Below are positions 1 through 64,000 of a DNA stretch of 64,000 nt, piece by piece (positions within the stretch are counted from its first letter, which is position 1; each line of letters begins with the position of its first letter). A model generated the notes under the pieces. The model saw only the letters and a list, made by a program, of their open reading frames with translations, was not told the origin of the DNA and did not search any database. A program made the translations under genes and the position numbers. Source of the DNA: an uncultured bacterium (lineage in GTDB: Bacteria; Bacillota; Clostridia; Oscillospirales; Oscillospiraceae); contig CAMNQF010000002.1 of assembly GCA_946548895.1 (NCBI GenBank), positions 1 to 64,000 on the forward strand, read 5' to 3'.

Positions 1-2217
1 ATCCAGATGTACTCCGACGTGGTCATGGAGGTGGGCAAGAAGTACTTTGAGCAGCTCATCGACAAGATGAAGGCGAAGAAGGGCGTCACCCAGGACGTGG
101 ACCTCACCGCCGACGACCTGAAGGAACTGGCCGGCCAGTTCAAGGACGAGTACAAGGCCAAGATCGGCGCCGGCTTCCCCACCGACCCCAAGGAGCAGTT
201 GATGGGCGCCATCAAGGCCGTGTTCCGCTCCTGGGACAACCCCCGGGCCAACGTCTACCGCCGGGACAACGACATCCCCTACTCCTGGGGCACCGCCGTC
301 AACGTGCAGTCCATGGCCTTCGGCAACATGGGCGATGACTGCGGCACCGGCGTGGCTTTCACCCGGGACCCCGCCACCGGCGAGAAGAAGCTGTTCGGCG
401 AATTCCTGACCAACGCCCAGGGCGAGGACGTGGTGGCCGGTGTGCGCACCCCCATGCCCATCAGCGAGATGGCCAACAAGTTCCCCGAGGCCTTCGCCCA
501 GTTCGAGAACGTGTGCAAGACCCTGGAGGACCACTACCGCGATATGCAGGACATGGAGTTCACCGTGGAGGCGGGCAAGCTCTATATGCTTCAGACCCGC
601 AACGGCAAGCGCACCCCCGCCGCCGCCCTGAAAATCGCCTGCGACCTGGTGGACGAGGGCATGATCGACGAGAAGAAGGCCGTGACCATGATTGAGCCCC
701 GGGCCCTGGACGCCCTGCTCCATCCCCAGTTCGACCCCAAGGCCCTGAAGGAGGCCCCCGTGCTGGCCAGCGCCCTGGGCGCCTCCCCCGGCGCCGCCTG
801 CGGCCGCATCGTGTTCTCCGCCGAGGAGGCCAAGGAGTGGGCCGCCAAGGGTGAGAAGGTGGTGCTGGTCCGCCTGGAGACCTCCCCCGAGGACATCGAG
901 GGCATGAAGGCCGCCCAGGGCATCCTCACCGTCCGCGGCGGGCGCACCTCCCACGCCGCCGTGGTGGCCCGCGGCATGGGCCGCTGCTGCGTGTCCGGCT
1001 GCGGCGAGATCAAGATGGACGAGGAGAACAAGCAGTTCGAGCTGAAGGGCAAGACCTTCCACGAGGGCGACTGGCTCTCCCTGGACGGCTCCACCGGCAA
1101 CATCTACGACGGCGCCATCGCCACCGTCCCCGCCACCATCAGCGGCGAGTTCGCCCGGGTGATGGGCTGGGCGGACAAGTACCGCCGCCTGGAGGTCCGC
1201 ACCAACGCCGACACCCCCCACGACGCCGCCCAGGCCAAGAAGTTCGGCGCCCAGGGCATCGGCCTGTGCCGCACCGAGCATATGTTCTTCAACGACGACC
1301 GCATCCCCGCCATCCGGGAGATGATCTGCTCCGACACCGTGGAGCAGCGGGAGAAGGCCCTGGCCAAGCTGGAGCCCATGCAGCAGTCCGACTTCGAAGG
1401 CATCTACGAGGCCATGGAGGGCCTGCCTGTCACCATCCGCTTCCTGGACCCCCCCCTGCACGAGTTCGTCCCCACCGAGGAGGCCGACATTGAGAAGCTG
1501 GCCGCCGACATGGGCAAGAGCGTGGCCGACATCAAGGCCATCATCGCGGGCCTCCACGAGTTCAACCCCATGATGGGCCACCGCGGCTGCCGCCTGGCCG
1601 TCACCTACCCCGAGATCGCCGTGATGCAGACCAACGCCGTCATCAAGGCCGCCCTGGCCGTTCAGGCCCGCCACCCCGACTGGAACCTGGTGCCTGAGAT
1701 CATGATCCCCCTGGTGGGCGAGGTGAAGGAGTTCCTCTATGTGAAGGGCATCGTCACCTCCACCGCCGACAAGCTGATCTCCGAGGCCGGCTCCTCCATG
1801 AAGTACAAGGTGGGCACCATGATCGAGATCCCCCGGGCCGCCATGACCGCCGACGAGATCTCCCCCCACGCCGACTTCTTCTCCTTCGGCTCCAACGACC
1901 TGACCCAGATGACCTTCGGCTTCAGCCGCGACGACGCGGGCAAATTCCTGGACGCCTACTATGATAAGAAGATCTACGAGAGCGATCCCTTCGCCAAGCT
2001 GGACCAGCACGGCGTGGGCCGCCTGATCTCCAACGCCACCCGCTGGGGCCGCTCCACCAACCCCCACATCCACGTGGGCATCTGCGGCGAGCACGGCGGC
2101 GACCCCGCCTCCGTGGAGTTCTGCCACAAGATCGGGCTGGACTATGTGTCCTGCTCCCCCTTCCGGGTGCCCATCGCCCGTCTGGCCGCCGCTCAGGCCG
2201 CCATCAACAACGGTTAA
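1..2217 (+). CDS. ppdK: Pyruvate, phosphate dikinase (C-terminal ~84%, 5' end outside window)
   Basis: Interconverts pyruvate + ATP + Pi and PEP + AMP + PPi in the cytosol, typical of PPi-linked glycolysis in anaerobes. The frame is open from base 1 and about 740 codons are present, against roughly 875 in the family, so about 135 N-terminal residues of the ATP-binding domain lie upstream. Visible parts: the end of the ATP-grasp domain, the swivelling phosphohistidine domain with GGRTSHAAVVARGMG (the His after TS is the phosphoryl carrier), and the C-terminal PEP/pyruvate TIM barrel with GSNDLTQMT and the terminal GICGEHGGDP...CSPFRVPIARLAAAQ block. A strong terminator follows at once, so it is probably transcribed separately from the next operon. 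Identification is secure. Confidence 0.97.
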   Translation: MQMYSDVVMEVGKKYFEQLIDKMKAKKGVTQDVDLTADDLKELAGQFKDEYKAKIGAGFPTDPKEQLMGAIKAVFRSWDNPRANVYRRDNDIPYSWGTAVNVQSMAFGNMGDDCGTGVAFTRDPATGEKKLFGEFLTNAQGEDVVAGVRTPMPISEMANKFPEAFAQFENVCKTLEDHYRDMQDMEFTVEAGKLYMLQTRNGKRTPAAALKIACDLVDEGMIDEKKAVTMIEPRALDALLHPQFDPKALKEAPVLASALGASPGAACGRIVFSAEEAKEWAAKGEKVVLVRLETSPEDIEGMKAAQGILTVRGGRTSHAAVVARGMGRCCVSGCGEIKMDEENKQFELKGKTFHEGDWLSLDGSTGNIYDGAIATVPATISGEFARVMGWADKYRRLEVRTNADTPHDAAQAKKFGAQGIGLCRTEHMFFNDDRIPAIREMICSDTVEQREKALAKLEPMQQSDFEGIYEAMEGLPVTIRFLDPPLHEFVPTEEADIEKLAADMGKSVADIKAIIAGLHEFNPMMGHRGCRLAVTYPEIAVMQTNAVIKAALAVQARHPDWNLVPEIMIPLVGEVKEFLYVKGIVTSTADKLISEAGSSMKYKVGTMIEIPRAAMTADEISPHADFFSFGSNDLTQMTFGFSRDDAGKFLDAYYDKKIYESDPFAKLDQHGVGRLISNATRWGRSTNPHIHVGICGEHGGDPASVEFCHKIGLDYVSCSPFRVPIARLAAAQAAINNG

Positions 2218-2244
2218 ACCGCCGCAAGCAGAACAAAATATCCA

Positions 2245-2290
2245 GGGCGCGCCGCCGGGTTCTTCCGGGGGCGCGCCCCTATTTTTTTAT
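2245..2290 (+). terminator. Rho-independent terminator after ppdK
   Basis: GGGCGCGCC (2245-2253) pairs with GGCGCGCCC (2270-2278) around a 16-nt loop and is followed by CTATTTTTTTATTTTC. It separates ppdK from the glycopolymer operon. Confidence 0.85.
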
Positions 2291-2327
2291 TTTCTTTTAA
2301 ATTTCCCAGCTCCAGCGAAAAATACAA

Positions 2328-2356
2328 TTGCAATCAGGGGCGGCGGAGTATATACT
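2328..2356 (+). promoter_or_regulatory. Sigma-A-type promoter for the glycopolymer operon
   Basis: TTGCAA (2328-2333), a 17-bp spacer and TATACT (2351-2356) stand about 75 bp before the first gene of the operon, in a locally AT-rich gap. Position and spacing fit a housekeeping promoter. Confidence 0.6.
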
Positions 2357-2432
2357 ATAAGCTTGGATTTGCCTGCCGGCGCATTTTGTCAAAATACGCC
2401 GGTCTCACCACTTCTCTCAGAGGGGATCGGAA

Positions 2433-4178
2433 ATGGGAAGCATCAGAGAAAAGCTGCGGGCGCTGTGGGAGGACAAACGGAGCTGGAAAGTCCGGCTGCC
2501 GCTGGCCATCCTCTCCCCGTTCGCCTTTGTGTTCACCTTTATTTTGTTCGGGCCGTGCGAAATCTTTATCCAGAATATGCAGGAAATGCCCTTCCCCTTC
2601 CTGACCCTGGCGCCCGCGCTGCTGCTGGCGGGGGGCGCCGTATTTGGGGCGCTGCTGCTGGCGCTGCTCCTGCTGCGGGGCAAGTTGTTCAACCTGGCCG
2701 TGTCCCTCCTGTTTGCCGGCACGCTGGCGGGCTACCTCCAGGGCAACTTCCTGAACATCGAGCGCGGCTCCCTGGACGGCAGCGCCGTCTATTGGCAGGG
2801 CTTCAAGTTCCCCATGCTGCAAAACTGCCTGGCCTGGCTGCTGGTTTTCGGCGCGGTTTTCCTCCTGCTGTACCTGAGCAGGAAGGCCTGGACCCGGGGT
2901 ATTGAGCTGGCCTGCACCGTCCTGATCGGCGCGCAGGCGGTGGCCTTCACCGTGCTGCTGGTTCAGGCGGGCCCGGCCCAAGTGTTTCGGGTGGGCCAGG
3001 AGAAGGCCTACGTCTCCCGGGACGGCATCTATGAGGTGGCCCCCAAAAATAACGTCATCGTGTTCCTGCTGGACCGGCTGGACAACCGTTTTACCGACGA
3101 GGCGCTGGCCCTCCACCCGGAGTGGGCCCAGCGGCTGGGCGGCTTCACTTACTACCACGATTTCACCGGCAGCTACGCCAACACCCGGCCCTCCATCGCC
3201 TATTTCATGACCGGCGTGCGGCATGACTACACCGTTCCCTGGGAAGATTATTTCCAGCGGGCCTGGTCGGAGCCGGTTTACCCGTTCCTGCCCGACATAC
3301 ACAACGCCGGGTACAAGGCCCGGATCTATTCCGACTGCGCCTATGTGTTCGGCGAGGCGGAAAACGTGGAGGGCGTGGTGGACAACATCCGCCGGGACAC
3401 CCATACCGTCCACCGCAGGCTGATGCTGGTGAAGATGCTGGGGCTGTCCGCCTACCGCTACGCCCCGGAGGCCATGAAGCCCTATTTTCAGATGTACTCC
3501 GGCGAACTGGGGGACGTGGTGTCCGTCCACGGCGCGGACGGCGGGAACAGCCTGTTCACCGTGGACGACGTGGCTTTCTGGAAGGGCTACCGGGAATACG
3601 GCCTTACCGTGGACCCAGACGCCCAGGGCGCGTTCCAGTTCTACCACTTTGAGGGAGCGCACTACCCCTATGTCATGGACGAAAACGCCCAGCCCGTCAC
3701 AGGCGGCACCCGCAACGGGCAGATCGCGGGCAATATGGAGATGATCTTCCGCTACCTGGACGAACTGGAGGACATGGGCCTCTTTGAGGACGCCACCATC
3801 ATCATCACCACCGACCACGCCCGCCCTCCTGAAAAGAACGGCGACCTGAGCGACGTCAGCGGCAGCCGCGTCTCCACCCTGATGATTAAGCCCGCCGGGA
3901 CGGGCCGGACCCAGCCGCTGGCCATGTCAAACAAGCAGGTGTGCCAGGACAACCTGCGCGCGTCCATTATCAGCTACTTCGGGCTGGACGGCTCCGCCTA
4001 TGGCCGCACCATTGAGTCCATCGGCGAGGGCGAGCAGATGACCCGCTACCTGTGGATGCGCGGAGAAGCGGGGAGCGTCGCCGATAAGCTGTTCACCTTC
4101 CGCATCACCGGGGACGCCAACGACTTCTCCAACTGGGAGCTGATCGGCGAGGACACCATGGACTACATCGGCCTGTAG
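2433..4178 (+). CDS. Membrane alkaline-phosphatase-superfamily (sulfatase/LTA-synthase-like) enzyme
   Basis: 581 residues. About five hydrophobic segments fill residues 20-180, then an extracellular catalytic domain starts near residue 205 with NVIVFLLDRLDN (first metal Asp), continues with YANTRPSIAYFMTG (Thr in the usual nucleophile/metal position) and ends with TIIITTDHARPP (Asp-His metal pair). This membrane-plus-sulfatase layout is that of lipoteichoic-acid synthases and phosphoethanolamine/phosphoglycerol transferases. As the first gene of an operon with a glycerophosphotransferase and choline-activation genes, it is inferred to transfer a phospho-alcohol onto a surface polymer; the exact donor cannot be read. 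The ATG is preceded by AGAGGGG. Confidence 0.75.
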   Translation: MGSIREKLRALWEDKRSWKVRLPLAILSPFAFVFTFILFGPCEIFIQNMQEMPFPFLTLAPALLLAGGAVFGALLLALLLLRGKLFNLAVSLLFAGTLAGYLQGNFLNIERGSLDGSAVYWQGFKFPMLQNCLAWLLVFGAVFLLLYLSRKAWTRGIELACTVLIGAQAVAFTVLLVQAGPAQVFRVGQEKAYVSRDGIYEVAPKNNVIVFLLDRLDNRFTDEALALHPEWAQRLGGFTYYHDFTGSYANTRPSIAYFMTGVRHDYTVPWEDYFQRAWSEPVYPFLPDIHNAGYKARIYSDCAYVFGEAENVEGVVDNIRRDTHTVHRRLMLVKMLGLSAYRYAPEAMKPYFQMYSGELGDVVSVHGADGGNSLFTVDDVAFWKGYREYGLTVDPDAQGAFQFYHFEGAHYPYVMDENAQPVTGGTRNGQIAGNMEMIFRYLDELEDMGLFEDATIIITTDHARPPEKNGDLSDVSGSRVSTLMIKPAGTGRTQPLAMSNKQVCQDNLRASIISYFGLDGSAYGRTIESIGEGEQMTRYLWMRGEAGSVADKLFTFRITGDANDFSNWELIGEDTMDYIGL

Positions 4179-4226
4179 CCATCCCCGCCCGCTCCAAAAC
4201 CACCACGATAAAGGGGGCTGTCCGCT

Positions 4227-4748
4227 TTGAAAAAAGCTGCCGTTTTCCTGTACTTTTTCTTTTTTGGCTCCATGCTCTTCTCCGTGACGGCGCAGGCCTA
4301 TATCGACCCGTCCGCCATGACCTACATGATTCAGATCGCCGCGGGGGTGGCCATTGCCGCCGGCGCGGGGTTGAGCTATTACTTCCAGCGGATCAAGCGG
4401 CGTTTTTCCGGCCGTTCCAAGGGCGCCGGCCGGGCCGTCTCCCCGTCCCGGGCCCTGGACGATGACGACGACACCGGCTACGGCGACTACGAGCTGGACG
4501 AGACCCCCCGGCAGCAGCCGCAGAATCCCACCCCCGCCCCGGCGGACCCCGCCCGCGTCCCGGAATTCGCGTTTGAGGAACCCGCCCCCGAGCCGCCGTC
4601 CGGCGGGCCCGACCCCTTCGACGAGACCGGCGGCATGGCGGGCCTTCTGGCTGAGAACCGGGAGCTGCGCCGCCTGCTGGCCCAGGAACGCCAAAATGTG
4701 GAGGAGCTGAAGCGGGCCCTCCACATCTGCACCGCCCCCCGCAGATGA
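4227..4748 (+). CDS. Small secreted/membrane protein with disordered and coiled-coil tail
   Basis: 173 residues beginning at TTG 4227, chosen because AAGGGGG lies 9 nt upstream. An N-terminal signal-like segment (residues 1-24, ending AQA) is followed by a second hydrophobic helix (about 30-50) and a basic stop-transfer RIKRRF. A Pro/Asp-rich linker (about 75-140) and a terminal charged helix (AENRELRRLLAQERQNVEEL) with coiled-coil character follow. The TGA overlaps the ATG of lepB by 4 nt (ATGA), so translation is probably coupled. I do not recognise the family; the position suggests an accessory or scaffold protein for the surface-polymer machinery. Confidence 0.6.
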   Translation: MKKAAVFLYFFFFGSMLFSVTAQAYIDPSAMTYMIQIAAGVAIAAGAGLSYYFQRIKRRFSGRSKGAGRAVSPSRALDDDDDTGYGDYELDETPRQQPQNPTPAPADPARVPEFAFEEPAPEPPSGGPDPFDETGGMAGLLAENRELRRLLAQERQNVEELKRALHICTAPRR

Positions 4749-5260
4749 GGGAGCGGCGCGCAAAAAAGGAGCGCTGGTGGCTCCTTCCCCTGCTGGCCGT
4801 TGGCCTGACCGCCCTCCTCAACCGGTTTATATTTATCAACGCCCGGGTGCCGTCCGGGTCCATGGAGCCCACCATTCCCAGCGGCGCGATGGTGCTGGGG
4901 AACCGCCTCGCCTACCTCCGGGAGGGCCCCCAGGTGGGGGACGTGGTGTTTTTCCGCCACGAGGAGGAATTCGGGCAGAAGATCCTCATCAAGCGGGTGG
5001 CGGCCGTGGGCGGCCAGGTCCTCTCCATTGAGGACGGCCAGGCCTATCTGGATTACCAGCCCCTGGAGGGGGAGTTCGCCTCCGCCTTCCCCAGGGACGA
5101 CCATTTTCTCGCGCTGGTGCCGGACGGCTTTATCGTGGTCCTGGGGGACAACCGGGCCGGTTCCAATGACTCCCGCTATTGGTCGGACCCCTACGTCCCC
5201 CAGGACACCGTTCTGGGCCAGGCCATGTTTGTCTACTTTCCCGGCTTTCATCCCCTCTAG
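4745..5260 (+). CDS. lepB: Signal peptidase I
   Basis: 171 residues, normal for a Gram-positive type I signal peptidase. One N-terminal membrane anchor (about 11-31) precedes the extracytoplasmic S26 domain. PSGSMEPTI carries catalytic Ser39, ILIKRVAAVGG carries catalytic Lys83, and the GDNRAGSNDSRYW signature is near the C terminus. It cleaves signal peptides of exported proteins at the outer membrane face. Placement inside a glycopolymer operon, next to a YidC domain, is unusual and suggests that export and envelope assembly are produced together; it may be a dedicated paralogue rather than the main enzyme. Confidence 0.9.
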   Translation: MRERRAKKERWWLLPLLAVGLTALLNRFIFINARVPSGSMEPTIPSGAMVLGNRLAYLREGPQVGDVVFFRHEEEFGQKILIKRVAAVGGQVLSIEDGQAYLDYQPLEGEFASAFPRDDHFLALVPDGFIVVLGDNRAGSNDSRYWSDPYVPQDTVLGQAMFVYFPGFHPL

Positions 5261-5287
5261 ATTGAAAACGAGGTGCCGCATCACGGT

Positions 5288-7399
5288 ATGGAAATCATAA
5301 ATTCCGCTATCGGGACTCCCCTTGGCTACCTGATGTTCGCCTGCTACCGGCTGCTGGGCAGCTACGGTGGGGCCGTCATCCTGTTCACCCTGCTCACCAA
5401 GGTGGTCATGTTCCCCATCTCCCTGCTGGTGCAGAAAAACTCCATCAAAATGGTGAAGATGAAGCCTCAGCTGGATATGCTCCGCTACCAGTACGTGGAC
5501 GACAACGACGCGTTCCTCGACGCCCAGGCCGCCCTGTACAAGAAGGAGCGCTACAGCCCCATGGCGGGGGTGGTCCCCCTGCTGCTCCAGATCCCCATCA
5601 TCTTCGGCCTGCTGGACGTGGTGTACAAGCCGCTGAAGCATCTGCTCCACCTGAGCCCCCACCTCCAGGCGGCTTTTGTGGAAAAGACGGCGGAGCTGAT
5701 GGGCGCAACCCTGGACGGGCTGGGCTCCACCGCCCAGCTGGCGGTGGTGGAGCGGGTGCGGGCCATCCCGGAAAGCTTCGCCTCCATCCCCGGCGGCGCG
5801 GAGGCCGTCCGCCAGATTCAGGGGCTGAACATGAACTTCCTGGGCGTCAACCTGGCCGCCGTCCCCGATATCCGGGTGCTGGACGGCCTGTTCCTCATCC
5901 CCGTGCTGGCGGGGCTGTCCGCCCTGCTCATGTGCTGGGTGCAGAACAAGGTCAACGTCCTTCAGATTGAGCAGAACAAGCTGTCCCAGTGGGGCATGAC
6001 CCTGTTTATGATCGCCTTTTCCGCTTTCTTCGCCTTCCTCGTCCCCGCCGGGGTGGGGCTGTACTGGACCTTCGGCAACCTGTTCTCCATCGGCGTCATG
6101 TTCCTGTGCAACGCCGTCTACTCCCCCAAGGCGTATATCGACTACGGCCTGCTGGACGAGATGAAGCGCGCCGCCGCCCAGGACAAGATCCGCCAGAGGG
6201 AAAACGCCGCCCGGGCCAAGCGGGATTACAAAGCCTTCTTCTCCCCGGAGAACAGGGGAAACATCCGCGTCATGTTCTACTCCGAGGGCAGCGGGTTCTA
6301 CAAATACTTCCGCGCCCTCATCGAGGCGCTGCTCCGGGACACGCGGCTCACCATCCATTACGTCACCAGCGATCCCAACGACGCCATCTTCCAGAAAAAC
6401 GAGCCCCGCATCCGTCCCTACTACGTGGACGAAACCCGGCTCATCTCCCTGATGATGAAGCTGGACGCGGACATGGTGGTGATGACCACTCCCGACCTGG
6501 AGAAATACCACATCAAGCGCTCCCGGGTGCGGGAGGATGTGGAGTACGTCTTTATGGACCACGGGTGCAGCAGCGACAACCTGGCCTACCGCACCGGCGC
6601 GCTGGACGCCTACGACACCCTGCTGGTGGTGAGCCGGGAGCAGGCCATTGAGGCCCGGGCCATCGAAAAGCTGCGGCACGTGAAGAAAAAGCGCATCATT
6701 GAGTGCGGCTACGGCCTCATTGACGACATGATCGCCGCCTATCAGGCCATGGACCGGGTGGAGAACGAGAAGAAAACCATCCTCATCGCCCCCTCCTGGC
6801 AGTACGACAACATCATGGACTCCTGCCTGGACGACATGGTGGACGCCCTGTACGGCAAGGGCTACCGCATTGTCATCCGGCCCCACCCCCAGTACGTCCG
6901 CCGGTTCCCCGCCCGGATGAAGGAGATCATCCGCCGCTACGGGGACCGGATGGGGGACGATTTCGCCATCGAGACAGACTTCTCCTCCAATGTGACGGTG
7001 TACACCGCCGACCTGGTGGTCACCGACTGGAGCGGCATCGCCTTTGAGTTCTCCTTCACCACAGACAAGCCCTCCCTGTTCATCAATACCCAGATGAAGG
7101 TGGTGAACGAGGACTGGCAGAAGATCCCCCTGGTCCCCTTCGACATCACCGCCCGGTCCAAGGTGGGCCGGCAGGTGGAAAAGAGCCAGGTGAAGGACCT
7201 GGCCCCCGTGGTGGAAGAGCTGCTGGCCCACCAGGAGGACTACAAGGAGCGCATCGCCGCCCTGAAGCGGCAGCACTTCTACAACCTGGGCCGCAGCGGC
7301 GAGGTGGGCGCCCAGTATATCATTCACCGCCTCCGCCGCCGCTATGGCCTGGAGGATTTGGAGCTCTCCCCCGCCGGGGAAGACAGCAGCGGGCTGTGA
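5288..7399 (+). CDS. YidC/Oxa1 insertase fused to CDP-glycerol glycerophosphotransferase
   Basis: 703 residues in one uninterrupted frame. Residues 1-290 form a YidC-like domain: membrane segments, the FTLLTKVVMFPISLLVQKNS region, the KMKPQLDML cytoplasmic hairpin, and VPLLLQIPIIFGLLDVVY. After a basic linker, residues about 320-695 match the TagB/TagF glycerophosphotransferase fold: VMFYSEGSG, VFMDHGCSSD, RPHPQY and VTDWSGIAFEFSFTTDKPSLF (HPQ and D-W-S-G active-site blocks). The family polymerises or primes poly(glycerol/ribitol phosphate) from CDP-polyol on the inner membrane face. ATG 5288 was preferred to GTG 5273, which abuts its own ribosome site. The fusion may tether polymerase to membrane; whether insertase activity remains is unknown. 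Confidence 0.85.
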   Translation: MEIINSAIGTPLGYLMFACYRLLGSYGGAVILFTLLTKVVMFPISLLVQKNSIKMVKMKPQLDMLRYQYVDDNDAFLDAQAALYKKERYSPMAGVVPLLLQIPIIFGLLDVVYKPLKHLLHLSPHLQAAFVEKTAELMGATLDGLGSTAQLAVVERVRAIPESFASIPGGAEAVRQIQGLNMNFLGVNLAAVPDIRVLDGLFLIPVLAGLSALLMCWVQNKVNVLQIEQNKLSQWGMTLFMIAFSAFFAFLVPAGVGLYWTFGNLFSIGVMFLCNAVYSPKAYIDYGLLDEMKRAAAQDKIRQRENAARAKRDYKAFFSPENRGNIRVMFYSEGSGFYKYFRALIEALLRDTRLTIHYVTSDPNDAIFQKNEPRIRPYYVDETRLISLMMKLDADMVVMTTPDLEKYHIKRSRVREDVEYVFMDHGCSSDNLAYRTGALDAYDTLLVVSREQAIEARAIEKLRHVKKKRIIECGYGLIDDMIAAYQAMDRVENEKKTILIAPSWQYDNIMDSCLDDMVDALYGKGYRIVIRPHPQYVRRFPARMKEIIRRYGDRMGDDFAIETDFSSNVTVYTADLVVTDWSGIAFEFSFTTDKPSLFINTQMKVVNEDWQKIPLVPFDITARSKVGRQVEKSQVKDLAPVVEELLAHQEDYKERIAALKRQHFYNLGRSGEVGAQYIIHRLRRRYGLEDLELSPAGEDSSGL

Positions 7400-7439
7400 G
7401 CCATCCCCCTGCCCCACAATATCAGGAGCTTATCGTGTT

Positions 7440-8390
7440 ATGAATGCAAACGACTGCCATCCCTCCGCGCTCTGGAAGCCGGAGGTCATACAGGCCATCT
7501 GCCGGGCGCTCCACGCCGTGCCCGGGGATATTTCCCAGGTCTCCCCCTTAAAGCAAGGTATGACCAACCGCTCTTACCTGTTCTCCTGCCGGGGCGGGCG
7601 GTATATCCTGCGCGTCCCCGGCGAGGGCACCGGGCGGCTCATCAGCCGCCGCCAGGAAGCCGCGGTCTACCGCACCGTCCAGGGCCGGGACCTGTGCGAG
7701 GATGTGCTCTGCATGGACCCGGACACCGGCTATAAGCTCACCCGGTTCATCCCCGGAGCCCGCACCTGCGACCCGTTGAACCCGGACGACACCGCCGCCT
7801 GCATGGCCAAGCTCCGGGCCTTCCACCGCCTGGGCCTGCGGGTGGACCACGAGTTCAATCTTTTTGACCGCATTGATTTTTATGAAAGCCTGTGGGAGGG
7901 CCGCCCCTCCGCCTATCCCGACTACCGGGAGACCAAGGCCGCCGTGCTGGCCCTGAAGCCGTTCATCGACGCCAACGCCGGGGAGCGGGCCCTCACCCAC
8001 ATTGACGCCGTGCCGGACAACTTCCTGTTTTTCCCCGACGGCCAGGGCGGCCAGGCGCTGCGCCTCATCGACTGGGAGTACGCCGCCATGCAGGACCCCC
8101 ATGTGGACGTGGCCATGTTCTGCATCTACGCCATGTACAGCCGGGAGCGGATTGACCGGCTGATCGGCCAGTATTTTACCGGGGGATGCCCCGCCCTGAC
8201 CCGGGTCAAAATCTACTGCTATGTCGCCGTCTGCGGGCTGCTGTGGAGCAACTGGTGCGAATACAAACGGAGCCTGGGGGTGGAGTTCGGGTCGTACTGC
8301 CTGGAACAGTACCGCTATGCCCGGGACTACTGCGCCATCGTCCGGCAGGAGCTGGAAAAGCTGGGGGAGGAGCTGCCATGCACACAGTAA
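7440..8390 (+). CDS. licA: Choline kinase, LicA-type
   Basis: 316 residues of the choline/ethanolamine-kinase (aminoglycoside-phosphotransferase-like) fold. The GMTNRSYLFSCRGGRYILRVPGEGT block is the nucleotide loop and lysine strand equivalent, LTHIDAVPDNFLF is the Brenner-type catalytic loop with Asp and Asn, and LRLIDWEYAAMQDPHVDVA holds the metal-binding Asp. It phosphorylates choline with ATP in the cytosol, the first step of the Lic pathway. ATG 7440 is used, 40 nt after the fusion gene, with AGGAG about 12 nt upstream; an in-frame extension into the previous gene lacks a ribosome site. The end overlaps licC by 13 nt, indicating tight coupling. Confidence 0.85.
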   Translation: MNANDCHPSALWKPEVIQAICRALHAVPGDISQVSPLKQGMTNRSYLFSCRGGRYILRVPGEGTGRLISRRQEAAVYRTVQGRDLCEDVLCMDPDTGYKLTRFIPGARTCDPLNPDDTAACMAKLRAFHRLGLRVDHEFNLFDRIDFYESLWEGRPSAYPDYRETKAAVLALKPFIDANAGERALTHIDAVPDNFLFFPDGQGGQALRLIDWEYAAMQDPHVDVAMFCIYAMYSRERIDRLIGQYFTGGCPALTRVKIYCYVAVCGLLWSNWCEYKRSLGVEFGSYCLEQYRYARDYCAIVRQELEKLGEELPCTQ

Positions 8391-9100
8391 AACGGGCGGT
8401 CATCCTGGCCGCCGGGACGGGTACGCGGATGCGGCCCGTCACCCTGTCCACCCCCAAGCCCCTGGTGCGGGTAAACGGCGTGCGGATGATTGACACGGCC
8501 ATTCGGGGCCTGCGGGCCAACGGCATCTGTGAAATTTACGTGGTCACGGGCTGGCTGAGGGAACAGTTCCGCCCCCTGGCGGAGGAGTACCCCGGCCTCT
8601 CCCTCATTGAAAACCCCTGGTTCGGCACCTGCAACAACATCTCCTCCCTCTACGCCGCCCGGGAGCACCTGGAGGACGCCATCATCCTGGACGGCGACCA
8701 GCTCATTCGGAACCCCCAGGTGCTCGCCCCGGAATTTGACCGCTCCGGCTACAACGCGGTGTGGACGGACGCCCCCACCGGCGAGTGGCTGCTGACGGTG
8801 GAGGACGGCGTGGTGACCGCCTGCAGCCGGACAGGGGGCGCCCACGGCTGGCAGCTGTTCAGCGTCTCTCGGTGGACCGCCCAGGACGGGCGGCGGCTCC
8901 GGCGGCACCTGGAGCTGGAGTTTGAGGGGCGGCGGAACCGGGATATCTACTGGGACGACGTGGCCCTGTTCTGCCACCCCAACGATTACCGGCTGGGTGT
9001 GCGCCCCATGGAGCCCGGGGATGTGGCGGAGGTGGACAGCCTGGCGGAGCTGGCCGCTCTGGACCCCGGCTACCGGCGGTATTTGACAGAGGAGGCTTGA
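8378..9100 (+). CDS. licC: CTP:phosphocholine cytidylyltransferase, LicC-type
   Basis: 240 residues of the nucleotidyltransferase fold. The N terminus has AVILAAGTGTRMRPVTLSTPKPLVRVNG (NTP-binding G-x-G-T-R-M and the following Lys), then IILDGDQLI (metal Asp) and a late YWDDVALF block. It makes CDP-choline from phosphocholine and CTP. The ATG lies inside the end of licA with GGGGAGGAG as ribosome site. The neighbouring kinase and transporter make LicC much more likely than a sugar-1-phosphate nucleotidyltransferase. Confidence 0.85.
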   Translation: MHTVKRAVILAAGTGTRMRPVTLSTPKPLVRVNGVRMIDTAIRGLRANGICEIYVVTGWLREQFRPLAEEYPGLSLIENPWFGTCNNISSLYAAREHLEDAIILDGDQLIRNPQVLAPEFDRSGYNAVWTDAPTGEWLLTVEDGVVTACSRTGGAHGWQLFSVSRWTAQDGRRLRRHLELEFEGRRNRDIYWDDVALFCHPNDYRLGVRPMEPGDVAEVDSLAELAALDPGYRRYLTEEA

Positions 9101-9101
9101 C

Positions 9102-10619
9102 ATGGAGCGCAGGAAAATCGACTGGACCATCACCCTGGCCCCCCTGGGGTGCATTCTGGCTTTGAGCGCGCTGTTCATCGCCTTCCCGGAGCGGTCAAAC
9201 CAAGCGCTGAACGCTGTCCGTTTCCTGCTGGGGGATACCTTGGGCGTGTACTACCTGGCGGTGGGGCTGGGGATATTCCTGCTGTCCCTGTTCGCGGCGG
9301 GCTCCAAATACGGGGACATCGTGCTGGGCGATCCGGGGGAGCGGCCCAAATACTCCTTTTTCACCTGGGGCTCCATGATGTTTACCGCGGGGCTGGCGGC
9401 GGACATCCTGTTCTACTCTTTCTCCGAGTGGATCCTGTACGCCGTGGACCCCCATATCGCCGAGCTGGGGCCGGTCCAGGACTGGGCCGGGGTGTTCCCC
9501 ATCTTCCACTGGAGCCTGATCCCCTGGGGGTTCTACCTCATGCTGGCGGCGGCCTTCGGGTTTATGCTCCACGTGCGTAGGCGGGACCGCCAGCGGTACT
9601 CCGAGGCCTGCCGCCCCATCCTGGGAAAGCACACCGACGGACTGCCGGGGCGGCTCATCGACCTGCTGGCGGTATTCGCCCTGCTGGCGGGGACGGCCAC
9701 CACCTTCAGCCTGGCCACTCCCCTGATGGCGGGCATCCTGGACGAGCTGTTCCACATCCCCCTCAGCCGGGAGACGGTCACCGTCCTCATCCTGCTGGCC
9801 ACCTGCGCCGTGTACACCTACTCCCTGCTCCACGGCTTCAAGGGCATCAGCCTGCTGGCCAAGTCCTGCATCTACCTGTTCTTCGGCCTGCTGGCCTACG
9901 TGCTCCTCTTCGGCGGACAGACCCGGTACATCATTGAGACCGGCTTCTCCTCCCTGGGCCGGATGGTCCAGCACTTCTTTGAGCTGGCCACCTTCACCGA
10001 CCCCCAGCGGACCACCTCCTTCCCTCAGAACTGGACCATCTTCTACTGGTCCTACTGGATGGTGTGGTGCGTAGCCGCCCCCTTTTTCATCGGCAGCATC
10101 TCCCGGGGCCGGACGGTGCGCCAGACCATCCTGGGCGGGTACGCCTTCGGGGTGGGGTCCACCATCGTCAGTTTCATTGTGCTGGGCAACTACTCCATGG
10201 GCCGGCAGATGTCCGGCGCGGCGGACTTCATCGCCCAATACCGGCAGGGCGGCGACCTGTACGCCCTCATCATCTCCATGATCCGCACCCTGCCCGGCTC
10301 CGGCTTTGTGCTGGCGCTGGTGCTGGCGGCCATGGCGGCCTTTTACGCCACCTCCTTCGACTCCATCGCCCTCATCGCCGCCTGCTACAGCTGCCGCCGC
10401 CTGGGGCCGGAGGATACCCCCCACTGGGGGGTGCAGCTCATGTGGTGCCTGCTGCTCATCGCCCTGCCCGTCGCCCTGGTGTTCTCCGAGAGCTCCATGG
10501 CCAGCCTCCAGTCGGTGAGCATCATCGCCGCCTTCCCCATCGGGGCGGTGATCCTGCTCATCACCGCCAGTTTTTTCAAGGACGCGGGCCGCTGCCTCCG
10601 GGAGCGGGGCCTGCGCTGA
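9102..10619 (+). CDS. BCCT-family choline/betaine/carnitine transporter
   Basis: 505 residues with about twelve hydrophobic segments. Family signatures are GSMMFTAGLAADILFYSFSEW (the aromatic/glycine-rich segment of helices 3-4) and YWMVWCVAAPFFIGSISRGRTVRQ (helix 8 and the ISRGRT loop). It starts 1 nt after licC and is expected to import choline for the adjacent kinase and cytidylyltransferase; LicB, the transporter of Haemophilus and pneumococcal lic loci, belongs to a different family, so a BCCT carrier here is a functional substitute. The gene is the last of the operon and ends at a strong terminator. Confidence 0.9.
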   Translation: MERRKIDWTITLAPLGCILALSALFIAFPERSNQALNAVRFLLGDTLGVYYLAVGLGIFLLSLFAAGSKYGDIVLGDPGERPKYSFFTWGSMMFTAGLAADILFYSFSEWILYAVDPHIAELGPVQDWAGVFPIFHWSLIPWGFYLMLAAAFGFMLHVRRRDRQRYSEACRPILGKHTDGLPGRLIDLLAVFALLAGTATTFSLATPLMAGILDELFHIPLSRETVTVLILLATCAVYTYSLLHGFKGISLLAKSCIYLFFGLLAYVLLFGGQTRYIIETGFSSLGRMVQHFFELATFTDPQRTTSFPQNWTIFYWSYWMVWCVAAPFFIGSISRGRTVRQTILGGYAFGVGSTIVSFIVLGNYSMGRQMSGAADFIAQYRQGGDLYALIISMIRTLPGSGFVLALVLAAMAAFYATSFDSIALIAACYSCRRLGPEDTPHWGVQLMWCLLLIALPVALVFSESSMASLQSVSIIAAFPIGAVILLITASFFKDAGRCLRERGLR

Positions 10620-10657
10620 AAAGAGGACCGTCCGCCAACGGCGGACGGTCCTCTTTT
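10619..10657. terminator. Bidirectional terminator between BCCT gene and gltX
   Basis: An 18-bp perfect inverted repeat (AAAAGAGGACCGTCCGCC, 10619-10636, and its complement at 10640-10657) has A-rich and T-rich outer ends, so it can terminate both convergent transcripts. Confidence 0.9.
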
Positions 10658-10660
10658 CCG

Positions 10661-12160
10661 TCACTGCAATTTGGCCATGCCCAGCTCCATCCGGCGCAGG
10701 GTCTCCTCCTTCCCCAGGATGCGGCAGATTTCCACCGCGCCCCCCGGGGTGACCGCCTTGCCCGCCGCGGCGATGCGCAGGGGCCACATGAGGGTGGCGT
10801 TCTTTACCCCCAGGCGCTCCGCCAGACCCACCAGCGCGCCGTGGATACCCTCCTGGCTCCAGTCCCCCAGCTGGGACAGCACAGGGTATGCCTGCTTCAG
10901 CATTTCCAGGGACACCTCCGGGTTGGTCTTGGACTTTTTGTTGGTGAACAGGTCCGCGCCGTACTCCGGCGGCGCGTCGAAGAAGTCCACCTTCTCCGGG
11001 ATGTCGGACAGCTTCTCACACCGGGCCTGGAGCAGGGCGGCGATGGCGGCGGCGTCATAGGCCGGGTTTTTCACCGCCCGCCTGATCCAGGGCTCCGCCT
11101 CCCGGGCGAACTCCTCCGGGGGAAGGTCCCGCAGATAGGCGGCGTTGAAATAGTTCAGCTTGTCCATATCGAAGGCGGAGGGGGACTTGGAGATGCCCTC
11201 AATCTCAAACGCCCCGATCAGCTGGTCCATGGTGAAGAACTCCTGCTCGGCCAGGGCGCCGTGGGGGGCCCAGCCCAGCAGGGCCACGTAGTTCACCACC
11301 GCCTGGGACAGGTATCCCTGGGCCACCAGGTCCTGATAGGAGGGGTCGCCCATCCGCTTGGACATTTTGCGCACCGCGCCGGTGGCCGGGTCGTTGAACA
11401 TGACGGAGGCGCAGTGAACATAGGTGGGAATCTCCCAGCCGAAGGCCTCGTAGAGCAGGTTGTACTTCGGCGCGGAGGACAGGTACTCCGCCCCCCGGAC
11501 CACGTGGGTGATGCCCATCAGGTGGTCGTCCACCACGTTGGCAAAATTGTAGGTGGGCAGGCCGTCGGACTTGAGGAGGATCTGGTCGTCCAGCTCGGCG
11601 TTGTCCACGGTGATGTCTCCGTACACCGCGTCGTGGAAGGTGGTGCTTCCCTCCGGGATGCGCTGGCGGATCACATAGGGCTCCCCGGCGTCCAGCCGGG
11701 CCCGGACCTCCTCCGGCGCGAGGGCGCGGCAGGGGTCCTCCACCCGCTCGAAATTGCCGCTGTCCTCGGCGGACTCCGCCTTACCGCAGAAGCAATAGTA
11801 GGCCAGCCCCTTTTCCACCAGCAGCCGGGCGTACCTGCCGTAAAAATCCCGCCGCTCGGTCTGGATGTAGGGGCCCACCGGGCCGCCCACGTCGGGGCCC
11901 TCGTCCCAGTCGAGGCCGCAGCGGCGCATGGTGGCGTATACCACGTCCACAGCGTCCGCCACCAGGCGGCCCTGGTCGGTGTCCTCAATGCGCAGGATAA
12001 ATTTTCCCCCGGCGTGGCGGGCGATCAGATAGGTATACAGGGCGGTGCGCAGGTTGCCCACGTGCATATAGCCGGTGGGGGACGGGGCGAACCGGGTGCG
12101 GACCTCCCCATGGGGAATGCGGGCCTCCATTTCATCAAACCAGCTCTTGTCCATATCCAT
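10661..12160 (-). CDS. gltX: Glutamyl-tRNA synthetase
   Basis: 499 residues, normal for bacterial class I GluRS. The Rossmann domain shows TRFAPSPTGYMHVGNLRTAL (HIGH-equivalent HVGN), and the second signature VRKMSKRMGD is the KMSKS loop; helical anticodon-binding domains follow. It charges tRNA-Glu (possibly also tRNA-Gln in organisms using the amidotransferase route). The start was set at ATG 12160 because GGAGG lies 8 nt upstream; an in-frame TTG at 12175 would overlap that ribosome site. It is transcribed alone from a near-consensus promoter. Confidence 0.96.
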   Translation of the reverse strand: MDMDKSWFDEMEARIPHGEVRTRFAPSPTGYMHVGNLRTALYTYLIARHAGGKFILRIEDTDQGRLVADAVDVVYATMRRCGLDWDEGPDVGGPVGPYIQTERRDFYGRYARLLVEKGLAYYCFCGKAESAEDSGNFERVEDPCRALAPEEVRARLDAGEPYVIRQRIPEGSTTFHDAVYGDITVDNAELDDQILLKSDGLPTYNFANVVDDHLMGITHVVRGAEYLSSAPKYNLLYEAFGWEIPTYVHCASVMFNDPATGAVRKMSKRMGDPSYQDLVAQGYLSQAVVNYVALLGWAPHGALAEQEFFTMDQLIGAFEIEGISKSPSAFDMDKLNYFNAAYLRDLPPEEFAREAEPWIRRAVKNPAYDAAAIAALLQARCEKLSDIPEKVDFFDAPPEYGADLFTNKKSKTNPEVSLEMLKQAYPVLSQLGDWSQEGIHGALVGLAERLGVKNATLMWPLRIAAAGKAVTPGGAVEICRILGKEETLRRMELGMAKLQ

Positions 12161-12192
12161 GGCGAAAACCTCCAAATCAATCGTGTGGCACC

Positions 12193-12221
12193 ATTATAAG
12201 AGGTCAAAGAGATTTTTTCAA
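12193..12221 (-). promoter_or_regulatory. Near-consensus sigma-A promoter of gltX
   Basis: Read on the minus strand: TTGAAA (12221-12216), a 17-bp spacer and TATAAT (12198-12193), 32 nt before the gltX ATG. The short leader leaves no room for a T-box. Confidence 0.8.
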
Positions 12222-12237
12222 GGGGCAAAACAATAGA

Positions 12238-12259
12238 CCCCGCGGTTCTCACCGCGGGG
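12238..12259 (-). terminator. Probable terminator of the HD-domain gene
   Basis: A 9-bp perfect hairpin with a 4-nt loop (CCCCGCGGT / ACCGCGGGG), followed on the minus strand by TCTATTGTTTTG. It lies just upstream of the gltX promoter. Confidence 0.55.
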
Positions 12260-12538
12260 CCCGCCAAATGGCATAAAACGGAGCCGGCCAAGGCTTCGGA
12301 ACAGGTGGTCCGGGGGGCTCCGGCGGTTCGCCGGAGCAGCCCCGGTCAAAGAGAAAGAGGAGATCGCGGCGGATTGTCTGGCTTTCCTTCCTGACAAGGG
12401 CAGTGTACCACAGGCCGCACAAAGAAACCAGGGATAATTTGCGAAAATTTTGTTAAAAAACTATGAATTGGAACCGCTGTAAACCGCTGGGCCAGTCTCC
12501 GCCGCATATCCCGCGCCCGGCGCGGAAAGGAACCCAGC
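12260..12538. other. Non-coding stretch with one GC-rich hairpin
   Basis: No convincing gene is seen. A perfect hairpin GCTCCGGCG-GTT-CGCCGGAGC sits at 12317-12337 within a longer imperfect GGGG...CCCC stem. The right half (about 12440-12480) is AT-rich. It could be the 3' untranslated region of the HD-domain gene. Confidence 0.4.
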
Positions 12539-13138
12539 CTAACAGAAGCTGTTCTCCACCGCGCCCGGCAGCAGCGAATAGATGGACGTGCCGGTCCACC
12601 GCTCAAAAAGCGCCTTGATCTCCAGAATCTTTTTCCATCGGTCAACGGTGAAGGGATGCACGCCATAGCGGATGGCCACGTCCACAAACCGCTTCTCCAA
12701 CAGGCAGAAACCCGTGGGCAGAGCCAGGGCGTCGCACAGCTGCACCAGGCGGTCATAGTCGTCATAGACCGCACTGGCGACGAAATTCTTCATGAATTGA
12801 TAGTCCTCAGCGCTCACGTCGAACACCCCGATAGAGGTCTCAATGTCCTGGATCATAAACGCATGGGAGATGCAGATCTGCGCCGCCTGCGCCCAGCCGC
12901 GCTCCGCGCAGTAGCGGTAGCCGTCGATCAAGTGCCGTTCCGAGCTGATCCCCGCATACCGCCCGATGTCATGCAGGAGCCCCAGCGCATAGGCCCGTCC
13001 GGCGTCCAGATGGGGGCAGCGGAGCGCGATGTTCCGGCAGGCCCGCGCCACATAGCGGGAGTGGTCTACCCAGGCCCCCGGATTAGACTTTGACGCTTCC
13101 TCCAGCGCCCGCTCCGCAGCTTCACAGGTCGGTTCCAT
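12539..13138 (-). CDS. HD-domain phosphohydrolase
   Basis: 199 residues. The HD signature is visible as His in VDHSRYVARACRNIA, then ALGLLHDIGRYAG (the HD pair) and a later SHAF His, so a metal-dependent phosphohydrolase core occupies about residues 20-140. HD proteins cleave nucleotides, cyclic dinucleotides or other phosphoesters; the substrate here cannot be read. The start is ATG 13138 with GGAGG about 8 nt upstream; the frame stays open further upstream but that part is antisense-like and overlaps the next gene. It is probably co-transcribed with the two genes upstream on the same strand. Confidence 0.75.
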   Translation of the reverse strand: MEPTCEAAERALEEASKSNPGAWVDHSRYVARACRNIALRCPHLDAGRAYALGLLHDIGRYAGISSERHLIDGYRYCAERGWAQAAQICISHAFMIQDIETSIGVFDVSAEDYQFMKNFVASAVYDDYDRLVQLCDALALPTGFCLLEKRFVDVAIRYGVHPFTVDRWKKILEIKALFERWTGTSIYSLLPGAVENSFC

Positions 13139-13152
13139 AGCATATCCTCCAT

Positions 13153-13392
13153 TCAGCAGTCCCCGGCGTAATAGGACACGATGCGCATATAGTCCGCCCT
13201 CCCGGGCACATCCAAAACCAGCGGCAGGAAGTTCTTGTTCCGCCGGTGCCGCACCCTCAATTCCTCCTGGAGCGGAAGGTCCCCGTTGATATCCACCGCC
13301 CTGCCGTCCGAACAGCGCATCTTCACCGCGCCTTTGCAGGCGTTGACTTCCTCCAAAAAGCGGTCTACGTTCAAAATGTTCAGCTTCAGCAT
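13153..13392 (-). CDS. Small conserved-looking protein of unknown function
   Basis: 79 residues beginning at ATG 13392 with GGAGG 7 nt upstream. The protein is soluble, beginning LKLNILNVDRFLEEVNACKG, without membrane segments. The opening (N-x-x-D-x-F followed by V-x-x-C-x-G) resembles small hypothetical proteins common in Clostridia, but I cannot give a function. It sits 14 nt upstream of the HD-domain gene, implying co-transcription. Confidence 0.55.
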   Translation of the reverse strand: MLKLNILNVDRFLEEVNACKGAVKMRCSDGRAVDINGDLPLQEELRVRHRRNKNFLPLVLDVPGRADYMRIVSYYAGDC

Positions 13393-13481
13393 GATACAGC
13401 CTCCATCCGTCATGATTTGGGGATGTCCCCCAAGCGTCATTATAGCGGAGGCCAAGCAAAACAGATATCCCGTTCCCGCCA

Positions 13482-14393
13482 TCAATTGTCACGATCCCGC
13501 CATTTTCGCCGGTACTCGGACGGTGTGCAGCCGATATGCTTCCGAAAGAGCTGCCCGAAATAGCTGCCGCTTCCCAGGCCGCAGGCGCGGCCCACAGCGG
13601 TGATGGGCTCCCGCCCGCGCTCCAGCATTTTGCAGGCCGCCTGCAGGCGGTAGCTTTTCATGTATTCCGCCGGGGACGTATGCAGGCAGTCCTGAAACAC
13701 CCGAAAGCACTCCCGCTCGCTCAGGAATGCGGACGCCGCCAATTCCGAAACGGTAATCCGCTCCGAATAGTGGTCGTGGATATACGCCATCATCTGTTTG
13801 ATCTGGCCGCGGTTCTTGCTGCGGGTCAGGGGAGCGTCCAACAGCGGGCGGGCCCGCTCAAACAGCAGCAGCCAAATCTCCGACAGGGCATCCCGCAGCC
13901 TGAACTCCGACCCAAAGCTGCCATCCGCAAATCGGAACGCGTCCAGGATCAATTGGAGAATCCTCGACTGGGCGGGGTCCTCCGGGAACAGCGGGAGCAG
14001 CTCAATTTGAGGCGCCCCGGTGAGAGGCGCGACGTACCGCTGTCCAATGCGGCTCCCCAGCTCTCCCGCCAGAAACGACGGGTCAAAAATATGGAGCAGC
14101 TGGGTGTTCGGGCCCGGCCGCCCCACCGCCCGTGTCATGTGCAAAACGTTGGAGTTGACCATCCCGCCGGACCCCGCCGGAAACAGCAGCGTCCCGCCGG
14201 GCGTACAATATTCCAGCGCGCCGCTCTCCATGTAAAAAAGCTCCACCGGCTCGTGCCAGTGCCATGGCACAAAACGCTCCGCGTATCGGTCAAGTTCCGC
14301 CCGCGTGGCAATATAGGGGAACTCTGTGGAAAATCCGGGAAGCAGCTCCTCCCTGCTTCCGGCCTGGAATTTGATATTCTGTATGTTTTTCAT
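13482..14393 (-). CDS. AraC-family transcriptional regulator
   Basis: 303 residues. The N-terminal cupin-like sensor has VPWHWHEPVELFYMESG (about 42-58), and the C-terminal about 100 residues hold two helix-turn-helix motifs (ITVSELAASAFLSERECFRVFQ and ITAVGRACGLGSGSYFGQLFRKHIGCTPSEYRR). The HWHE block suggests a small-molecule (sugar-type) ligand. The small protein and the HD-domain gene lie downstream on the same strand and may form one unit with it. The promoter is TTGAAC-16-TACAAT. Confidence 0.92.
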   Translation of the reverse strand: MKNIQNIKFQAGSREELLPGFSTEFPYIATRAELDRYAERFVPWHWHEPVELFYMESGALEYCTPGGTLLFPAGSGGMVNSNVLHMTRAVGRPGPNTQLLHIFDPSFLAGELGSRIGQRYVAPLTGAPQIELLPLFPEDPAQSRILQLILDAFRFADGSFGSEFRLRDALSEIWLLLFERARPLLDAPLTRSKNRGQIKQMMAYIHDHYSERITVSELAASAFLSERECFRVFQDCLHTSPAEYMKSYRLQAACKMLERGREPITAVGRACGLGSGSYFGQLFRKHIGCTPSEYRRKWRDRDN

Positions 14394-14441
14394 GTGGGCG
14401 TCACCTGCGTGCCTTATCGTCTGACCGATAACTTTTTCTGT

Positions 14442-14469
14442 ATTGTACCATATGGGGACGGAAGTTCAA
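14442..14469 (-). promoter_or_regulatory. Promoter of the AraC gene
   Basis: On the minus strand TTGAAC (14469-14464), 16-bp spacer, TACAAT (14447-14442), about 50 nt before the ATG. The remaining gap up to the tRNA promoter holds no gene that I can support. Confidence 0.55.
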
Positions 14470-14725
14470 AGCCCCTCTGTCCAAAAGTTGTAATGGTCCG
14501 CCCCTTCCGCTTGTTCACGCCCACGGCAGTCAAGGGTGGAGGCCGAATACCAAGGCTTTGTGGGCGCAAACGCGGCGCGCGATCCCCACGCAGGTTGTGA
14601 AGCGAGCGAAATGAATTTTTGGGAACGCAGCAACCGAATACTCGTTGCTTCCATACGCTTTTGTGCATATTCTGGTACCGGCAAATATGTATTGTATATT
14701 CTTTAAAAAAACTGCAAATTACCTC

Positions 14726-14753
14726 TTTACAAATTTATTTTTTCTGGTATAAT
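14726..14753 (+). promoter_or_regulatory. Promoter of tRNA-Ala
   Basis: TTTACA (14726-14731), 16-bp spacer and TATAAT (14748-14753) in a strongly AT-rich stretch, about 105 bp before the tRNA. The leader between them is long for a tRNA and would be removed by processing. Confidence 0.6.
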
Positions 14754-14864
14754 AATTTTTGCCGCTTCTAAGGCGGAGCGCTTGGGGGACATAACTCGGA
14801 TGGTTGCCGTTGGGTTTGCATCCGCAAGTTCTGATTTTTTGTTGTTGCCGCCAAAATTTCATAC

Positions 14865-14940
14865 GGGCGATTAGCTCAGCTGGGAGAGCGCAGCGTTCGC
14901 AACGCTGAGGTCGTGGGTTCGATCCCCATATCGTCCACCA
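14865..14940 (+). tRNA. tRNA-Ala, anticodon CGC
   Basis: A 76-nt cloverleaf with encoded CCA. Acceptor GGGCGAT pairs with ATCGTCC and includes a G3-U70 wobble, the classical alanine identity element. The anticodon stem CAGCG/CGCTG encloses loop TTCGCAA, giving anticodon CGC (codon GCG). The T-arm GTGGG-TTCGATC-CCCAT is standard. A CGC isoacceptor fits a GC-rich genome. Confidence 0.95.
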
Positions 14941-15034
14941 TAGGGGGCTTATACGAACACCCGGCAATCTGCTTTGTTGGCGCTGTGTTTGTGTTGGCCA
15001 TGTCGCTCCCTGAAAAGCGACACTGAGCACTCAG

Positions 15035-15064
15035 GCACTCGGTCTTTTGGCCGGGTGCTTTTTT
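15035..15064 (+). terminator. Terminator of the tRNA-Ala transcript
   Basis: GCACTCGG (15035-15042) pairs with CCGGGTGC (15051-15058, one G-U) and runs into TTTTTT. A separate 7-bp hairpin, TGTCGCT/AGCGACA (15001-15022), precedes it. Confidence 0.8.
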
Positions 15065-15690
15065 CTGTCTGCTGGCCGGAAGCAGTGTGTGCTGTCTCCG
15101 GCCCTTTAGACCATTTTGCCATACACACGCCGTATATTTTAGACTGTTTTCCAGATTCCATTTAAGGCGCTTGTGCTGTAACATTCAGCCATCCTGAAGG
15201 GCGGAAAGCCAGCCCAAAATAAACGGAGGAAGGAAATAGTCATGAGGATATTCGTCCTCTCCCCACGAAAGCACAGAACGCTTTCGCGGGGGCCCCAATT
15301 GCCTGCCGATCCCTTCATGTTTTTGCCAGTTTTTCATGGTCGGCCCGCCCCGGACGGCCACGGCCACCCGCTGGGCCGCACCCAGCACCCGGGCGCCGCA
15401 GACCGCGCCGCCCTGTCCGGCCGGAGGTCTCGCCCGCTGTGCGCCGCCTACGGCCACGGCCAGCCGCCCGCAGCTCCCCCGCAGGCCGCCGTAGGCCTGG
15501 GCCCAGGCCCTGCCTCCCGGCGGCTTCAGCGCCGGAACGGACACCGCCGTGCGGATTTCCCGGCGGGCCCCCACGAACGCGCCGCCGCCACGGCATGGGC
15601 TTTTCCCGGTTTCAGAATGTACTTGATTTCATCAAGCCAGCTGGACAGTCGTTTAACGAAACGCTGACATGGGGAACGTGTCCAGCAATG
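15065..15690. other. Stretch without a supportable gene; possible degenerate coding remnant
   Basis: A plus-strand frame starts at ATG 15242 with GGAGGAAGGA upstream (141 codons), and a minus-strand frame (15185-15574) ends in an aromatic-rich segment, KNWQKHEGIGRQ followed later by FLPPFILGWLSALQDG. Neither gives a recognisable family, and both become Gly/Arg/Pro/Ala-rich in the very GC-rich middle (15340-15600). I regard it as intergenic or decayed sequence at the left edge of the lower-GC accessory block. Confidence 0.3.
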
Positions 15691-15691
15691 A

Positions 15692-15728
15692 TTTTGGGGG
15701 ACGCCCCATGCAAAAGCGTCCCCCAAAA
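15692..15728. repeat. 13-bp perfect inverted repeat downstream of the MBL gene
   Basis: TTTTGGGGGACGC (15692-15704) and GCGTCCCCCAAAA (15716-15728) around an 11-nt spacer. It lies 50 bp past the stop codon of the minus-strand MBL-fold gene and could act as a terminator, although no T-run follows the stem other than its own end. Confidence 0.5.
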
Positions 15729-15777
15729 CATCTTGAAAGTATACGACGTAAATGCGCTCCTTATTGTTCGATACTTT

Positions 15778-16656
15778 TTACACACGCTGCCAAAACAACA
15801 TATTATTTTCAAACAGAGCACTTAATTTTCCTGTGTCTTTCAGCCATGCCAAATAGGAGCGGACGGTGCTGCCCACCAAAACATATTGCTCAAAGTTCAT
15901 TGTCAGCCCGTAATCTGTAAACAATCTTTGCAAAATCGCCTCAAAGCAAAGTGGTTCCTGGCAGATGCCGGTGACTTTATCCGCAATCTCCAACACCTTG
16001 TCGATGTTATACTGTGCCAACTCTGTCACATCCTCTAAAGCGGCAGCGTGGGCCGGGACAAACATTTTTGCCCGTAAGGATTTGACCATTTCCAGCGTTT
16101 TCAGATAGGCGGCAACATCATAAATGAAACCGATTTGATATTTGTCCAGCGTTTCCCGGCTGGACAGGCAGTCCGCCAGATAGACCACATCATCCGGCGT
16201 CCGAAATCCCACCATATCAAAGAAATGCCCCGGCAGGGAGATGATCTCAAAGCCCTCCGGCAAGGATTCTTTGGTCAGCTCCTGGGGGTCGCTCTCCTGG
16301 GCCATGAGGAATTTGTGCCGCAGTTCCTTACAAGGATAACCACCGTATAAAAAGGATGGTTCCAGAATGGGGTGGCGGGTGAAGGCGCGGTCAATTCCCG
16401 GAGCGTAGATTTTGCACCCGGTCTGGCCCTGCAAATACTTATTGCCGCCGATGTGGTCAGCGTTGGAGTGAGTGTTATAAATAGCGGTGAGCCGCCAGCC
16501 GTTAGCATCCAGAAGCTGCCGCACCTTACGCCCTGCGTCCTTATCGTTGCCGCTGTCGATTAGGCAAACGTCCTGCTTGTTCAGTTTCACCAGCCCGATT
16601 TTGGCTGGGCTTTGGATGTAATAGCTTTGTTCCGAAACCTGGATCAGTTCGTACAT
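15778..16656 (-). CDS. MBL-fold metallohydrolase with altered metal motif
   Basis: 292 residues of the metallo-beta-lactamase fold. The usual H-x-H-x-D-H metal motif reads HSNADH within THSNADHIGGNKYL, so the second His is Asn. Other expected ligands are present: His in LPGHFFDMVGF, Asp in YLADCL and His in VPAHAA. The remaining ligands could still bind one or two metals. A long C-terminal part (about 200-292) resembles a winged-helix extension. It overlaps the upstream PEBP-like gene by 13 nt and is last in an XRE-PEBP-MBL operon. The substrate is unknown. Confidence 0.8.
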   Translation of the reverse strand: MYELIQVSEQSYYIQSPAKIGLVKLNKQDVCLIDSGNDKDAGRKVRQLLDANGWRLTAIYNTHSNADHIGGNKYLQGQTGCKIYAPGIDRAFTRHPILEPSFLYGGYPCKELRHKFLMAQESDPQELTKESLPEGFEIISLPGHFFDMVGFRTPDDVVYLADCLSSRETLDKYQIGFIYDVAAYLKTLEMVKSLRAKMFVPAHAAALEDVTELAQYNIDKVLEIADKVTGICQEPLCFEAILQRLFTDYGLTMNFEQYVLVGSTVRSYLAWLKDTGKLSALFENNMLFWQRV

Positions 16657-17132
16657 GACGTTCCTCCTTCAAAACTGCTGGTAATACTCCCCTTTTGGAG
16701 TATATGCTTTTCGGCTTTTTTCAAAAATGCCCTTTTCGTGGAATGAACGCTCAATTCAATTTTGCAGTCCAAAGTATAAACAGTGAAGCGATATGTATGA
16801 GTTTTGCCCTTGGGCGGTTTAGGCCCCGCATATTTATGGAGGCCATAGCCAATACCTTGTCGGGTTCCGCTCATTCCAGGGACATTTGCGCCAGTTGGGA
16901 TTTGGGCCTTTATCCTGTCTGTCGCCGGGATATTCCAGATGATCCAGTGCGTAAAGTTTTTGATGGGATGGGTTAAATCTTCAAGCGTAATTGCGATTGT
17001 TTGTGCATTGGGCGATAAATTCTTGATTACAAACTCTGGCGACACATCTAATCCGCGCCCGGTATGTTCTGCCGAGAATGTACCGCCGTTTTCTACGCCG
17101 ATGCAAGTAAATTCCAAAACATGATTTTCCAT
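16644..17132 (-). CDS. YbhB/YbcL-type phosphatidylethanolamine-binding (Raf-kinase-inhibitor-like) protein
   Basis: 162 residues covering the whole small PEBP fold. Signatures: GLDVSPEFVIKNLSPNAQTIAITLEDL, THWIIWNIPA, and GYGLHKYAGPKPPKGKTHTYRFTVYTLD, the last corresponding to the ligand-pocket G-x-x-x-Y-x-G-P-x-P-P-x-G-x-x-H block. No signal peptide, so cytoplasmic. The biological role of bacterial members is poorly known. It starts 9 nt after the XRE-cupin gene, so it is translated in the same operon. Confidence 0.88.
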   Translation of the reverse strand: MENHVLEFTCIGVENGGTFSAEHTGRGLDVSPEFVIKNLSPNAQTIAITLEDLTHPIKNFTHWIIWNIPATDRIKAQIPTGANVPGMSGTRQGIGYGLHKYAGPKPPKGKTHTYRFTVYTLDCKIELSVHSTKRAFLKKAEKHILQKGSITSSFEGGTSCTN

Positions 17133-17141
17133 ATGCCCTCC

Positions 17142-17699
17142 TTATTTGTCTGGATAGTAGATGGTGTTATAGACCGCGCACTCGCTCCCGGACAAGTTCT
17201 GGTAAGCATGGGGCATATCGGCCCGGAAACGGACGGCCTGCTTCTCACTTACATCCACCGTTTTGTCCCCCAGGACAAGCCGTAGTGTCCCTCGCAGAAC
17301 AAAGATGTGTTCCTCCACACCGTCATTATGCTTGTCCGAGGAATGGCGGCAGTCTGGGTCAAATTCGATGTAGAAGGTTTCCATGCTCCGAATCGGGTCG
17401 TAAGTGAATAGCGGATAGGCCCGCATTTTCCCGTTGTCCCCTAAAACCACATTGGCCTGATCCGGGCTGACGGTGGTGTATTCCGCCTGCGGCCCTTCCA
17501 GGAAGTAGGACAAAGGCGTTTTCAGCCCAGTGGCAATTTTCCAGAGTATTGTCACCGTGGGGATGGATTGACCGCGCTCGATCTGGCCCAACATAGGTTT
17601 GCTTACGCCGGTCAGGGCTGAAACATCATCCAGAGACATCGTTCGGGAGTTGCGCAGGCTTTTCAGCTTCTCACCAATTTTCAAATTCATAGGTTCCAT
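17142..17699 (-). CDS. XRE-family HTH regulator with C-terminal cupin domain
   Basis: 185 residues. An N-terminal helix-turn-helix (GEKLKSLRNSRTMSLDDVSA followed by LTGVSKPMLGQIERGQSIPT) is joined to a C-terminal cupin (EEHIFVLRGTLRLVLGDK...MPHAYQNLS), the common architecture of small-molecule-responsive repressors. ATG 17699 is preferred because AAGGCGG lies 8 nt upstream; GTG 17726 is in frame but its nearest ribosome site almost touches it. It heads the XRE-PEBP-MBL operon and probably regulates its own promoter; the ligand is unknown. Confidence 0.88.
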   Translation of the reverse strand: MEPMNLKIGEKLKSLRNSRTMSLDDVSALTGVSKPMLGQIERGQSIPTVTILWKIATGLKTPLSYFLEGPQAEYTTVSPDQANVVLGDNGKMRAYPLFTYDPIRSMETFYIEFDPDCRHSSDKHNDGVEEHIFVLRGTLRLVLGDKTVDVSEKQAVRFRADMPHAYQNLSGSECAVYNTIYYPDK

Positions 17700-17744
17700 T
17701 GTTATGACCGCCTTGTATGTTTTCACGTCCTACAATATTGTTAT

Positions 17745-17773
17745 AGCATATATCAAAGAACCAGGAAAGTCAA
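17745..17773 (-). promoter_or_regulatory. Promoter of the XRE-PEBP-MBL operon
   Basis: On the minus strand TTGACT (17773-17768), 17-bp spacer, TATGCT (17750-17745), about 45 nt before the XRE ATG. Confidence 0.6.
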
Positions 17774-17844
17774 TATGGTAAATCAGCAACACATATTCAA
17801 AGTTTAATGCGGCGGAGCAATTTTCTGATGATCCCCACACAAAA

Positions 17845-17891
17845 GCAAAACAGAAGTACAAGGCACACCGAGCCTTGTACTTCTGTTTTGC
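17845..17891 (-). terminator. Long-stem terminator after DUF2000 gene
   Basis: A 20-bp perfect inverted repeat (17845-17864 and 17872-17891) with a 7-nt loop, followed on the minus strand by TTTTGTGT. It isolates the EamA-DUF2000 unit from the XRE operon. Confidence 0.85.
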
Positions 17892-17896
17892 CGTAG

Positions 17897-18319
17897 TCAC
17901 CGCAGCAGCGGCATACTGCCAGTGAGCTTGTTGACCTTTTTCTTTGCGCCGCAAATTGCAACGCCAAAATATTTCAGCGTACTTTCGGGAACATGGCCCA
18001 TCTTCTCAATGAACTCATCATAGGTTTTGCAGCCCTGAGCCAGATCGGAGAAGTCCACAACCGTCAAATCTTGAAAATCCGGCTGATACAGTTTTTCCCG
18101 TATCTGCTTGATGACCGACCGCGTTCCTCGCAGAATGGGGACGGGAAACTCTATGATGCCAAGATGTTCGTTGCCGCTCTGGTCGGTCACATCGGCTCCT
18201 ACCACTTCCGGCATTTTCTTTCCCAACGTGATGCCCATGATTGCCGCCGTATTTGCGATGATCCCCAGCGGCAGGCTCTCGTCAATCACCATGACGCACT
18301 TTTCATTTTGCCAATCCAT
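17897..18319 (-). CDS. DUF2000-family protein
   Basis: 140 residues. The opening KCVMVIDESLPLGIIANTAA, with a MGITLGKKMPEVVG block and a C-terminal YFGVAICGAKKKVNKLTGSMP, matches the DUF2000 family, a compact cytosolic fold related to peptidyl-tRNA-hydrolase-like domains and of unknown biochemical role. It overlaps the end of the EamA transporter by 17 nt, so the two are translationally coupled. Base composition is lower in GC than the flanking core genes, fitting horizontal acquisition. Confidence 0.8.
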   Translation of the reverse strand: MDWQNEKCVMVIDESLPLGIIANTAAIMGITLGKKMPEVVGADVTDQSGNEHLGIIEFPVPILRGTRSVIKQIREKLYQPDFQDLTVVDFSDLAQGCKTYDEFIEKMGHVPESTLKYFGVAICGAKKKVNKLTGSMPLLR

Positions 18320-19208
18320 TTTGTTTCTCCCCCTTTTTCAAAAATCCTTTGCCCTCTGACAGAACCAGACCCGCCAGCGTTAAGACCGTTCCAACAGCGG
18401 CCAGGGCGGTGATCTTCTCATGGAGAATCACTACCGATGTAACCACCGTAATCACAGGAACCATGTAGATGTAAATGCTTGTCTTGACTGCCCCCAGCAC
18501 CTTGACCGCAAAATTCCAGGTGACAAAGCACAGCGCCGGCGCGCCCAGGCCCAGGAAAATGATGTTGAACAGATAGACCGGGTTTGCAAATCGGGTTAAT
18601 TCCAGTTTGAAGTCAAACAGGAACAGGGTCGGGATCATAAACAGGATGCCGTAGCAGAAAATACGCCGTGTAGTCAGGATCGTGTGATAGCCGTACCCGC
18701 TGATTTTCTTTGTCAGCACAGAATAGCAGGCCCAAATAAGAGCGGCCAGCAGGGCCAGCAAATCGCCAACAGGGTTCAGTTCCAGCTTAGACCCGTTGAA
18801 GCTGATTAGAAAAATTCCAGCCATAGCAGCGGCAAAACCGATGAAGAAGCTGGCCCCCGGCCTTTCCTCTTTCAAAAAGAGATGGGACAAGAGCGCCGTA
18901 AAAAACGGGGCAACGGAAATGATAACGCCCACATTGGAGGCCATCGTGTAAGTGAGCGCAATATTTTCCAGCAGATAGTACAGACAAATCCCACATAGGC
19001 CCGCCGCCGCAAAGGTCAATTCCTGTTGTTTACTTGTCCCTTTCAAGCGGCGAGGACAGACCAGCAGCAGAGCGGCCAGTCCCATAACAAAGCGGAAAAA
19101 CAGTATCTCTACCGGCTGAAAATCCACCAACAAAATTTTGGTGGAGATAAATGTCGTTCCCCAAACACTGCCGGCTCTGCTTTCCATCTGAGCGCACCAT
19201 AAAAGCAC
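18303..19208 (-). CDS. EamA/DMT-family drug-metabolite transporter, probably 5'-truncated
   Basis: Up to 301 residues with nine clear hydrophobic segments and two EamA repeats (VWGTTFISTKILLVDFQP...; LLALLAALIWACYSVLTKKI). The family normally has a full hydrophobic helix ending in W-G-x-x-F; here the first half of that helix is replaced by a polar stretch, CAQMESRAGS, so helix 1 looks cut. No good ribosome site was seen before the possible starts at 19208 or 19187. An orphan plus-strand terminator lies just beyond, suggesting a rearrangement joint near 19,150-19,230. Substrate unknown; possibly non-functional. Confidence 0.7.
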   Translation of the reverse strand: MLLWCAQMESRAGSVWGTTFISTKILLVDFQPVEILFFRFVMGLAALLLVCPRRLKGTSKQQELTFAAAGLCGICLYYLLENIALTYTMASNVGVIISVAPFFTALLSHLFLKEERPGASFFIGFAAAMAGIFLISFNGSKLELNPVGDLLALLAALIWACYSVLTKKISGYGYHTILTTRRIFCYGILFMIPTLFLFDFKLELTRFANPVYLFNIIFLGLGAPALCFVTWNFAVKVLGAVKTSIYIYMVPVITVVTSVVILHEKITALAAVGTVLTLAGLVLSEGKGFLKKGEKQNGLAK

Positions 19209-19232
19209 TGGCGGCGACAGTGTTGAGCTATG

Positions 19233-19273
19233 ACACGGGCTGGCTTTACAGGAAGCCAGCCCGTGTTTTTATC
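19233..19273 (+). terminator. Orphan plus-strand terminator
   Basis: ACACGGGCTGGCTT (19233-19246) pairs perfectly with AAGCCAGCCCGTGT (19253-19266) and is followed by TTTTATC. No plus-strand gene ends upstream; the nearest genes are on the minus strand, so it appears left over from a lost gene. Confidence 0.75.
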
Positions 19274-19307
19274 CTATCTCCTCCGCCGCAGGTGGCAGGA
19301 ATTGCAT

Positions 19308-19336
19308 TTGCAAAATGGTTACAAAACGGTTACAAT
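19308..19336 (+). promoter_or_regulatory. Promoter of the LysM-CAP gene
   Basis: TTGCAA (19308-19313), 17-bp spacer, TACAAT (19331-19336). The -10 lies within a direct repeat GGTTACAA-aac-GGTTACAA, which might also bind a regulator. Confidence 0.55.
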
Positions 19337-19379
19337 CCATTTGTCCCTGCAAATCCCAACCGCATCAGGAGGTACATAC

Positions 19380-19985
19380 ATGAAGAAACTAACCGCACTG
19401 GCTGCCGCCGCGCTTCTGACCGCGGCGCTCACCGTATCCGCGTCCGCGTCCAGCCTGAACCATACCGTGGTTCCAGGGGATACAATGTGGAAGCTGGCAG
19501 TCAAATATCAGGTTGGCACCAGCGAGATCATTTCCGCCAATCCGCAGATCGCCAACCCCAATCTGATCTATCCCGGACAGATCCTGAATATCCCGCAGGT
19601 TTCGGACACAGTCCTCAATTATGAGAATGAAGTGATCCGGCTGGTGAACGAGATCCGCACGGAGAACGGGCTGAAGCCACTGACGGCGAACTGGGAGCTG
19701 TCCCGGATCGCCAGGTACAAGTCGGAGGATATGTCTGACAACCGATACTTTTCCCATACCAGCCCCACCTATGGCACCCCGTTCCAAATGATCCGGGCCT
19801 TCGGCCTCTCCTACCGCTCCGCCGGGGAAAACATCGCCTATGGGCAGAGGACGCCCGCCGCCGTCGTGAACGCCTGGATGAATTCCAGCGGCCATCGCGC
19901 CAATATCCTCAACGCATCCTATACGCAGATCGGCGTGGGCTATTGCGCCAGCGGAAATTATTGGACGCAGATGTTTATTGGATAA
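19380..19985 (+). CDS. Secreted LysM + CAP (SCP/PR-1, YkwD-like) protein
   Basis: 201 residues. A signal peptide (1-23, ending SASA) is followed by one LysM domain (about 28-72: HTVVPGDTMWKLAVKYQVGT...NPNLIYPGQILNIP), which binds peptidoglycan sugars, and a CAP domain (about 82-200: NEIRTENGLKPLTANWELSRIA, YFSHTSPTYGTPF, GENIAYGQ, GHRANILNASYTQIGVGY). CAP residues His and Glu of the cavity are present. The family includes spore-coat/YkwD-type proteins of unclear activity. ATG 19380 has AGGAGG upstream. It stands alone between a rearrangement joint and mobile-element relics. Confidence 0.9.
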   Translation: MKKLTALAAAALLTAALTVSASASSLNHTVVPGDTMWKLAVKYQVGTSEIISANPQIANPNLIYPGQILNIPQVSDTVLNYENEVIRLVNEIRTENGLKPLTANWELSRIARYKSEDMSDNRYFSHTSPTYGTPFQMIRAFGLSYRSAGENIAYGQRTPAAVVNAWMNSSGHRANILNASYTQIGVGYCASGNYWTQMFIG

Positions 19986-20002
19986 GCCGTCCGTTCCTTG
20001 CG

Positions 20003-20357
20003 TCAACGCTTTCCTAGCCTGCCCAGCAGAAGCTGGGCGTAGGGATCGTCGAGCGCCGCCTGAATGACGGCATTGTGTATGGCACGGAACTCTTTCTGCT
20101 GGGACAGCGGGATGCTCTTCATGGACTTGCCCGAGTAGAACTCGTTTATCGCTCTGCTGAATGTCCAGCCACTTGTCCTCCAGCGCCTGGGTGATGAACG
20201 CCGAGGTGTTGGCCTTGGTGGGGCTGTCACCGTAGCTGCCGCGCTCCGGCAGTTTTTTCGCGCCGGGAAAATCTTTTGTCAGGCTGGCGATGAGCTGCGC
20301 CTGCTTTTGTGTGGCGGGGCGTCCGTCAGGAACCAACTCTACCCGTTCCTGGGTGGC
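20003..20357 (-). pseudogene. Frameshifted fragment resembling the N-terminal part of a MobP-type relaxase
   Basis: Read on the minus strand from 20357, one frame gives ATQKQAQLIASLTKDFPGAK, then PTKANTSAFITQALEDKWLD, the kind of segment found near the N terminus of clostridial mobilisation relaxases. Near 20150 the frame degenerates, and the neighbouring frame continues with INEFYSGKSMKSIPLSQQKE to a stop at 20003. No start codon or ribosome site is seen, and the 5' side is cut by the IS1182 relic. The relaxase assignment is by memory of family sequence and is uncertain; that this is a broken gene is clearer. Confidence 0.45.
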
Positions 20358-20751
20358 CAGCCTGTCGAAAAAGTCTGCCTTGGGGCAGACTTTTTCATGC
20401 AAGGGAGGTAAGATGGAGGGAAGGTGAGGGAGATGCTGAAAAAAGGACGAGAACTGCGGCGGAACGTGGTAGAATTTCTGACATTGGAGGATCGGATACC
20501 GCAGGATCATCTGTTGCGGAAAATAGATGGGGCAGTAGATTTTATGCACCTGTACGATTTTGTGGGAAGCGAATCGGGCAGGGGCATTGACGCCTGGGAC
20601 AGTGTTCATTGACGGGACGCATATCAAGGCCAGCGCGAATGTAAACAAGGAGATCAAGCAAGAGGTACCCGCCGCCGCAGCGCGGTACCGGGAGGAGCCG
20701 CAGGCGGAGATCAACGCAGGCCGGGAGGCCCATGGGAAGAAGCCCTTCGAT
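20358..20751 (+). mobile_element. Internally deleted IS1182-type transposase relic, copy 1
   Basis: Starts at CAGCCTGTCGAAAAAGTCTG with a palindromic AAAAAGTCTGCC...GGCAGACTTTTT end. It encodes the start of an IS1182 transposase (RRNVVEFLTLEDRIPQDHLL, RKIDGAVDFMHLYDFV), then jumps in another frame to the middle of the protein (VFIDGTHIKASANVNKEIKQ, AGREAHGKKPFDKG). The central part, including most of the DDE region, is missing and there is no right end. It is inactive. A second copy with the same internal joint is at 29304-29705. Confidence 0.8.
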
Positions 20752-20835
20752 AAGGGGCCTATGAGAAAGTGAGAAGAAACGGCGCCGGGCTTTTTTCGCA
20801 TGGAAACGCCCAGAAGTGGGTCAATGTGTCGCTGA

Positions 20836-21045
20836 AATTACATATATACGTTTTGTCAGGCGTTTCCTTCGGAGTGCCTGTTCTGCAAGACATATGGGAG
20901 CGCCATAGAGAAGTATGCCGGGAAGTTTCACGCCCCCGCCGACAGTTTTATCATAGAGGCGCTCGGGCTGAAGGACGCCGGAGTATGGAGCAAGCGGGAT
21001 GAATGCGAATACAGCAGCCCCGGCGCTGCCGCTCTTATGTCCTGA
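20836..21045 (+). pseudogene. 3' remnant of an unrecognised gene
   Basis: A 69-codon open stretch after an in-frame TGA (20833) ends at TGA 21043-21045. It reads as normal protein (CLFCKTYGSAIEKYAGKFHA, then PADSFIIEALGLKDAGVWSK) but has no start or ribosome site. Its 5' part has presumably been lost to the transposon relic. It ends about 50 bp before the helicase gene and may once have been its operon partner. Confidence 0.4.
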
Positions 21046-21096
21046 TTTTATCCCATCCCCCATGGTATGCTTTGCCCTGTGGGGGAGGGGGCAAAC

Positions 21097-24000
21097 ATGG
21101 ACCTGCTGGATTCGCTGGGGCTGGAAGGCCCAATCAAAAACTATTCCCTGGAGGAAATCTGCGCCGCGATTGAAAAGCTGCAAAAGGCAAAAGCGGCGGC
21201 AAAACGGCAGGAAAAGGCCGAGCGGCAGCGCAGGGAGCGGGAAGAACGGGAGCAGAAAGAGGCACACATCCGCGAAGTGACCTGCATGGACCTTCCGCTG
21301 GATTGGAACAACGCGTTCCAGTCAGACATCCGAACCCAAGGCGTCCATGTGGAGTGTGTTTCAGATGGGCTTGTTTGGAGCTTGAACACCCTGGGCCGCG
21401 TGGACATCGAATACATCGCCGCCGTCACCGGCGCGGACTATAAGACGGTGATTGGTACGCTGAAGGGTTCCATCTATCAAAATCCCGAGACTTGGGGCGA
21501 ATGCTTTTACCAGGGCTGGGAGACCGCGGAGGAATACCTTTCCGGCAACCTGATGCGGAAATGGAAGGTCGCAAAGAAGGCCGACCGGGCGTATCAAGGT
21601 TATTTCAGCGACAATGTAAAGGCAATCCAACGGGTACTGCCCCCGGCAGTGCCGGCGGAGGATATCTATATCACGCTGGGCTCTCCATGGGTCCCAACCG
21701 ATGTGATCGACGACTTTATCCTTTCCCTGTTTGGCGAACCGATGACGTATCCGCGGGAGGGAGAATTCAACTGGGAAAAAACCATGGAATCCTATCAGAC
21801 AAGGCATGATGAAATCACTGGAACGTGGGAAATCCCTGACAAATCAAGATACCGGCGTAACGTGGGCGTCACTCAGACGTATGGAACCGAGCGGATGGGG
21901 GCGCTGCACATCCTTGAAAAAACCCTCAACATGAAAACGGTCGCGGTGACAGATGAAATCGGCTGCCCTGCAAACGCTTCCGGGAAAAAACGTGTTGTCA
22001 ACCAGGGGGAAACGGTGGCGGCGCTGGAAAAGCAGCAGAAGCTGATCCATGCGTTTCAAGCGTGGGTTTGGACGGACGAAACGCGCAAAAAACGCCTGGA
22101 GGCCATCTTTGAGGAAAACTATGGCTGCGTCCGCCGGAGGATTTTTGACGGCTCATTTTTGACCTTCCCCACGCTGTCCCCGTCCATCCAGCTGTACCCC
22201 TATCAAAAGGACGCGGTGGCCAGGATCATCTTTTCGCCCAACACGCTGCTGGCCCACGACGTCGGCTCGGGCAAAACCTACGTGATGATCGCCGCGGGGC
22301 AGGAGCTGCGCCGCATGGGGCTGTCAAAGAAAAATATGTATGTGGTCCCCAACAATATTCTGGGACAGTGGCGGGACATTTTCCTGGCGATGTACCCGGA
22401 CGCAAAACTCCTATGCGTGGGGCCGAAAGCGTTTACTCCCAGCAAGCGGGAAATGGTTCTTGAAAGGATACAGAGCGAGGATTTTGACGGGATTATCATC
22501 GCCTACAGCTGCTTCGAGCAGATCCCGCTGTCAAAGGATTATTACATTGGGGAGCTTGAGGGAAAAAAAGAGACGATTGCCAAACTGGCGGCCCAGAAGG
22601 GAAAGGCCACATCCAGGCTGGAGCGGAGGCAGAACGCGCTGGAGAAGGCGCTGTCCGATTTATCCGCCGCCATGGATGAGATGTACGACACCATCTATTT
22701 TGACGAGTTGGGTATTACCCGGCTGTTTGTGGACGAGGCGCACAATTTCAAAAACGTCCCCATCGATACCCAAACGACCAATGTGCTGGGGGTCAGCGGG
22801 TCCGGGTCGAAAAAGTGCCAGGACATGATGGACAAGGTCCACATGATTCAGCGGAAAAACGGCGGAAAAGGCGTGGTATTCGCCACCGGGACGCCCATCA
22901 CTAACTCCATCACCGACGCGTATATCATGCAGCAGTACCTGCAAAGCGGTGAGCTGGCCATGCTGGATTTGCAGAGCTTTGACAGCTGGATCGGGATGTT
23001 CGCCGAAAAGGCCACGGAATTTGAAATCGACGTGGACACCAAGCAGTATCGGATGGCCACCAGGTTCTCGAAATTTCACAACCTGCCTGAACTCACCTCC
23101 CTGCTGTCCTCCATCGCGGATTTTCACCAGGCGGACAGGGCGGCGGGCCTTCCGGAGCTGGATGGATACCAGGACGCGGTGATATCAAAGACGCCCGCGT
23201 TTTCCGCCTACCTGGACAAAATCTCGGACAGGGCTGAGGAGGTGCGGAACGGGCGGGTCAGCCGCAGCGAGGACAATATGCTGAAGATCACCGCGGACGG
23301 CAGGAAGGCGGCGCTGGACCTGCGGCTTGTGGATTCAAAGGCGGCGTTTACCTACCAGTCAAAGGTGGCCAGGTGCGCGGAGACCGTGGCCGACTTTTAT
23401 TTCAAAACCTACCGGGCAAGGAGCACGCAGCTGGTTTTCTGCGACACCTCCACGCCCAAGGCGGGCTTTAACCTCTACGACGAGCTGAAGGACCAGCTGA
23501 TCCGCTTCGGCGTTTCAGAGGATCAGATCGCGTTTATCCACAGCGCCGGTACCGAGGCGGGGCGGAGCGCGCTGTTTGCCGCGGTCAGGGCGGGACAGAT
23601 CCGAATCCTCATCGGCTCCACCTTCAAGCTGGGGCTGGGCGTCAACGTCCAGGACAAGCTGATTGCCCTTCACCATCTCGACGTACCCTGGCGGCCCGCG
23701 GACATGGTTCAGCGGGAGGGGCGGATCTTGCGGCAGGGCAATGAAAACGGCAAGATTCATATTTTCCGCTACATCACCGAGGGGAGCTTTGATGCCTATT
23801 CCTGGCAGCTGCTGGAGGCGAAGCAGCGCATGATTACCGGCATCCTGTCCGGCTCCCTGGCGGAGCGCAGCGGCCCGGACGTTGAGGGCACGGCGCTGAA
23901 CTATGCCGAGGTGAAGGCGCTGGCTGTGGGCGACCCGCTCATCAAGGAACGGGTGGCGGCCGCCAATGAGCTGATGCGGTACACGGTGCTCCAGCGCAGG

Positions 24001-24552
24001 CTGGTGGACGCAAAGCTGCGCATGGAGCAGGAGCTGATGGAGCTGCCCGCGAAGATGCGGGCCCAGCGGGAAGCTGTCCTCAAATGCGAGGGGGATCTAG
24101 CCCGCGTCCTCCCACGCCCAGAGGAGAGCGGCGGTCAGGCCCGGAGGGAGCAGACGGCGGAGCGGAAGGCCCTTCGGGAGCGCATCCGGCAGGGCCTGGA
24201 GGGCAACGTATTGAAGATAAAGGAGACGCCCTTGATGGAATACCGGGGTTTTGACGTGATCCTCCCCGCAAATATGACGCTGGAAAAACCGTATGTCTGG
24301 CTGTCGGGACAGGGGAGATATTATGTGGAGCTGGGCAATACCGAGGTGGGCAACCTGGTCCGCATCGACCATTTTCTTGACAGCATGGCGGAATACCTGC
24401 AAACACTGAAGCTAGGGCGCTCCAAACTGGAAAAGAGGGAGGCCGAGCTCAAAGCGGAGCTGGCAAAGGATGAAACTTACATGGATGAAATCGAGCGGTA
24501 CCGAAAAAAGATTGAATTACTGGACAAAGAGCTGGGGGTGAATCAAGGATGA
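21097..24552 (+). CDS. Large SF2 (SNF2/DEAD-like) helicase of the mobile-element type
   Basis: 1151 residues. A charged helix (about 31-66) precedes an N-terminal region typical of large helicases on phages and integrative elements (DIEYIAAVTGADYKTVIGTL; WETAEEYLSGNLMRKW). The ATPase core has HDVGSGKTYVM (Walker A, about 388), VDEAHNFKN (DEAH, about 545), VFATGTPITNS (motif III), LIGSTFKLGLGVNVQD and MVQREGRILRQGN (motifs V and VI, about 870), then a charged C-terminal coil. It should translocate on or remodel nucleic acid. Such helicases are often fused to an adenine methyltransferase, absent here. ATG 21097 follows GGGGGAGGGGG; ATG 21067 has none. ATGA overlap with the next gene. Confidence 0.88.
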   Translation: MDLLDSLGLEGPIKNYSLEEICAAIEKLQKAKAAAKRQEKAERQRREREEREQKEAHIREVTCMDLPLDWNNAFQSDIRTQGVHVECVSDGLVWSLNTLGRVDIEYIAAVTGADYKTVIGTLKGSIYQNPETWGECFYQGWETAEEYLSGNLMRKWKVAKKADRAYQGYFSDNVKAIQRVLPPAVPAEDIYITLGSPWVPTDVIDDFILSLFGEPMTYPREGEFNWEKTMESYQTRHDEITGTWEIPDKSRYRRNVGVTQTYGTERMGALHILEKTLNMKTVAVTDEIGCPANASGKKRVVNQGETVAALEKQQKLIHAFQAWVWTDETRKKRLEAIFEENYGCVRRRIFDGSFLTFPTLSPSIQLYPYQKDAVARIIFSPNTLLAHDVGSGKTYVMIAAGQELRRMGLSKKNMYVVPNNILGQWRDIFLAMYPDAKLLCVGPKAFTPSKREMVLERIQSEDFDGIIIAYSCFEQIPLSKDYYIGELEGKKETIAKLAAQKGKATSRLERRQNALEKALSDLSAAMDEMYDTIYFDELGITRLFVDEAHNFKNVPIDTQTTNVLGVSGSGSKKCQDMMDKVHMIQRKNGGKGVVFATGTPITNSITDAYIMQQYLQSGELAMLDLQSFDSWIGMFAEKATEFEIDVDTKQYRMATRFSKFHNLPELTSLLSSIADFHQADRAAGLPELDGYQDAVISKTPAFSAYLDKISDRAEEVRNGRVSRSEDNMLKITADGRKAALDLRLVDSKAAFTYQSKVARCAETVADFYFKTYRARSTQLVFCDTSTPKAGFNLYDELKDQLIRFGVSEDQIAFIHSAGTEAGRSALFAAVRAGQIRILIGSTFKLGLGVNVQDKLIALHHLDVPWRPADMVQREGRILRQGNENGKIHIFRYITEGSFDAYSWQLLEAKQRMITGILSGSLAERSGPDVEGTALNYAEVKALAVGDPLIKERVAAANELMRYTVLQRRLVDAKLRMEQELMELPAKMRAQREAVLKCEGDLARVLPRPEESGGQARREQTAERKALRERIRQGLEGNVLKIKETPLMEYRGFDVILPANMTLEKPYVWLSGQGRYYVELGNTEVGNLVRIDHFLDSMAEYLQTLKLGRSKLEKREAELKAELAKDETYMDEIERYRKKIELLDKELGVNQG

Positions 24553-25664
24553 GCGAGACAGCGTTGACCAATATTCCAACCATGCCGGTGGGAAAGCTGG
24601 TGGACAAGCTTTCCCACGCGTACAGCAGGCTGATTGCCCAAAAGTTGCCGGTAAAAACCATGCCTTCCGTCATGCTGTGGGGCGCTCCCGGCGTAGGGAA
24701 ATCTCAGGCAGTCCGCCAGATCGCGGAGGAGATTGGAAGCAATACCGGGAAGACAGTACACGTGACCGATGTCAGGCTGCTGCTGTTCAGCCCCATCGAC
24801 CTGCGGGGCATCCCCACGGCAAATGCCGACAAAACCCTGGCCGTGTGGCTGAAGCCCCAAATTTTTCAGATGGACAGCAGCGAGAAGATCGTCAATATCC
24901 TGTTTTTGGACGAGATTTCGGCGGCGCCCCAGTCGGTGCAGGCCGCGGCCTACCAAATCACGCTGGACAGGGTGGTGGGGGAGCATAAGCTGCCGGAAAA
25001 CTGCATTGTGATCGCCGCGGGCAACCGCACCACAGACAAATCAGTGGCGTACAAAATGCCAAAGGCCCTGGCCAACCGCCTCCTCCACATCCAGGTTGAG
25101 GTCAGCTTCCGGGCCTGGAAGGAGTGGGCGATTCAGGGCGGCGTGAACGGCAAGGTGCTGGGGTTCCTGTCCTTCCGGCAGAGCTATCTCATGGGATTTG
25201 ATCCGTCGTCGGACGATCTGGCCTTTGCCACGCCCCGTTCCTGGGAGATGGTGAGCAATATCCTGAACTTCATCGACGGCGATGTGGAGATGGCATATCC
25301 CATGATTGCCGGAATCGTTGGGACAGGCGCGGCGCTGGAATTCCGCACATGGACAAAGGTATACCAGCAGCTGCCCGATATCGAGGACATTTTCAACGGG
25401 GGAACGCCCGGTCTGCCGCAAAATACAGACGCCATGTATGCGCTGACCGCATCTATGACTGCCTACGCCCGGGAGCATAGGGATGATATGAAAAAAATTG
25501 CCAACTCCATCCGCTACGCGGGCAGGATGCCGCCGGACTTTTCCACTGTTTTGATGCGGGACTATCTGTATCTTGAGAAAAACTACAAGGACAAGCTGAT
25601 GGCGGTTCCTGAATTTACACAGTGGCTGCGCAGGTCGGGAGGCTTGATGAATGGCGCTGTCTGA
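24549..25664 (+). CDS. MoxR-type AAA+ ATPase
   Basis: 371 residues. Walker A is MLWGAPGVGKSQAVRQIAEE (about 42-61), Walker B is ILFLDEIS (about 117-124), and CIVIAAGNRTTDKS holds sensor 1, followed by the ANRLLHI region and a C-terminal lid. MoxR ATPases act as chaperone-like partners of VWA proteins, which matches the gene immediately downstream. It overlaps the helicase stop by 4 nt and the VWA start by 14 nt, so the three proteins are made together. Cytosolic; substrate unknown. Confidence 0.9.
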   Translation: MSETALTNIPTMPVGKLVDKLSHAYSRLIAQKLPVKTMPSVMLWGAPGVGKSQAVRQIAEEIGSNTGKTVHVTDVRLLLFSPIDLRGIPTANADKTLAVWLKPQIFQMDSSEKIVNILFLDEISAAPQSVQAAAYQITLDRVVGEHKLPENCIVIAAGNRTTDKSVAYKMPKALANRLLHIQVEVSFRAWKEWAIQGGVNGKVLGFLSFRQSYLMGFDPSSDDLAFATPRSWEMVSNILNFIDGDVEMAYPMIAGIVGTGAALEFRTWTKVYQQLPDIEDIFNGGTPGLPQNTDAMYALTASMTAYAREHRDDMKKIANSIRYAGRMPPDFSTVLMRDYLYLEKNYKDKLMAVPEFTQWLRRSGGLMNGAV

Positions 25665-26904
25665 GGAACAAATCCGGGGATATATCAGTAGGCTGCTGCT
25701 GTCCAGGATGCGGATTCTGTGCAATCACGGCTTTTACGGCCTGCTGCTGATGCACATGACATATTCCATTGATGAGGCGCTGGATACCGCCGCCACCGAC
25801 GGTGTCCGCATCATGTTCGGCGCGGATTTTTTGGACAGTCTCACCGACCGTGAGCTGGATTTTGTCATGATGCACGAGATCCTCCACGTGGTGCTGCGGC
25901 ATTGCCTGCGCGGGGCGGACAGAGACGGCGAGCGGTTCAACATCGCCTGTGATATTGTGGTGAACTCCAATATTTTACTGGAACACCAGATGGACCGGCA
26001 AAGCATCACCTTGAAAAAGTACGGTGAATCCATGCACCTCGCGCCCGACGGCAAAGAGGGGTATGAATATACCGCCGAGCAGGTGTATGAGATGCTGCCA
26101 GAACAGATGGAACGAAAAGAAGGAACCCGCGGCGGCATCGCGCTGGGCCGGGCGAAACAGGAGCCGGCGCGTGTAAAATCACCGGCCCCGCAAATGTGGG
26201 ACGACCATTCTCCATGGGGAATGGTCGAGGACGATGACGTTATAAGAGATGTGTGGGTAAAGCGGTTTGAAGATGCCTGCGAGGCCATTTCGGTGCGCGA
26301 TCCGTCGAATACCCGGGGGCTGCTGCCCATGTTCGCCCAACGTTTATGGGAAAAAATGCGGAAACCCCAGACCGACTGGCGGACCGTTCTCAACGACTTC
26401 GTCCAGGAAGAGACGGCGGATTACTCCTTCCTGCCGCCGGACAGGCGGTTTGACGGCAGCCCGTTTTTTCTGCCGGATTTTAACTGGAAAAAGGATCGGG
26501 TGGAGGATATCCTTTTTATGATCGACACCTCCGGCTCCATGTCGGACGAGATGATCGCGGCGGCGTATTCGGAAATCAAAGGCGCCATCGACCAGTTCGA
26601 CGGCAGGCTGAAGGGCTGGCTCGGATTTTTCGATGCGGCGGTCATTGAGCCAAAGCCCTTTGAAGACGAGGCGGAATTCCGCGTGATCCGTCCGGCCGGG
26701 GGCGGCGGGACGGATTTCCAAATCATATTTGAATACGTGATCCTGCATATGGGCGCCCGGCTCCCGGCAAGCATCATCATCCTGACAGACGGCTTCGCCC
26801 CGTTCCCAAAGGAAGCACTGGCGAGGGGTATTCCCGTTTTGTGGCTGCTGAACAATGAGGAGGTGGAGCCCCCGTGGGGGAAAGTTGCAAGAATTACGGT
26901 ATGA
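25651..26904 (+). CDS. DUF2201-type zincin-like + VWA domain protein, MoxR partner
   Basis: 417 residues. The N-terminal domain contains FVMMHEILHVVLRH, an HExxH zinc-peptidase-like motif at residues 75-79 with a further His84, as in DUF2201 proteins. A linker rich in charged residues (about 120-200) leads to a C-terminal VWA domain with the MIDAS motif DTSGSMSDE (Asp292) and IIILTDGFAPFP. VWA domains present a metal-dependent binding face, and MoxR partners typically remodel such proteins. The last gene of the helicase-MoxR-VWA cassette, it is followed by a strong terminator. Confidence 0.88.
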   Translation: MALSEEQIRGYISRLLLSRMRILCNHGFYGLLLMHMTYSIDEALDTAATDGVRIMFGADFLDSLTDRELDFVMMHEILHVVLRHCLRGADRDGERFNIACDIVVNSNILLEHQMDRQSITLKKYGESMHLAPDGKEGYEYTAEQVYEMLPEQMERKEGTRGGIALGRAKQEPARVKSPAPQMWDDHSPWGMVEDDDVIRDVWVKRFEDACEAISVRDPSNTRGLLPMFAQRLWEKMRKPQTDWRTVLNDFVQEETADYSFLPPDRRFDGSPFFLPDFNWKKDRVEDILFMIDTSGSMSDEMIAAAYSEIKGAIDQFDGRLKGWLGFFDAAVIEPKPFEDEAEFRVIRPAGGGGTDFQIIFEYVILHMGARLPASIIILTDGFAPFPKEALARGIPVLWLLNNEEVEPPWGKVARITV

Positions 26905-26921
26905 GCGCGGCTCGCAGCCAA

Positions 26922-26963
26922 CAGCGCCCAGGACAAACGAAATGTCCTGGGCGCTGTGGTTTT
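26922..26963 (+). terminator. Terminator of the helicase-MoxR-VWA cassette
   Basis: CAGCGCCCAGGACA (26922-26935) pairs perfectly with TGTCCTGGGCGCTG (26943-26956) and is followed by TGGTTTTGG. It begins 17 bp after the VWA stop codon. Confidence 0.85.
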
Positions 26964-27018
26964 GGACGGAGGGCCTGTGCATTGGCCGTGCCTCCGCGGA
27001 TGTTGGGAACGCAGCATA

Positions 27019-27684
27019 TCATACGCTTGCTTTACTCATCTTTTCCTCTATGCGGTAGCATGGATGATAATAATTCTTACACTTATTCCGAAAAGCTGGG
27101 AAATATTTTATGACTGTGTCATATGTCCCGCCGCAGATAATGATGTCTGGAGAAATAAGTTCGATTTCAGCTTGGATGAAGCGCTGGTAACGCGCCACAT
27201 AGTGCCCGACGCGGGCCATATTGCAGCAGCCAAAGCCACCGCGTTTGTTCAGATTCATGTAAGCCAGGTTGAGCGGCTCATGATATTCTTTAACAATTTC
27301 TTGGATAAATTTGTAATACCTATCCTTTTTATTTCCCTCAGGATTCCTAAACTGTTCCCTCATCCAAAAACGCCCCTGCTCAGGGATCAATTTTTGATCA
27401 ACAATTTTATCTTTACCTAAATTTGCCTCGCGGCAGATAAACAGAAGTGTTCGTTGCCCGCTTTGCGGTGTTGTCAGAAAGCCATCCCGGCAAAAACTGG
27501 AATAAAAATCATTCCGATAGTCGATGTCCTGCCTCCCGGACTTCTTCAAATCTGGAAATGTGGAAAGATACTGATCGAGCCAGGTATCTTTTTGCCCGGC
27601 CTCGTCCTCTTGCGCTTTCCTCCAATCATTGAATAACCGTTCATCGAATAGCAGATCCAACTCTTCTTCAGTCAATGCCCTCAT
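27019..27684 (-). CDS. Uncharacterised protein resembling the uracil-DNA-glycosylase fold
   Basis: 221 residues, soluble. The order RTLLFICREANLGKD, LAYMNLNKRGG, IELISPDIIICGGTYDTVI and YHPCYRI parallels the motif order of UDG-superfamily proteins (motif 1 loop, Asn-containing strand, P-D-x-I-x-x-x-G strand, late His loop), but the active-site residues are not canonical, so glycosylase activity cannot be claimed. The ATG is 4 nt after the WYL regulator's stop, with AAAGG spanning the junction, implying translational coupling. It is convergent with the helicase cassette. Confidence 0.55.
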   Translation of the reverse strand: MRALTEEELDLLFDERLFNDWRKAQEDEAGQKDTWLDQYLSTFPDLKKSGRQDIDYRNDFYSSFCRDGFLTTPQSGQRTLLFICREANLGKDKIVDQKLIPEQGRFWMREQFRNPEGNKKDRYYKFIQEIVKEYHEPLNLAYMNLNKRGGFGCCNMARVGHYVARYQRFIQAEIELISPDIIICGGTYDTVIKYFPAFRNKCKNYYHPCYRIEEKMSKASV

Positions 27685-27688
27685 CCTT

Positions 27689-28744
27689 TCATCTGGCGTA
27701 ATGCCCCGCCGCTTTCTCGATATCCTCCCGCACCGCCTCCACCAGCCGCTCCGGGCCCAGCACCCAGGCGTGGACGGCGTACTGTACCGCCCAGCGGCGC
27801 ATGGCCTCCAGATCCACCGTCACCCGGACGGTGAGCTCATCCTCCGTCACGTCGGAAATCTGGATGCCGTCCCCAAACCAGTCGATGATCTCGCTGAGCA
27901 GATAGCGCTTGGCCCGGAAGGTTACCGGGGCAGTCTCGCCGGAAAAGGGATAGATGTGTTCCAGCATATGCCGGGGTACGTCCAGCCCGTGCTCCAGCCC
28001 CTTCACCCGCTCCATGGGCTTGGCCGGGGTGTCCAGCAGCTCGATATCCACGATGCGGTCCAGCCGGTAGTGGGCCAGGTCGTCGTATTTATCGTAATTG
28101 CACAGCAGGTAGTGCCGCCCGCTGGCCGCCACGATCTGGTAGGGGTTGACCACATACCGCCGGGGCTCGCCCTCCCCGTCCAGCCGCAGGCGGGGCCGCT
28201 TGTCCAGGCCGTACTCGGTGTAGTGAAACGCCACCTGCCTACGGCGGCTGATGGCCTCGTCCAGCACCTCAATGGTGAGAAACAGCTGCCGGCTGGGGGC
28301 GGCGGCGTCCGGCATGGAGCGGATGTGCCCCGTGCGGGCGCGGAAATACTGGCTGGACAGCTTTTCCAGCTTGCCGATCAGCGCCTCCCGTTGGCCGGAC
28401 GGGATATTCCGGGAGAACAGCACGCTGTCGATGAGCAGCCGCAGCTCGCTGTCGTCGAAGTCCCGCACCAGATAAAAGTCGGACAAAATGCTGTTCTCTT
28501 CCAGCTCCCCGGTTTTGGGGTTGGGGGTGCGGCGGACGGTTTCCGTGTACTCAATGTCATAGCCAAAGTCGATCAGGTCCATCAGGTTGCGCTTAATGGC
28601 CTTGCGGTCCGGCTCCATACCGTACTGCGCCGCGATACGGTCCGCGATGTCCCGCTGGCTGAGGCGGTGATCCTTGTCGCTCTCCCGGCGGAGGATGTCC
28701 AGAATGTTCAAAATCAGCAGCTTCTTGGGCTGTACACCGTACAT
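27689..28744 (-). CDS. WYL-domain transcriptional regulator
   Basis: 351 residues. N-terminal winged helix-turn-helix (LLILNILDILRRESDKDHRL followed by SQRDIADRIA...RKAIKRNLMDL), central WYL/Sm-like domain (GRHYLLCNYDKYDDLAHYRL followed by DRI) and a C-terminal WCX-type region (VTFRAKRYLLSEIIDWFG). WYL regulators sense nucleic acid or nucleotide ligands and often control defence genes (BREX, CBASS, CRISPR contexts). ATG 28744 has AGAGGTG upstream; GTG 28753 is in frame but overlaps that site. It probably regulates its operon and may act on the neighbouring helicase cassette; this last point is inference. Confidence 0.88.
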   Translation of the reverse strand: MYGVQPKKLLILNILDILRRESDKDHRLSQRDIADRIAAQYGMEPDRKAIKRNLMDLIDFGYDIEYTETVRRTPNPKTGELEENSILSDFYLVRDFDDSELRLLIDSVLFSRNIPSGQREALIGKLEKLSSQYFRARTGHIRSMPDAAAPSRQLFLTIEVLDEAISRRRQVAFHYTEYGLDKRPRLRLDGEGEPRRYVVNPYQIVAASGRHYLLCNYDKYDDLAHYRLDRIVDIELLDTPAKPMERVKGLEHGLDVPRHMLEHIYPFSGETAPVTFRAKRYLLSEIIDWFGDGIQISDVTEDELTVRVTVDLEAMRRWAVQYAVHAWVLGPERLVEAVREDIEKAAGHYAR

Positions 28745-28762
28745 CGTTTTCACCTCTCGACC

Positions 28763-28989
28763 TCAATGTTGCATATGTAAGGTATGGCTCACCACCTGGC
28801 CGTTGAATATCGCGGAGCGCCGGGCAAAGGGCGTGCTGGCCAGGTGGACAATGCGGACCTGCACATAACCCCACGCAATGGGCAGCCGCCCATAAATTTT
28901 CAGCCGCTTATATCCACCCAGGGCGCCTTTTTTCTCAGATAAATATTCTTTCCCAGCCGGGCCAATCAGCTTATACAGCGTGTGTGCTC
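28763..28989 (-). pseudogene. Fragment resembling an Ada-type metal-binding small protein
   Basis: The minus-strand frame reads LYKLIGPAGKEYLSEKKGAL then GGYKRLKIYGRL, matching the start of small Ada-metal-binding-like proteins, but the expected Asp-Cys and Cys-x-x-Cys ligands do not follow; the tail (YVQVRIVHLASTPF...) has diverged to a TGA at 28763. No ATG/GTG/TTG with a ribosome site begins the frame. It lies directly upstream of the WYL gene. Confidence 0.4.
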
Positions 28990-29303
28990 CCTGTTTCTTG
29001 CTTCAGTGTACCACAACTTGTCTTTATAAACAAGTGCACAGGTCAGAGCGAATCCAGGCGGTATCCCACCGCCTCCGCACGAAAGACCAGCGTGCCGCTC
29101 TCTGCGCGGATGTCGAAGCGGTTCGGGGCGTCATCTGCGTCATCCGGAACGGGCAGTGGGAGCAGGCACAGATCCGCCTCGTATTCAGGACCACTGTCCC
29201 CAACGGAACCGCATTGTACCATATGAAGATACTGTCAGGCACGGAGCGGAAGGTCATAAAGCTTTCTGCCGCCGGAAAAGGTGAGTTCATGAGTGTACAA
29301 ATT
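28990..29303. other. Stretch without a supportable gene
   Basis: On the minus strand a partial frame ends DIRAESGTLVFRAEAVGYRL-DSL and looks like a protein C terminus, but the frame is not continuous upstream. I read it as decayed sequence between the Ada-like fragment and the second IS relic. Confidence 0.3.
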
Positions 29304-29705
29304 CAGCCTGTCGAAAAAGTCTGCCAGAGGGCAGAGCTTTTTCATGCAAAGGTGGTAAAATGGAGCAGAGGTGAGGGAGATGCCGAAAAGGACAAGAACT
29401 GCGGCGAAATGTGGTAGAATTTCTGACATTGGAGGATCGGATACCGCAGGACCATCTGTTGCGGAAAATAGATGGGGCAGTAGGTTTTACGCACCTGTAC
29501 GATTCGGTGGATTTTGTGGGAAACAAATCGGGCAAGGGCATTGACGCCTGGGGCAGTGTTCATTGACGGGGCGCATATCAAGGCCAGCGCGAATGTAAAC
29601 AGGAAGATCAAGCAAGAGGTACCCGCTGCGGCAGCGCGGTACCGGGAGGAGCTGCAGGCAGAGATCAGCGCAGGCCGGGAGGCCCATGGGAAGAAGCCCT
29701 TCGAT
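29304..29705 (+). mobile_element. Internally deleted IS1182-type transposase relic, copy 2
   Basis: Same left end, same transposase start and the same internal joint (ATTGACGCCTGGG(G/A)CAGTGTTCATT) as copy 1, in the same orientation 8.9 kb away. It differs by a 9-bp insertion (CGGTGGATT) and scattered substitutions. Similarity stops after CCCTTCGAT; no right end is seen, and the following 200 bp to the PAP2 gene hold no gene. Confidence 0.8.
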
Positions 29706-29905
29706 GACGAGGGCGATCCCCTTTCTGCCATTTCCTCGGCTTCTTTTCGATTCTGACCACTGGGAGATGATACACAGATATAGGGAATGGCAGTATTTTT
29801 GATGAGATATTGAATGCGGCACTGCGGAAAAGATGCGGCGAACAAATTGCCAGGAAGCGGTTGCCTCTATTTGTCCGCTTTTCTGCGCGAATGCCTGAAA
29901 ACCGC

Positions 29906-30793
29906 TCACGGCGAAGGCGCTTCTGCTGTTCTTTTCGCTGGAAACAGCAGGTGGCAAACTGCCGCTGCCGCTACCAGCCCCACGGCAAGGCCCACGGCTG
30001 TATCCGACAGGTAATGCGCCCCCATCACGATGCGGGAAACCGCCACCGCCAGCGCCCAGCCAAAGCCCGCGCAAAAGAGGGCGGTCTGCCGGCGCTCCCA
30101 TTGGGGCCGGAGCAGCGGCAGCAGCGCGAGCAGCATCAGGCAGGACGAATTTGCCGAGTGGCCGGAGGGGAAGCTTTTGAATTCCTCCGCCGCCACCCCC
30201 GCCGCCACCAGGGCATCCCGCAGTTCGGTGCCCGGCTGCCACCAGGGCATGAAATACGCCCGGGCATCGCTGGCCACCAGCCGCATCCTGGCCCTGCCCC
30301 ATGGAATCTTGATGAGGTTCACCACCAGGATGTCCGCGAAAATCACCAGCAGAAACGCTCCCGCTGCCCGAAGCACAATTCCGCGGTCCGCGCCCCGGCA
30401 CAGAAGCAGCATCCCCCAAACCGTCAGCCCGGTACATCCCACGCCGATGAGTGCCGCCAGCCAGACAGGGATATCCAGATACCCAGTGGGCAGTACCGCG
30501 GCCATGGTTCCGCCGAAAAAAATGGACAGGCATCCGGCAATCGTCTGCAGCACACCAGTCAGCCGCTTCTCCCGGTTCCGGGCGGACAGCAGCATAGCCC
30601 CGGCGGCGGAAAGGCCCAGCGCCGCCGGGTATTCCCCAAACCCCGCCAGCAGCCCCGCCAACGGGTTGTCCGGATGGTACAGGGCCAGGGAGATGGGGTA
30701 ATCGGCAAAGCTGCCCACCGCCAGCATGACCAGCAGAACCGCCGCCGCTGTCAAAAGCACCCGTTTGGCAGGCAATGGATTGACGCGGCCCAT
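29906..30793 (-). CDS. PAP2-family membrane phosphatase
   Basis: 295 residues with seven or more hydrophobic segments. The three PAP2 phosphatase motifs are present in order: KIPWGRARMR (K-x6-R-P-like, with Met for Pro), FPSGHSANSS and SRIVMGAHYLSDT. The family dephosphorylates lipid phosphates such as undecaprenyl pyrophosphate or phosphatidic acid at the outer membrane face. It begins 1 nt after the stop of the upstream esterase gene, so the two form an operon driven from the divergent region at about 31.95 kb. Substrate not determinable from sequence. Confidence 0.9.
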   Translation of the reverse strand: MGRVNPLPAKRVLLTAAAVLLVMLAVGSFADYPISLALYHPDNPLAGLLAGFGEYPAALGLSAAGAMLLSARNREKRLTGVLQTIAGCLSIFFGGTMAAVLPTGYLDIPVWLAALIGVGCTGLTVWGMLLLCRGADRGIVLRAAGAFLLVIFADILVVNLIKIPWGRARMRLVASDARAYFMPWWQPGTELRDALVAAGVAAEEFKSFPSGHSANSSCLMLLALLPLLRPQWERRQTALFCAGFGWALAVAVSRIVMGAHYLSDTAVGLAVGLVAAAAVCHLLFPAKRTAEAPSP

Positions 30794-30794
30794 C

Positions 30795-31919
30795 TCACAG
30801 CACCTCCCCCATCATGGCGGCGATCTCCGCCACCAGGTCCTCTCCCTGGGGCATGACGCCGATCTGGTCGGCAAAGCCGTGGCCCAGCCCCCGGTAGACA
30901 ATGGTTTTCAGCTGTACCCCCGCTTGGACCGCGTGGCGGGCGTAGGCGAAGTCCTCAAAGGCCAGGAAATCGTGCTCGCCAAAGGCCAGCAGCGTGGGCG
31001 GAAGGTCATGGAAGTCGTCCAGGATGGGGGAGGCGTAGATGTGCTCCGGCTTTTCATAGCCTTGCAAATACACGTCGTCCAGCATATTTCCAGTGTCGCC
31101 ACCCGCCATCGCCCCCATCATCTGGTACATAACGTCCACCATCTTTCTGTGGCGCTTGCTCTTGCGGTACTTTGCGGGGTCGGCGCCGCGGTAGAATTCC
31201 GTGTACACACCGGCGATGTTCACCGCGGGGTAAATGAGGGCCTGCAGCCCCACCATGCCGGTTCCCTCCTCCCGGTCCCGGAGGGTGACCGCCGCCGCCA
31301 GGTTGCCGCCAGCGGAGTCCCCGGAGACCGCCAGTTTTTTCCTGGCCGCGCCCAGCTCCTCCGCGTGATCGAAGGCCCAGCGGGCGGCGGCCCAGCAGTC
31401 ATCCAGCGGCTGGGGATAATGGTGCTCCGGGCACAGGCGGTAGTCCACGTTGAGCACCACGCAGTCCAGCTCCCGCACCAGCACCTTGCACATCTGCTCC
31501 ACAATGTCCACACCGCCGCCGAAGAAGCCGCCGCCATGGTAGTAGACCAGCATGGGCAGCTCCCGCCCCGCGTCCGTCCGCTTGTAGATACGCACGGGCA
31601 CCTGGCAGCCGTCGGTGCTCTCCACGGTGACGTGCCGGGTGTCCACCCCCTCTGTGACCACACAGTCGCCCTTATACTCGCTGAACATCTTCCGGGGCAT
31701 GGCAATTTTCTCCGCCACGGTGGCGCTTGCCTTGGGCTTGGGCATAAAACGGCTCAACAGCGGCAGCAGACGCATGGACTTGGCCAGCCGGGGGTCCATG
31801 TCCCCGTCCGCTCCTCCCTCCGGGATGGGCTTGACCAAAATGGGCACGCCGTTCTTCACGGTTTCCTGCGCGCCCCGGCGCAGGGCGTCCAGCAGCGCGG
31901 CGTCATATCTCCTCCCCAT
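30795..31919 (-). CDS. Alpha/beta-hydrolase esterase, hormone-sensitive-lipase type
   Basis: 374 residues. VYYHGGGFFGG is the oxyanion-hole motif, VSGDSAGGNLAAA holds the nucleophilic Ser, GEHDFLAFED the acid and YRGLGHGFAD the catalytic His. The family hydrolyses short acyl esters, including acetyl groups on carbohydrates or xenobiotics. An N-terminal cap region of about 90 residues precedes the core. ATG 31919 has AGGGGG 7 nt upstream. No signal peptide, so cytosolic. Divergent from an AraC regulator that may control it. Confidence 0.9.
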   Translation of the reverse strand: MGRRYDAALLDALRRGAQETVKNGVPILVKPIPEGGADGDMDPRLAKSMRLLPLLSRFMPKPKASATVAEKIAMPRKMFSEYKGDCVVTEGVDTRHVTVESTDGCQVPVRIYKRTDAGRELPMLVYYHGGGFFGGGVDIVEQMCKVLVRELDCVVLNVDYRLCPEHHYPQPLDDCWAAARWAFDHAEELGAARKKLAVSGDSAGGNLAAAVTLRDREEGTGMVGLQALIYPAVNIAGVYTEFYRGADPAKYRKSKRHRKMVDVMYQMMGAMAGGDTGNMLDDVYLQGYEKPEHIYASPILDDFHDLPPTLLAFGEHDFLAFEDFAYARHAVQAGVQLKTIVYRGLGHGFADQIGVMPQGEDLVAEIAAMMGEVL

Positions 31920-31969
31920 GTGAAAACCCCCTAAAATTAGATTGGATGAGACTATAGTATCACAGCAGA

Positions 31970-31998
31970 TTGACAATGTATTATAAAAATGATACATA
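31970..31998 (+). promoter_or_regulatory. Promoter of the AraC regulator in the divergent region
   Basis: TTGACA (31970-31975), 17-bp spacer, TACATA (31993-31998), 25 bp before the ATG, in an AT-rich 104-bp divergent intergenic region shared with the esterase-PAP2 operon. Confidence 0.6.
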
Positions 31999-32023
31999 TA
32001 TTACAGAAAGGTTGGTGATCTTC

Positions 32024-33232
32024 ATGGACCTGGATACCCTGACCGCCTGGTGCCACAGCCTTGCCAAGGCGTATTCCGTCGGCGTCCGGCTATACCGGGG
32101 CGGGGAACCGCTCTATTACTACTCTGTCTACCCCCTGCACCCGGATCCGATGGGGCCGTGCATCCCAAAAATACTGGAATGTGATGCGGAGGTTGGGATC
32201 ATCACCACGCCCGCCTATCAATTCTATGGCTTTCTGACGGTGGAGCCCAAGCTACGGGTAATCCTGGGCCCCACCCGTGCCCTGCGGGGGGACGGGCGGG
32301 AGCTGGACGAGCTGCTGGCTCTGCTGTCGGTCCCGGCGCAGGAGCGGGAGGGTTACGCCCAGGCGCTGCGCAGCGCCCCGGTCATCAGCGCCCACCGCAT
32401 GGCGTGGCTGCTCTCCTCCCTGGCCACGGCGCTGCGGGGCCGGCCCTTTCCAGTGGAGCAGGTGTGGTTGGATATCCAGGCGGCGGACAACCAGCAGGCC
32501 GTACACGCCAGCCATGCCCGCCAGCGCGTGGAGGAAGCCGATGACGAGGACGCCCAGCAGCTGGTCCGGCAGAGCTACGCCTGGGAGCAGCTGGTCGTGT
32601 CCTATATTGAGGACGGCAGGCCGGACACCCTGCGGGAGCTGTTCTCCGCCCCGCCCAAGGTGACGGCAGGACGCATGGCCCAAAACGGCCTGCGGCAGGT
32701 GCGGAACATGGGGATCTGCACCGCCGCGGTGGCCGCCCGGGCGGCTATCCGGGGCGGGCTGGACCCGCAGGACGCCTTCCTCGTCTCTGACCTGTACATC
32801 CAGAAGCTGGAGCTCATGACCGACCCCGCCGCCATTGAGCGGCTGGCCCAGGAGATGATGATCGACTACGCCCAGCGGGTGGAGCGGCTCCGGGGGCCGG
32901 AGGCGGGACAGGACCGGTTCTTCCGCCTGTGCGCCCAGTATGTCTCCCAGAACATTTTCACTACCATCCGGGCGGAGCGGATGGCCAAAGAGCTGGGCTA
33001 CACCCGCGCCTATCTCTGCACCCGGTTCAAACAGGAGGCCGGGGTGTCTCTCACCCGGTACATCCAGCGGGAAAAGGTGGCGGAGGCCAGGCGCCTGCTG
33101 CGGTTTACCGATCAGGAGCTGGGCGAGATCGCGGCGCTGCTGGGGTTCTCCTCCCAGAGCCACTTTCAGACGGTGTTCAAGCAGATCACCGGGGAGACCC
33201 CTATGGCCTGCCGCCGGAACAGCCAAGTATAA
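32024..33232 (+). CDS. AraC-family transcriptional regulator
   Basis: 402 residues. The C-terminal about 100 residues carry two HTH motifs (IRAERMAKELGYTRAYLCTR; QELGEIAALLGFSSQSHFQT followed by VFKQITGETP). The long N-terminal region (1-290) has no cupin but resembles the sensor part of the two-component-style AraC proteins of Clostridia, with an Asp/Glu-rich helix around 165-185. It lies between the divergent esterase/PAP2 operon and the GH3 gene and may regulate either. ATG 32024 was taken with AAAGG about 12 nt upstream; the open frame before it is promoter sequence. Confidence 0.88.
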   Translation: MDLDTLTAWCHSLAKAYSVGVRLYRGGEPLYYYSVYPLHPDPMGPCIPKILECDAEVGIITTPAYQFYGFLTVEPKLRVILGPTRALRGDGRELDELLALLSVPAQEREGYAQALRSAPVISAHRMAWLLSSLATALRGRPFPVEQVWLDIQAADNQQAVHASHARQRVEEADDEDAQQLVRQSYAWEQLVVSYIEDGRPDTLRELFSAPPKVTAGRMAQNGLRQVRNMGICTAAVAARAAIRGGLDPQDAFLVSDLYIQKLELMTDPAAIERLAQEMMIDYAQRVERLRGPEAGQDRFFRLCAQYVSQNIFTTIRAERMAKELGYTRAYLCTRFKQEAGVSLTRYIQREKVAEARRLLRFTDQELGEIAALLGFSSQSHFQTVFKQITGETPMACRRNSQV

Positions 33233-33289
33233 ACAGCCCCGGATTTTGTAATAAGCCGAACGAATCTGCAATCTATCCCCGCCCAAATT

Positions 33290-33298
33290 TGCTATAAT
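33290..33298 (+). promoter_or_regulatory. Extended -10 promoter element before the GH3 gene
   Basis: TGC-TATAAT at 33290-33298, 38 bp before the ATG. The -35 region is poor, as expected for an extended -10 promoter. It also suggests the GH3 genes start their own transcript. Confidence 0.5.
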
Positions 33299-33336
33299 CG
33301 TCTCATCAGTCAATACAGGGAAAGGAGTTGGATCGT

Positions 33337-35697
33337 ATGACACAGCAATTGCGGGAACAGGCGCGGGAGCTGGTGTCCCGGATGACGCTGGAGGAAAAGG
33401 CCTCCCTTTGCTCGGGGAAAAACTTCTGGGAGAGCAAAGCGGTGGAACGGCTGGGGGTCAAATCCTTCATGCTCACCGACGGCCCCCACGGCCTGCGCAA
33501 GCAGGCGGGGGCGTCGGATCATCTGGGGCTGAACGCCTCGGTGCCCGCCACCTGCTTCCCGCCCGCCGCGGCCACGGCGTGCAGCTTTGACCGGGCGCTG
33601 CTGCGGGAGATCGGCCAGGCCATGGGCGAGGAATGCCGGGCGGAGGAGGCGGGGGTGATCCTGGGCCCCGCCGCCAACATCAAGCGCAGCCCCCTGTGCG
33701 GGCGAAACTTTGAGTATTTTTCCGAGGACCCGCTGGTCACCGGCGAGAGCGCCGCGGGGCTCATCGAGGGTATCCAGAGCCAGAACGTGGGGGCCTGCAT
33801 GAAACACTACCTGGCCAACAACCAGGAAAAGGCCCGGCTCGTCTCCAACTCGGTGGTGGATCAGCGGGCCCTGCGGGAGATCTACCTGGCGGGCTTTGAG
33901 AAAGCGGTGAAGGAGGCCCAGCCCTGGACGCTGATGTGCTCCTACAACCAGATCAACGGCACCTACGCCTCCGACCACAGGGAGCTGATGACCGATGTGC
34001 CCCGGGGAGAGTGGGGCTTTGAAGGGGCCATTATGACCGACTGGGGGGCCATGAACGACCGGGTGAAGGCCATCCAGGCGGGGCTGGATCTGGAGATGCC
34101 GGGGCCCTGCGATGGGAACGACGAAAAAATCGTCCAGGCCGTCCGGGAGGGCCGGCTGGACGAGAAGCTGGTGGACACCTGCGCCGCCCGGATGGTAGAA
34201 CTGGCCCTGCGGGTGGCACAGAACAGCAAAACGGCTTACGATCAGGCGGCCCACCACCAGCTGGCGGGCCGGGCCGCCCGGGAGAGCGCGGTGCTGCTGC
34301 GCCGGGGCTCCGCCCTGCCGCTGGCGGCGGGGGCGAAACTGGCGGTCATCGGGGACTTCGCCCGCCGCCCCATATATCAGGGGGCGGGCTCCAGCAAGAT
34401 CAACCCCACCCAGCTCACCAGCCTGTGCGGCGCGTTGGACGAGCGGGGGGTCCAATACACCTACGCCCGCGGCTTCGAGGCCGAGGGCGGCGTGGACGAG
34501 GCCCTCATCGCCCAGGCGGCGCAGACCGCCCAGGGGGCGGATGTGGCGGTGGTGACGCTGGGCCTGCCGGACAGCTTTGAGAGCGAGGGCTTTGACCGCG
34601 CCCACATGGACCTGCCGGAGAATCAGAACCGGCTGATGGAGGAGCTGCTCAAGACGGGCACTCCCATCGTGGCGGTTCTCAGCACAGGGTCTGTGGTGCG
34701 GCTGCCCTGGCGGGAGCGGGCGGACAGCATCCTGCTGATGTACCTGGGCGGGCAGAACAGCGGCAGCGCCGCGGCCGACCTGCTGCTGGGCAGAGCCAAC
34801 CCCTGCGGCAAGCTGGCGGAGAGCTGGCCGCTGGCGCTGGAGGACACCCCCTGCCACGGCTTCTTTGGCAAGGGCGGCAACGTGGAGTACCGGGAGAGCG
34901 TCTACGTGGGCTACCGCTACTACGACAAGGCCCGCAAGGAGGTGGCCTACCCCTTCGGCCACGGCCTGAGCTATACCGATTTTGCGTATACGGAGCTGAC
35001 CCTGTCCGCCCCGGAGCTGGACGAGGGCGGCAGACTGACGGCCCGGGTCACGGTGAAGAACACCGGCGCCCTGGCCGGGAAAGAGGTGGTCCAGCTCTAC
35101 GTGGCCCCGCCCGCTGACGGGATGTTCCGCCCGGTGCGGGAGCTGCGGGCCTACGCCAAGGTGGAGCTGGCCCCCGGCGAGAGCAAAACGGTGGAGCTGA
35201 CCCTGGACCGCCGGGCCTTCGCCTATTACGACGCCCAGGCCGGGAACTGGCGGGTGGACAGCGGGACATACACCGTGGAGGCCGGCTCCTCCAGCCGGGA
35301 CATCCGGCTGACCCAGACGGTCAAGGTCCGGGGGGAGGCCCCTGACACGGCGCTGAACGAAAAAATCCCCGCCTACCGCGACCCCGCCAGGCAGTGGCCC
35401 GCGCCCCGGGAGCAGTTCGAGGTCCTTCTGGGCCATCCTGTCCCCCCGGCGCGGAGCGTGCGGCCCTTCACCGTCAACTCCACCCTGGGGGAGATCCAAA
35501 CCACCCCCGCTGGTATGACCTTCGTCCAGCAGGCCAAGGCCAATATGGCTCAGATGATGGGCGGCGGTGCGGACGATCTGGCCAGGATGATCGACGCTAT
35601 GCTGGAGGATATGCCCCTGCGGCAGCTGTCCATGCTGTCCGGCGGAGCCATGACGCCCGCCGCAATCAACAGTTTGGTGGAGCTGCTGAACAGTTGA
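33337..35697 (+). CDS. Glycoside hydrolase family 3 (beta-glucosidase-type)
   Basis: 786 residues in the normal GH3 order. The N-terminal (alpha/beta)8 domain has GPAANIKRSPLCGRNFEYFS, MKHYLANNQE and AIMTDWGAMNDR with the catalytic nucleophile Asp235. The second alpha/beta sandwich (about 310-540) has VVTLGLPDSFESEGFDR, GGQNSGSAAADLLLG and GNPCGKLAESWP-like RANPCGKLAESWP. A fibronectin-III-like domain (about 575-670: VTVKNTGALAGKEVVQLYVA) and a C-terminal tail follow. No signal peptide, so it likely acts on imported oligosaccharides or glycosides. AAAGGAG precedes ATG 33337; the upstream in-frame TTG is less well placed. Confidence 0.93.
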   Translation: MTQQLREQARELVSRMTLEEKASLCSGKNFWESKAVERLGVKSFMLTDGPHGLRKQAGASDHLGLNASVPATCFPPAAATACSFDRALLREIGQAMGEECRAEEAGVILGPAANIKRSPLCGRNFEYFSEDPLVTGESAAGLIEGIQSQNVGACMKHYLANNQEKARLVSNSVVDQRALREIYLAGFEKAVKEAQPWTLMCSYNQINGTYASDHRELMTDVPRGEWGFEGAIMTDWGAMNDRVKAIQAGLDLEMPGPCDGNDEKIVQAVREGRLDEKLVDTCAARMVELALRVAQNSKTAYDQAAHHQLAGRAARESAVLLRRGSALPLAAGAKLAVIGDFARRPIYQGAGSSKINPTQLTSLCGALDERGVQYTYARGFEAEGGVDEALIAQAAQTAQGADVAVVTLGLPDSFESEGFDRAHMDLPENQNRLMEELLKTGTPIVAVLSTGSVVRLPWRERADSILLMYLGGQNSGSAAADLLLGRANPCGKLAESWPLALEDTPCHGFFGKGGNVEYRESVYVGYRYYDKARKEVAYPFGHGLSYTDFAYTELTLSAPELDEGGRLTARVTVKNTGALAGKEVVQLYVAPPADGMFRPVRELRAYAKVELAPGESKTVELTLDRRAFAYYDAQAGNWRVDSGTYTVEAGSSSRDIRLTQTVKVRGEAPDTALNEKIPAYRDPARQWPAPREQFEVLLGHPVPPARSVRPFTVNSTLGEIQTTPAGMTFVQQAKANMAQMMGGGADDLARMIDAMLEDMPLRQLSMLSGGAMTPAAINSLVELLNS

Positions 35698-35758
35698 GCA
35701 AGATGTACGGGCAACCGTCGGGCCGGCGCCCGATGTAATCAATGAGAGGAGGATTTAC

Positions 35759-38581
35759 ATGAAAACCCTATCTGTTGTTTTAAAGCGCTGTCTGGCCATT
35801 TTCCTTGCCCTTGTCATGGTGCTGCTCAGCATCACGACCGCCGCCGCGTTGGTGCTCGCCCACAACTACTCCAACATGATCTCCATGGCATTGGGGCAGT
35901 CCAACGTCAAGATCACAAACGCGGCCGGCACCGAATACTACGCCTCAGACTACGCATCCGAAGCCGAGATGCAGTCTGCCGCCGCCGCCCTCTGCCGGGA
36001 CATTGAGCGGGAGGGCATGGTCCTGCTGAAGAACACCGGCAACGCGCTGCCCTTGCCCTCTGGCGCCAGGGTCAGCCTGCTCAGCCAAAACAGTGTGGAT
36101 CTGGTCTACGGCGGCGCAGGAGCCGGGTCGGTGGACGCGTCCGCCGCGCCAGACCTGAAAACCGTTTTGGAAGCCGCCGGCTTTGCCGTCAACCCGGTTT
36201 TGTGGGACTTCTATTCCACGGGCGCCGGTTCCGCCTACCGCAAAGAGGTGCCCAACCTGCTCGGCGCAGGCAATTTTGCCGCCCATGAACCGCCCCAGAG
36301 CCTGTTCACGCAGGAGGTCACGGACAGCCTGGGAGACTACGGTGACGCGGCCATTGTCGTCATTGGCCGCTCCGGCAGCGAAAGCGTGGATCTGCCTGTA
36401 GGCTATCTGTCCCTGACCGCCGAGGAGGAGGCGCTGATCCAGCTGGCCTGCGAGCGGTTTGAAACCGTGGTCCTGCTTCTGAACGCCACCAATCCAATGC
36501 CGCTGCCCGTTTTGGATGCCGAAGGCGTGGACGCCTGCCTGTGGGTGGGCGCTCTGGGCCAGGAGGGCGCGTGGGCCATCGGCGAGGCGCTCAGCGGCGT
36601 CATAAATCCCAGCGGACGTCTGGTAGATACCTGGGCCTACGACCCCGGGTCCGTCCCCGCCGCCGCCAATCTGGGCGACTACACCATTTCCAACAGCGCG
36701 GTGGAAGCCGGAAACAAGTATATGGTCTACGCGGAAAATATCTATGTGGGCTACCGCTATTATGAGACCCGCTATGAGGATGCGCTCCTGGGCCAGGGAA
36801 ACGCCGGCCAGTTCAATTATGATGCCCAGGTACAGTTCCCCTTTGGCTACGGTCTGTCGTATACGCAGTTTGAATGGTCCGATTTCCGTATGTCTGAGAC
36901 CGCTGATGGCTTTGACATATCCGTTCTTGTCCGAAATGCCGGCTCCGCGGCGGGCAAAGAGGTGGTGCAGATTTATCTGCAAAACCCTTATACAGATTAT
37001 GACCGCCAATATGGCATCGAAAAGCCCGCGGTAGAGCTGGTGGGCTTTGCCAAGACCTCCCTGCTGGAGCCCGGCGCCTCCGAGCGCGTCGAGGTGGCCG
37101 TGCCCAGAGACGCCATGAAGGTCTACGACGCAGACGGCGCGGGCACCTATATTGTGGAGGCCGGGGATTACTGCTTCACCGCCGCGTCCAACGCCCACGC
37201 CGCCATTGAAAACGTGCTGGCGGCAAAAGGGCATGGCACCGCCGGTGATGCCGCGTTTACTGCCGCATACGCCCAGGAAAAAACGGATGTGGACGCTTTT
37301 TGTCAGACCGCGGCTGGCTTTTCCATCGAAAACCAGATGGCCGACGCGGATATCCGCACCTATGACAGCTCGTTCCGCTACCTGTCCCGCCGTGACTGGA
37401 CAGGCACCTGGCCCCAGACCTATCAGGATGGCAGCTGGGCCGCCCCCGATGCCCTTCTGGCCGCGTTGGAGATCTCCGTGCCGGAGGACGCGGCGGCGGA
37501 AGCCCCCCTGTTCGGCCAGTCCAGCGATCTGAAGCTGCTGGATCTGCGGGGCGCGGCCCCGGACGACCCCCGGTGGGAGGAGCTGCTCAGCCAGCTCACC
37601 GCGAGAGAGACCTATGACCTCATCCGGCACGCCGGTTACGGCACCGCCGCGCTGCCCCAGCTCACCGTGCCGGGCGTCATCCACAAGGATGGCCCTGCCG
37701 GGATATCCAGCACGTTGGCCGGGGGAAACCTGCACTGCATGGCCTATCCGCCCGCGGTGGTGCTTGCATCTACCTGGAACCAGGACCTGGCCGAGGCCCG
37801 GGGCCGCATGGTGGGTGAGGACAGCCTGTTCAGCGGAGTCGCCGTCTGGTACGCGCCCGCTATGAACATCCATCGCACCGCCTGGTCTGGACGCAACTTT
37901 GAATATTACGCTGAGGACCCCTTCCTCTCCGGGCAGTTTGGGGCAAGGGAGTGCCTTGGTTTTGGGCAAAAGGGCGGGATCGTGACCATCAAGCATTTCG
38001 CCCTCAACGACCAGGAGACCAACCGAATGGGCGCGGCGGTGTTCTGCCATGAACAGGCGGCCCGCCAGGTCTACCTGAAGCCCTTTGAGATCAGCGTAGC
38101 GGACGGCGGCGCGCTGGGCATTATGAGCAGCATGAACCGGGTGGGCGGCCGCTGGATTGGCGGGCACTCCGGCATTATGACCAATATCCTGCGCGGCGAG
38201 TGGGGATACGAGGGCTTTGTGATTACCGATCAGACTTCTTTCCCCAACTTTGGCTATTGCGACATCCGGGAGGGTCTGGCCGCGGGAAACGACCTGTGGT
38301 TGAACACCGGCTGGAATATGTGGAATCTGAAGGATAACGAGCTGACCCCCGCGGTGCAGCGTCAGTCGCGCACGGCGCTGCAGCGCTACCTCTATGCCGT
38401 GGTCAATTCCAACGCCATGAACGGAATTGGCGAAGGGACCAGCACAAAGAATGTATGGGCAAGCTGGCAGTGGTTGCAGATTCCAGTGGTCATTGTGATC
38501 CTTTTACTTGATGTGGGGTGCGTCTTAGCGTTCCGCAGGCTCTGGGGAATCCAAGGGAAAAGAGCTAAACCAAGGCCCTAA
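35759..38581 (+). CDS. Membrane-anchored GH3-like enzyme with circularly permuted domains
   Basis: 940 residues. After an N-terminal membrane segment (about 10-35), the GH3 C-domain comes first (GMVLLKNTGNALPLPSGARV; IVVIGRSGSESVDLPVG; GVINPSGRLVDTW), then a fibronectin-III-like domain (NAGSAAGKEVVQIYLQN), and only then the catalytic N-type barrel (about 640-870: RNFEYYAEDPFLSGQFGARE; IKHFALNDQETNR; FVITDQTS with presumed nucleophile Asp824). A C-terminal membrane helix and RRLWGIQGKRAK basic tail end it. The substrate is unknown; a cell-surface glycosidase is inferred. It follows the canonical GH3 by 61 bp and is probably co-transcribed. Confidence 0.88.
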   Translation: MKTLSVVLKRCLAIFLALVMVLLSITTAAALVLAHNYSNMISMALGQSNVKITNAAGTEYYASDYASEAEMQSAAAALCRDIEREGMVLLKNTGNALPLPSGARVSLLSQNSVDLVYGGAGAGSVDASAAPDLKTVLEAAGFAVNPVLWDFYSTGAGSAYRKEVPNLLGAGNFAAHEPPQSLFTQEVTDSLGDYGDAAIVVIGRSGSESVDLPVGYLSLTAEEEALIQLACERFETVVLLLNATNPMPLPVLDAEGVDACLWVGALGQEGAWAIGEALSGVINPSGRLVDTWAYDPGSVPAAANLGDYTISNSAVEAGNKYMVYAENIYVGYRYYETRYEDALLGQGNAGQFNYDAQVQFPFGYGLSYTQFEWSDFRMSETADGFDISVLVRNAGSAAGKEVVQIYLQNPYTDYDRQYGIEKPAVELVGFAKTSLLEPGASERVEVAVPRDAMKVYDADGAGTYIVEAGDYCFTAASNAHAAIENVLAAKGHGTAGDAAFTAAYAQEKTDVDAFCQTAAGFSIENQMADADIRTYDSSFRYLSRRDWTGTWPQTYQDGSWAAPDALLAALEISVPEDAAAEAPLFGQSSDLKLLDLRGAAPDDPRWEELLSQLTARETYDLIRHAGYGTAALPQLTVPGVIHKDGPAGISSTLAGGNLHCMAYPPAVVLASTWNQDLAEARGRMVGEDSLFSGVAVWYAPAMNIHRTAWSGRNFEYYAEDPFLSGQFGARECLGFGQKGGIVTIKHFALNDQETNRMGAAVFCHEQAARQVYLKPFEISVADGGALGIMSSMNRVGGRWIGGHSGIMTNILRGEWGYEGFVITDQTSFPNFGYCDIREGLAAGNDLWLNTGWNMWNLKDNELTPAVQRQSRTALQRYLYAVVNSNAMNGIGEGTSTKNVWASWQWLQIPVVIVILLLDVGCVLAFRRLWGIQGKRAKPRP

Positions 38582-38776
38582 GCGAAGCCGAAGGGCGGTC
38601 AATCAAGAGGACAGGCGGCGCCTCGTCAACCTGTGCAGAACAACCCGGCTGCACATAGGCAGAAGCGCCTCACGCAGATTTTTGGAGTGGCGGATGATTT
38701 CATCAAAAATGAATCCCATGTGTATTGCGGCTGCATATAATGTCATGTGACACATCAACCTCAAGGAGCGTTTCAT

Positions 38777-39298
38777 ATGAACAGGTCATCATCTTGCGGC
38801 CATTCCAAGGCTGATCTTCTTTCTGTTCTGCGCAGCAGACCCCAGGCGATAGCCAGCATCGCGGGCAGTATGAATTATCCCAACATATCGGGTACTGTGC
38901 GGCTTTATCAAACCCATGCGGGAGTAATCGTCCTCGCCGAGGTCAGCGGCCTGCCCCATTCAAATCATCCCTGCCAAGAACAAATCCTTGGGTTCCATAT
39001 CCACGAGGGGACCGACTGCGGCGGCAATATGGACGATCCGCTTGCAGACGCTATGGCCCATTACAACCCGGCCGGCTGCGAGCACCCAAACCACGCCGGA
39101 GACCTGCCGCCGCTGTTTGGAAATAACGGGTTTGCACTTTCTCTATTTTTAACCAACCGCTTCTCCGTCAATGAAGTGATTGGAAAAACAGTCATCATCC
39201 ATAACCGTCCTGATGACTTCACGACCCAGCCATCTGGCAATTCCGGCACGAAAATTGCCTGTGGCGTGATTCGTCAGGTAACAGGCGTTTGCTTTTGA
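38777..39298 (+). CDS. Cu/Zn superoxide-dismutase-like protein (SodC fold)
   Basis: 173 residues. The SodC signature elements are present: GFHIHEGTDCGG (copper-ligand H-x-H and first Cys), HYNPAGCEHPNHAGDLPPLF (zinc-loop His residues) and the late VIIHNRPDDFTTQPSGNSGT-KIACGVI block (copper His, second Cys). It should dismutate superoxide if metallated. No signal peptide or lipobox is seen, unlike most bacterial SodC. ATG 38777 has AAGGAG 8 nt upstream. The gene stands alone, a short distance before the copper operon. Confidence 0.85.
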   Translation: MNRSSSCGHSKADLLSVLRSRPQAIASIAGSMNYPNISGTVRLYQTHAGVIVLAEVSGLPHSNHPCQEQILGFHIHEGTDCGGNMDDPLADAMAHYNPAGCEHPNHAGDLPPLFGNNGFALSLFLTNRFSVNEVIGKTVIIHNRPDDFTTQPSGNSGTKIACGVIRQVTGVCF

Positions 39299-39606
39299 GT
39301 TAGTTCAATCAATTAGGAGTCAAGTGCGTTGAACCCGCTGCGCCGCAGTACTTTCCAAGGATAGTGATTTCGTGGAGGTGCACTTCACCACTTCTGTAAA
39401 GAGCCTGAAATGACAGTCAAAAGCAGGTCAATTCAGTAACCTAATATCACATTACAGGGAGAATGTGGCTTTAAGCCACGTTCTCCCTTTTTATCCCCAT
39501 TTCAAGGAAACCAGCGCCGGGGACAAGAGCATCTTTGCCTGTGCCCGGATCATCCTTGTGTTCAGAATTAGAAAGGCGAAAACAAAAAAATCTTTTCTTT
39601 CTGAGC
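39299..39606. other. Intergenic stretch before the copper operon
   Basis: No gene is supported. It contains the SOD-gene terminator (39456-39492) and otherwise unremarkable sequence. Confidence 0.5.
39456..39492 (+). terminator. Terminator downstream of the SOD-like gene
   Basis: AGGGAGAATGTGGCT (39456-39470) pairs with AGCCACGTTCTCCCT (39474-39488, one G-U) with a 3-nt loop and a TTTTT tail. Confidence 0.85.
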
Positions 39607-39657
39607 TTGACAAAAGCACAGTATTATAGTAGGATAATACTACCCCCCAGGGGGGTA
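39607..39657 (+). promoter_or_regulatory. Promoter and CsoR operator of the copper operon
   Basis: TTGACA (39607-39612), 17-bp spacer and TAGGAT (39630-39635) form the promoter. Immediately downstream lies the 17-bp palindrome TACCCCCC-A-GGGGGGTA (39641-39657), a textbook CsoR-type GC-rich inverted repeat, covering the transcription start. Apo-CsoR bound here would block transcription until Cu(I) is present. Confidence 0.85.
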
Positions 39658-39677
39658 TACATTGAGGGGGGATTGCC

Positions 39678-39938
39678 ATGATGGCGGACCGAAAAAGGGT
39701 GCTCCGGCTGCTGAAAACGGCCCGGGGACAGATCGACGGCATCATCAGGATGGTAGAGGAGGACCGCTACTGCATGGATATCTCCCAGCAGGTCACTGCC
39801 GCTGACGCCATGCTACGCCGGGCCAACCGGGAGATCCTCACCGCCCACCTGAAGCACTGCGTGGAACACGCCGGCAGCGACCAGGAGCGGGCGGACAAAA
39901 TTGACGAATTGGTGAAGGCGCTGGAGAAAATACTGTAG
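39678..39938 (+). CDS. csoR: Copper-sensing transcriptional repressor CsoR
   Basis: 86 residues, all-helical CsoR/RcnR family. The Cu(I) ligand set C-H-C is visible: Cys32 (RYCMDISQQ), His57 and Cys61 (TAHLKHCVEH). Basic residues of helix 1 (RKRVLRLLKTARGQ) serve DNA binding. The operator palindrome lies 20 bp upstream, so the gene is autoregulated, and copA follows about 100 bp later in the same direction. Two adjacent ATG codons are possible starts. Confidence 0.93.
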   Translation: MMADRKRVLRLLKTARGQIDGIIRMVEEDRYCMDISQQVTAADAMLRRANREILTAHLKHCVEHAGSDQERADKIDELVKALEKIL

Positions 39939-40044
39939 GAGTAAGTCACGGGATGCGGATGGAATTTCTGCGCGAGAATTCCGCGCGCGGCAATTTCCAG
40001 CGGGCCGCAATCCCGCTTTTCAGAGAAAGCAAGGTGAATCCGAT

Positions 40045-42576
40045 ATGAAACAAAAATTTAATGTCACCGGCATGACCTGCTCCGCCTGCTCCGCCCACGT
40101 GGACAAGGCGGTGCGGAAGCTGGACGGGGTGTGCGAGGTCAACGTGAACCTGCTGGGCGGGTCCATGACGGTGGACTGGAACGGAGCCCTCACCCCGGAC
40201 CAGATCGTGTCCGCTGTGGAAAAGGCGGGGTACGGCGCGTCCCTGCCCTCCGCCGCCGGGGAAAAGGCCCAGGCCAAACCCGCCGTGGACGCTATGGAAG
40301 AGGACCTGAAACACATGAGGGCCCGGCTGATCTGGTCCTTTGTGTTCCTCATCCCCCTGTTCTACCTGTCTATGGGCCACATGATGGGCTGGCCTATCCC
40401 CCATTTTTTCCACGGGGCGGACAACGCCATGACCTACGCCCTCACCCTGTTTTTGCTCACCGTACCCATCATGGTCATCAACCAGAAATATTACCGGGTG
40501 GGCTTTAAAACCCTCTGGCGCCTCTCCCCCAACATGGACTCGCTGATTGCCGTGGGGTCCGCCGCCGCCGTGGTGTACGGTGTGGCGGCGCTGTACTGCA
40601 TCGGCTGGGGGCTGGGCCACGGGGACATGGCCCTGGTGGAGCACTACTCCATGGACCTGTATTTCGAGTCCGCCGGGATGATCCTCACTCTCATCACCCT
40701 GGGCAAGTATCTGGAGACCCGCTCCAAAGGCAAAACAGGCCAGGCCATCGCCCGGCTCATGGACCTGACCCCCAAAACCGCCAACCTCCTTCGGGACGGT
40801 GCGGAGGTGGAAGTCCCGGTCGAGCAGATCCAGGCGGGGGACCTGGTGCTGGTGCGGCCCGGCGGGGCGGTACCGGTGGACGGTGTGGTGGTGGAAGGCG
40901 CGTCCAGCGTGGACGAGTCCGCCCTTACCGGCGAGTCCATCCCCGTGGACAAGGGCCCCGGCGACACGGTGATCTCCGCGTCCATCAACAAATCCGGCGC
41001 GCTCACCCTCCGGGCCACCCGGGTAGGAGAGGACACCACTTTGGCCCAGATGATCCGGTTGGTAGACGAGGCGGCGTCGTCCAAGGCGCCCATCGCCAAG
41101 CTGGCGGACAAGGTGGCGGGGGTGTTCGTGCCGGTGGTCATGGCCATCGCCCTGGTCACGGCGGTGGTTTGGATCATCGCCACCGGCTCCGTGGAGCGGG
41201 CCCTCACCTCCGGCGTGGCGGTGCTGGTGATCTCCTGCCCCTGCGCCCTGGGGCTGGCCACCCCGGTGGCTATCATGGTGGGCACCGGCAAGGGCGCCGA
41301 ATACGGCATCCTGGTGAAGTCCGCCGAGGGGCTGGAACATCTGCGCTCTGTCACCACGGTGGTGCTGGACAAGACGGGCACCGTCACCCAGGGCAAGCCC
41401 AAGGTGACGGACGTATACCCCCTGGGCAAAACCACCGCGGAGGAGCTGCTGTGCGTGGCGGCGTCGCTGGAGAAGCCCTCCGAGCACCCCCTGGGCGCGG
41501 CCATCGTGGAGGAGGCGGCCGGCCGCTCCATCCCCCTGGCCCCGGTGGAGAAATTCCAGGCCGTCCACGGCAAGGGGGTCCAAGGGATCATCCAGGGGGC
41601 CAGCTATCTGGCGGGCAACGCCGCCATGCTGGCGGACGCCGAGGTGGAGCTGGGCCAGGACGCCATGATCGCCGACGGGCTGGCCAAGCAGGGCAAGACC
41701 CCTCTGTTCTTTGTGGAGAATGGCAAACCCATTGGCATCATCGCTGTGGCGGACACGGTAAAGGAGACCAGCCGCGCCGCCATTGAGGGCTTCCAGAGGC
41801 TGGGGCTCAAGGTGGTTATGCTCACCGGCGACAACAAACGCACCGCTGAGGCCATCGGCAAAGAGCTGGGCCTGACCCAAGTGGTGAGCGAGGTGCTCCC
41901 CGCCGACAAGGAGCGGCAGATCGCCGCCCTCCAGGCCCGGGGAGAAAAGGTGGCCATGGTGGGGGACGGCATTAACGACGCCCCGGCCCTGGCCCGGGCG
42001 GACGTGGGCCTGGCCATCGGCGCGGGGGCGGACGTAGCCATTGAGAGCGCCGACATCGTGCTGATGAAGTCGGACCTGGCGGACGCGGTGACGGCAGTGG
42101 AGCTGTCCCGTGCCACCATCCGCAACGTAAAGCAGAACCTGTTCTGGGCGTTTTTCTACAACGCCGTCTGTATCCCGGTGGCGGCGGGGGTGCTGGCCAT
42201 TTGGGGCGGCCCCCAGCTCAGTCCCATGCTGGGCGCCGCCGCCATGAGCTTCAGCTCGGTGTGCGTGGTGACAAACGCCCTGCGCCTGCGGTTCTTCAAA
42301 CCCAGCCTCCAATCCCCTTCCGTCGTAAACCCCGGCGAAACCACCGCCGTTGAATTGAAAGGAGAACAAAACGTGATGGAAAAGAAAGTTGTCATTGAGG
42401 GCATGATGTGCCAGCACTGCCGCGCCCACGTGGACAAGGCGCTCAACGCCATCCCCGGCGCGTCCGCCACCGTGGACTTGGACAGCAAGACCGCTGTTGT
42501 CACCGGCGACGTGACCGACCAGGCCATCCGGGCCGCCGTGGAGGAGGCCGGATACCAGGTGGCGTCCATCCAGTGA
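40045..42576 (+). CDS. copA: Copper-exporting P1B-type ATPase with C-terminal CopZ-like domain
   Basis: 843 residues. An N-terminal heavy-metal-associated domain (GMTCSACSAHVD) is followed by eight membrane segments, the actuator loop ALTGESIPVDKG, the metal-site helix ISCPCALGLATP (CPC), the phosphorylation motif DKTGTVTQGKP, HP-loop SEHPLG and GDGINDAPALARA. It exports Cu(I) from the cytosol. Unusually, a second HMA domain (VVIEGMMCQHCRAHVDKALN) follows the last membrane segment, joined by a polar linker containing a ribosome-site sequence. Regulated by CsoR. Confidence 0.95.
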   Translation: MKQKFNVTGMTCSACSAHVDKAVRKLDGVCEVNVNLLGGSMTVDWNGALTPDQIVSAVEKAGYGASLPSAAGEKAQAKPAVDAMEEDLKHMRARLIWSFVFLIPLFYLSMGHMMGWPIPHFFHGADNAMTYALTLFLLTVPIMVINQKYYRVGFKTLWRLSPNMDSLIAVGSAAAVVYGVAALYCIGWGLGHGDMALVEHYSMDLYFESAGMILTLITLGKYLETRSKGKTGQAIARLMDLTPKTANLLRDGAEVEVPVEQIQAGDLVLVRPGGAVPVDGVVVEGASSVDESALTGESIPVDKGPGDTVISASINKSGALTLRATRVGEDTTLAQMIRLVDEAASSKAPIAKLADKVAGVFVPVVMAIALVTAVVWIIATGSVERALTSGVAVLVISCPCALGLATPVAIMVGTGKGAEYGILVKSAEGLEHLRSVTTVVLDKTGTVTQGKPKVTDVYPLGKTTAEELLCVAASLEKPSEHPLGAAIVEEAAGRSIPLAPVEKFQAVHGKGVQGIIQGASYLAGNAAMLADAEVELGQDAMIADGLAKQGKTPLFFVENGKPIGIIAVADTVKETSRAAIEGFQRLGLKVVMLTGDNKRTAEAIGKELGLTQVVSEVLPADKERQIAALQARGEKVAMVGDGINDAPALARADVGLAIGAGADVAIESADIVLMKSDLADAVTAVELSRATIRNVKQNLFWAFFYNAVCIPVAAGVLAIWGGPQLSPMLGAAAMSFSSVCVVTNALRLRFFKPSLQSPSVVNPGETTAVELKGEQNVMEKKVVIEGMMCQHCRAHVDKALNAIPGASATVDLDSKTAVVTGDVTDQAIRAAVEEAGYQVASIQ
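42358..42378 (+). promoter_or_regulatory. Internal ribosome-binding site before the CopZ-like domain of copA
   Basis: AAAGGAG (42358-42364) is followed 8 nt later by GTG and 11 nt later by ATG 42376, both in frame with copA. Initiation here would give a free 66-residue CopZ-like chaperone, so one gene could make both the fused and the separate protein. Confidence 0.55.
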
Positions 42577-42676
42577 GCGGGAAAAACGGCCCCGCTGGTT
42601 CGTGCGGCCGGTAAGCCGCCAGGCCGGCGCGGTACCATTCATTCACTCAAAGAGACCGGGAGGCGCCCGCATAGCG

Positions 42677-42722
42677 AGCCCCGCCCCTCTCCGCCCGCAG
42701 AGCGGAGAGGGGCGGGGCTTTT
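42677..42722 (+). terminator. Terminator of the copper operon
   Basis: An 18-bp perfect GC-rich stem (AGCCCCGCCCCTCTCCGC, 42677-42694, with 42702-42719) and a TTTT tail. Confidence 0.85.
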
Positions 42723-42785
42723 CGGCCTGCCGGCCCTCATGCAGCGTATGGAGTTACCAGGCGTTCCTCCTCCGGGGGAGGCCGC

Positions 42786-44072
42786 TCACTTCCCCGCCCC
42801 GGCCACGGACACGCCTTTCAGCCGCATGGCATAGGGGCCGTCGTACCAGGCGGTGAGATAGCGATCGGCCGAGAAAGCCAGATCCGTTTGCGCTTCCAGA
42901 ATGCTGCCGTTTACTGAGCCGCCTGTGACCGGCGTAACGGTTCCGTCCGCCTCAATGAGGTAAGCCAACCGGATTTCGCCGCCGAAGTGGCCGCTCATAG
43001 CGTCCATCTGGAAGTCGGAGAAGGTCACCGCCCACAGGCAGGGGCCCTTTTTCAGTTCCTGGAATGTCAGTCTGCCGTTGGCGCAGGACAGCTTCTCGTA
43101 AATTCCGGTGGGCTTCACCCCCAGGTAGCGGCAAAAGCGGTTGGGGCCGTGGTACGCCAGGAGCGCCCCGCCCTCCAGCAGGGGCAGGTCGGCCATGGGG
43201 AGACCTTCCTCGCTGTAGGGGTCGGTGGCCCGGAGGGTGAGGGACAACCGTTCGCCCTGGGCCTCCCCCTGCACATTCTCCCCCTGCTTCCAGGTGGAAT
43301 ACTTGGCGTACACCGCGCTGGCGGAGGAACGCTTCTTGTAGTAGGACAGCACCTCGGCCACGGCGTCGCCGCTGAGAATCAGGTCGTACTTGCCGCTCTT
43401 CAAAATCTTTTGGGCGCGGGCCCGGTCCCGGACGAATGTGAGGGCCTCCGCCACCTTGGCGGACAGGGCCGCCTCATCCAGCGCGTCGTACTCATAGATG
43501 TTGTGCATCTCCACGTCCTCGGGCTCTTTGCACTGCACCACGAACTCGCCCTTTACGCTGGCGTCGGTGTAGGAAACGTCCGTCCCCTCCGAGGAGACGA
43601 CGCGGTGGGCGCTGCGGCTTACGAACAGCTCGGCGGAGTTGACAAAGGCATCCTCGTGGACATCGGGGGCAAAAAGGGCCCGGGCCATTTTGCCCGCGCT
43701 CCGGGCCAGGGGGGCTTCAGCCAGCTCCCCGGCCTTCTCCACCATAGGGGCCCGCACCGGGTCAGGCATATCAAAGTAGGGATTGGCGGCGAATTGGGCG
43801 GCGTAGTACGCCCCCTTCAGCTCCTGGTCGATCTGCCCGTCGTCCATGGAAGAGATCAGCTGCACCGAGGTGAAGCCCCGGTTGGGCTTCTCCCCCTCCT
43901 GGCCGGGAACATCCCGGAACACGGTGACTTCGTACTTGCGCACGTCCTTGATGCGCCGGGTGTCCAGCTCTTTTTTGACAAAAAACAGCTCCGCGGTCTC
44001 GTCTATCCGCTCGTTGACGCGCCACAGGCCGATGCCGCAGCGCTCCAGGGCGCTTTTAATGCGTTCGATCAT
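42786..44072 (-). CDS. tldE: TldE/PmbA-family subunit of the TldD/E metalloprotease
   Basis: 428 residues. This is the non-catalytic partner in the TldD/TldE heterodimer that degrades unstructured peptides and matures some ribosomal peptides such as microcins. Lack of the HExxxH helix and the family blocks (EGTDVSYTDASVKGEFVVQC; FGGEIRLAYLIEADG; VTPVTGGSVNGSILEAQTDL) support this. It lies 50 nt downstream of tldD in the same operon. The protein diverges from proteobacterial PmbA, and I use the symbol by position and overall pattern. Confidence 0.8.
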   Translation of the reverse strand: MIERIKSALERCGIGLWRVNERIDETAELFFVKKELDTRRIKDVRKYEVTVFRDVPGQEGEKPNRGFTSVQLISSMDDGQIDQELKGAYYAAQFAANPYFDMPDPVRAPMVEKAGELAEAPLARSAGKMARALFAPDVHEDAFVNSAELFVSRSAHRVVSSEGTDVSYTDASVKGEFVVQCKEPEDVEMHNIYEYDALDEAALSAKVAEALTFVRDRARAQKILKSGKYDLILSGDAVAEVLSYYKKRSSASAVYAKYSTWKQGENVQGEAQGERLSLTLRATDPYSEEGLPMADLPLLEGGALLAYHGPNRFCRYLGVKPTGIYEKLSCANGRLTFQELKKGPCLWAVTFSDFQMDAMSGHFGGEIRLAYLIEADGTVTPVTGGSVNGSILEAQTDLAFSADRYLTAWYDGPYAMRLKGVSVAGAGK

Positions 44073-44122
44073 TTTTACACTTCCTTATCGTCAACATGGC
44101 CACGCTCCGATGGGACACGCGG

Positions 44123-45535
44123 CTAGCCCAGCCGGATGCGGGCCTTCATATACGGGCCGCCGTCGGACACCTTCACCCACTCCTTGTATCCCTTGCCGCA
44201 GAAACCGCTGCCGGACAGCTCCGGCGCCCCGCCCATCATGGTGACGGATTTCAGCAGGTCGGGCACATAGCCGGTAAGCACAATGGGAGAATAGACCTTT
44301 CCCGTCAGCTTGCCGCCCTTGATCTCCCTGGCGGTGGTCACCATGCACTGGATGCCCCAGTTTTTCGGGTCCTCCATGCCGCTGGAGGGCGTCTCCAGCA
44401 GGAAGCCGTCCTCAATGGAGGCGATCATCTCCCCGGGAGTGTTCTCCCCGCCCTGAAAATAGGTGTTGGTCATGCGGGTGTACGCCTTGCGCTCATAACT
44501 CTCCCGGCGGCCGTTGCCGGTGGGGGCCACCCCCAGCCGGGCGGCGCTGAGGGCGTCGCACATACCCGTCTTCAGCACGCCCTTGTCGATGATGACCGTG
44601 TCCCCGGTGAGGGTGCCCTCGTCGTCAAAGAAGGCGGTGGCGGTCTCGTCCACGGCGGAGCCGTCGTGCATAGTCACCAGGGGGCTGGCCACGTACTCGC
44701 CGATGAAGCTCCGGGCCAGGGCCCGGTCCTTGACGAACATATCCATCTCCACCCCGTGGCCGAAGGCCTCGTGGACGATCATGCCGGTGGTCTCCGGGTC
44801 GCACACGCAGTCGTATTCCCCCGGCGGGATGGGCTGGCTGTCCAGCAGCTCCAGGGCCTTCCGGGCGGTGTCCTCCACCCCCGCGTCCATCTGGTCCAGC
44901 AGCTCCGCGCCGCCCAGCACGGAGAAGGGGTGATAGGACAGCTTGATCTCCTGCCCCCGGGAGGCCATCACCGCGACCATGCCGTTGGTCCACATAACGG
45001 TCTGGTCCAGGTCCCGGTGCGTGGACAGAAACAGCTTGCGGTATGCCCGGTAGGACACCGCCGCCTGGGCGTCCAGGATGCGCCCGTCCACCGCCAAGGC
45101 CTTTTCCCGCAGGGTGGTGATCTTCTTGACAATGGCCTCGTCCCCCAGCTCCCGCGGGTGGACCTTCCACCCGGTCTCCCTTTTCAGGGCGGCGGGCTCG
45201 TCCGCGGGGATGGGGGTGGGCAGGGAGGCGAAGCTCTCCAGGGCCTTGTCCTGCGCCTCCATACGGCTGGCCAGGACGGCACAGATGTCCGGGATCTTGT
45301 CCTCGGAAAACTCGTTGAAGGAGTACTCGGCGCAGCCCGTGCCGTCGAACACGCGAACCACGAAGCCGCTGCCGCCGAACTCCCCTGATGTGGATATATT
45401 GACGCCGGTGCGGCTGACGCCCCAGGAGCGGTTGTCGTCCGCCACCGCCAGCACCGAGGCGTAGGGATATGCCTCCCGCAGGGCGGTGATGAGTTTTTGC
45501 AGGCCAGGTTTGGCCCGGTCAATGGATGAAAACAT
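44123..45535 (-). CDS. tldD: TldD-family zinc metalloprotease
   Basis: 470 residues. The catalytic motif GMIVHEAFGHGVEMD supplies the HExxxH zinc site, followed by MHDGSAVDETATAFFDDEGT and GVLKTGMCDALSAARLG, all typical of TldD. With TldE it forms a cytosolic peptidase. ATG 45535 has GGAGG 7 nt upstream. The first gene of the tldD-tldE operon. Confidence 0.92.
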   Translation of the reverse strand: MFSSIDRAKPGLQKLITALREAYPYASVLAVADDNRSWGVSRTGVNISTSGEFGGSGFVVRVFDGTGCAEYSFNEFSEDKIPDICAVLASRMEAQDKALESFASLPTPIPADEPAALKRETGWKVHPRELGDEAIVKKITTLREKALAVDGRILDAQAAVSYRAYRKLFLSTHRDLDQTVMWTNGMVAVMASRGQEIKLSYHPFSVLGGAELLDQMDAGVEDTARKALELLDSQPIPPGEYDCVCDPETTGMIVHEAFGHGVEMDMFVKDRALARSFIGEYVASPLVTMHDGSAVDETATAFFDDEGTLTGDTVIIDKGVLKTGMCDALSAARLGVAPTGNGRRESYERKAYTRMTNTYFQGGENTPGEMIASIEDGFLLETPSSGMEDPKNWGIQCMVTTAREIKGGKLTGKVYSPIVLTGYVPDLLKSVTMMGGAPELSGSGFCGKGYKEWVKVSDGGPYMKARIRLG

Positions 45536-45630
45536 AAGCAGACCTCCTTATTTCCGTTTTAAGCGCAGGAATATCATATCACGAGATACCTCGCCTGTCA
45601 AGGCATCCGTGGCGTTTGCCGGTCCGATTC

Positions 45631-45663
45631 AGCCCCCCGGTCCCGGCGGGATCGGGGGGCTGT
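45631..45663. repeat. Inverted repeat after ftsH
   Basis: CAGCCCCCCG (45631-45640) and CGGGGGGCTG (45654-45663), 10-bp perfect arms with a 13-nt loop, 23 bp past the ftsH stop. No T-run follows on the minus strand, so termination would be weak or factor-aided. Confidence 0.5.
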
Positions 45664-45686
45664 CCAATATACATCGCGCCTCGGCG

Positions 45687-47879
45687 CTATTCCTCCGGGT
45701 TCTGGGGCCGCTCCGGCTCCCCGCCGTCCGCCGTCCCGGCGGGCTCCGCCTCCGGCTCCTCCGTGTGGGAGGGCATGGGGATGGGCTCGTCCACAATATG
45801 GACGTGCCGCGCGGGGGGCTCAATGTCGCCGCCCTGCGGAGACTTGGCGCGGGTGGAGGTATAGGCGCCCTCCACCAGGGCGGGGTCCCGGCCCTCCAGG
45901 ATGGCCACCATTTCGCCGCCGGTGATGGTCTCCTTCTCCAGCAGGTAGGCCACCACCTTGTCCATGTCCTCCCGGTTGGCCCGGATCACCTCCACCGCGT
46001 CCTTGTAGCACACGTCGATGACCGCCTTCACCGCCTTATCCATCACGGCGGCGGTGTCCTGGGCGCAGTCCAGGCCGTAGCCCCCGTCCAAATACTGGTT
46101 GCGGACAGAGCCCAGGGCCATCATGCCGAACTCTTCGCTCATGCCGTACATGGCCACCATGTTCCGTGCGATGTTGGTGGCCTCCTGAATGTCCTGGGAG
46201 GCGCCGTTGGTCATGGTGTTCATCACCACTTCCTCGGCGGCGCGGCCGCCCATGGACACGGTGATTTTTGCCATCAGCTCTTCGCGGGTGCGCAGGTTGG
46301 TCTTGTCCTCCTCGGGCATCAGCAGGGTGTAGCCCAAGGAACCCTCGGTGTGGGGCACAATGGTGATCTTCTGCACCGGCTCGGCGTTCTTCTGCTTGTA
46401 GGCCACCATGGCGTGGCCCACCTCGTGATAGGCCACCAGCTTGCGCTCGAACTCGGTGAGGACTGAGTTTTTCTTCTCGCTTCCGGCGATGACAAACTCG
46501 AAGGAGGCCAGCAGATCCTCCTGGGTCACCAGGCGGCGGCCCTTGCGGACGGCCCGCAGGGCGGCCTCGTTTACCAGGTTGGCCAGATCCGCCCCCACGC
46601 AGCCCGCGGTGGCCAGGGCGATCTTGTTCAGGTCCACGTCCTCCGCCAGCTTAATCTTCCGGGTGTGGACCTGGAGGGTGGCCAGCCGCCCCGCCAGGTT
46701 GGGCCGGTCGATGGTGATGCGCCGGTCGAAGCGGCCGGGGCGCAGCAGCGCCTTGTCCAGCACCTCGGGCCGGTTGGTGGCCCCCAGCACGATGACGCCC
46801 TTGCCGGGGTCAAAGCCGTCCAGCTCGGCCAGCAGCTGGTTCAGGGTCTGCTCCCGCTCGTCGTTGCCCCCCATGCGGTTGTCGCGGCTCTTGCCGATGG
46901 TGTCGATCTCGTCGATAAAGATGATGCAGGGGGCCATTTTGCTGGCCTCTTTGAAGAGGTCCCGGACCCGGGACGCCCCCACGCCCACGAACATCTCCAC
47001 AAAGTCGGAGCCAGAGATGGAGAAAAAGGGCACGTTGGCCTCGCCGGCCACGGCCTTGGCCAGCAGGGTTTTGCCGGTGCCCGGCGGGCCCACCAGCAGC
47101 GCGCCCTTGGGCAGCTTGGCGCCGATCTCGGTGTACTTGCCCGGGTTGTGGAGGAAGTCGATGATCTCCTCCAGGCTCTCCTTGGCCTCGTCCTGGCCCG
47201 CCACGTCCTTGAAGGTGACGCCGGTCTTTTTCTCCACATACACCTTGGCGTTGGACTTGCCCACCCCGCCGATGCCGCCAAAGCCGCCGCTGGACCCCAT
47301 TTTTTTGAACATATAGCGGTAGATGAACAGCATGGCCACCACCATCAGCACAATGGGCACCACGTAGCTCACCACGGCGGACACCATATACTGCTCCTGG
47401 GTCACCGGGTCGGAGGCGAACTCCACCCCGTGGTCCACCAGGCGCTGGGTGAGGTCCGGGTCATTCACCGGGCCCACATGGAATTTGATGGAGCTGCTGG
47501 CTGCGGTCTCCAGGTCCTGGCGGTCAAACTGGTTGAACAGCCCACCCAGCGCCCCGGAGCCGTAGGCGTCCTCCATCTGGTCCAAAAGCTCCTTCAGGGG
47601 CGGGGCGTCCTCCTTCAGGGTGAAGGTGTACACGCTGGACTCCAGCTTCACCTCCGCCACATAGTCCTTTTCCACCCATTCCCAGAACGTGGAATAGGGT
47701 ACTGTCTGCACCGCGGCGTTTTCCACCGTGCTGCGGCACATCTGGAGCAGGAACACCAGCAGCACCGCCCACAATACGATGCTGAAGAAACCAAGGGGAC
47801 TGCGTTTTTTGTCGTCGTCTCCGCCGCCGCTCGGATCCTCCCGGCGGTCTGGATCGTTGGGCTTCAACGGGCCGGCCAT
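45687..47879 (-). CDS. ftsH: ATP-dependent membrane zinc metalloprotease FtsH
   Basis: 730 residues. Two membrane helices (about 27-47 and 180-200) flank a small extracytoplasmic domain. The AAA module has [19 protein letters not shown] (Walker A, about 262), [11 protein letters not shown], the [23 protein letters not shown] and a central pore FVGVGASR. The protease domain has [11 protein letters not shown] (HExGH zinc motif, about 485). It degrades misfolded membrane and some cytosolic proteins. The Asp/Pro/Glu-rich C-terminal tail is long. ATG 47879 has AAGGAGG 8 nt upstream; upstream in-frame starts overlap that site. Confidence 0.96.
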
Positions 47880-47953
47880 AGGCACAACCTCCTTCATGTA
47901 ACCGGGTTGCCCCGGGCTGAAATCAACCTTCCTCTGGAAACAGTTGTTAGAGC

Positions 47954-47982
47954 AGTATACCATATCTTCCCGATAAAAACAA
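47954..47982 (-). promoter_or_regulatory. Promoter of ftsH
   Basis: On the minus strand TTGTTT (47982-47977), 17-bp spacer, TATACT (47959-47954), with a leader of about 70 nt. On the plus strand a TATACT (48076-48081) could be the -10 of rlmB, without a clear -35. Confidence 0.6.
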
Positions 47983-48125
47983 GAAATGTTCTTGGCGGGG
48001 GTGTAAACTTTCTATGACGAAAAAAGGGGAGGAAAAAGATGCCCTCTCCCCCTTCCGCCCGCCGTCAAATTATGATATACTAAAAAAACACGGTAAAAAA
48101 GTTGAGGTACAAAGGAGTTTTTCCC

Positions 48126-48914
48126 ATGCGGGACAAAAATAATCACATCAGGCCTATGGAAGCGGAGGCCGACGGCCTCATTGAGGGGCGCAACGCCGTC
48201 ATTGAGGCCCTCCGGGCCGGCACGCCCATCGACAAAATTTACATCGCCCGGGGGGAAACCGACGCCACCTTGGGCCATATCGCCTCCACCGCCCGGAACA
48301 AGGGCGTCGTGGTGGCGGAGGCGGACCGGCGGAAGCTGGACGGCATGAGCCGCACCAAGAGCCATCAGGGGGTCATCGCCGTGGCCGCCGTCCGAGAGTA
48401 CGCCGGCGTGGACGACATTCTGAACGCCGCCAGGGAAAAGGGGGAGCCCCCCCTCATCGTGGTGTGCGACGAACTCAGCGACCCCCACAACCTGGGGGCG
48501 GTGATCCGCACGGCGGAGTGCGCCGGGGCCCACGGGGTCATCATCCCCAAGCGGCGGTCCGCCGGGCTCACCGCCATCGTGGCTAAAACCAGTGCCGGAG
48601 CGGTGAGCTACCTGCCCGTGGCGCGGGTGCCCAACCTCACCGCCGCCCTCAAGGAACTGAAGGAGCAGGGCCTGTGGGTGTTCGGCGCCGCCGCCGACGG
48701 CGGGACAAGCCTGTACCAGGCCGACCTTAGGGGTCCCGCCGCCATCGTCATCGGCAGCGAGGGGGACGGCATGGGCCGCCTGGTTCGGGAGCAGTGCGAC
48801 TTCCTGGTGTCCATCCCCATGAAGGGGCGGCTCAACTCGCTGAACGCCTCCGCCGCCGCGGCGGTGGTGCTGTACGAAGCCGTCCGGCAGCGCGGAAGCG
48901 CCGAGCCGTCGTGA
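48126..48914 (+). CDS. rlmB: 23S rRNA 2'-O-methyltransferase, SpoU/TrmH family (RlmB-like)
   Basis: 262 residues. The N-terminal substrate-binding domain (about 16-90, LIEGRNAVIEALRAG) is followed by the knotted SPOUT domain with CDELSDPHNLGAVIRTAECA (motif 1), GSEGDGMGRLVREQCD (motif 2) and IPMKGRLNSLNASAAAAVVL (motif 3). It methylates a ribose in 23S rRNA (G2251 type) or a related site; exact target inferred. ATG 48126 has AAGGAG 8 nt upstream. The last seven codons and stop lie inside the first unit of a 236-bp tandem repeat, so its C terminus derives from the repeat. Confidence 0.9.
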   Translation: MRDKNNHIRPMEAEADGLIEGRNAVIEALRAGTPIDKIYIARGETDATLGHIASTARNKGVVVAEADRRKLDGMSRTKSHQGVIAVAAVREYAGVDDILNAAREKGEPPLIVVCDELSDPHNLGAVIRTAECAGAHGVIIPKRRSAGLTAIVAKTSAGAVSYLPVARVPNLTAALKELKEQGLWVFGAAADGGTSLYQADLRGPAAIVIGSEGDGMGRLVREQCDFLVSIPMKGRLNSLNASAAAAVVLYEAVRQRGSAEPS

Positions 48915-49362
48915 GCGCGTCGGGGCAAGCTTTGTATCGCTTGCTTTTGCCTGACGGCAAAAGCAAGCTCACTTCGCCGCCCCTCCTTTCCCCGCAAAGC
49001 CAAAGGGCGGCTTTGTGGGGGCCCCGTGAGCGCAGCGAAAGCAAAAGCCCAAGGCCCACGCAGTGGGACTGGATTTTGCTTGAGACAGAGCGAAGCCGCG
49101 CGTCGCGAACAGGCAAGGCGTGACAAGGCGGAAGCGCCGAGCCGTCGTGAGCGCGTCGGGGCAAGCTTCGTATCGCTTGCTTTTGCCAGACAGCAAAAGC
49201 AAGCTCACTTCGTCGCCCCTCCTTTCCCCGCAAAGCCAAAGAACGGCTTTGCGGGGGCCCCGTGAGCGCAGCGAAAGCAAAAGCCCAAGGCCCACGCAGT
49301 GGGACTGGATTTTGCTTGAGACGGAGCGAAGCCGCGCGTCGCGAACAGGCAAGGCGTGACAA
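48892..49362. repeat. 236-bp tandem duplication, two units
   Basis: Two head-to-tail units (48892-49127 and 49128-49362) match except for scattered substitutions. Each unit contains two stable hairpins: CTTGCTTTTGCC...GGCAAAAGCAAG, and CCCCGCAAAGCC...GGCTTTG(T/C)GGGG. Unit 1 begins within the 3' end of rlmB and contributes its stop codon; unit 2 ends about 20 bp before the next gene. All six frames are low-complexity and the few open ones look like shadows. It could be a repeated intergenic element or structured RNA. Confidence 0.85.
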
Positions 49363-49383
49363 CAACCCGATAAGGAGAATACC

Positions 49384-51486
49384 ATGTCCGATCAGAAAGA
49401 CCAGAAAGGCCGGCCGGAGTACACCGTGGACGAGATCCTGGCGGAATACGGCTCCAAGGGCCGGCCGGCCCCAAAGCCCGAAAAGCAAAAAAAAGTGGTG
49501 GACTTCCCGGAGGGCAAAGCCGCCCCGCCTCCGAAGGAGGACCCGAGGCCCCCGGTTCGCGGGGGCAAGCGGGCCGTTTCCAAGTCCGGCGAGCCCATGC
49601 CGGAGATCGTGCCGGAAAACATGGGCCGGGCCATCGGGGCCCACCTCCACACCCTGCTGCGCAGGGCGGACCACTTCGCGGACCATATGTATGACCAGGC
49701 AGAGCCGGACCCGGACGCCCTGCGGGCGGAGAAGTACACCCCCGGCGTGGACCGGGAGGAGGCCCCGCCGCCGGACACGGATTCCCGGCGTCCCCGGCTC
49801 CGGGTGGTGAAGCCCCGCGAGCTGCCCCCCGACGTTCCCCCCGCCAAGCTGGCCGCCCAGTATCAGAAGGGGCTGAAGGGCCAAAGCGTCCGGGTGCGGC
49901 TGGCTTTCCTGCTGTCCCTCGCCGCCGCCCTGTGCTCGGTGGAACTGCCCTTCCTGCCCTGGGCCGCCCTGGCCGGGGAGGTCCAAGCCTTGGGGCTGAC
50001 AGTGTTTCAGCTGCGCTGCTGGGCCCTCACCGCCCTGCTGCTGCTGGACGGCTTGCTGTGCTGGGAGATCCCCTTCCAGGGCGGGAAGCAGCTGGCCACC
50101 CTCCGCCCCCGGGCGGAGAGCGTGCTGCTCTTCTCCTGGCTGTTCACCCTGGCGGACGGCTTGGCCGCCCCCGGGATGGAGGGCCGGGGGGAATGCCTGC
50201 CCTACGCGGCGGTGGCCGGCCTGGGGCTGGCCTTCGCCCTGTGGGGAGAGCACGCCCGCCGCCGGGGAGACCGCATTTCCGCCAAAGCTGCCTCCCAGGC
50301 CCGCACCCCTTACATGGTGTCCATGGATGAGACACTGTGGTCCGGCAAACCCACTTACACCAAAATATCCGGCTCCCCCCTGGGCTTCGGCAGCCAGCTC
50401 CAAATGGAGGACGGCGGCCACGCCGCCTACCAGATCGCCGCCCCCCTGCTGCTGCTGGGGGCCCTGCTGTGCGCGGTGATGGCCTCCTTCGGCCAGAAGG
50501 CCCCGGAGCGGTTCCTGTGGGCGGCCTCCGCCTGCTTCACCGCCGCCGGCTCCTGGACGGCCCTGCTGGCCTTCGCCCTGCCCTACCGCCGGCTGGCGGA
50601 GCGGCTGCACAAGGTGGGCGCGGCCCTGGCGGGCTGGCCTGGCGCCGCCCGGTGCCGGCACGGGGGGGTCATCGTCAGCGACTTGGACCTGTTCCCCACC
50701 GGCTCGGTGACCGTCACCCAGGTGAAGGTGTTCGGCGGCGCGGCCACGGAAAAGGTGGTGGGCTATACCGCCACCATGCTGCGCCTGATGGACTGCGGCC
50801 TCACCCGGCCCTTCCACGACCTGCTGCGCACCCACGGCGCCCTCTACCGGGAGGTGTCCGGCCTGGAATGGCATGAGGGCGGGGCCTCCGGCGTGATCCG
50901 GGGGCACGAGGTGCTGGTGGGCACCTCCGCCTATATGCACCTGATGGAGGTGCCCCTCCCCCCGGGCCACAGCGTCAAAAACGCCGTCTACTGCGCCATC
51001 AACGGCCAGCTGGCCGGCCTGTTTCTGCTGGAGTACGCCATGAGCGGCGCGGTAAATCCCAGCCTGTCCGCCCTGATGAAGGCCGGAGCCGCCCCCGTGC
51101 TGGCCACCCGGGACCCCAACCTCATTCCCGCCCTGCTGGAGCAGAAGTTCAACCTGCCGGTGGACAAAATGGAGTTTCCCCCGGTGGAGCGGCGGCTGGA
51201 GCTGTCCAAGCCCGACCCGGAGGAAGTGGGCGGGCTGGTGGCCCTGCTCAACCGGGAGGGCCTGAGCGTCTACTGCGACGCGGTGGTGGGCGGCCGCCGG
51301 CTCCGGCTGGCCACCCGGTGGGGGCTGATTTCCGCCCTGGCCGGGTCGGTGATCGGGCTGTGCCTCACCTTCTACCTCACCTCGGTGGGGGCCTTCGCCT
51401 CCCTGACCGCGGCCAATTTTCTGGTCTTTATGGCGGCGTGGCTGGTGCCCCAGGCCCTCATTACCAATTGGGTCAACCAATACTGA
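49384..51486 (+). CDS. Polytopic membrane protein resembling a degenerate P-type ATPase
   Basis: 700 residues. A disordered N terminus (1-165) leads to membrane segments in two blocks (about 175-285 and 340-400), a cytosolic domain (about 415-620) and a final helix pair (about 640-690). The layout and the segments VIVSDLDLFPTGSVTVTQVK (where DKTGTLT would stand), GASGVIRGHEVLVGTSAYM and NPSLSALMKAGAAPVLATRD recall P1B-type ATPase phosphorylation, nucleotide and hinge regions, but the phospho-accepting DKTGT and the GDGxND motif are missing. Transport is therefore doubtful; a sensor or scaffold role is possible. ATG follows AAGGAG. The assignment is by pattern only. Confidence 0.6.
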   Translation: MSDQKDQKGRPEYTVDEILAEYGSKGRPAPKPEKQKKVVDFPEGKAAPPPKEDPRPPVRGGKRAVSKSGEPMPEIVPENMGRAIGAHLHTLLRRADHFADHMYDQAEPDPDALRAEKYTPGVDREEAPPPDTDSRRPRLRVVKPRELPPDVPPAKLAAQYQKGLKGQSVRVRLAFLLSLAAALCSVELPFLPWAALAGEVQALGLTVFQLRCWALTALLLLDGLLCWEIPFQGGKQLATLRPRAESVLLFSWLFTLADGLAAPGMEGRGECLPYAAVAGLGLAFALWGEHARRRGDRISAKAASQARTPYMVSMDETLWSGKPTYTKISGSPLGFGSQLQMEDGGHAAYQIAAPLLLLGALLCAVMASFGQKAPERFLWAASACFTAAGSWTALLAFALPYRRLAERLHKVGAALAGWPGAARCRHGGVIVSDLDLFPTGSVTVTQVKVFGGAATEKVVGYTATMLRLMDCGLTRPFHDLLRTHGALYREVSGLEWHEGGASGVIRGHEVLVGTSAYMHLMEVPLPPGHSVKNAVYCAINGQLAGLFLLEYAMSGAVNPSLSALMKAGAAPVLATRDPNLIPALLEQKFNLPVDKMEFPPVERRLELSKPDPEEVGGLVALLNREGLSVYCDAVVGGRRLRLATRWGLISALAGSVIGLCLTFYLTSVGAFASLTAANFLVFMAAWLVPQALITNWVNQY

Positions 51487-51528
51487 AACCGGCCCTGCCC
51501 GGGAGGTGACGCCGAAAAGCGCGCAAAT

Positions 51529-51568
51529 AACCCGTCAAGCCTTGAAATATCAGGGCTTGGCGGGTTTT
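51529..51568 (+). terminator. Terminator after the P-type-like gene
   Basis: AACCCGTCAAGCC (51529-51541) pairs with GGCTTGGCGGGTT (51554-51566, one T-G) and continues TTTT. Confidence 0.8.
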
Positions 51569-51662
51569 CCCGTTTGCTTTTCCTTTGCGGGCTCAAAACG
51601 TTCTTTATGAAGTTTCCCTTCCAGGCGGCGGCAGTGGAAAAATATGATATTCCGCTTAGGAT

Positions 51663-51691
51663 TTGACTATTGCCGGCCGATGTTGTATAAT
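51663..51691 (+). promoter_or_regulatory. Strong promoter of the methyltransferase-VanZ-ECF operon
   Basis: TTGACT (51663-51668), 17-bp spacer, TATAAT (51686-51691), 56 bp before the ATG. Confidence 0.8.
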
Positions 51692-51747
51692 AACATGATT
51701 TTGTATCCTCAGGACAGGATGCGGCATTCCGATCAGGGGGTGGAGCC

Positions 51748-52620
51748 ATGTGGGTCGCTGACCAATGGACGGACTACGAGCTGCTGGACTGCGGCCGGGG
51801 CGAGAAGCTGGAGCGCTGGGGGGACAAGCTGCTGGTGCGGCCCGACCCCCAGGCCATCTGGGACACCCCCCGCGCCCACAGGGGCTGGAAGCGCCCCGAC
51901 GCCCGGTACGCCCGGTCCACCACCGGGGGCGGCCAGTGGGCGGACAGGAACGTCCCCCAGCGCTGGCAGGTGAACTACAGGGACCTCACATTTCATGTGG
52001 GGCTGATGAACTTCAAGCACACCGGGGTGTTCCCCGAGCAGGCCGCCAACTGGGATTTCGCCCGGGAGCGGATTCAGCGCGCGGGCCGCCCTGTCAGCGT
52101 GCTCAACCTGTTCGCCTACACCGGCGGGGCAACCATCGCCTGCGCGGCGGCGGGGGCCAGCGTCTGCCACGTGGACGCGGCCCGCGGCATGGTCCAGTGG
52201 GCCCGGGACAACGCCAAATCCTCCGGGCTGGAGGACAAGCCCATCCGCTGGATTGTGGACGACTGCGCCAAGTTCGTGGAGCGAGAGATCCGGCGCGGCC
52301 GAACATACGACGCCGTCATCATGGACCCGCCCTCCTACGGCCGGGGGCCCTCCGGCGAGGTGTGGAAGCTGGAGGAAAACCTGTACCCCTTTGTGGAGCT
52401 GGTGGCCGGGGTGCTGTCCGACGAGCCGCTGTTTGTGATCTTGAACTCCTACACCACGGGGCTTGCCCCGTCGGTGCTCACCTATATGTTGCAGACCGTA
52501 GTGGGGGGCAGGTTTGGCGGGCGCACCGTGTCCGGCGAACTGGGCCTGCCCGTCACCGCCACGGGGCTGGCCCTGCCCTGCGGGGCCACGGGGCGGTGGA
52601 CGGCGGGAGGGGTTCGGTAA
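51748..52620 (+). CDS. Class I SAM-dependent (RlmI/RlmK-like) rRNA methyltransferase
   Basis: 290 residues. The Rossmann fold shows SVLNLFAYTGGATIACAAAG (motif I), VCHVDAARGMVQWARDNA (acidic end of strand 2), IRWIVDDCAKFV and the DPPSYGRGPSG motif IV characteristic of RNA base methyltransferases of the RlmI/RlmK type. The N-terminal PUA domain of RlmI is absent or replaced by a short N-terminal segment. It modifies rRNA bases by inference. The stop TAA shares its last A with the ATG of the VanZ gene. Confidence 0.85.
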   Translation: MWVADQWTDYELLDCGRGEKLERWGDKLLVRPDPQAIWDTPRAHRGWKRPDARYARSTTGGGQWADRNVPQRWQVNYRDLTFHVGLMNFKHTGVFPEQAANWDFARERIQRAGRPVSVLNLFAYTGGATIACAAAGASVCHVDAARGMVQWARDNAKSSGLEDKPIRWIVDDCAKFVEREIRRGRTYDAVIMDPPSYGRGPSGEVWKLEENLYPFVELVAGVLSDEPLFVILNSYTTGLAPSVLTYMLQTVVGGRFGGRTVSGELGLPVTATGLALPCGATGRWTAGGVR

Positions 52621-53216
52621 TGGCCCGGATCGCCCGGTATGTGTTCGATATGCTTCCCGGTTTCGGGGCGGGGCTGCTGGCGTACCTGCTGCTGCTCCCG
52701 CCCAGACGGAAGCGCCTGGCCGCCCGGGGGCTGTCCAGCGGCGCGGCCCGGGAGGCAGCCATGGCCCTCTTCTGGGCCTACTGCGGCGGCATGGCGGTCC
52801 TCACCCTGGTCCCCCAGCCCGGCTATGTAACCGCCGCCCTCATGGGACACACCGCCCCCTATTTCGATGTCAGCGGGCTCTCCCGGCGGGTGAGCCTCAT
52901 CCCCTTCTCCCAGCTGGACAGCCTGTTCAACATTCTGGGGAATATTGTCATGTTTCTGCCCTTCGGCTGCTTCGCCGCCCTGCTGTGGCGGGGCTTCCGC
53001 TGGAACCGGGCCGTCCTTTTGAGCTTCGCCGTCACCGCCTTTATCGAGTGCTGGCAGCTGTTTGTGGGCCGGTACTTCGACGTGGACGACATCATCTTCA
53101 ACGCTCTGGGCGTGTTCGGCGGCTGGCTGCTGGGAATCGCGGCGAAACGCCTGTTCTCCCGCCCCGCCGAACAGCTGCGCACGGCCCGCCTTGATTCTTC
53201 TCATTCAGAGGTATAA
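52620..53216 (+). CDS. VanZ-family membrane protein
   Basis: 198 residues with five hydrophobic segments. The VanZ-like core is SLIPFSQLDSLFNILGNIVM-FLPFG followed by TAFIECWQLFVGRYFDVDDI and NALGVFGGWLLG. VanZ-like proteins confer low-level glycopeptide (teicoplanin) or lipopeptide tolerance in some hosts, but most genomic copies have unknown roles. It starts on the last base of the preceding stop codon and lies 3 nt before ecfA1, so it is an internal operon member. Confidence 0.88.
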   Translation: MARIARYVFDMLPGFGAGLLAYLLLLPPRRKRLAARGLSSGAAREAAMALFWAYCGGMAVLTLVPQPGYVTAALMGHTAPYFDVSGLSRRVSLIPFSQLDSLFNILGNIVMFLPFGCFAALLWRGFRWNRAVLLSFAVTAFIECWQLFVGRYFDVDDIIFNALGVFGGWLLGIAAKRLFSRPAEQLRTARLDSSHSEV

Positions 53217-53219
53217 ACT

Positions 53220-54065
53220 ATGTCCCAGCCCATCATCCAAACTGAAAACCTCACCTTCCGCTACACCACTGAGGAGGGCGCGGCCCCCACGGTGCTGGAC
53301 GGTCTCACCCTGTCCATCCAGCCGGGGGAGTTCGTGGCGGTGCTGGGCCACAACGGGTCGGGCAAATCCACCCTGGCCAAGCACTTCAACGCCATCCTCC
53401 TGCCCTCCGGGGGCAAGGTGTACGTGGACGGCATGGACACCTGCGGCGAGGACAAGCTGCTGGACATCCGCCGCCAGGTGGGCATGGTGTTCCAGAACCC
53501 GGACAACCAGATTGTGGCCAGCGTGGTGGAGGAGGACGTGGCCTTCGGCCCGGAAAACCTGGGGGTGCCCTCCGGGGAGATCCGGGAGCGGGTGGACCGG
53601 GCCTTGAAGGCCGTGCGGATGACGGAGTACGCCCGCCACGCCCCCCACCTGCTGTCCGGCGGGCAGAAGCAGCGGGTGGCCATCGCCGGGGTGCTGGCCA
53701 TGCGGCCCCGGTGCATCGTGCTGGACGAGCCCACCGCCATGCTGGACCCGGTGGGCCGCAGGGAGGTGCTGGACACCATCCGCTATTTGAACCGGGAGCA
53801 GGGGATCACGGTGGTGCTCATCACCCACCACATGGACGAGGCCGCCCAGGCGGACCGGCTCATCGTCATGCACGACGGCCACATCGTGGCCGACGACAAG
53901 CCCGCGCTGGTGTTCCAGAACGTGGACGGCCTGCGGTCCCTGGGGCTGGAGGTGCCCGAGCCGGTGGCCCTGCTGTACGAGCTGCGGCAGGCGGGGGTGG
54001 ACGTGCCCCTCACCGCGCTGACGGTGGAGGAGTGCGCGGGGGTTTTGAGGGAACTGTTGGCGTAG
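53220..54065 (+). CDS. ecfA1: Energy-coupling factor transporter ATPase EcfA1
   Basis: 281 residues. ABC ATPase with GHNGSGKSTLAKHFN (Walker A), VFQNPDNQIVASVVEEDVAF (Q-loop of the EcfA type), LSGGQKQRVAIAG (signature) and CIVLDEPTAMLDP (Walker B). With EcfA2 and EcfT it powers vitamin/metal uptake via separate S components, none of which is seen nearby. The C-terminal extension after residue 220 is typical of EcfA. Starts just after the VanZ gene. Confidence 0.95.
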   Translation: MSQPIIQTENLTFRYTTEEGAAPTVLDGLTLSIQPGEFVAVLGHNGSGKSTLAKHFNAILLPSGGKVYVDGMDTCGEDKLLDIRRQVGMVFQNPDNQIVASVVEEDVAFGPENLGVPSGEIRERVDRALKAVRMTEYARHAPHLLSGGQKQRVAIAGVLAMRPRCIVLDEPTAMLDPVGRREVLDTIRYLNREQGITVVLITHHMDEAAQADRLIVMHDGHIVADDKPALVFQNVDGLRSLGLEVPEPVALLYELRQAGVDVPLTALTVEECAGVLRELLA

Positions 54066-54096
54066 CACCGCCACCGGCGTTTGAGGAGGTAAATTT

Positions 54097-54531
54097 ATGT
54101 TATCTATCTGTGGAACCGAATGCTGCGACGAGTGTAACAGAAAAGATGATTGCGGTGGCTGTGTAAAAACAGACGGGCACCCTTTTGGCGGAACGTGCGT
54201 CGCGGCGGAGTGCGTCAGAAAAGGCGGGCTTGAGGCGTTTCACGGTATGAAGGAAACGCTGATCGCAGAGTTTAACGCCCTTGGAATTCAAGGGCTGCAA
54301 GTTCATAACCTCAACCTGTTAAATGGATCTTATGTCAATTTGGAGTACACACTTGTAAACGGGCAGTCCGTCAAACTGCTGGAAGATAACCGCGTTTATC
54401 TGGGGAATCAAATCGAGATCCCGGGCAGCGACAGATGCTATGGCATTGTGGCAGACGACCATTACCTGTTGGTATGCGAGTATGGATGCAGCGGTTCAGA
54501 ACCGCAGATCATTGTATACAAGAAAAGATAG
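54097..54531 (+). CDS. Cysteine-rich DUF3795-like protein inserted in the ECF operon
   Basis: 144 residues. The N terminus has ICGTECCDECNRKDDCGGCV and a following CVAAECVRKGG, the Cys pattern of DUF3795 proteins, which probably bind a metal; the rest (about 55-144) is a beta-rich domain (VNLEYTLVNGQSVKLLEDN). GGAGG stands 8 nt before the ATG. Its base composition is clearly lower in GC than ecfA1 and ecfA2 on either side, so it appears to be a recent insertion that left the operon frame intact. Function unknown. Confidence 0.7.
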   Translation: MLSICGTECCDECNRKDDCGGCVKTDGHPFGGTCVAAECVRKGGLEAFHGMKETLIAEFNALGIQGLQVHNLNLLNGSYVNLEYTLVNGQSVKLLEDNRVYLGNQIEIPGSDRCYGIVADDHYLLVCEYGCSGSEPQIIVYKKR

Positions 54532-54574
54532 CCTCGGCTTGATTAATTCATCATCCCCATCCAAGGAGTTTCTA

Positions 54575-55441
54575 ATGGGCGCTATTATCGAAACCAGACA
54601 ACTGACCCACACCTACAGCCAGGGCACGCCCTTTGAGCACACCGCCCTGGACAGTGTGGACTTCTCCGCCCAGCCCGGGGAGTACCTGGCCATCATCGGC
54701 CGCACCGGGTCGGGTAAGTCCACCCTGATCCAGCACCTCAACGGCCTTTTGAAGCCCACCTCCGGCCAGGTTCTCTTCGATGGGACCGACATCTGGGAGA
54801 GCAAGGAGCGCACCCGGCAGGTCCGGTGCCAGGTGGGGCTGGTGTTCCAGTACCCGGAATACCAGCTGTTTGAGGAGACGGTGTATCAGGACATCGCCTT
54901 CGGCCCCAAGAACATGGGGCTGGACCCCGATGAGGTGGACCGCCGGGTACGCCAGTCCGCCCGGTTCGTGGGGCTGGAGCCCGGTGTGCTGGAGAAGTCC
55001 CCCTTCGACCTGTCCGGCGGGCAGAAGCGCCGGGTGGCCATTGCGGGGGTCATCGCCATGGAGCCCCAGGTGCTGGTACTGGACGAGCCCACCGCCGGCC
55101 TGGACCCCTCCGGCTCCGCCCGCATCCTGGACAACATCCGCACCTACCACCAGGAGAAAAACGCCTGCATCATCCTGGTGTCCCACTCCATGGAGGAGGT
55201 GGCCCGGGAGGCCGGGCGTCTGGTGGTCATTCACCAGGGGACCATCCCCTTCTCCGGCCCCCCCGAGTCGGTGTTCACCCACGGGGAGGAGCTGGAATCC
55301 ATGGGCCTGGGCGTGCCCGCCATGACCCGGGTGTTCGCCCGGCTGCGGTCCATGGGGGTGGACCTGCCCGCCTCCGTGTACACCATCCCCCAGGCCCGGG
55401 AGGCCGTGCTGGCCGCCCTCCATCGAAGGGAGGGAAAATAA
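54575..55441 (+). CDS. ecfA2: Energy-coupling factor transporter ATPase EcfA2
   Basis: 288 residues. Walker A IGRTGSGKSTLIQHLN, EcfA-type Q-loop VFQYPEYQLFEETVYQDIAF, signature LSGGQKRRVAIAG and Walker B VLVLDEPTAGLDPSG. It pairs with EcfA1. ATG 54575 has AAGGAG upstream; the open frame before it belongs to the DUF3795-like gene region. The stop TAA overlaps the start of ecfT by 1 nt. Confidence 0.95.
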   Translation: MGAIIETRQLTHTYSQGTPFEHTALDSVDFSAQPGEYLAIIGRTGSGKSTLIQHLNGLLKPTSGQVLFDGTDIWESKERTRQVRCQVGLVFQYPEYQLFEETVYQDIAFGPKNMGLDPDEVDRRVRQSARFVGLEPGVLEKSPFDLSGGQKRRVAIAGVIAMEPQVLVLDEPTAGLDPSGSARILDNIRTYHQEKNACIILVSHSMEEVAREAGRLVVIHQGTIPFSGPPESVFTHGEELESMGLGVPAMTRVFARLRSMGVDLPASVYTIPQAREAVLAALHRREGK

Positions 55442-56247
55442 TGGCTCTGCGCGACATCACCCTGGGGCAGTATTTCCCGGGGAGCTCCCCCATCCACCGG
55501 CTGGACCCCAGGGCCAAGCTGGTGGCCATGATCTGCTATATTGTGGCCCTGTTTCTGGGGCAGTGGTTCGTCACCTACGCCATCCTGCTTCTGGCGCTCA
55601 TCGCCGTGGTGGCCGCGTCCACCGTGAAGCCCAAGGCCCTGGTGCGGGGGCTGAAGCCGGTGGTGCTCATCCTGATATTCACCGCCGTGCTCAACATCTT
55701 CTATACCCCCGGCGAGCCGCTGGTGTCCTTTTGGATCTTCAACATCACCCGGGAGGGCATCCTTCACGCCTTCTTCATGGTGGTGCGCATCATCATGCTC
55801 ATCACCTGCACCTTCCTGCTCACCTACACCACCTCCCCCCTGGAGCTCACCGACGGGCTGGAATCCCTCATGGGGCCGCTGAAAAAAATCCACGTCCCCG
55901 TCCACGAGCTGTCCATGATGATGTCCATCGCCCTGCGGTTCATCCCCACCCTCATCGAGGAGACGGATAAGATCATGTCCGCCCAGAAGGCCCGGGGCGC
56001 GGATTTCGAGTCGGGCAGCCTCATGCAGCGGGCCCGCGCGCTGATCCCCCTGCTGGTGCCGCTGTTCATCTCCGCCTTCCGGCGGGCGGACGAGCTGGCC
56101 ACCGCCATGGAGTGCCGCTGCTACCACGGCGGCGAGGGCCGAACCCGGATGAAGCAGCTCCACTACCGCCCGGGCGACGTGCTGTTCATGCTGGGGGCGC
56201 TGGTGTTGGCGGTGGGGATTGGTGTGCTGGGCCACTTCGGGCTGTAG
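55441..56247 (+). CDS. ecfT: Energy-coupling factor transporter transmembrane protein EcfT
   Basis: 268 residues with five or six membrane helices. The N-terminal SSPIHRLDPRAKLVAMI and the two coupling segments with A-R-G-like motifs (AQKARGADFESG; ECRCYHGGEGRTRMKQL) fit EcfT, which links the EcfA dimer to S components. The last gene of the ECF set. Confidence 0.95.
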   Translation: MALRDITLGQYFPGSSPIHRLDPRAKLVAMICYIVALFLGQWFVTYAILLLALIAVVAASTVKPKALVRGLKPVVLILIFTAVLNIFYTPGEPLVSFWIFNITREGILHAFFMVVRIIMLITCTFLLTYTTSPLELTDGLESLMGPLKKIHVPVHELSMMMSIALRFIPTLIEETDKIMSAQKARGADFESGSLMQRARALIPLLVPLFISAFRRADELATAMECRCYHGGEGRTRMKQLHYRPGDVLFMLGALVLAVGIGVLGHFGL

Positions 56248-56438
56248 GGACCTTCCTTTTTCTTAGAAAAGAAAAAAGAAAACGAAAAAGAAACTTTAAA
56301 CCGTTTCTATTGGAAGTTTGCCAACTATATCAGCATCATTTCAATTGACCCAGCTTCAAGCTCTTTTTCTTGTTTCTTCTTTTTCCTTCAAGAAAAAGAA
56401 GAAGGCCCTTGACCTTCAAGCGAAAGGCGGTACAGCCA
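56248..56438. other. AT-rich, polypurine/polypyrimidine intergenic region with two hairpins
   Basis: Sharp drop in GC between two GC-rich genes. CTTTTTCTT...AAGAAAAAAG (about 56254-56278) and CTTCTTTTTC-cttcaa-GAAAAAGAAG (56376-56401) can each form a hairpin, the first suited to terminate the ECF transcript. A run of about 30 purines lies between. The second hairpin is about 37 nt before truA and could affect its translation or transcription. Confidence 0.55.
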
Positions 56439-57194
56439 ATGGAACAGCGCAACATCGCCCTGCGTCTGAGCTACACCGGCACCGCCTACCACGGCTGGCA
56501 GGTGCAAAAAAACGCGGTGTCCGTGGCGGAGACCTTGGAGAAGGCCCTGGCCTCGGTGGTGTGCCACCCGGTGAAGGCCACCGGGGCGGGCCGCACCGAC
56601 GCGGGGGTCCACGCCCAGGTGTACGTGGCCAACTTCCGCACCACCTCCGCCATCCCGGTGGAGCGGCTCCCCCTGGCGGTGAACACCCGGCTCCCCGGCG
56701 ACATCTCGGTGCGCAAGGCCACCGTGGTGCCCGACAGCTTCAACGCCATCGGCTCCTGCCGGAAGAAGGAGTACACCTATAAAATTTACAACTCCCGCAT
56801 CCGGGACCCGTTTTTTGTGAACCGGGTGTGGTTCTACCCCAAGCCGCTGGACGAGGGCGTCATGGCGGAGGCGGCCCGGCAGTTTGTGGGCACCCACGAC
56901 TTTGCCGCCGTCCGCTCGGTGGGCACCGAGACCCGCACCACCGTGCGCACTGTCCACTACTTCGACATAGAGCGCCGCGGCACGGTCATCAGCTGCCGGG
57001 TGTGCGCCGACGGCTTCCTGTACAACATGGTGCGGGCCATGGTGGGCACCTGCGTCTACGCCGCCGAGGGCAAGCTGGACCCGGCGGAGATCCCGGCCAT
57101 TCTGGGCTCCCGCAACCGCACCCTGGCGGGCCCTACCGCGCCGCCGGACGGGCTGTATATGACCAACCTGTGGTACGATGAGGATGTTCTGTGA
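56439..57194 (+). CDS. truA: tRNA pseudouridine(38-40) synthase TruA
   Basis: 251 residues, normal length. The catalytic GAGRTDAGVHA places nucleophilic Asp54, SYTGTAYHGWQVQ is the N-terminal signature, and RKKEYTYKIYN and GFLYNMVRAMVGTCVYAAEG are later family blocks. It makes pseudouridine at positions 38-40 of tRNA anticodon stems. ATG 56439 has GAAAGGCGG upstream. The final 17 codons (PPDGLYMTNLWYDEDVL) are repeated 142 bp downstream in a synonymously different form. Confidence 0.95.
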   Translation: MEQRNIALRLSYTGTAYHGWQVQKNAVSVAETLEKALASVVCHPVKATGAGRTDAGVHAQVYVANFRTTSAIPVERLPLAVNTRLPGDISVRKATVVPDSFNAIGSCRKKEYTYKIYNSRIRDPFFVNRVWFYPKPLDEGVMAEAARQFVGTHDFAAVRSVGTETRTTVRTVHYFDIERRGTVISCRVCADGFLYNMVRAMVGTCVYAAEGKLDPAEIPAILGSRNRTLAGPTAPPDGLYMTNLWYDEDVL

Positions 57195-57244
57195 CCTGGC
57201 GGCGCGGTAAGCCTGCGCAGGCAGGCCCGCCGCGAGGCGGCGCA

Positions 57245-57272
57245 GCCGGGGCGGAATTCATTTCCGCCCGGC
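57245..57272 (+). terminator. Hairpin after truA
   Basis: GCCGGGGCGGAA (57245-57256) pairs with TTCCGCCCGGC (57262-57272, one bulge) over a 5-nt loop, then TGTTTC. Weak T-run. Confidence 0.5.
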
Positions 57273-57282
57273 TGTTTCAATC

Positions 57283-57336
57283 CCGCCGGACGGACTGTAT
57301 ATGACGAATCTATGGTATGACGAGGATGTGCTGTAA
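57283..57336 (+). pseudogene. Ghost copy of the truA 3' end, diverged only at synonymous sites
   Basis: The 18 codons 57283-57336 encode PPDGLYMTNLWYDEDVL and a stop, the same residues as the end of truA, but with different third bases in seven sense codons and TAA in place of TGA. No start codon or 5' part of a gene precedes it. It looks like the tail of a second, related truA left after a gene conversion or replacement event. Confidence 0.85.
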
Positions 57337-57369
57337 CTGCGCGGACACATCCCTGACAACGGAGTGCAC

Positions 57370-58587
57370 ATGGAAGAGCAAAAACAGCAAAAACCGAAGA
57401 TTCGCCCCTTGAAGCCGGAGGAGGGGGAACAGCCGCCTGAGCCCCAGCGGAAACTGCCCCGTTTTCTGGTGCGCGCTCTGGCCGCCCTGGTGGTGCTGGC
57501 GGCGGCCCTCTCCCTGACGGCGGCGGTGGCCTTCCGGGACAGTCTGAACCTGGACAGCATCAAGCGCTGGTTTACCTACCGTTCCCTCACCCGCAGCGAC
57601 AGCGGCCGGGCGGAGTCCTTCCCCTATGGCGGCGAACTCACCGACGCTTTCGCCGTGCTGGACGGGGACCTGCTGGTGTGCTCCCGCAACGCCATCTCCC
57701 TCTACTCCGGCAGCGGCACCCAGTACATCGACCAGCCGGTGAACATGGAAAACCCGGTGGTCAGCACCAACGGCTCCCTGGCCGTGGTGTACGACGCGGG
57801 CGGGTCGGAGCTTTACGTGCTGGGCCAAAGGACGCTGGTATGGACCGGCGAGGGGCTGGAATCCATCCTGTCCGCCCGGCTGAATAAAAACGGCCAGCTC
57901 ACCGTGGTCACCCAGGCCAGCGGCTACCGGGGGATGGTGACGGTGTACGACGCCGCCTATACCCCCGTGATGAGCGTCAACCTGGCCTCCGCCTTTGTGA
58001 TGGACGCGGCCCTGTCCGACGACGGCCACACCCTGGCCATCCTCACCGTGGGACAGAGCGGCGGCACCTTTTCCACCGGGCTGGAGCTGTACGACATGGA
58101 CTATTCCAGCGGCCAGTACGCCCCCGACTTCACCTGCCAGCTGGGGGGCGGCGTGGTGCTGGAGACCCGGCACACCGCCACGGCCGTGTGGTCCCTGGGG
58201 GACCGGGGGCTCACCGTCACCGATCACGGGGGGCGCTCCTCCGGCGTCAGCTGGGCGGACAAGCACTTGCGGCGGTACACCCTCAGCGGGGACGGCTTTG
58301 CCGCCGCCCTGCTGGGCAAGTACCGGGCGGGCAGCCAGGCGGAGCTGTGGGTGGTGGACAGCCAGGGACAGCGCCGCGTCCTGGAGCTGAACGAGCAGGT
58401 GATGTCCATCTCCGCCGCCGGACGGTACCTGGCCGTCCTCACCGGCGACCGGCTGGACATCTATACCGACCAGCTGGAGCTGTACGATACCCTGGAGGGC
58501 ACCCGGGGCGCCCGGACGGTGCTGCTGATGCCGGACGGCTCCGCCATTCTCATCTCGGCGGACAGCGCCGGATTCTATATCCCCTGA
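57370..58587 (+). CDS. DUF5711-type membrane protein with extracellular beta-propeller-like domain
   Basis: 405 residues. A cytosolic Lys/Glu/Pro-rich N terminus (1-35), one membrane helix (about 36-60), then an extracellular domain of repeated short beta-strand units (GGELTDAFAVLDGDLLVCSR; SLAVVYDAGGSELYVLG; GHTLAILTVGQSGGTFSTGL; AGRYLAVLTGDRLDIYTDQL) that suggests a propeller. This matches the DUF5711 proteins of Clostridia, of unknown role. GGAG lies 6 nt before ATG 57370. Confidence 0.7.
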   Translation: MEEQKQQKPKIRPLKPEEGEQPPEPQRKLPRFLVRALAALVVLAAALSLTAAVAFRDSLNLDSIKRWFTYRSLTRSDSGRAESFPYGGELTDAFAVLDGDLLVCSRNAISLYSGSGTQYIDQPVNMENPVVSTNGSLAVVYDAGGSELYVLGQRTLVWTGEGLESILSARLNKNGQLTVVTQASGYRGMVTVYDAAYTPVMSVNLASAFVMDAALSDDGHTLAILTVGQSGGTFSTGLELYDMDYSSGQYAPDFTCQLGGGVVLETRHTATAVWSLGDRGLTVTDHGGRSSGVSWADKHLRRYTLSGDGFAAALLGKYRAGSQAELWVVDSQGQRRVLELNEQVMSISAAGRYLAVLTGDRLDIYTDQLELYDTLEGTRGARTVLLMPDGSAILISADSAGFYIP

Positions 58588-58629
58588 TACCGGCCCCGCC
58601 CTGGGCGCGGGAAAAGGAGCGTGCTGGAA

Positions 58630-59307
58630 ATGGAAGCATACATATTCGACATCGCGATCATTGCCCTGCTGGCGCTGTTCGCCTGGAGGGGCGCGGCCAA
58701 GGGGCTGGTGCTGTCCCTGTGCGGGCTGGCCGCGGTGTTCGTGGCTTTCTTCGCCGCCCAGTTTCTCTCCGAGCGGTTCTGCGCCCCGGTGGGCAGCATT
58801 TTGCGGCCCATCATTATCCAGACCGTCCGGGGGGCGGACGCGGAACCGGTCCCCGCAAACCCAGAGGCCGGCTATACCGCAGATGAGCTGCTGCGCTCCA
58901 TCCAGGAAAAGGGGCTGTTTGAGGGTTTCTCCTCCTTTCTGGAAGAGGCTGTGTCCAGCAAGAGCCTGCCCCAGAACGGGCACGCCACCCCCCTGGAGGC
59001 CCTGGCGGGCTACCTGTCCCTGGGAATCGCCCGGTCGCTGCTGTTCGGGCTGGTCTTTTTGGGGGTGCTGCTGGTGTGGTTTCTCCTGAGCCACGCCTTG
59101 GACCTGGCGTTCAAACTGCCCATCCTGGCCCAGGTGAATCTGGCCGGCGGGCTCATCGCCGGGCTGGTAAAGGGCGGGCTCATCGCCGCGGTGCTGGTGT
59201 GGCTGGGCCAGCTGGCAGGGATGGTCCCCGCCCAGCCGGACACCCCGGTGCTCTCCCTGTTCACCATTCAGCGGCTGGGCGAGCTGCTGGACAGCCTCCC
59301 CGCCTGA
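58630..59307 (+). CDS. CvpA-family membrane protein
   Basis: 225 residues with four hydrophobic segments. The N-terminal FDIAIIALLALFAWRGAAKG with LVLSLCGLAAVFVAFFAAQF and the later GGLIAGLVKGGLIAAVLVWL match CvpA (colicin V production) proteins. A long polar insert (about 70-120) separates the helix pairs. The role in Gram-positives is unclear. ATG 58630 was chosen over GTG 58621 because AAAAGGAG is 11 nt from the former and only 2 nt from the latter. Confidence 0.82.
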   Translation: MEAYIFDIAIIALLALFAWRGAAKGLVLSLCGLAAVFVAFFAAQFLSERFCAPVGSILRPIIIQTVRGADAEPVPANPEAGYTADELLRSIQEKGLFEGFSSFLEEAVSSKSLPQNGHATPLEALAGYLSLGIARSLLFGLVFLGVLLVWFLLSHALDLAFKLPILAQVNLAGGLIAGLVKGGLIAAVLVWLGQLAGMVPAQPDTPVLSLFTIQRLGELLDSLPA

Positions 59308-59370
59308 GCCGCCCCCTTCCAGCCGGACGAGGTTTTCCCTGGCCCGCTGAAAATTCCCACTCTAAAATTC

Positions 59371-59399
59371 ATGACACGTTCATATTTATCTGATATGGT
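59371..59399 (+). promoter_or_regulatory. Possible promoter of the Clp ATPase gene
   Basis: ATGACA (59371-59376), 17-bp spacer, TATGGT (59394-59399), 56 bp before the ATG in a local AT-rich patch. No CtsR heptad repeat or CIRCE element was found around it. Confidence 0.45.
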
Positions 59400-59455
59400 A
59401 CTGCAAACTGCAATCTGACCCGGGGAGAGTCCTCTCCCCCGAAAGGAGCGACACG

Positions 59456-62011
59456 ATGCGTCCCACACTGTGTACCCGCTGCCGGAAGAACGTAGCGGTG
59501 ATCTTTATAACCAAAATTGAGAACGGCGAGACCAAAAACGAGGGCCTCTGTCTCAAGTGCGCCCGGGAGCTGGGCATCAAGCCGGTGGACGACATGATGA
59601 AAAAGATGGGCATCTCCGACGAGGACCTGGAGTCCATCTCCACCGAGATGATGTCCGCCTTCGGCGGCGCTGAGGAGGCGGAGGGGCTTGCCCCCGCCGA
59701 GGACGGCGGGGACGACGGCGAGGAGGACGAGGGCCGCACCGCCACCTTCCCCTTCCTGAACAAGCTGTTTGGCGGCGCGTCGGACAGCGCCCCTGACCGG
59801 GACCCCACGCAGCGGGGCGGCACCGCCAAGGAGGACAAGGCGGCCGCCAAAACCGACCGCAATCAGGGCCAGAAGCGGAAGTTCCTGGAGAACTACTGCA
59901 TCTCCCTCACCCGCAAGGCCCACGAGGGCAAGCTGGACCGCATTGTGGGCCGCTCCAGCGAGATCGAGCGGACCATCCAGATTCTGAACCGGCGGCAGAA
60001 AAACAACCCCTGCCTGATCGGCAACCCCGGCGTGGGCAAAACCGCCATCGCCGAGGGGCTGGCCCAGCGCATTTACGATCGGGACGTGCCCTATAAGCTG
60101 CTGGACAAGGAGGTCTATCTGCTGGACCTCACCGCCCTGGTGGCGGGCACCCAGTTCCGGGGCCAGTTCGAGAGCCGCATGAAGGGCCTCATCGACGAGG
60201 TGAAAAAGCTGGGCAACATCATCCTGGTCATCGACGAGGTCCACTCCATCGTGGGCGCCGGGGACGCGGAGGGCTCCATGAATGCCGCCAACATCCTCAA
60301 GCCCGCCCTGAGCCGGGGAGAGATCCAGGTCATCGGGGCCACCACCCTCACCGAGTACCGCAAGTACATTGAGAAAGACTCCGCCCTGGAGCGCCGGTTC
60401 CAGCCCGTCATTGTAGAGGAGCCCTCTATCGACGACTCCGTGGAGATTTTGAAGGGCATCGCCCCCTACTATGAGTCCTTCCACCATGTGGCCATCAGCC
60501 CGGACATCTGCCGCCAGGCCGTCACCATGAGCGAGCGGTACATCACCGACCGCTACCTGCCCGACAAGGCCATCGACCTCATCGACGAGGCCTCCTCCGA
60601 CGTGAACCTCCACAATAAGGACCTGGCCCGGCTGGCTGAGATCGACAAGGAGCTGGCCGACTACGCCAAGGAGATGGAGGTGGTGCTGGCCTCCACCGGC
60701 GGGCAGAACGACCCCAAGCTCCAGGAGCTGCAAAAGAAGGAGCAGCGGCTCCAGCGCCAGCGGGACACCCTGGAGATGGCGGTGAGCCGGGACGACGCCG
60801 AGGCCCCCAACCGGGACGACCCCGCCTTCCAGGAGCGTCAGGAGGGCCGGCGCAAGCAGATCGCCGAGCTGGCCGAAAAGCTGTCCTCCGTCACCGCCGA
60901 AAAGCAGGCGGTGCAGACCGCCGCCAACGACAAGGCGTACCAGCGGCTGGCGGAGCTGAAGAGCCGTCAGGCCCAGCTCACGGGGGAGCGGGATATGCTG
61001 GCCGCCAAGGGGGATCCCCCGCTGACCGCCGCCCACCTGGCCCGGGTCATTGAGCTGTGGACCAAAATCCCCGCCTCCTCCATTCAGGAGCAGGAGTTCG
61101 AGCGGCTGGCCAAGCTGGACCAGCGGCTGAAGGAGCACATCGTGGGCCAGGACGACGCGGTAAACGCGGTGGCCAACGCCATCCGCCGGGGGCGGGTGGG
61201 CATCTCCGCCAAGCACAAGCCGGTGAGCTTCATCTTTGTGGGCTCCACCGGCGTGGGCAAAACCGAGCTGGTCAAACAGCTGGCCGCCGACCTGTTCTCC
61301 TCCCCTGAGTCCCTCATCCGCCTGGACATGAGCGAGTTCATGGAAAAGCACTCCGTGTCCCGGATCATCGGCTCCCCCCCGGGCTACGTGGGCTATGACG
61401 ACGCGGGCCAGCTCACGGAGAAGATCCGCCGCAAGCCCTATACCGTGGTGCTCTTCGACGAGATTGAGAAGGCCCACCCCGACGTGCTCAATGTGCTGCT
61501 GCAAATCCTGGACGACGGCCACATCTCCGACGCCCACGGCAAGGTGGTCAACTTCGAGAACACCGTCATCGTCATGACCTCCAACGCCGGCAGCGACATC
61601 AAGGGCGGCTCCCTGGGCTTCGACCGCTCCGCCAACCAGCTGGGGAAGGAAAAGGCCATGAAGGGGCTGGAGTCCTTCCTGCGGCCCGAGTTCATCAACC
61701 GGGTGGACGAGATCGTCTACTTCAACCAGCTCACCGAGGACAACTTCAAGGCCATCGCCCGGATCATGCTGTCCGAGCTGGACGCCGTTATGAAGGAGAA
61801 GAACATCGCTTTCTCCTACGACGGTTCCGTGCTGGACTACTTGGTGAAGAAGTCCTACTCCGCCGCCTACGGGGCCCGGAACCTGCGCCGCCAGATCCAG
61901 AAAGACCTGGAGGACCCCATCGCCGCCAAGCTTATCCAGCGATACGCCGACCCAATCACGGTTATCAGCCTGTCCGCCAACGGCGAGACGCTGAACATCA
62001 CCACCGATTAA
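59456..62011 (+). CDS. clpE: ClpE-like AAA+ protease ATPase with N-terminal zinc finger
   Basis: 851 residues. The N terminus carries a four-Cys zinc finger (Cys6, Cys9, Cys32, Cys35) as in ClpE instead of a ClpC N-domain, followed by an acidic linker (about 65-130). D1 has [40 protein letters not shown] and VIDEVHSI; a coiled middle domain (about 390-510) follows; D2 has [42 protein letters not shown] and [13 protein letters not shown]. It should unfold substrates for ClpP. AAAGGAG precedes ATG 59456. The exact ClpE/ClpC label rests on the zinc finger. Confidence 0.85.
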
Positions 62012-62023
62012 TGACACAAATCA

Positions 62024-62053
62024 GGGGCCCGGGCGTGCTGCCCGGGCCCCTTT
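62024..62053 (+). terminator. Terminator of the Clp ATPase gene
   Basis: GGGGCCCGGGC (62024-62034) and GCCCGGGCCCC (62040-62050), 11-bp perfect stem with a 5-nt loop, then TTT. Short T-run. Confidence 0.7.
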
Positions 62054-62113
62054 CCGTACGCAAAGAGGGGGATATGGCCCGTGTATGTTTGTGGGCTCAG
62101 AGGCCCGCACTAC

Positions 62114-64000
62114 CTACGCTTTCCCCGCTTCTTTCGGCGCTTTCCGCTGAAACAGCTCCGGGCGCGCCCGTTCTTGCCTGGCCCGCAGGACGATCCACAC
62201 CACGCCGCCCGCGGCCAGCAGTCCGATGACAATATCCGCCGCGGCCAGCATTTTCATCCAGGGGGACATGGCGGTCTTTATTACCGCACCGGGAGCCATG
62301 CCCTGCATCGTGTTGGAGTTGGCTACGGTATAACAGATATTGTGGATGGCGGTGCGCATCACGGACCGGGCCGTGGGGCTATCGTAGTCCACCAGGTTCC
62401 ACATCATGGGCATGAACATACACAGATAAGTGTCACAGCCGGTGCGCAGGCATAGGTCACGCAGGGGATTATCCGCCCACACCCAGTAGTCGGACACCAC
62501 CATGCCCTGGAAGCCCCATTCCTGGCGCAACACCCCAGTGAGCAGAGCATAGTTGGCATGGCCCACGGTGGTGCCCACACAGTTCTGGGCGGGCATGACG
62601 GCGGTGGCGGCCCGCATGGCCTTTTCCGTCAGATTTCCGTCCTCGCCGTAGTAACGAATGGTCATCCGGGCCTCTTTGATGGCGATTTCAAAGGAGCGCA
62701 GGTACAGCTCCCGCATGGTCTGCTCGTCGGCCCAAAAGTTAGCCAGCCGGTCCCGGCCCGTCTCCGTGTCGTTGAGGGCAAAGTGCTTCACGTAGCAGAA
62801 CATCCCTTGGTCTCCCGCCCCGGAGATGACGGCGGCGGCCAGCTTGCCGGACAGCATCGGGTCCTCGGAGTAATATTCAAAGACACGGCCGTTGAACGCG
62901 GAGCGGTGCAGGTTGATGGCGGGGCAGTACCAGCCGTTGATGCCGCTCTGCAGGGACTCCTGGCCGAAGGCCGCGCCCACCTCGTAAATCAGATCGGCGT
63001 CCCAGGTGGCCGCCATCAGCGGGGCAAAGCCGAAGGAGGAGCTTTTGCTCATGTCGTAGCCGCTGCCGTCCCCGGTCATGCCGCCCACCTTCAGGCCGTT
63101 GGCACCGTCCATCTCCACTGTGGGGGGCAGACCAATGGAGTCGATGGCCCCGGTGGCGTAGGCCGCGCCGGTAAAGGACATGAGAATGCCGTTCTGGTCG
63201 CCGGCCCAGTCGATCTGGTCCAGCAGATCGTCCCACTTGGGGTCGTAGTAGTCCAGCCCCCGGAGCTGGGAGAGGACCAGGCCGTTTTTGGCGCCGGAGG
63301 TGGGAGCCTGCTCCGTGTAGACCCGGCTGCCCGCCACGTTGCCGAACTCGGGGTCGGTGTTTACATCGAAGGAGGTCTCAATGCCCAGCTGTTCGGCAAA
63401 CTGCGGGCTGATTTCCTTGGTCCGTTCCGGGGCTGTTTTGGGCTGGGTACCGGCCCAGTCCGCCCGGCTGAGGATGACAGAATCGGTGTTCATGTAGTCG
63501 CTGCTGGTCTGGAATTGGTTGGTGGCGTTGGTCCAGCCGCTGGCGCTGGGATCGGCGGGCACGCCGGTGAGGGTGCCGTTGGCGTCCATGCCGGACTGGG
63601 CATCCTTCTCGCTCTGGCGGATATGGGCATCGTCGGAGCCGTCATACCAGACGGCGTTGTCCTGGGTGACCATGGCCTCGCCGATCACGTCGTGGCTGTT
63701 GGAGCGCAGGGAGACCACGTACTCCCCATCCTCCAGGAAATAGCAGCCCACGGTGCCGTCCGGGTTCTGGTGGGTGTAGCAGTAGGAGGCCATGTCCTCC
63801 ATGGCGAAGGTCAGCTCCACTGTCTCGGATGCCCCGGGCTCCAGCACGCCGGTCTTGTCAAACGCGATGAGGTTGACCACCGGCTTTTCGATTTTATTTT
63901 GAATGTCAATATCGGTGTAAGGCGCGGTGTAGTAGAGCTGTACCACCTCCCGGCCCGCCGCGCTGCCGGTGTTGGTGACCTTCACCTGGGCGGTGACCTG
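62114..64000 (-). CDS. Second permuted membrane GH3-like enzyme (5' end outside window)
   Basis: 629 codons to the window edge. From the 5' side: a fibronectin-III-like region (VKVTNTGSAAGREVVQLYYT), a linker (about 100-260), then the catalytic GH3 barrel (INLHRSAFNGRVFEYYSEDP; YVKHFALNDTETGRD; GMVVSDYWVWAD with presumed nucleophile Asp in SDYW) and a C-terminal membrane helix with a basic tail. As in the GH3 at 35.8 kb, the catalytic domain is C-terminal, so this is the same permuted architecture; the missing 5' part should hold the GH3 C-type domain and an N-terminal membrane anchor. Confidence 0.88.
   Translation of the reverse strand, partial: QVTAQVKVTNTGSAAGREVVQLYYTAPYTDIDIQNKIEKPVVNLIAFDKTGVLEPGASETVELTFAMEDMASYCYTHQNPDGTVGCYFLEDGEYVVSLRSNSHDVIGEAMVTQDNAVWYDGSDDAHIRQSEKDAQSGMDANGTLTGVPADPSASGWTNATNQFQTSSDYMNTDSVILSRADWAGTQPKTAPERTKEISPQFAEQLGIETSFDVNTDPEFGNVAGSRVYTEQAPTSGAKNGLVLSQLRGLDYYDPKWDDLLDQIDWAGDQNGILMSFTGAAYATGAIDSIGLPPTVEMDGANGLKVGGMTGDGSGYDMSKSSSFGFAPLMAATWDADLIYEVGAAFGQESLQSGINGWYCPAINLHRSAFNGRVFEYYSEDPMLSGKLAAAVISGAGDQGMFCYVKHFALNDTETGRDRLANFWADEQTMRELYLRSFEIAIKEARMTIRYYGEDGNLTEKAMRAATAVMPAQNCVGTTVGHANYALLTGVLRQEWGFQGMVVSDYWVWADNPLRDLCLRTGCDTYLCMFMPMMWNLVDYDSPTARSVMRTAIHNICYTVANSNTMQGMAPGAVIKTAMSPWMKMLAAADIVIGLLAAGGVVWIVLRARQERARPELFQRKAPKEAGKA

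Follow-up and report, generated by a model that had tools for sequence, protein, structure and literature searches.

Among MoxR-VWA pairs, which the original prediction for this locus called known, a zincin/VWA type has already been described from phages: a MoxR ATPase with a metallopeptidase-vWA protein in jumbo phages of group 2.2, for which a role in virion assembly was proposed (PMC7824862), and gp24-gp25, a core pair of N4-like phages (PMC4193335, PMC7650795). In MoxR-vWA ternary conflict systems, the partners include VMAP, iSTAND, FtsH and others (PMC7159879). The iSTAND type carries peptidase effectors fused to the vWA protein, and SNF2-clade helicases are among the effectors of these systems (PMC7159879, PMC12839542). 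Zincin and SNF2 domains also occur fused in polyvalent proteins (PMC5512222). Here, we analysed a stretch of 64,000 nucleotides from an uncultured Oscillospiraceae bacterium (the window), in which a MoxR ATPase and a zincin/VWA protein are encoded together with a SNF2-type helicase. The trio had been predicted to be undescribed, and no description of it was found in searches of open-licence PMC papers.

Gene order and conservation of the cassette

The three genes and the hairpin that follows them are arranged as follows:

21097..24552, + strand: SNF2-type SF2 helicase/translocase, 1151 aa from ATG 21097 (Pfam, PHROG)
24549..25664, + strand: MoxR-type AAA+ ATPase, 371 aa (Pfam, PHROG, motifs)
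25651..26904, + strand: DUF2201 zincin/VWA protein, 417 aa (Pfam, PHROG, structure model)
26916..26961, + strand: strong hairpin 3' of the VWA stop codon

These are the same three open reading frames at 21097-26904 that had been predicted, with a 4-nt overlap between helicase stop and MoxR start and a 14-nt overlap between the MoxR and VWA genes. The helicase frame (1168 aa in total, with most other relatives lying in frames of more than 2,000 aa) opens at ATG 21067, which would give 1161 aa, and the predicted start was ATG 21097. The latter is likelier because a ribosome-binding-site-like GGGGGAGGGGG stretch, read by eye, precedes it. Among 47 trio loci, 26 have the helicase and MoxR genes joined at exactly -4 nt, and 36 have the MoxR and VWA genes joined at -14 or -17 nt; part of the remaining values are split-alignment artefacts (the L122 and L123 ORFs overlap by 14 nt). 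Overlaps of this regularity are far beyond chance. The hairpin is probably the terminator that had been predicted to close the cassette: its folding energy of -35.5 kcal/mol, a z-score of -7.4 relative to 200 shuffled sequences, agrees with this, whereas its T run is short and it is absent from the list of the terminator consensus scan.

Further loci were recruited by the VWA protein alone, in part through exact matches to peptides of the window's copy, a search that reaches close relatives only. All three genes were present in the same order in 42 of these 50 loci, the other eight being cut contigs or fragments, and five further full-trio loci were found beyond them (G293 and L026 are apparently one contig, both being 121311 long). 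The distance matrices of the three proteins, with 42 rows including the window, correlate at 0.885-0.922, the helicase at 0.922 with MoxR and at 0.885 with the VWA protein, and none of 2000 permutations gave values as high. Conserved co-occurrence, proposed earlier as a check, is thus seen both in gene order and in co-divergence, and the trio is supported as one conserved unit.

The VWA protein (E<=1e-30) is present in 9 of 391 class genomes and in 1 of 25 genomes of the window's genus. With scoring limited to the two best helicase candidates of each of these 391 genomes, helicases of at least 50% identity were found in six; the pair adjoins five of them, and the sixth match is cut off at the edge of a 3.3-kb contig. 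A helicase occurring mostly without the MoxR-VWA pair, the outcome that the original prediction had set against itself, was not found in this survey. Relatives at 72-76% identity lie on contigs labelled Ruminococcaceae, Oscillospiraceae and Lachnospiraceae, labels that may err in what are mostly metagenome assemblies. These data support a trio that is accessory and mobile. Synteny, which is kept across distant species, and co-divergence support its inheritance and transfer as one unit in gut Clostridia.

Domains and motifs of the three proteins

The helicase matches SNF2-rel_dom (8.4e-9) and Helicase_C (2e-7) in Pfam, and phrog_10089 over residues 96-1153 (E 5e-235). Walker A and DEAH motifs are present in the window protein and GxGKT is kept in 44 of 44 trio helicases, with one stop codon in each of three helicase alignments (L015, L055, L118). 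The protein had been predicted to be a mobile-element helicase lacking its usual methyltransferase. A methyltransferase domain was indeed not found by Pfam, but the tree places the trio helicases in a deep clade of their own, distinct from the DarB-type helicases sampled from phages and mobile elements. For the final tree, rows at least 80% alike were thinned to 61, and L083/L084 were dropped as duplicates of L120/L119 or of each other's genomes; a first FastTree run had placed stand-alone helicases, at low support, inside the smallest set holding all trio rows. In the sister helicases L119 and L120, the pair is missing but an N-terminal sce7726 domain is present, and L119 adjoins CbxX-like and WYL genes. 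Helicase frames of stand-alone size are also present in G171, G197 and G389 (1116-1251 aa, 36-40% identity). The N-terminal region (residues 82-392) gave a good model with a pLDDT of 84, for which Foldseek found no solved structural relative (best E 1.6).

The MoxR protein matches AAA_3 (PF07726; 2.5e-8, 34.3 bits against a cut-off of 27) and phrog_1297 (E 2.6e-95). Its Walker B motif is intact in the window, and GxPGxGKS is found in 43 of 44 trio MoxR proteins. The third protein matches DUF2201_N (5.8e-31), the DUF2201 VWA-like domain (PF09967; 2.8e-15) and phrog_1314 (E 6e-72). It combines an N-terminal zincin with HEILH at residues 75-79 and a C-terminal VWA domain with the MIDAS motif DTSGS at 292-296 (DTSGSMS), a zincin-linker-VWA layout that is uniform across 33 aligned proteins. 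Both HExxH and the MIDAS DxSxS are kept in 42 of 42 trio VWA proteins. The VWA fold is seen in the structure model, with matches that include the Rea1/MDN1 MIDAS domain and a NorQD chain; for the zincin, the profile matches are weak (MJ1213, E 0.007, and M48-type proteases).

Genomic setting

Around the cassette, the window holds the following features:

20358..20751, + strand: decayed IS1182-family transposase fragment, left direct repeat (protein matches)
27019..27684, - strand: 221-aa protein, family not assigned, directly downstream of the WYL gene
27689..28753, - strand: WYL-domain transcription regulator, convergent with the trio
29304..29705, + strand: decayed IS1182-family transposase fragment, right direct repeat (protein matches)

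The two IS1182 repeats, 90% identical over 404 nt and about 8.95 kb apart, bracket the trio and the WYL gene and correspond to the mobile relics noted earlier; their identity is based on protein matches, and no DNA match to the relic was found among plasmids. A direct repeat of at least 48 nt spans the trio in 5 of 42 trios with usable flanks. The repeat of about 400 nt is confined to this window, L031 having an inverted repeat of 480 nt, and flanking direct repeats are not general to trios. Two other candidates were rejected: tRNA-Ala (14865-14940) as an attachment site, as the window contains no further exact match to its 14-20-nt ends, and the divergent 470-aa ORF 19389-20801 as a gene of the system, its first part being antisense to the IS1182 relic (the ORF has a weak MobP3 match, E 0.0018). 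Eight other loci with trio genes, six of them full trios and two on contigs cut inside the trio, encode WYL proteins that share 50-58% identity with that of the window. No relative of the 221-aa protein was found in any other genome locus compared.

Across loci, WYL regulators, whose presence beside the window's cassette had already been remarked upon, lie near 24 of 48 trios at about 95 times the background density; near the other half, WYL was not seen in the available DNA. SpoVK/CbxX-like AAA proteins are found near 15 of 48 trios (238-fold over background), and GmrSD/DUF262 in 6 of 294 near flank proteins at four loci (about 100-fold). The background consists of Pfam matches in 60 class genomes of 148.9 Mb (WYL 75, AAA_lid_6 18, GmrSD_N 22), some of which are several per gene. 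The flank sequences themselves supplied the profiles behind the WYL and CbxX labels. Pfam counts, which are independent of these profiles, gave 22 WYL and 13 AAA_lid_6 matches among 294 flank proteins, up to three of the WYL matches being owed to a swap of four flank ORFs (L022, L024, L026, L054) for overlapping WYL- or FtsH-group ORFs on the opposite strand. The Pfam and PADLOC scan covered 295 flank ORFs from 46 loci, with the window excluded and the long ORF L035:12456-19076 omitted.

Neighbour groups in at least four loci comprise WYL, SpoVK/CbxX-like AAA, FtsH-like AAA, PPP-type phosphatase, RecF/RecN-like and LRR proteins, and apart from WYL, CbxX and GmrSD the neighbours are largely ordinary chromosomal genes. 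Other PADLOC matches are scattered across loci, in a scan without matched control in which the tool did not specify the matched protein. Conjugation genes are rare (one Mob_Pre and two PcfJ among the commonest Pfam families of the 294 proteins), and no recurrent phage structural gene was found in the flanks of 46 loci among the 25 commonest families per scan. Membership in a conjugative backbone, which the original prediction had named as a finding that would speak against it, or in a phage backbone is not supported, because the flanks vary between loci and the recurrent groups are the WYL, AAA, phosphatase, RecF/RecN-like and LRR proteins.

Possible functions and relation to known systems

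Because synteny is kept and the proteins co-diverge, we read the trio as one machine, and we give about even chances to its being a genome-protection machine against invading DNA. Judged by family and intact motifs, the SNF2-type protein would be an ATP-driven double-stranded-DNA translocase, MoxR an AAA+ ring, and the third protein a VWA co-chaperone of MoxR that contains its own zincin metallopeptidase. The translocase may engage DNA that is foreign or abnormal, or the proteins on such DNA; the VWA domain would capture an exposed peptide of the client, which MoxR would remodel and the zincin then cut. The protein that is cut could belong to the invader, or to the host with growth arrest as the result, and expression is probably governed by the WYL regulators found near many copies. 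A more specific version, in which the translocase patrols DNA and hands relaxases or phage proteins attached to incoming DNA, either covalently or tightly, to a MoxR ring with a zincin-bearing VWA adaptor, is put forward tentatively and is rather unlikely in this exact form.

WYL regulators are of a type linked to virus defence, but neither they nor CbxX-type ATPases are defence-specific. Genome protection is favoured by the conserved unit, the kept catalytic residues, the patchy presence, the WYL/CbxX/GmrSD setting and the sce7726 domain of the sister helicases, of which L119 has CbxX-like and WYL neighbours as well. It is weakened by this lack of specificity and by the half of the trios that show no WYL, by ordinary neighbours, by PADLOC matches that are partial and NCBIfam defence matches that stay far from cut-off, by pairs without helicase and sister helicases without pair, and by the virion assembly role proposed for the jumbo-phage pair (PMC7824862). 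Of the defence-like system predicted originally, the conserved cassette and its WYL setting are real, while the evidence for defence is circumstantial.

Much of the same evidence bears on other functions. A DNA-repair or stress machine, in which DNA-protein crosslinks or stalled complexes encountered by the SNF2 protein are unfolded by MoxR and cleaved by the zincin under a damage-type WYL regulator, would explain why a dsDNA translocase, an AAA+ ATPase and a zincin are tied in one operon with catalytic residues kept. Eukaryotes offer a parallel in the helicase-p97-SPRTN pathway of DNA-protein crosslink proteolysis, and some WYL proteins, PafBC among them, are regulators of the response to DNA damage. 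PMC5656591 names PafBC along with this response. We nevertheless consider repair unlikely, since the patchy presence and GmrSD neighbours fit a conflict role better and no recurrent repair family was found among the neighbour groups, save the RecF/RecN-like one (6 of 48 trios; sole library match RecN at E 0.22). The homology to DarB-type helicases of phages and plasmids, the bracketing IS1182 remnants and the PcfJ-like and Mob_Pre matches would suit a helicase derived from DarB that serves anti-restriction or maintenance and, along with its chaperone pair, travels as cargo of integrative elements or is left over as their relic, protecting the element and not the host. This is quite improbable given a separate helicase clade without methyltransferase, neighbour groups and top Pfam families in which no conjugation or phage structural gene recurs, and viral contigs on which only two trios were found, both short (11.5 and 13.8 kb), with five phage or plasmid pair records having no adjoining helicase.

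MoxR-VWA pairs that have been studied act on protein clients (PMC7159879), and the Rea1/MDN1 and NorQD matches of the VWA model, together with pair-only chromosomal copies (L116, L117, L124, L125, L197-L199), would agree with a host chaperone that matures one enzyme, like RavA-ViaA or NorQ-NorD, with the helicase as client or neighbour. This, too, appears very doubtful, as the helicase co-diverges with the pair and HExxH is constant in the trios, whereas pair-only L116 and L117 have HQxxH; this last point is weak, since L124 and L125 keep HExxH. That the genes are chance neighbours with no joint function, for which nothing speaks except the generic nature of the domains, is scarcely credible in view of gene order, overlaps and co-divergence across loci.

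If genome protection is correct, DNA-motor-directed protein cutting would join the bacterial means against invading DNA; in the specific version with relaxases or phage proteins as clients, the defence would destroy the invader's DNA-bound proteins and not its DNA, in parallel to the eukaryotic crosslink proteolysis. If not, the trio would still be a genetic handle on the role of the MoxR-zincin/VWA pair. In either case, the three genes form a defined cassette of common gut bacteria that keeps its catalytic residues and lends itself to testing.

Compared with known defence systems, the trio helicase shares generic SF2 C-terminal similarity with the SNF2 helicases of DISARM (DrmD; 41.6 bits against a cut-off of 610), Dpd (DpdE; 27.6 against 500) and BREX (BrxH). 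Other components of these systems were not found among ten window proteins, one DrmA match being the helicase itself; the trio proteins come nowhere near the cut-off of any NCBIfam defence model, and the best of their weak PADLOC matches (E 3.4e-13) concerns the helicase C-terminal part. DarB-type methylase-helicases are homologous over about 1,050 residues, but the trio helicase is a stand-alone protein of about 1,150 aa without methyltransferase, in a clade of its own and partnered with MoxR and VWA proteins. With the ternary conflict systems, the trio shares a MoxR AAA+ ATPase, a vWA co-chaperone and a third protein. Different from these systems, the third member of the trio, which was found here in Clostridia, is a separate SNF2 translocase with only helicase-type Pfam matches, and the vWA protein carries a constant zincin and not variable peptidases. 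The phage pairs, which are widespread among phages, are homologous to MoxR and the zincin-VWA protein and of the same PHROG families. The pair is adjacent and overlapping in Salmonella phage SP-058 and separated by a few genes in phage G and phiFa, and HExxH is kept in its zincin-VWA proteins (viral loci L147-L175). A supposed equivalence between the FtsH-like and phosphatase neighbours of SP-058 and the clostridial ones was rejected, the matches being short, 22-34% identical and generic. In contrast to the phage pairs inspected, the trio adds a helicase and forms a bacterial accessory operon, and thereby links two large and poorly understood families, the phage-type MoxR-metallopeptidase/VWA pairs and the DarB-type SNF2 motors.

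Conservation of the trio as one unit

As originally predicted, the window contains three open reading frames for a helicase (21097-24552), a MoxR ATPase (24549-25664) and a zincin/VWA protein (25651-26904), which overlap by 4 and 14 nt. The helicase matches SNF2-rel_dom, ResIII and Helicase_C in Pfam, and its residues 96-1153 match the DarB-like phrog_10089 in PHROGs (E 5e-235). The second protein scores over the Pfam cut-off for AAA_3 and belongs to phrog_1297, and the third, a member of phrog_1314, combines DUF2201_N (putative metallopeptidase) with DUF2201 (VWA-like). PHROGs and many phage records annotate the zincin-VWA family phrog_1314 as 'HNH endonuclease'; the window member has DUF2201 metallopeptidase and VWA domains. 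A hairpin 3' of the last trio stop codon (-35.5 kcal/mol, z -7.4) has a short T run and is absent from the list of the consensus terminator scan.

A search with the third protein alone, in a set of 84,980 species represented by a single genome each, retrieved 49 loci, mostly from gut metagenome assemblies. Their names are clostridial except one ('Bacterium'); the few that are not labelled as metagenomic include Ruminococcus bromii 5AMG and Lachnospiraceae AC2029. One viral contig was added, and helicase, MoxR and VWA genes occur in the same order in 42 of the 50 loci, some truncated by a contig end. In L027, L030, L049, L057 and L058 a contig edge lies within or just before the MoxR-VWA pair, and L060, L062 and L063 are fragments only. 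Five more trios were found (L118, L121, L122, L123 and L126), the last from the window's order. At 26 of 47 trio loci the helicase and MoxR genes meet at -4 nt, and at 36 of the 47 the MoxR-VWA junction measures -14 or -17 nt. Distance matrices of 42 rows, window included, correlate at 0.922 (helicase-MoxR), 0.885 (helicase-VWA) and 0.897 (MoxR-VWA), values reached by none of 2000 permutations. The trio is thus one conserved unit.

At L056 (7998-11377), the MoxR and VWA genes seem partly duplicated in tandem behind a single helicase.

Conservation extends to the catalytic residues. In an alignment of 33 VWA proteins, H75, E76, H79, D101, D292, S294, S296 and D380 do not vary. Among all sufficiently covered trio rows, every VWA protein (42/42) keeps HExxH and DxSxS, every helicase (44/44) keeps GxGKT, and 43/44 MoxR proteins keep GxPGxGKS. 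HExxH is also kept in 28 viral loci (L148-L175) and five phage or plasmid loci (L139-L143); of the four class loci that have the pair only, two carry HQxxH (L116, L117) and two HExxH (L124, L125). Structure prediction for the third protein (pLDDT 72.7) is confident for the N-terminal domain (1-150) and largely poor for 153-281; the modelled VWA fold matches, among others, the Rea1/MDN1 MIDAS and a NorQD chain.

Distribution and helicase ancestry

A survey of 391 class genomes found the VWA protein (E<=1e-30) in nine and MoxR (E<=1e-40) in 11, namely the same nine plus two distant pairs. The nine comprise six trios, one locus cut just upstream (G274) and two pair-only genomes (G163, G250); the trio of G291 has a stop inside the helicase frame. 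Among 40 relatives, the VWA protein (E<=1e-30) was found in one of 25 genomes of the genus, the window's own. In 299 genomes of the phylum, only three further MoxR matches (E<=1e-60) were detected, at 39-42% identity and each with a VWA gene, and no helicase was present in the 15-17 kb inspected around them.

Helicase relatives (E<=1e-60), with the best two candidates per genome scored, were present in 89 of the 391 class genomes. By the same scoring, helicases at least 50% identical occur in six, five with an adjoining pair and the sixth (G295) truncated where its 3.3-kb contig ends. Most other matches show 30-44% identity and lie in open frames of >2,000 aa, which, judged by frame length, is the size of methylase-helicase fusions; G152 and G312 encode related stand-alone helicases without the pair.

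In a 61-row tree, one branch (SH-aLRT 100) splits 39 trio and two stand-alone helicases from the 20 phage, plasmid and long-frame helicases sampled. On this tree, two changes were required for the trio helicases by themselves; a tree constraining them together had a better fit and was not rejected (AU p 0.975). At their N terminus, the stand-alone sisters, L119 7116-10700 (-) and L120 7530-11102 (-), have an sce7726 domain (NCBIfam NF033832; L119 matches at E 4e-42), whose D...ExK pattern looks by eye, without a tool match, like a PD-(D/E)XK nuclease. Genes for a CbxX-like AAA protein and a WYL protein adjoin the L119 helicase, and both sisters possibly represent a related nuclease-helicase system.

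Genomic neighbourhood

A WYL gene flanks 24 of 48 trios (window included), and a SpoVK/CbxX-like AAA gene lies near 15 of the 48. Derived from small flank sets of related loci, the enrichments are 95-fold for WYL (25 genes in 0.522 Mb of flank without the window versus 75 hits in 148.9 Mb of 60 class genomes), 238-fold over background for the AAA gene and about 100-fold for GmrSD/DUF262 (6 of 294 near-flank proteins, at L017, L022, and twice each at L033 and L046); for the same reason, p-values computed for these enrichments are not to be taken at face value. The window WYL protein shares 50-58% identity with those at L046, L030, L015, L049, L045, L054, L022 and L031 and 23-37% with the remaining trio-linked ones, which indicates that several WYL lineages were drawn in to trios; a second WYL protein in the window's genome is 53% identical to it.

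At L192, L193 and many trio loci, a WYL regulator repeatedly accompanies a SpoVK/CbxX-type AAA protein of 670-700 aa whose N-terminal region is long; the two also occur together without the trio and are perhaps a module of their own. Helicase-less pairs lie near a DUF262 gene on two plasmids, Synechocystis pSYSA (L142) and a Sphaerotilus plasmid (L143). The Sphaerotilus pair is also near a Sir2 gene. Many trio neighbours are ordinary metabolic genes, and relaxase, secretion and phage structural genes do not recur among the Pfam families listed for the flanks.

In the window, the trio, a 221-aa protein and the WYL gene (27689-28753, reverse strand) are bracketed by a decayed fragment of an IS1182-family transposase, present on either side in direct orientation:

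14865-14940: tRNA-Ala (cgc), left edge of the low-G+C stretch
20358-20751: IS1182-family relic, left copy, direct repeat (protein matches)
27019-27684, reverse strand: 221-aa protein, 4 nt from the WYL gene and in tandem with it
29304-29705: IS1182-family relic, right copy, direct repeat (protein matches)

The relic was identified from its similarity, at the protein level, to annotated IS1182 transposases (best E 3e-8). It has two copies in the genome, 90% identical over 404 nt. In 500-nt windows, G+C is 0.44-0.64, mostly <0.60, over about 14.5-29.5 kb, compared with 0.65-0.67 between 10 and 12 kb and 0.59-0.68 between 30 and 34 kb. The low G+C and the bracketing relics fit a recent arrival of the trio region or its shuffling by insertion sequences. 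No second exact copy of the tRNA-Ala ends is present within the window. Searches of Pfam, PHROGs, PADLOC, NCBIfam and PDB sequences gave no match to the 221-aa protein, and the other fetched genome loci contain no relative; inspection by eye suggests a uracil-DNA-glycosylase-like pattern at its end.

Proposed function and relation to known systems

SNF2 motors translocate along dsDNA (PMC5512222), and the MIDAS of MoxR-VWA rings captures an extended peptide, after which the client is remodelled (PMC7159879). The zincin should give the pair of the trio the ability to cut. The simplest joint model would combine a DNA motor with a remodelling and cutting ring: the helicase would locate or mark a client on DNA, and the MoxR-VWA ring would remodel and cut this client.

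What the trio does would depend on the client. A crosslinked protein would imply repair, and a host regulator could also be the target. We favour defence, with an invader's protein as the client, because of the patchy spread of the trio, its WYL and GmrSD company and the context of the sister helicases, and consider this reading to have about an even chance of being correct.

The individual parts have precedents. The MoxR-VWA pair is known from jumbo phages, where a role in virion assembly and processing was proposed (PMC7824862), and from N4-like phages, where it corresponds to the core genes gp24 and gp25 (PMC4193335, PMC7650795); polyvalent proteins are known to contain the helicase module (PMC5512222). 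No description of the helicase-MoxR-VWA combination was found in the literature searched. MoxR-vWA ternary conflict systems have already been described (PMC7159879), including an iSTAND type with the vWA protein fused to peptidases (PMC12839542). The trio would work in a similar manner, but it lacks the third-component and variable-effector features of that family.
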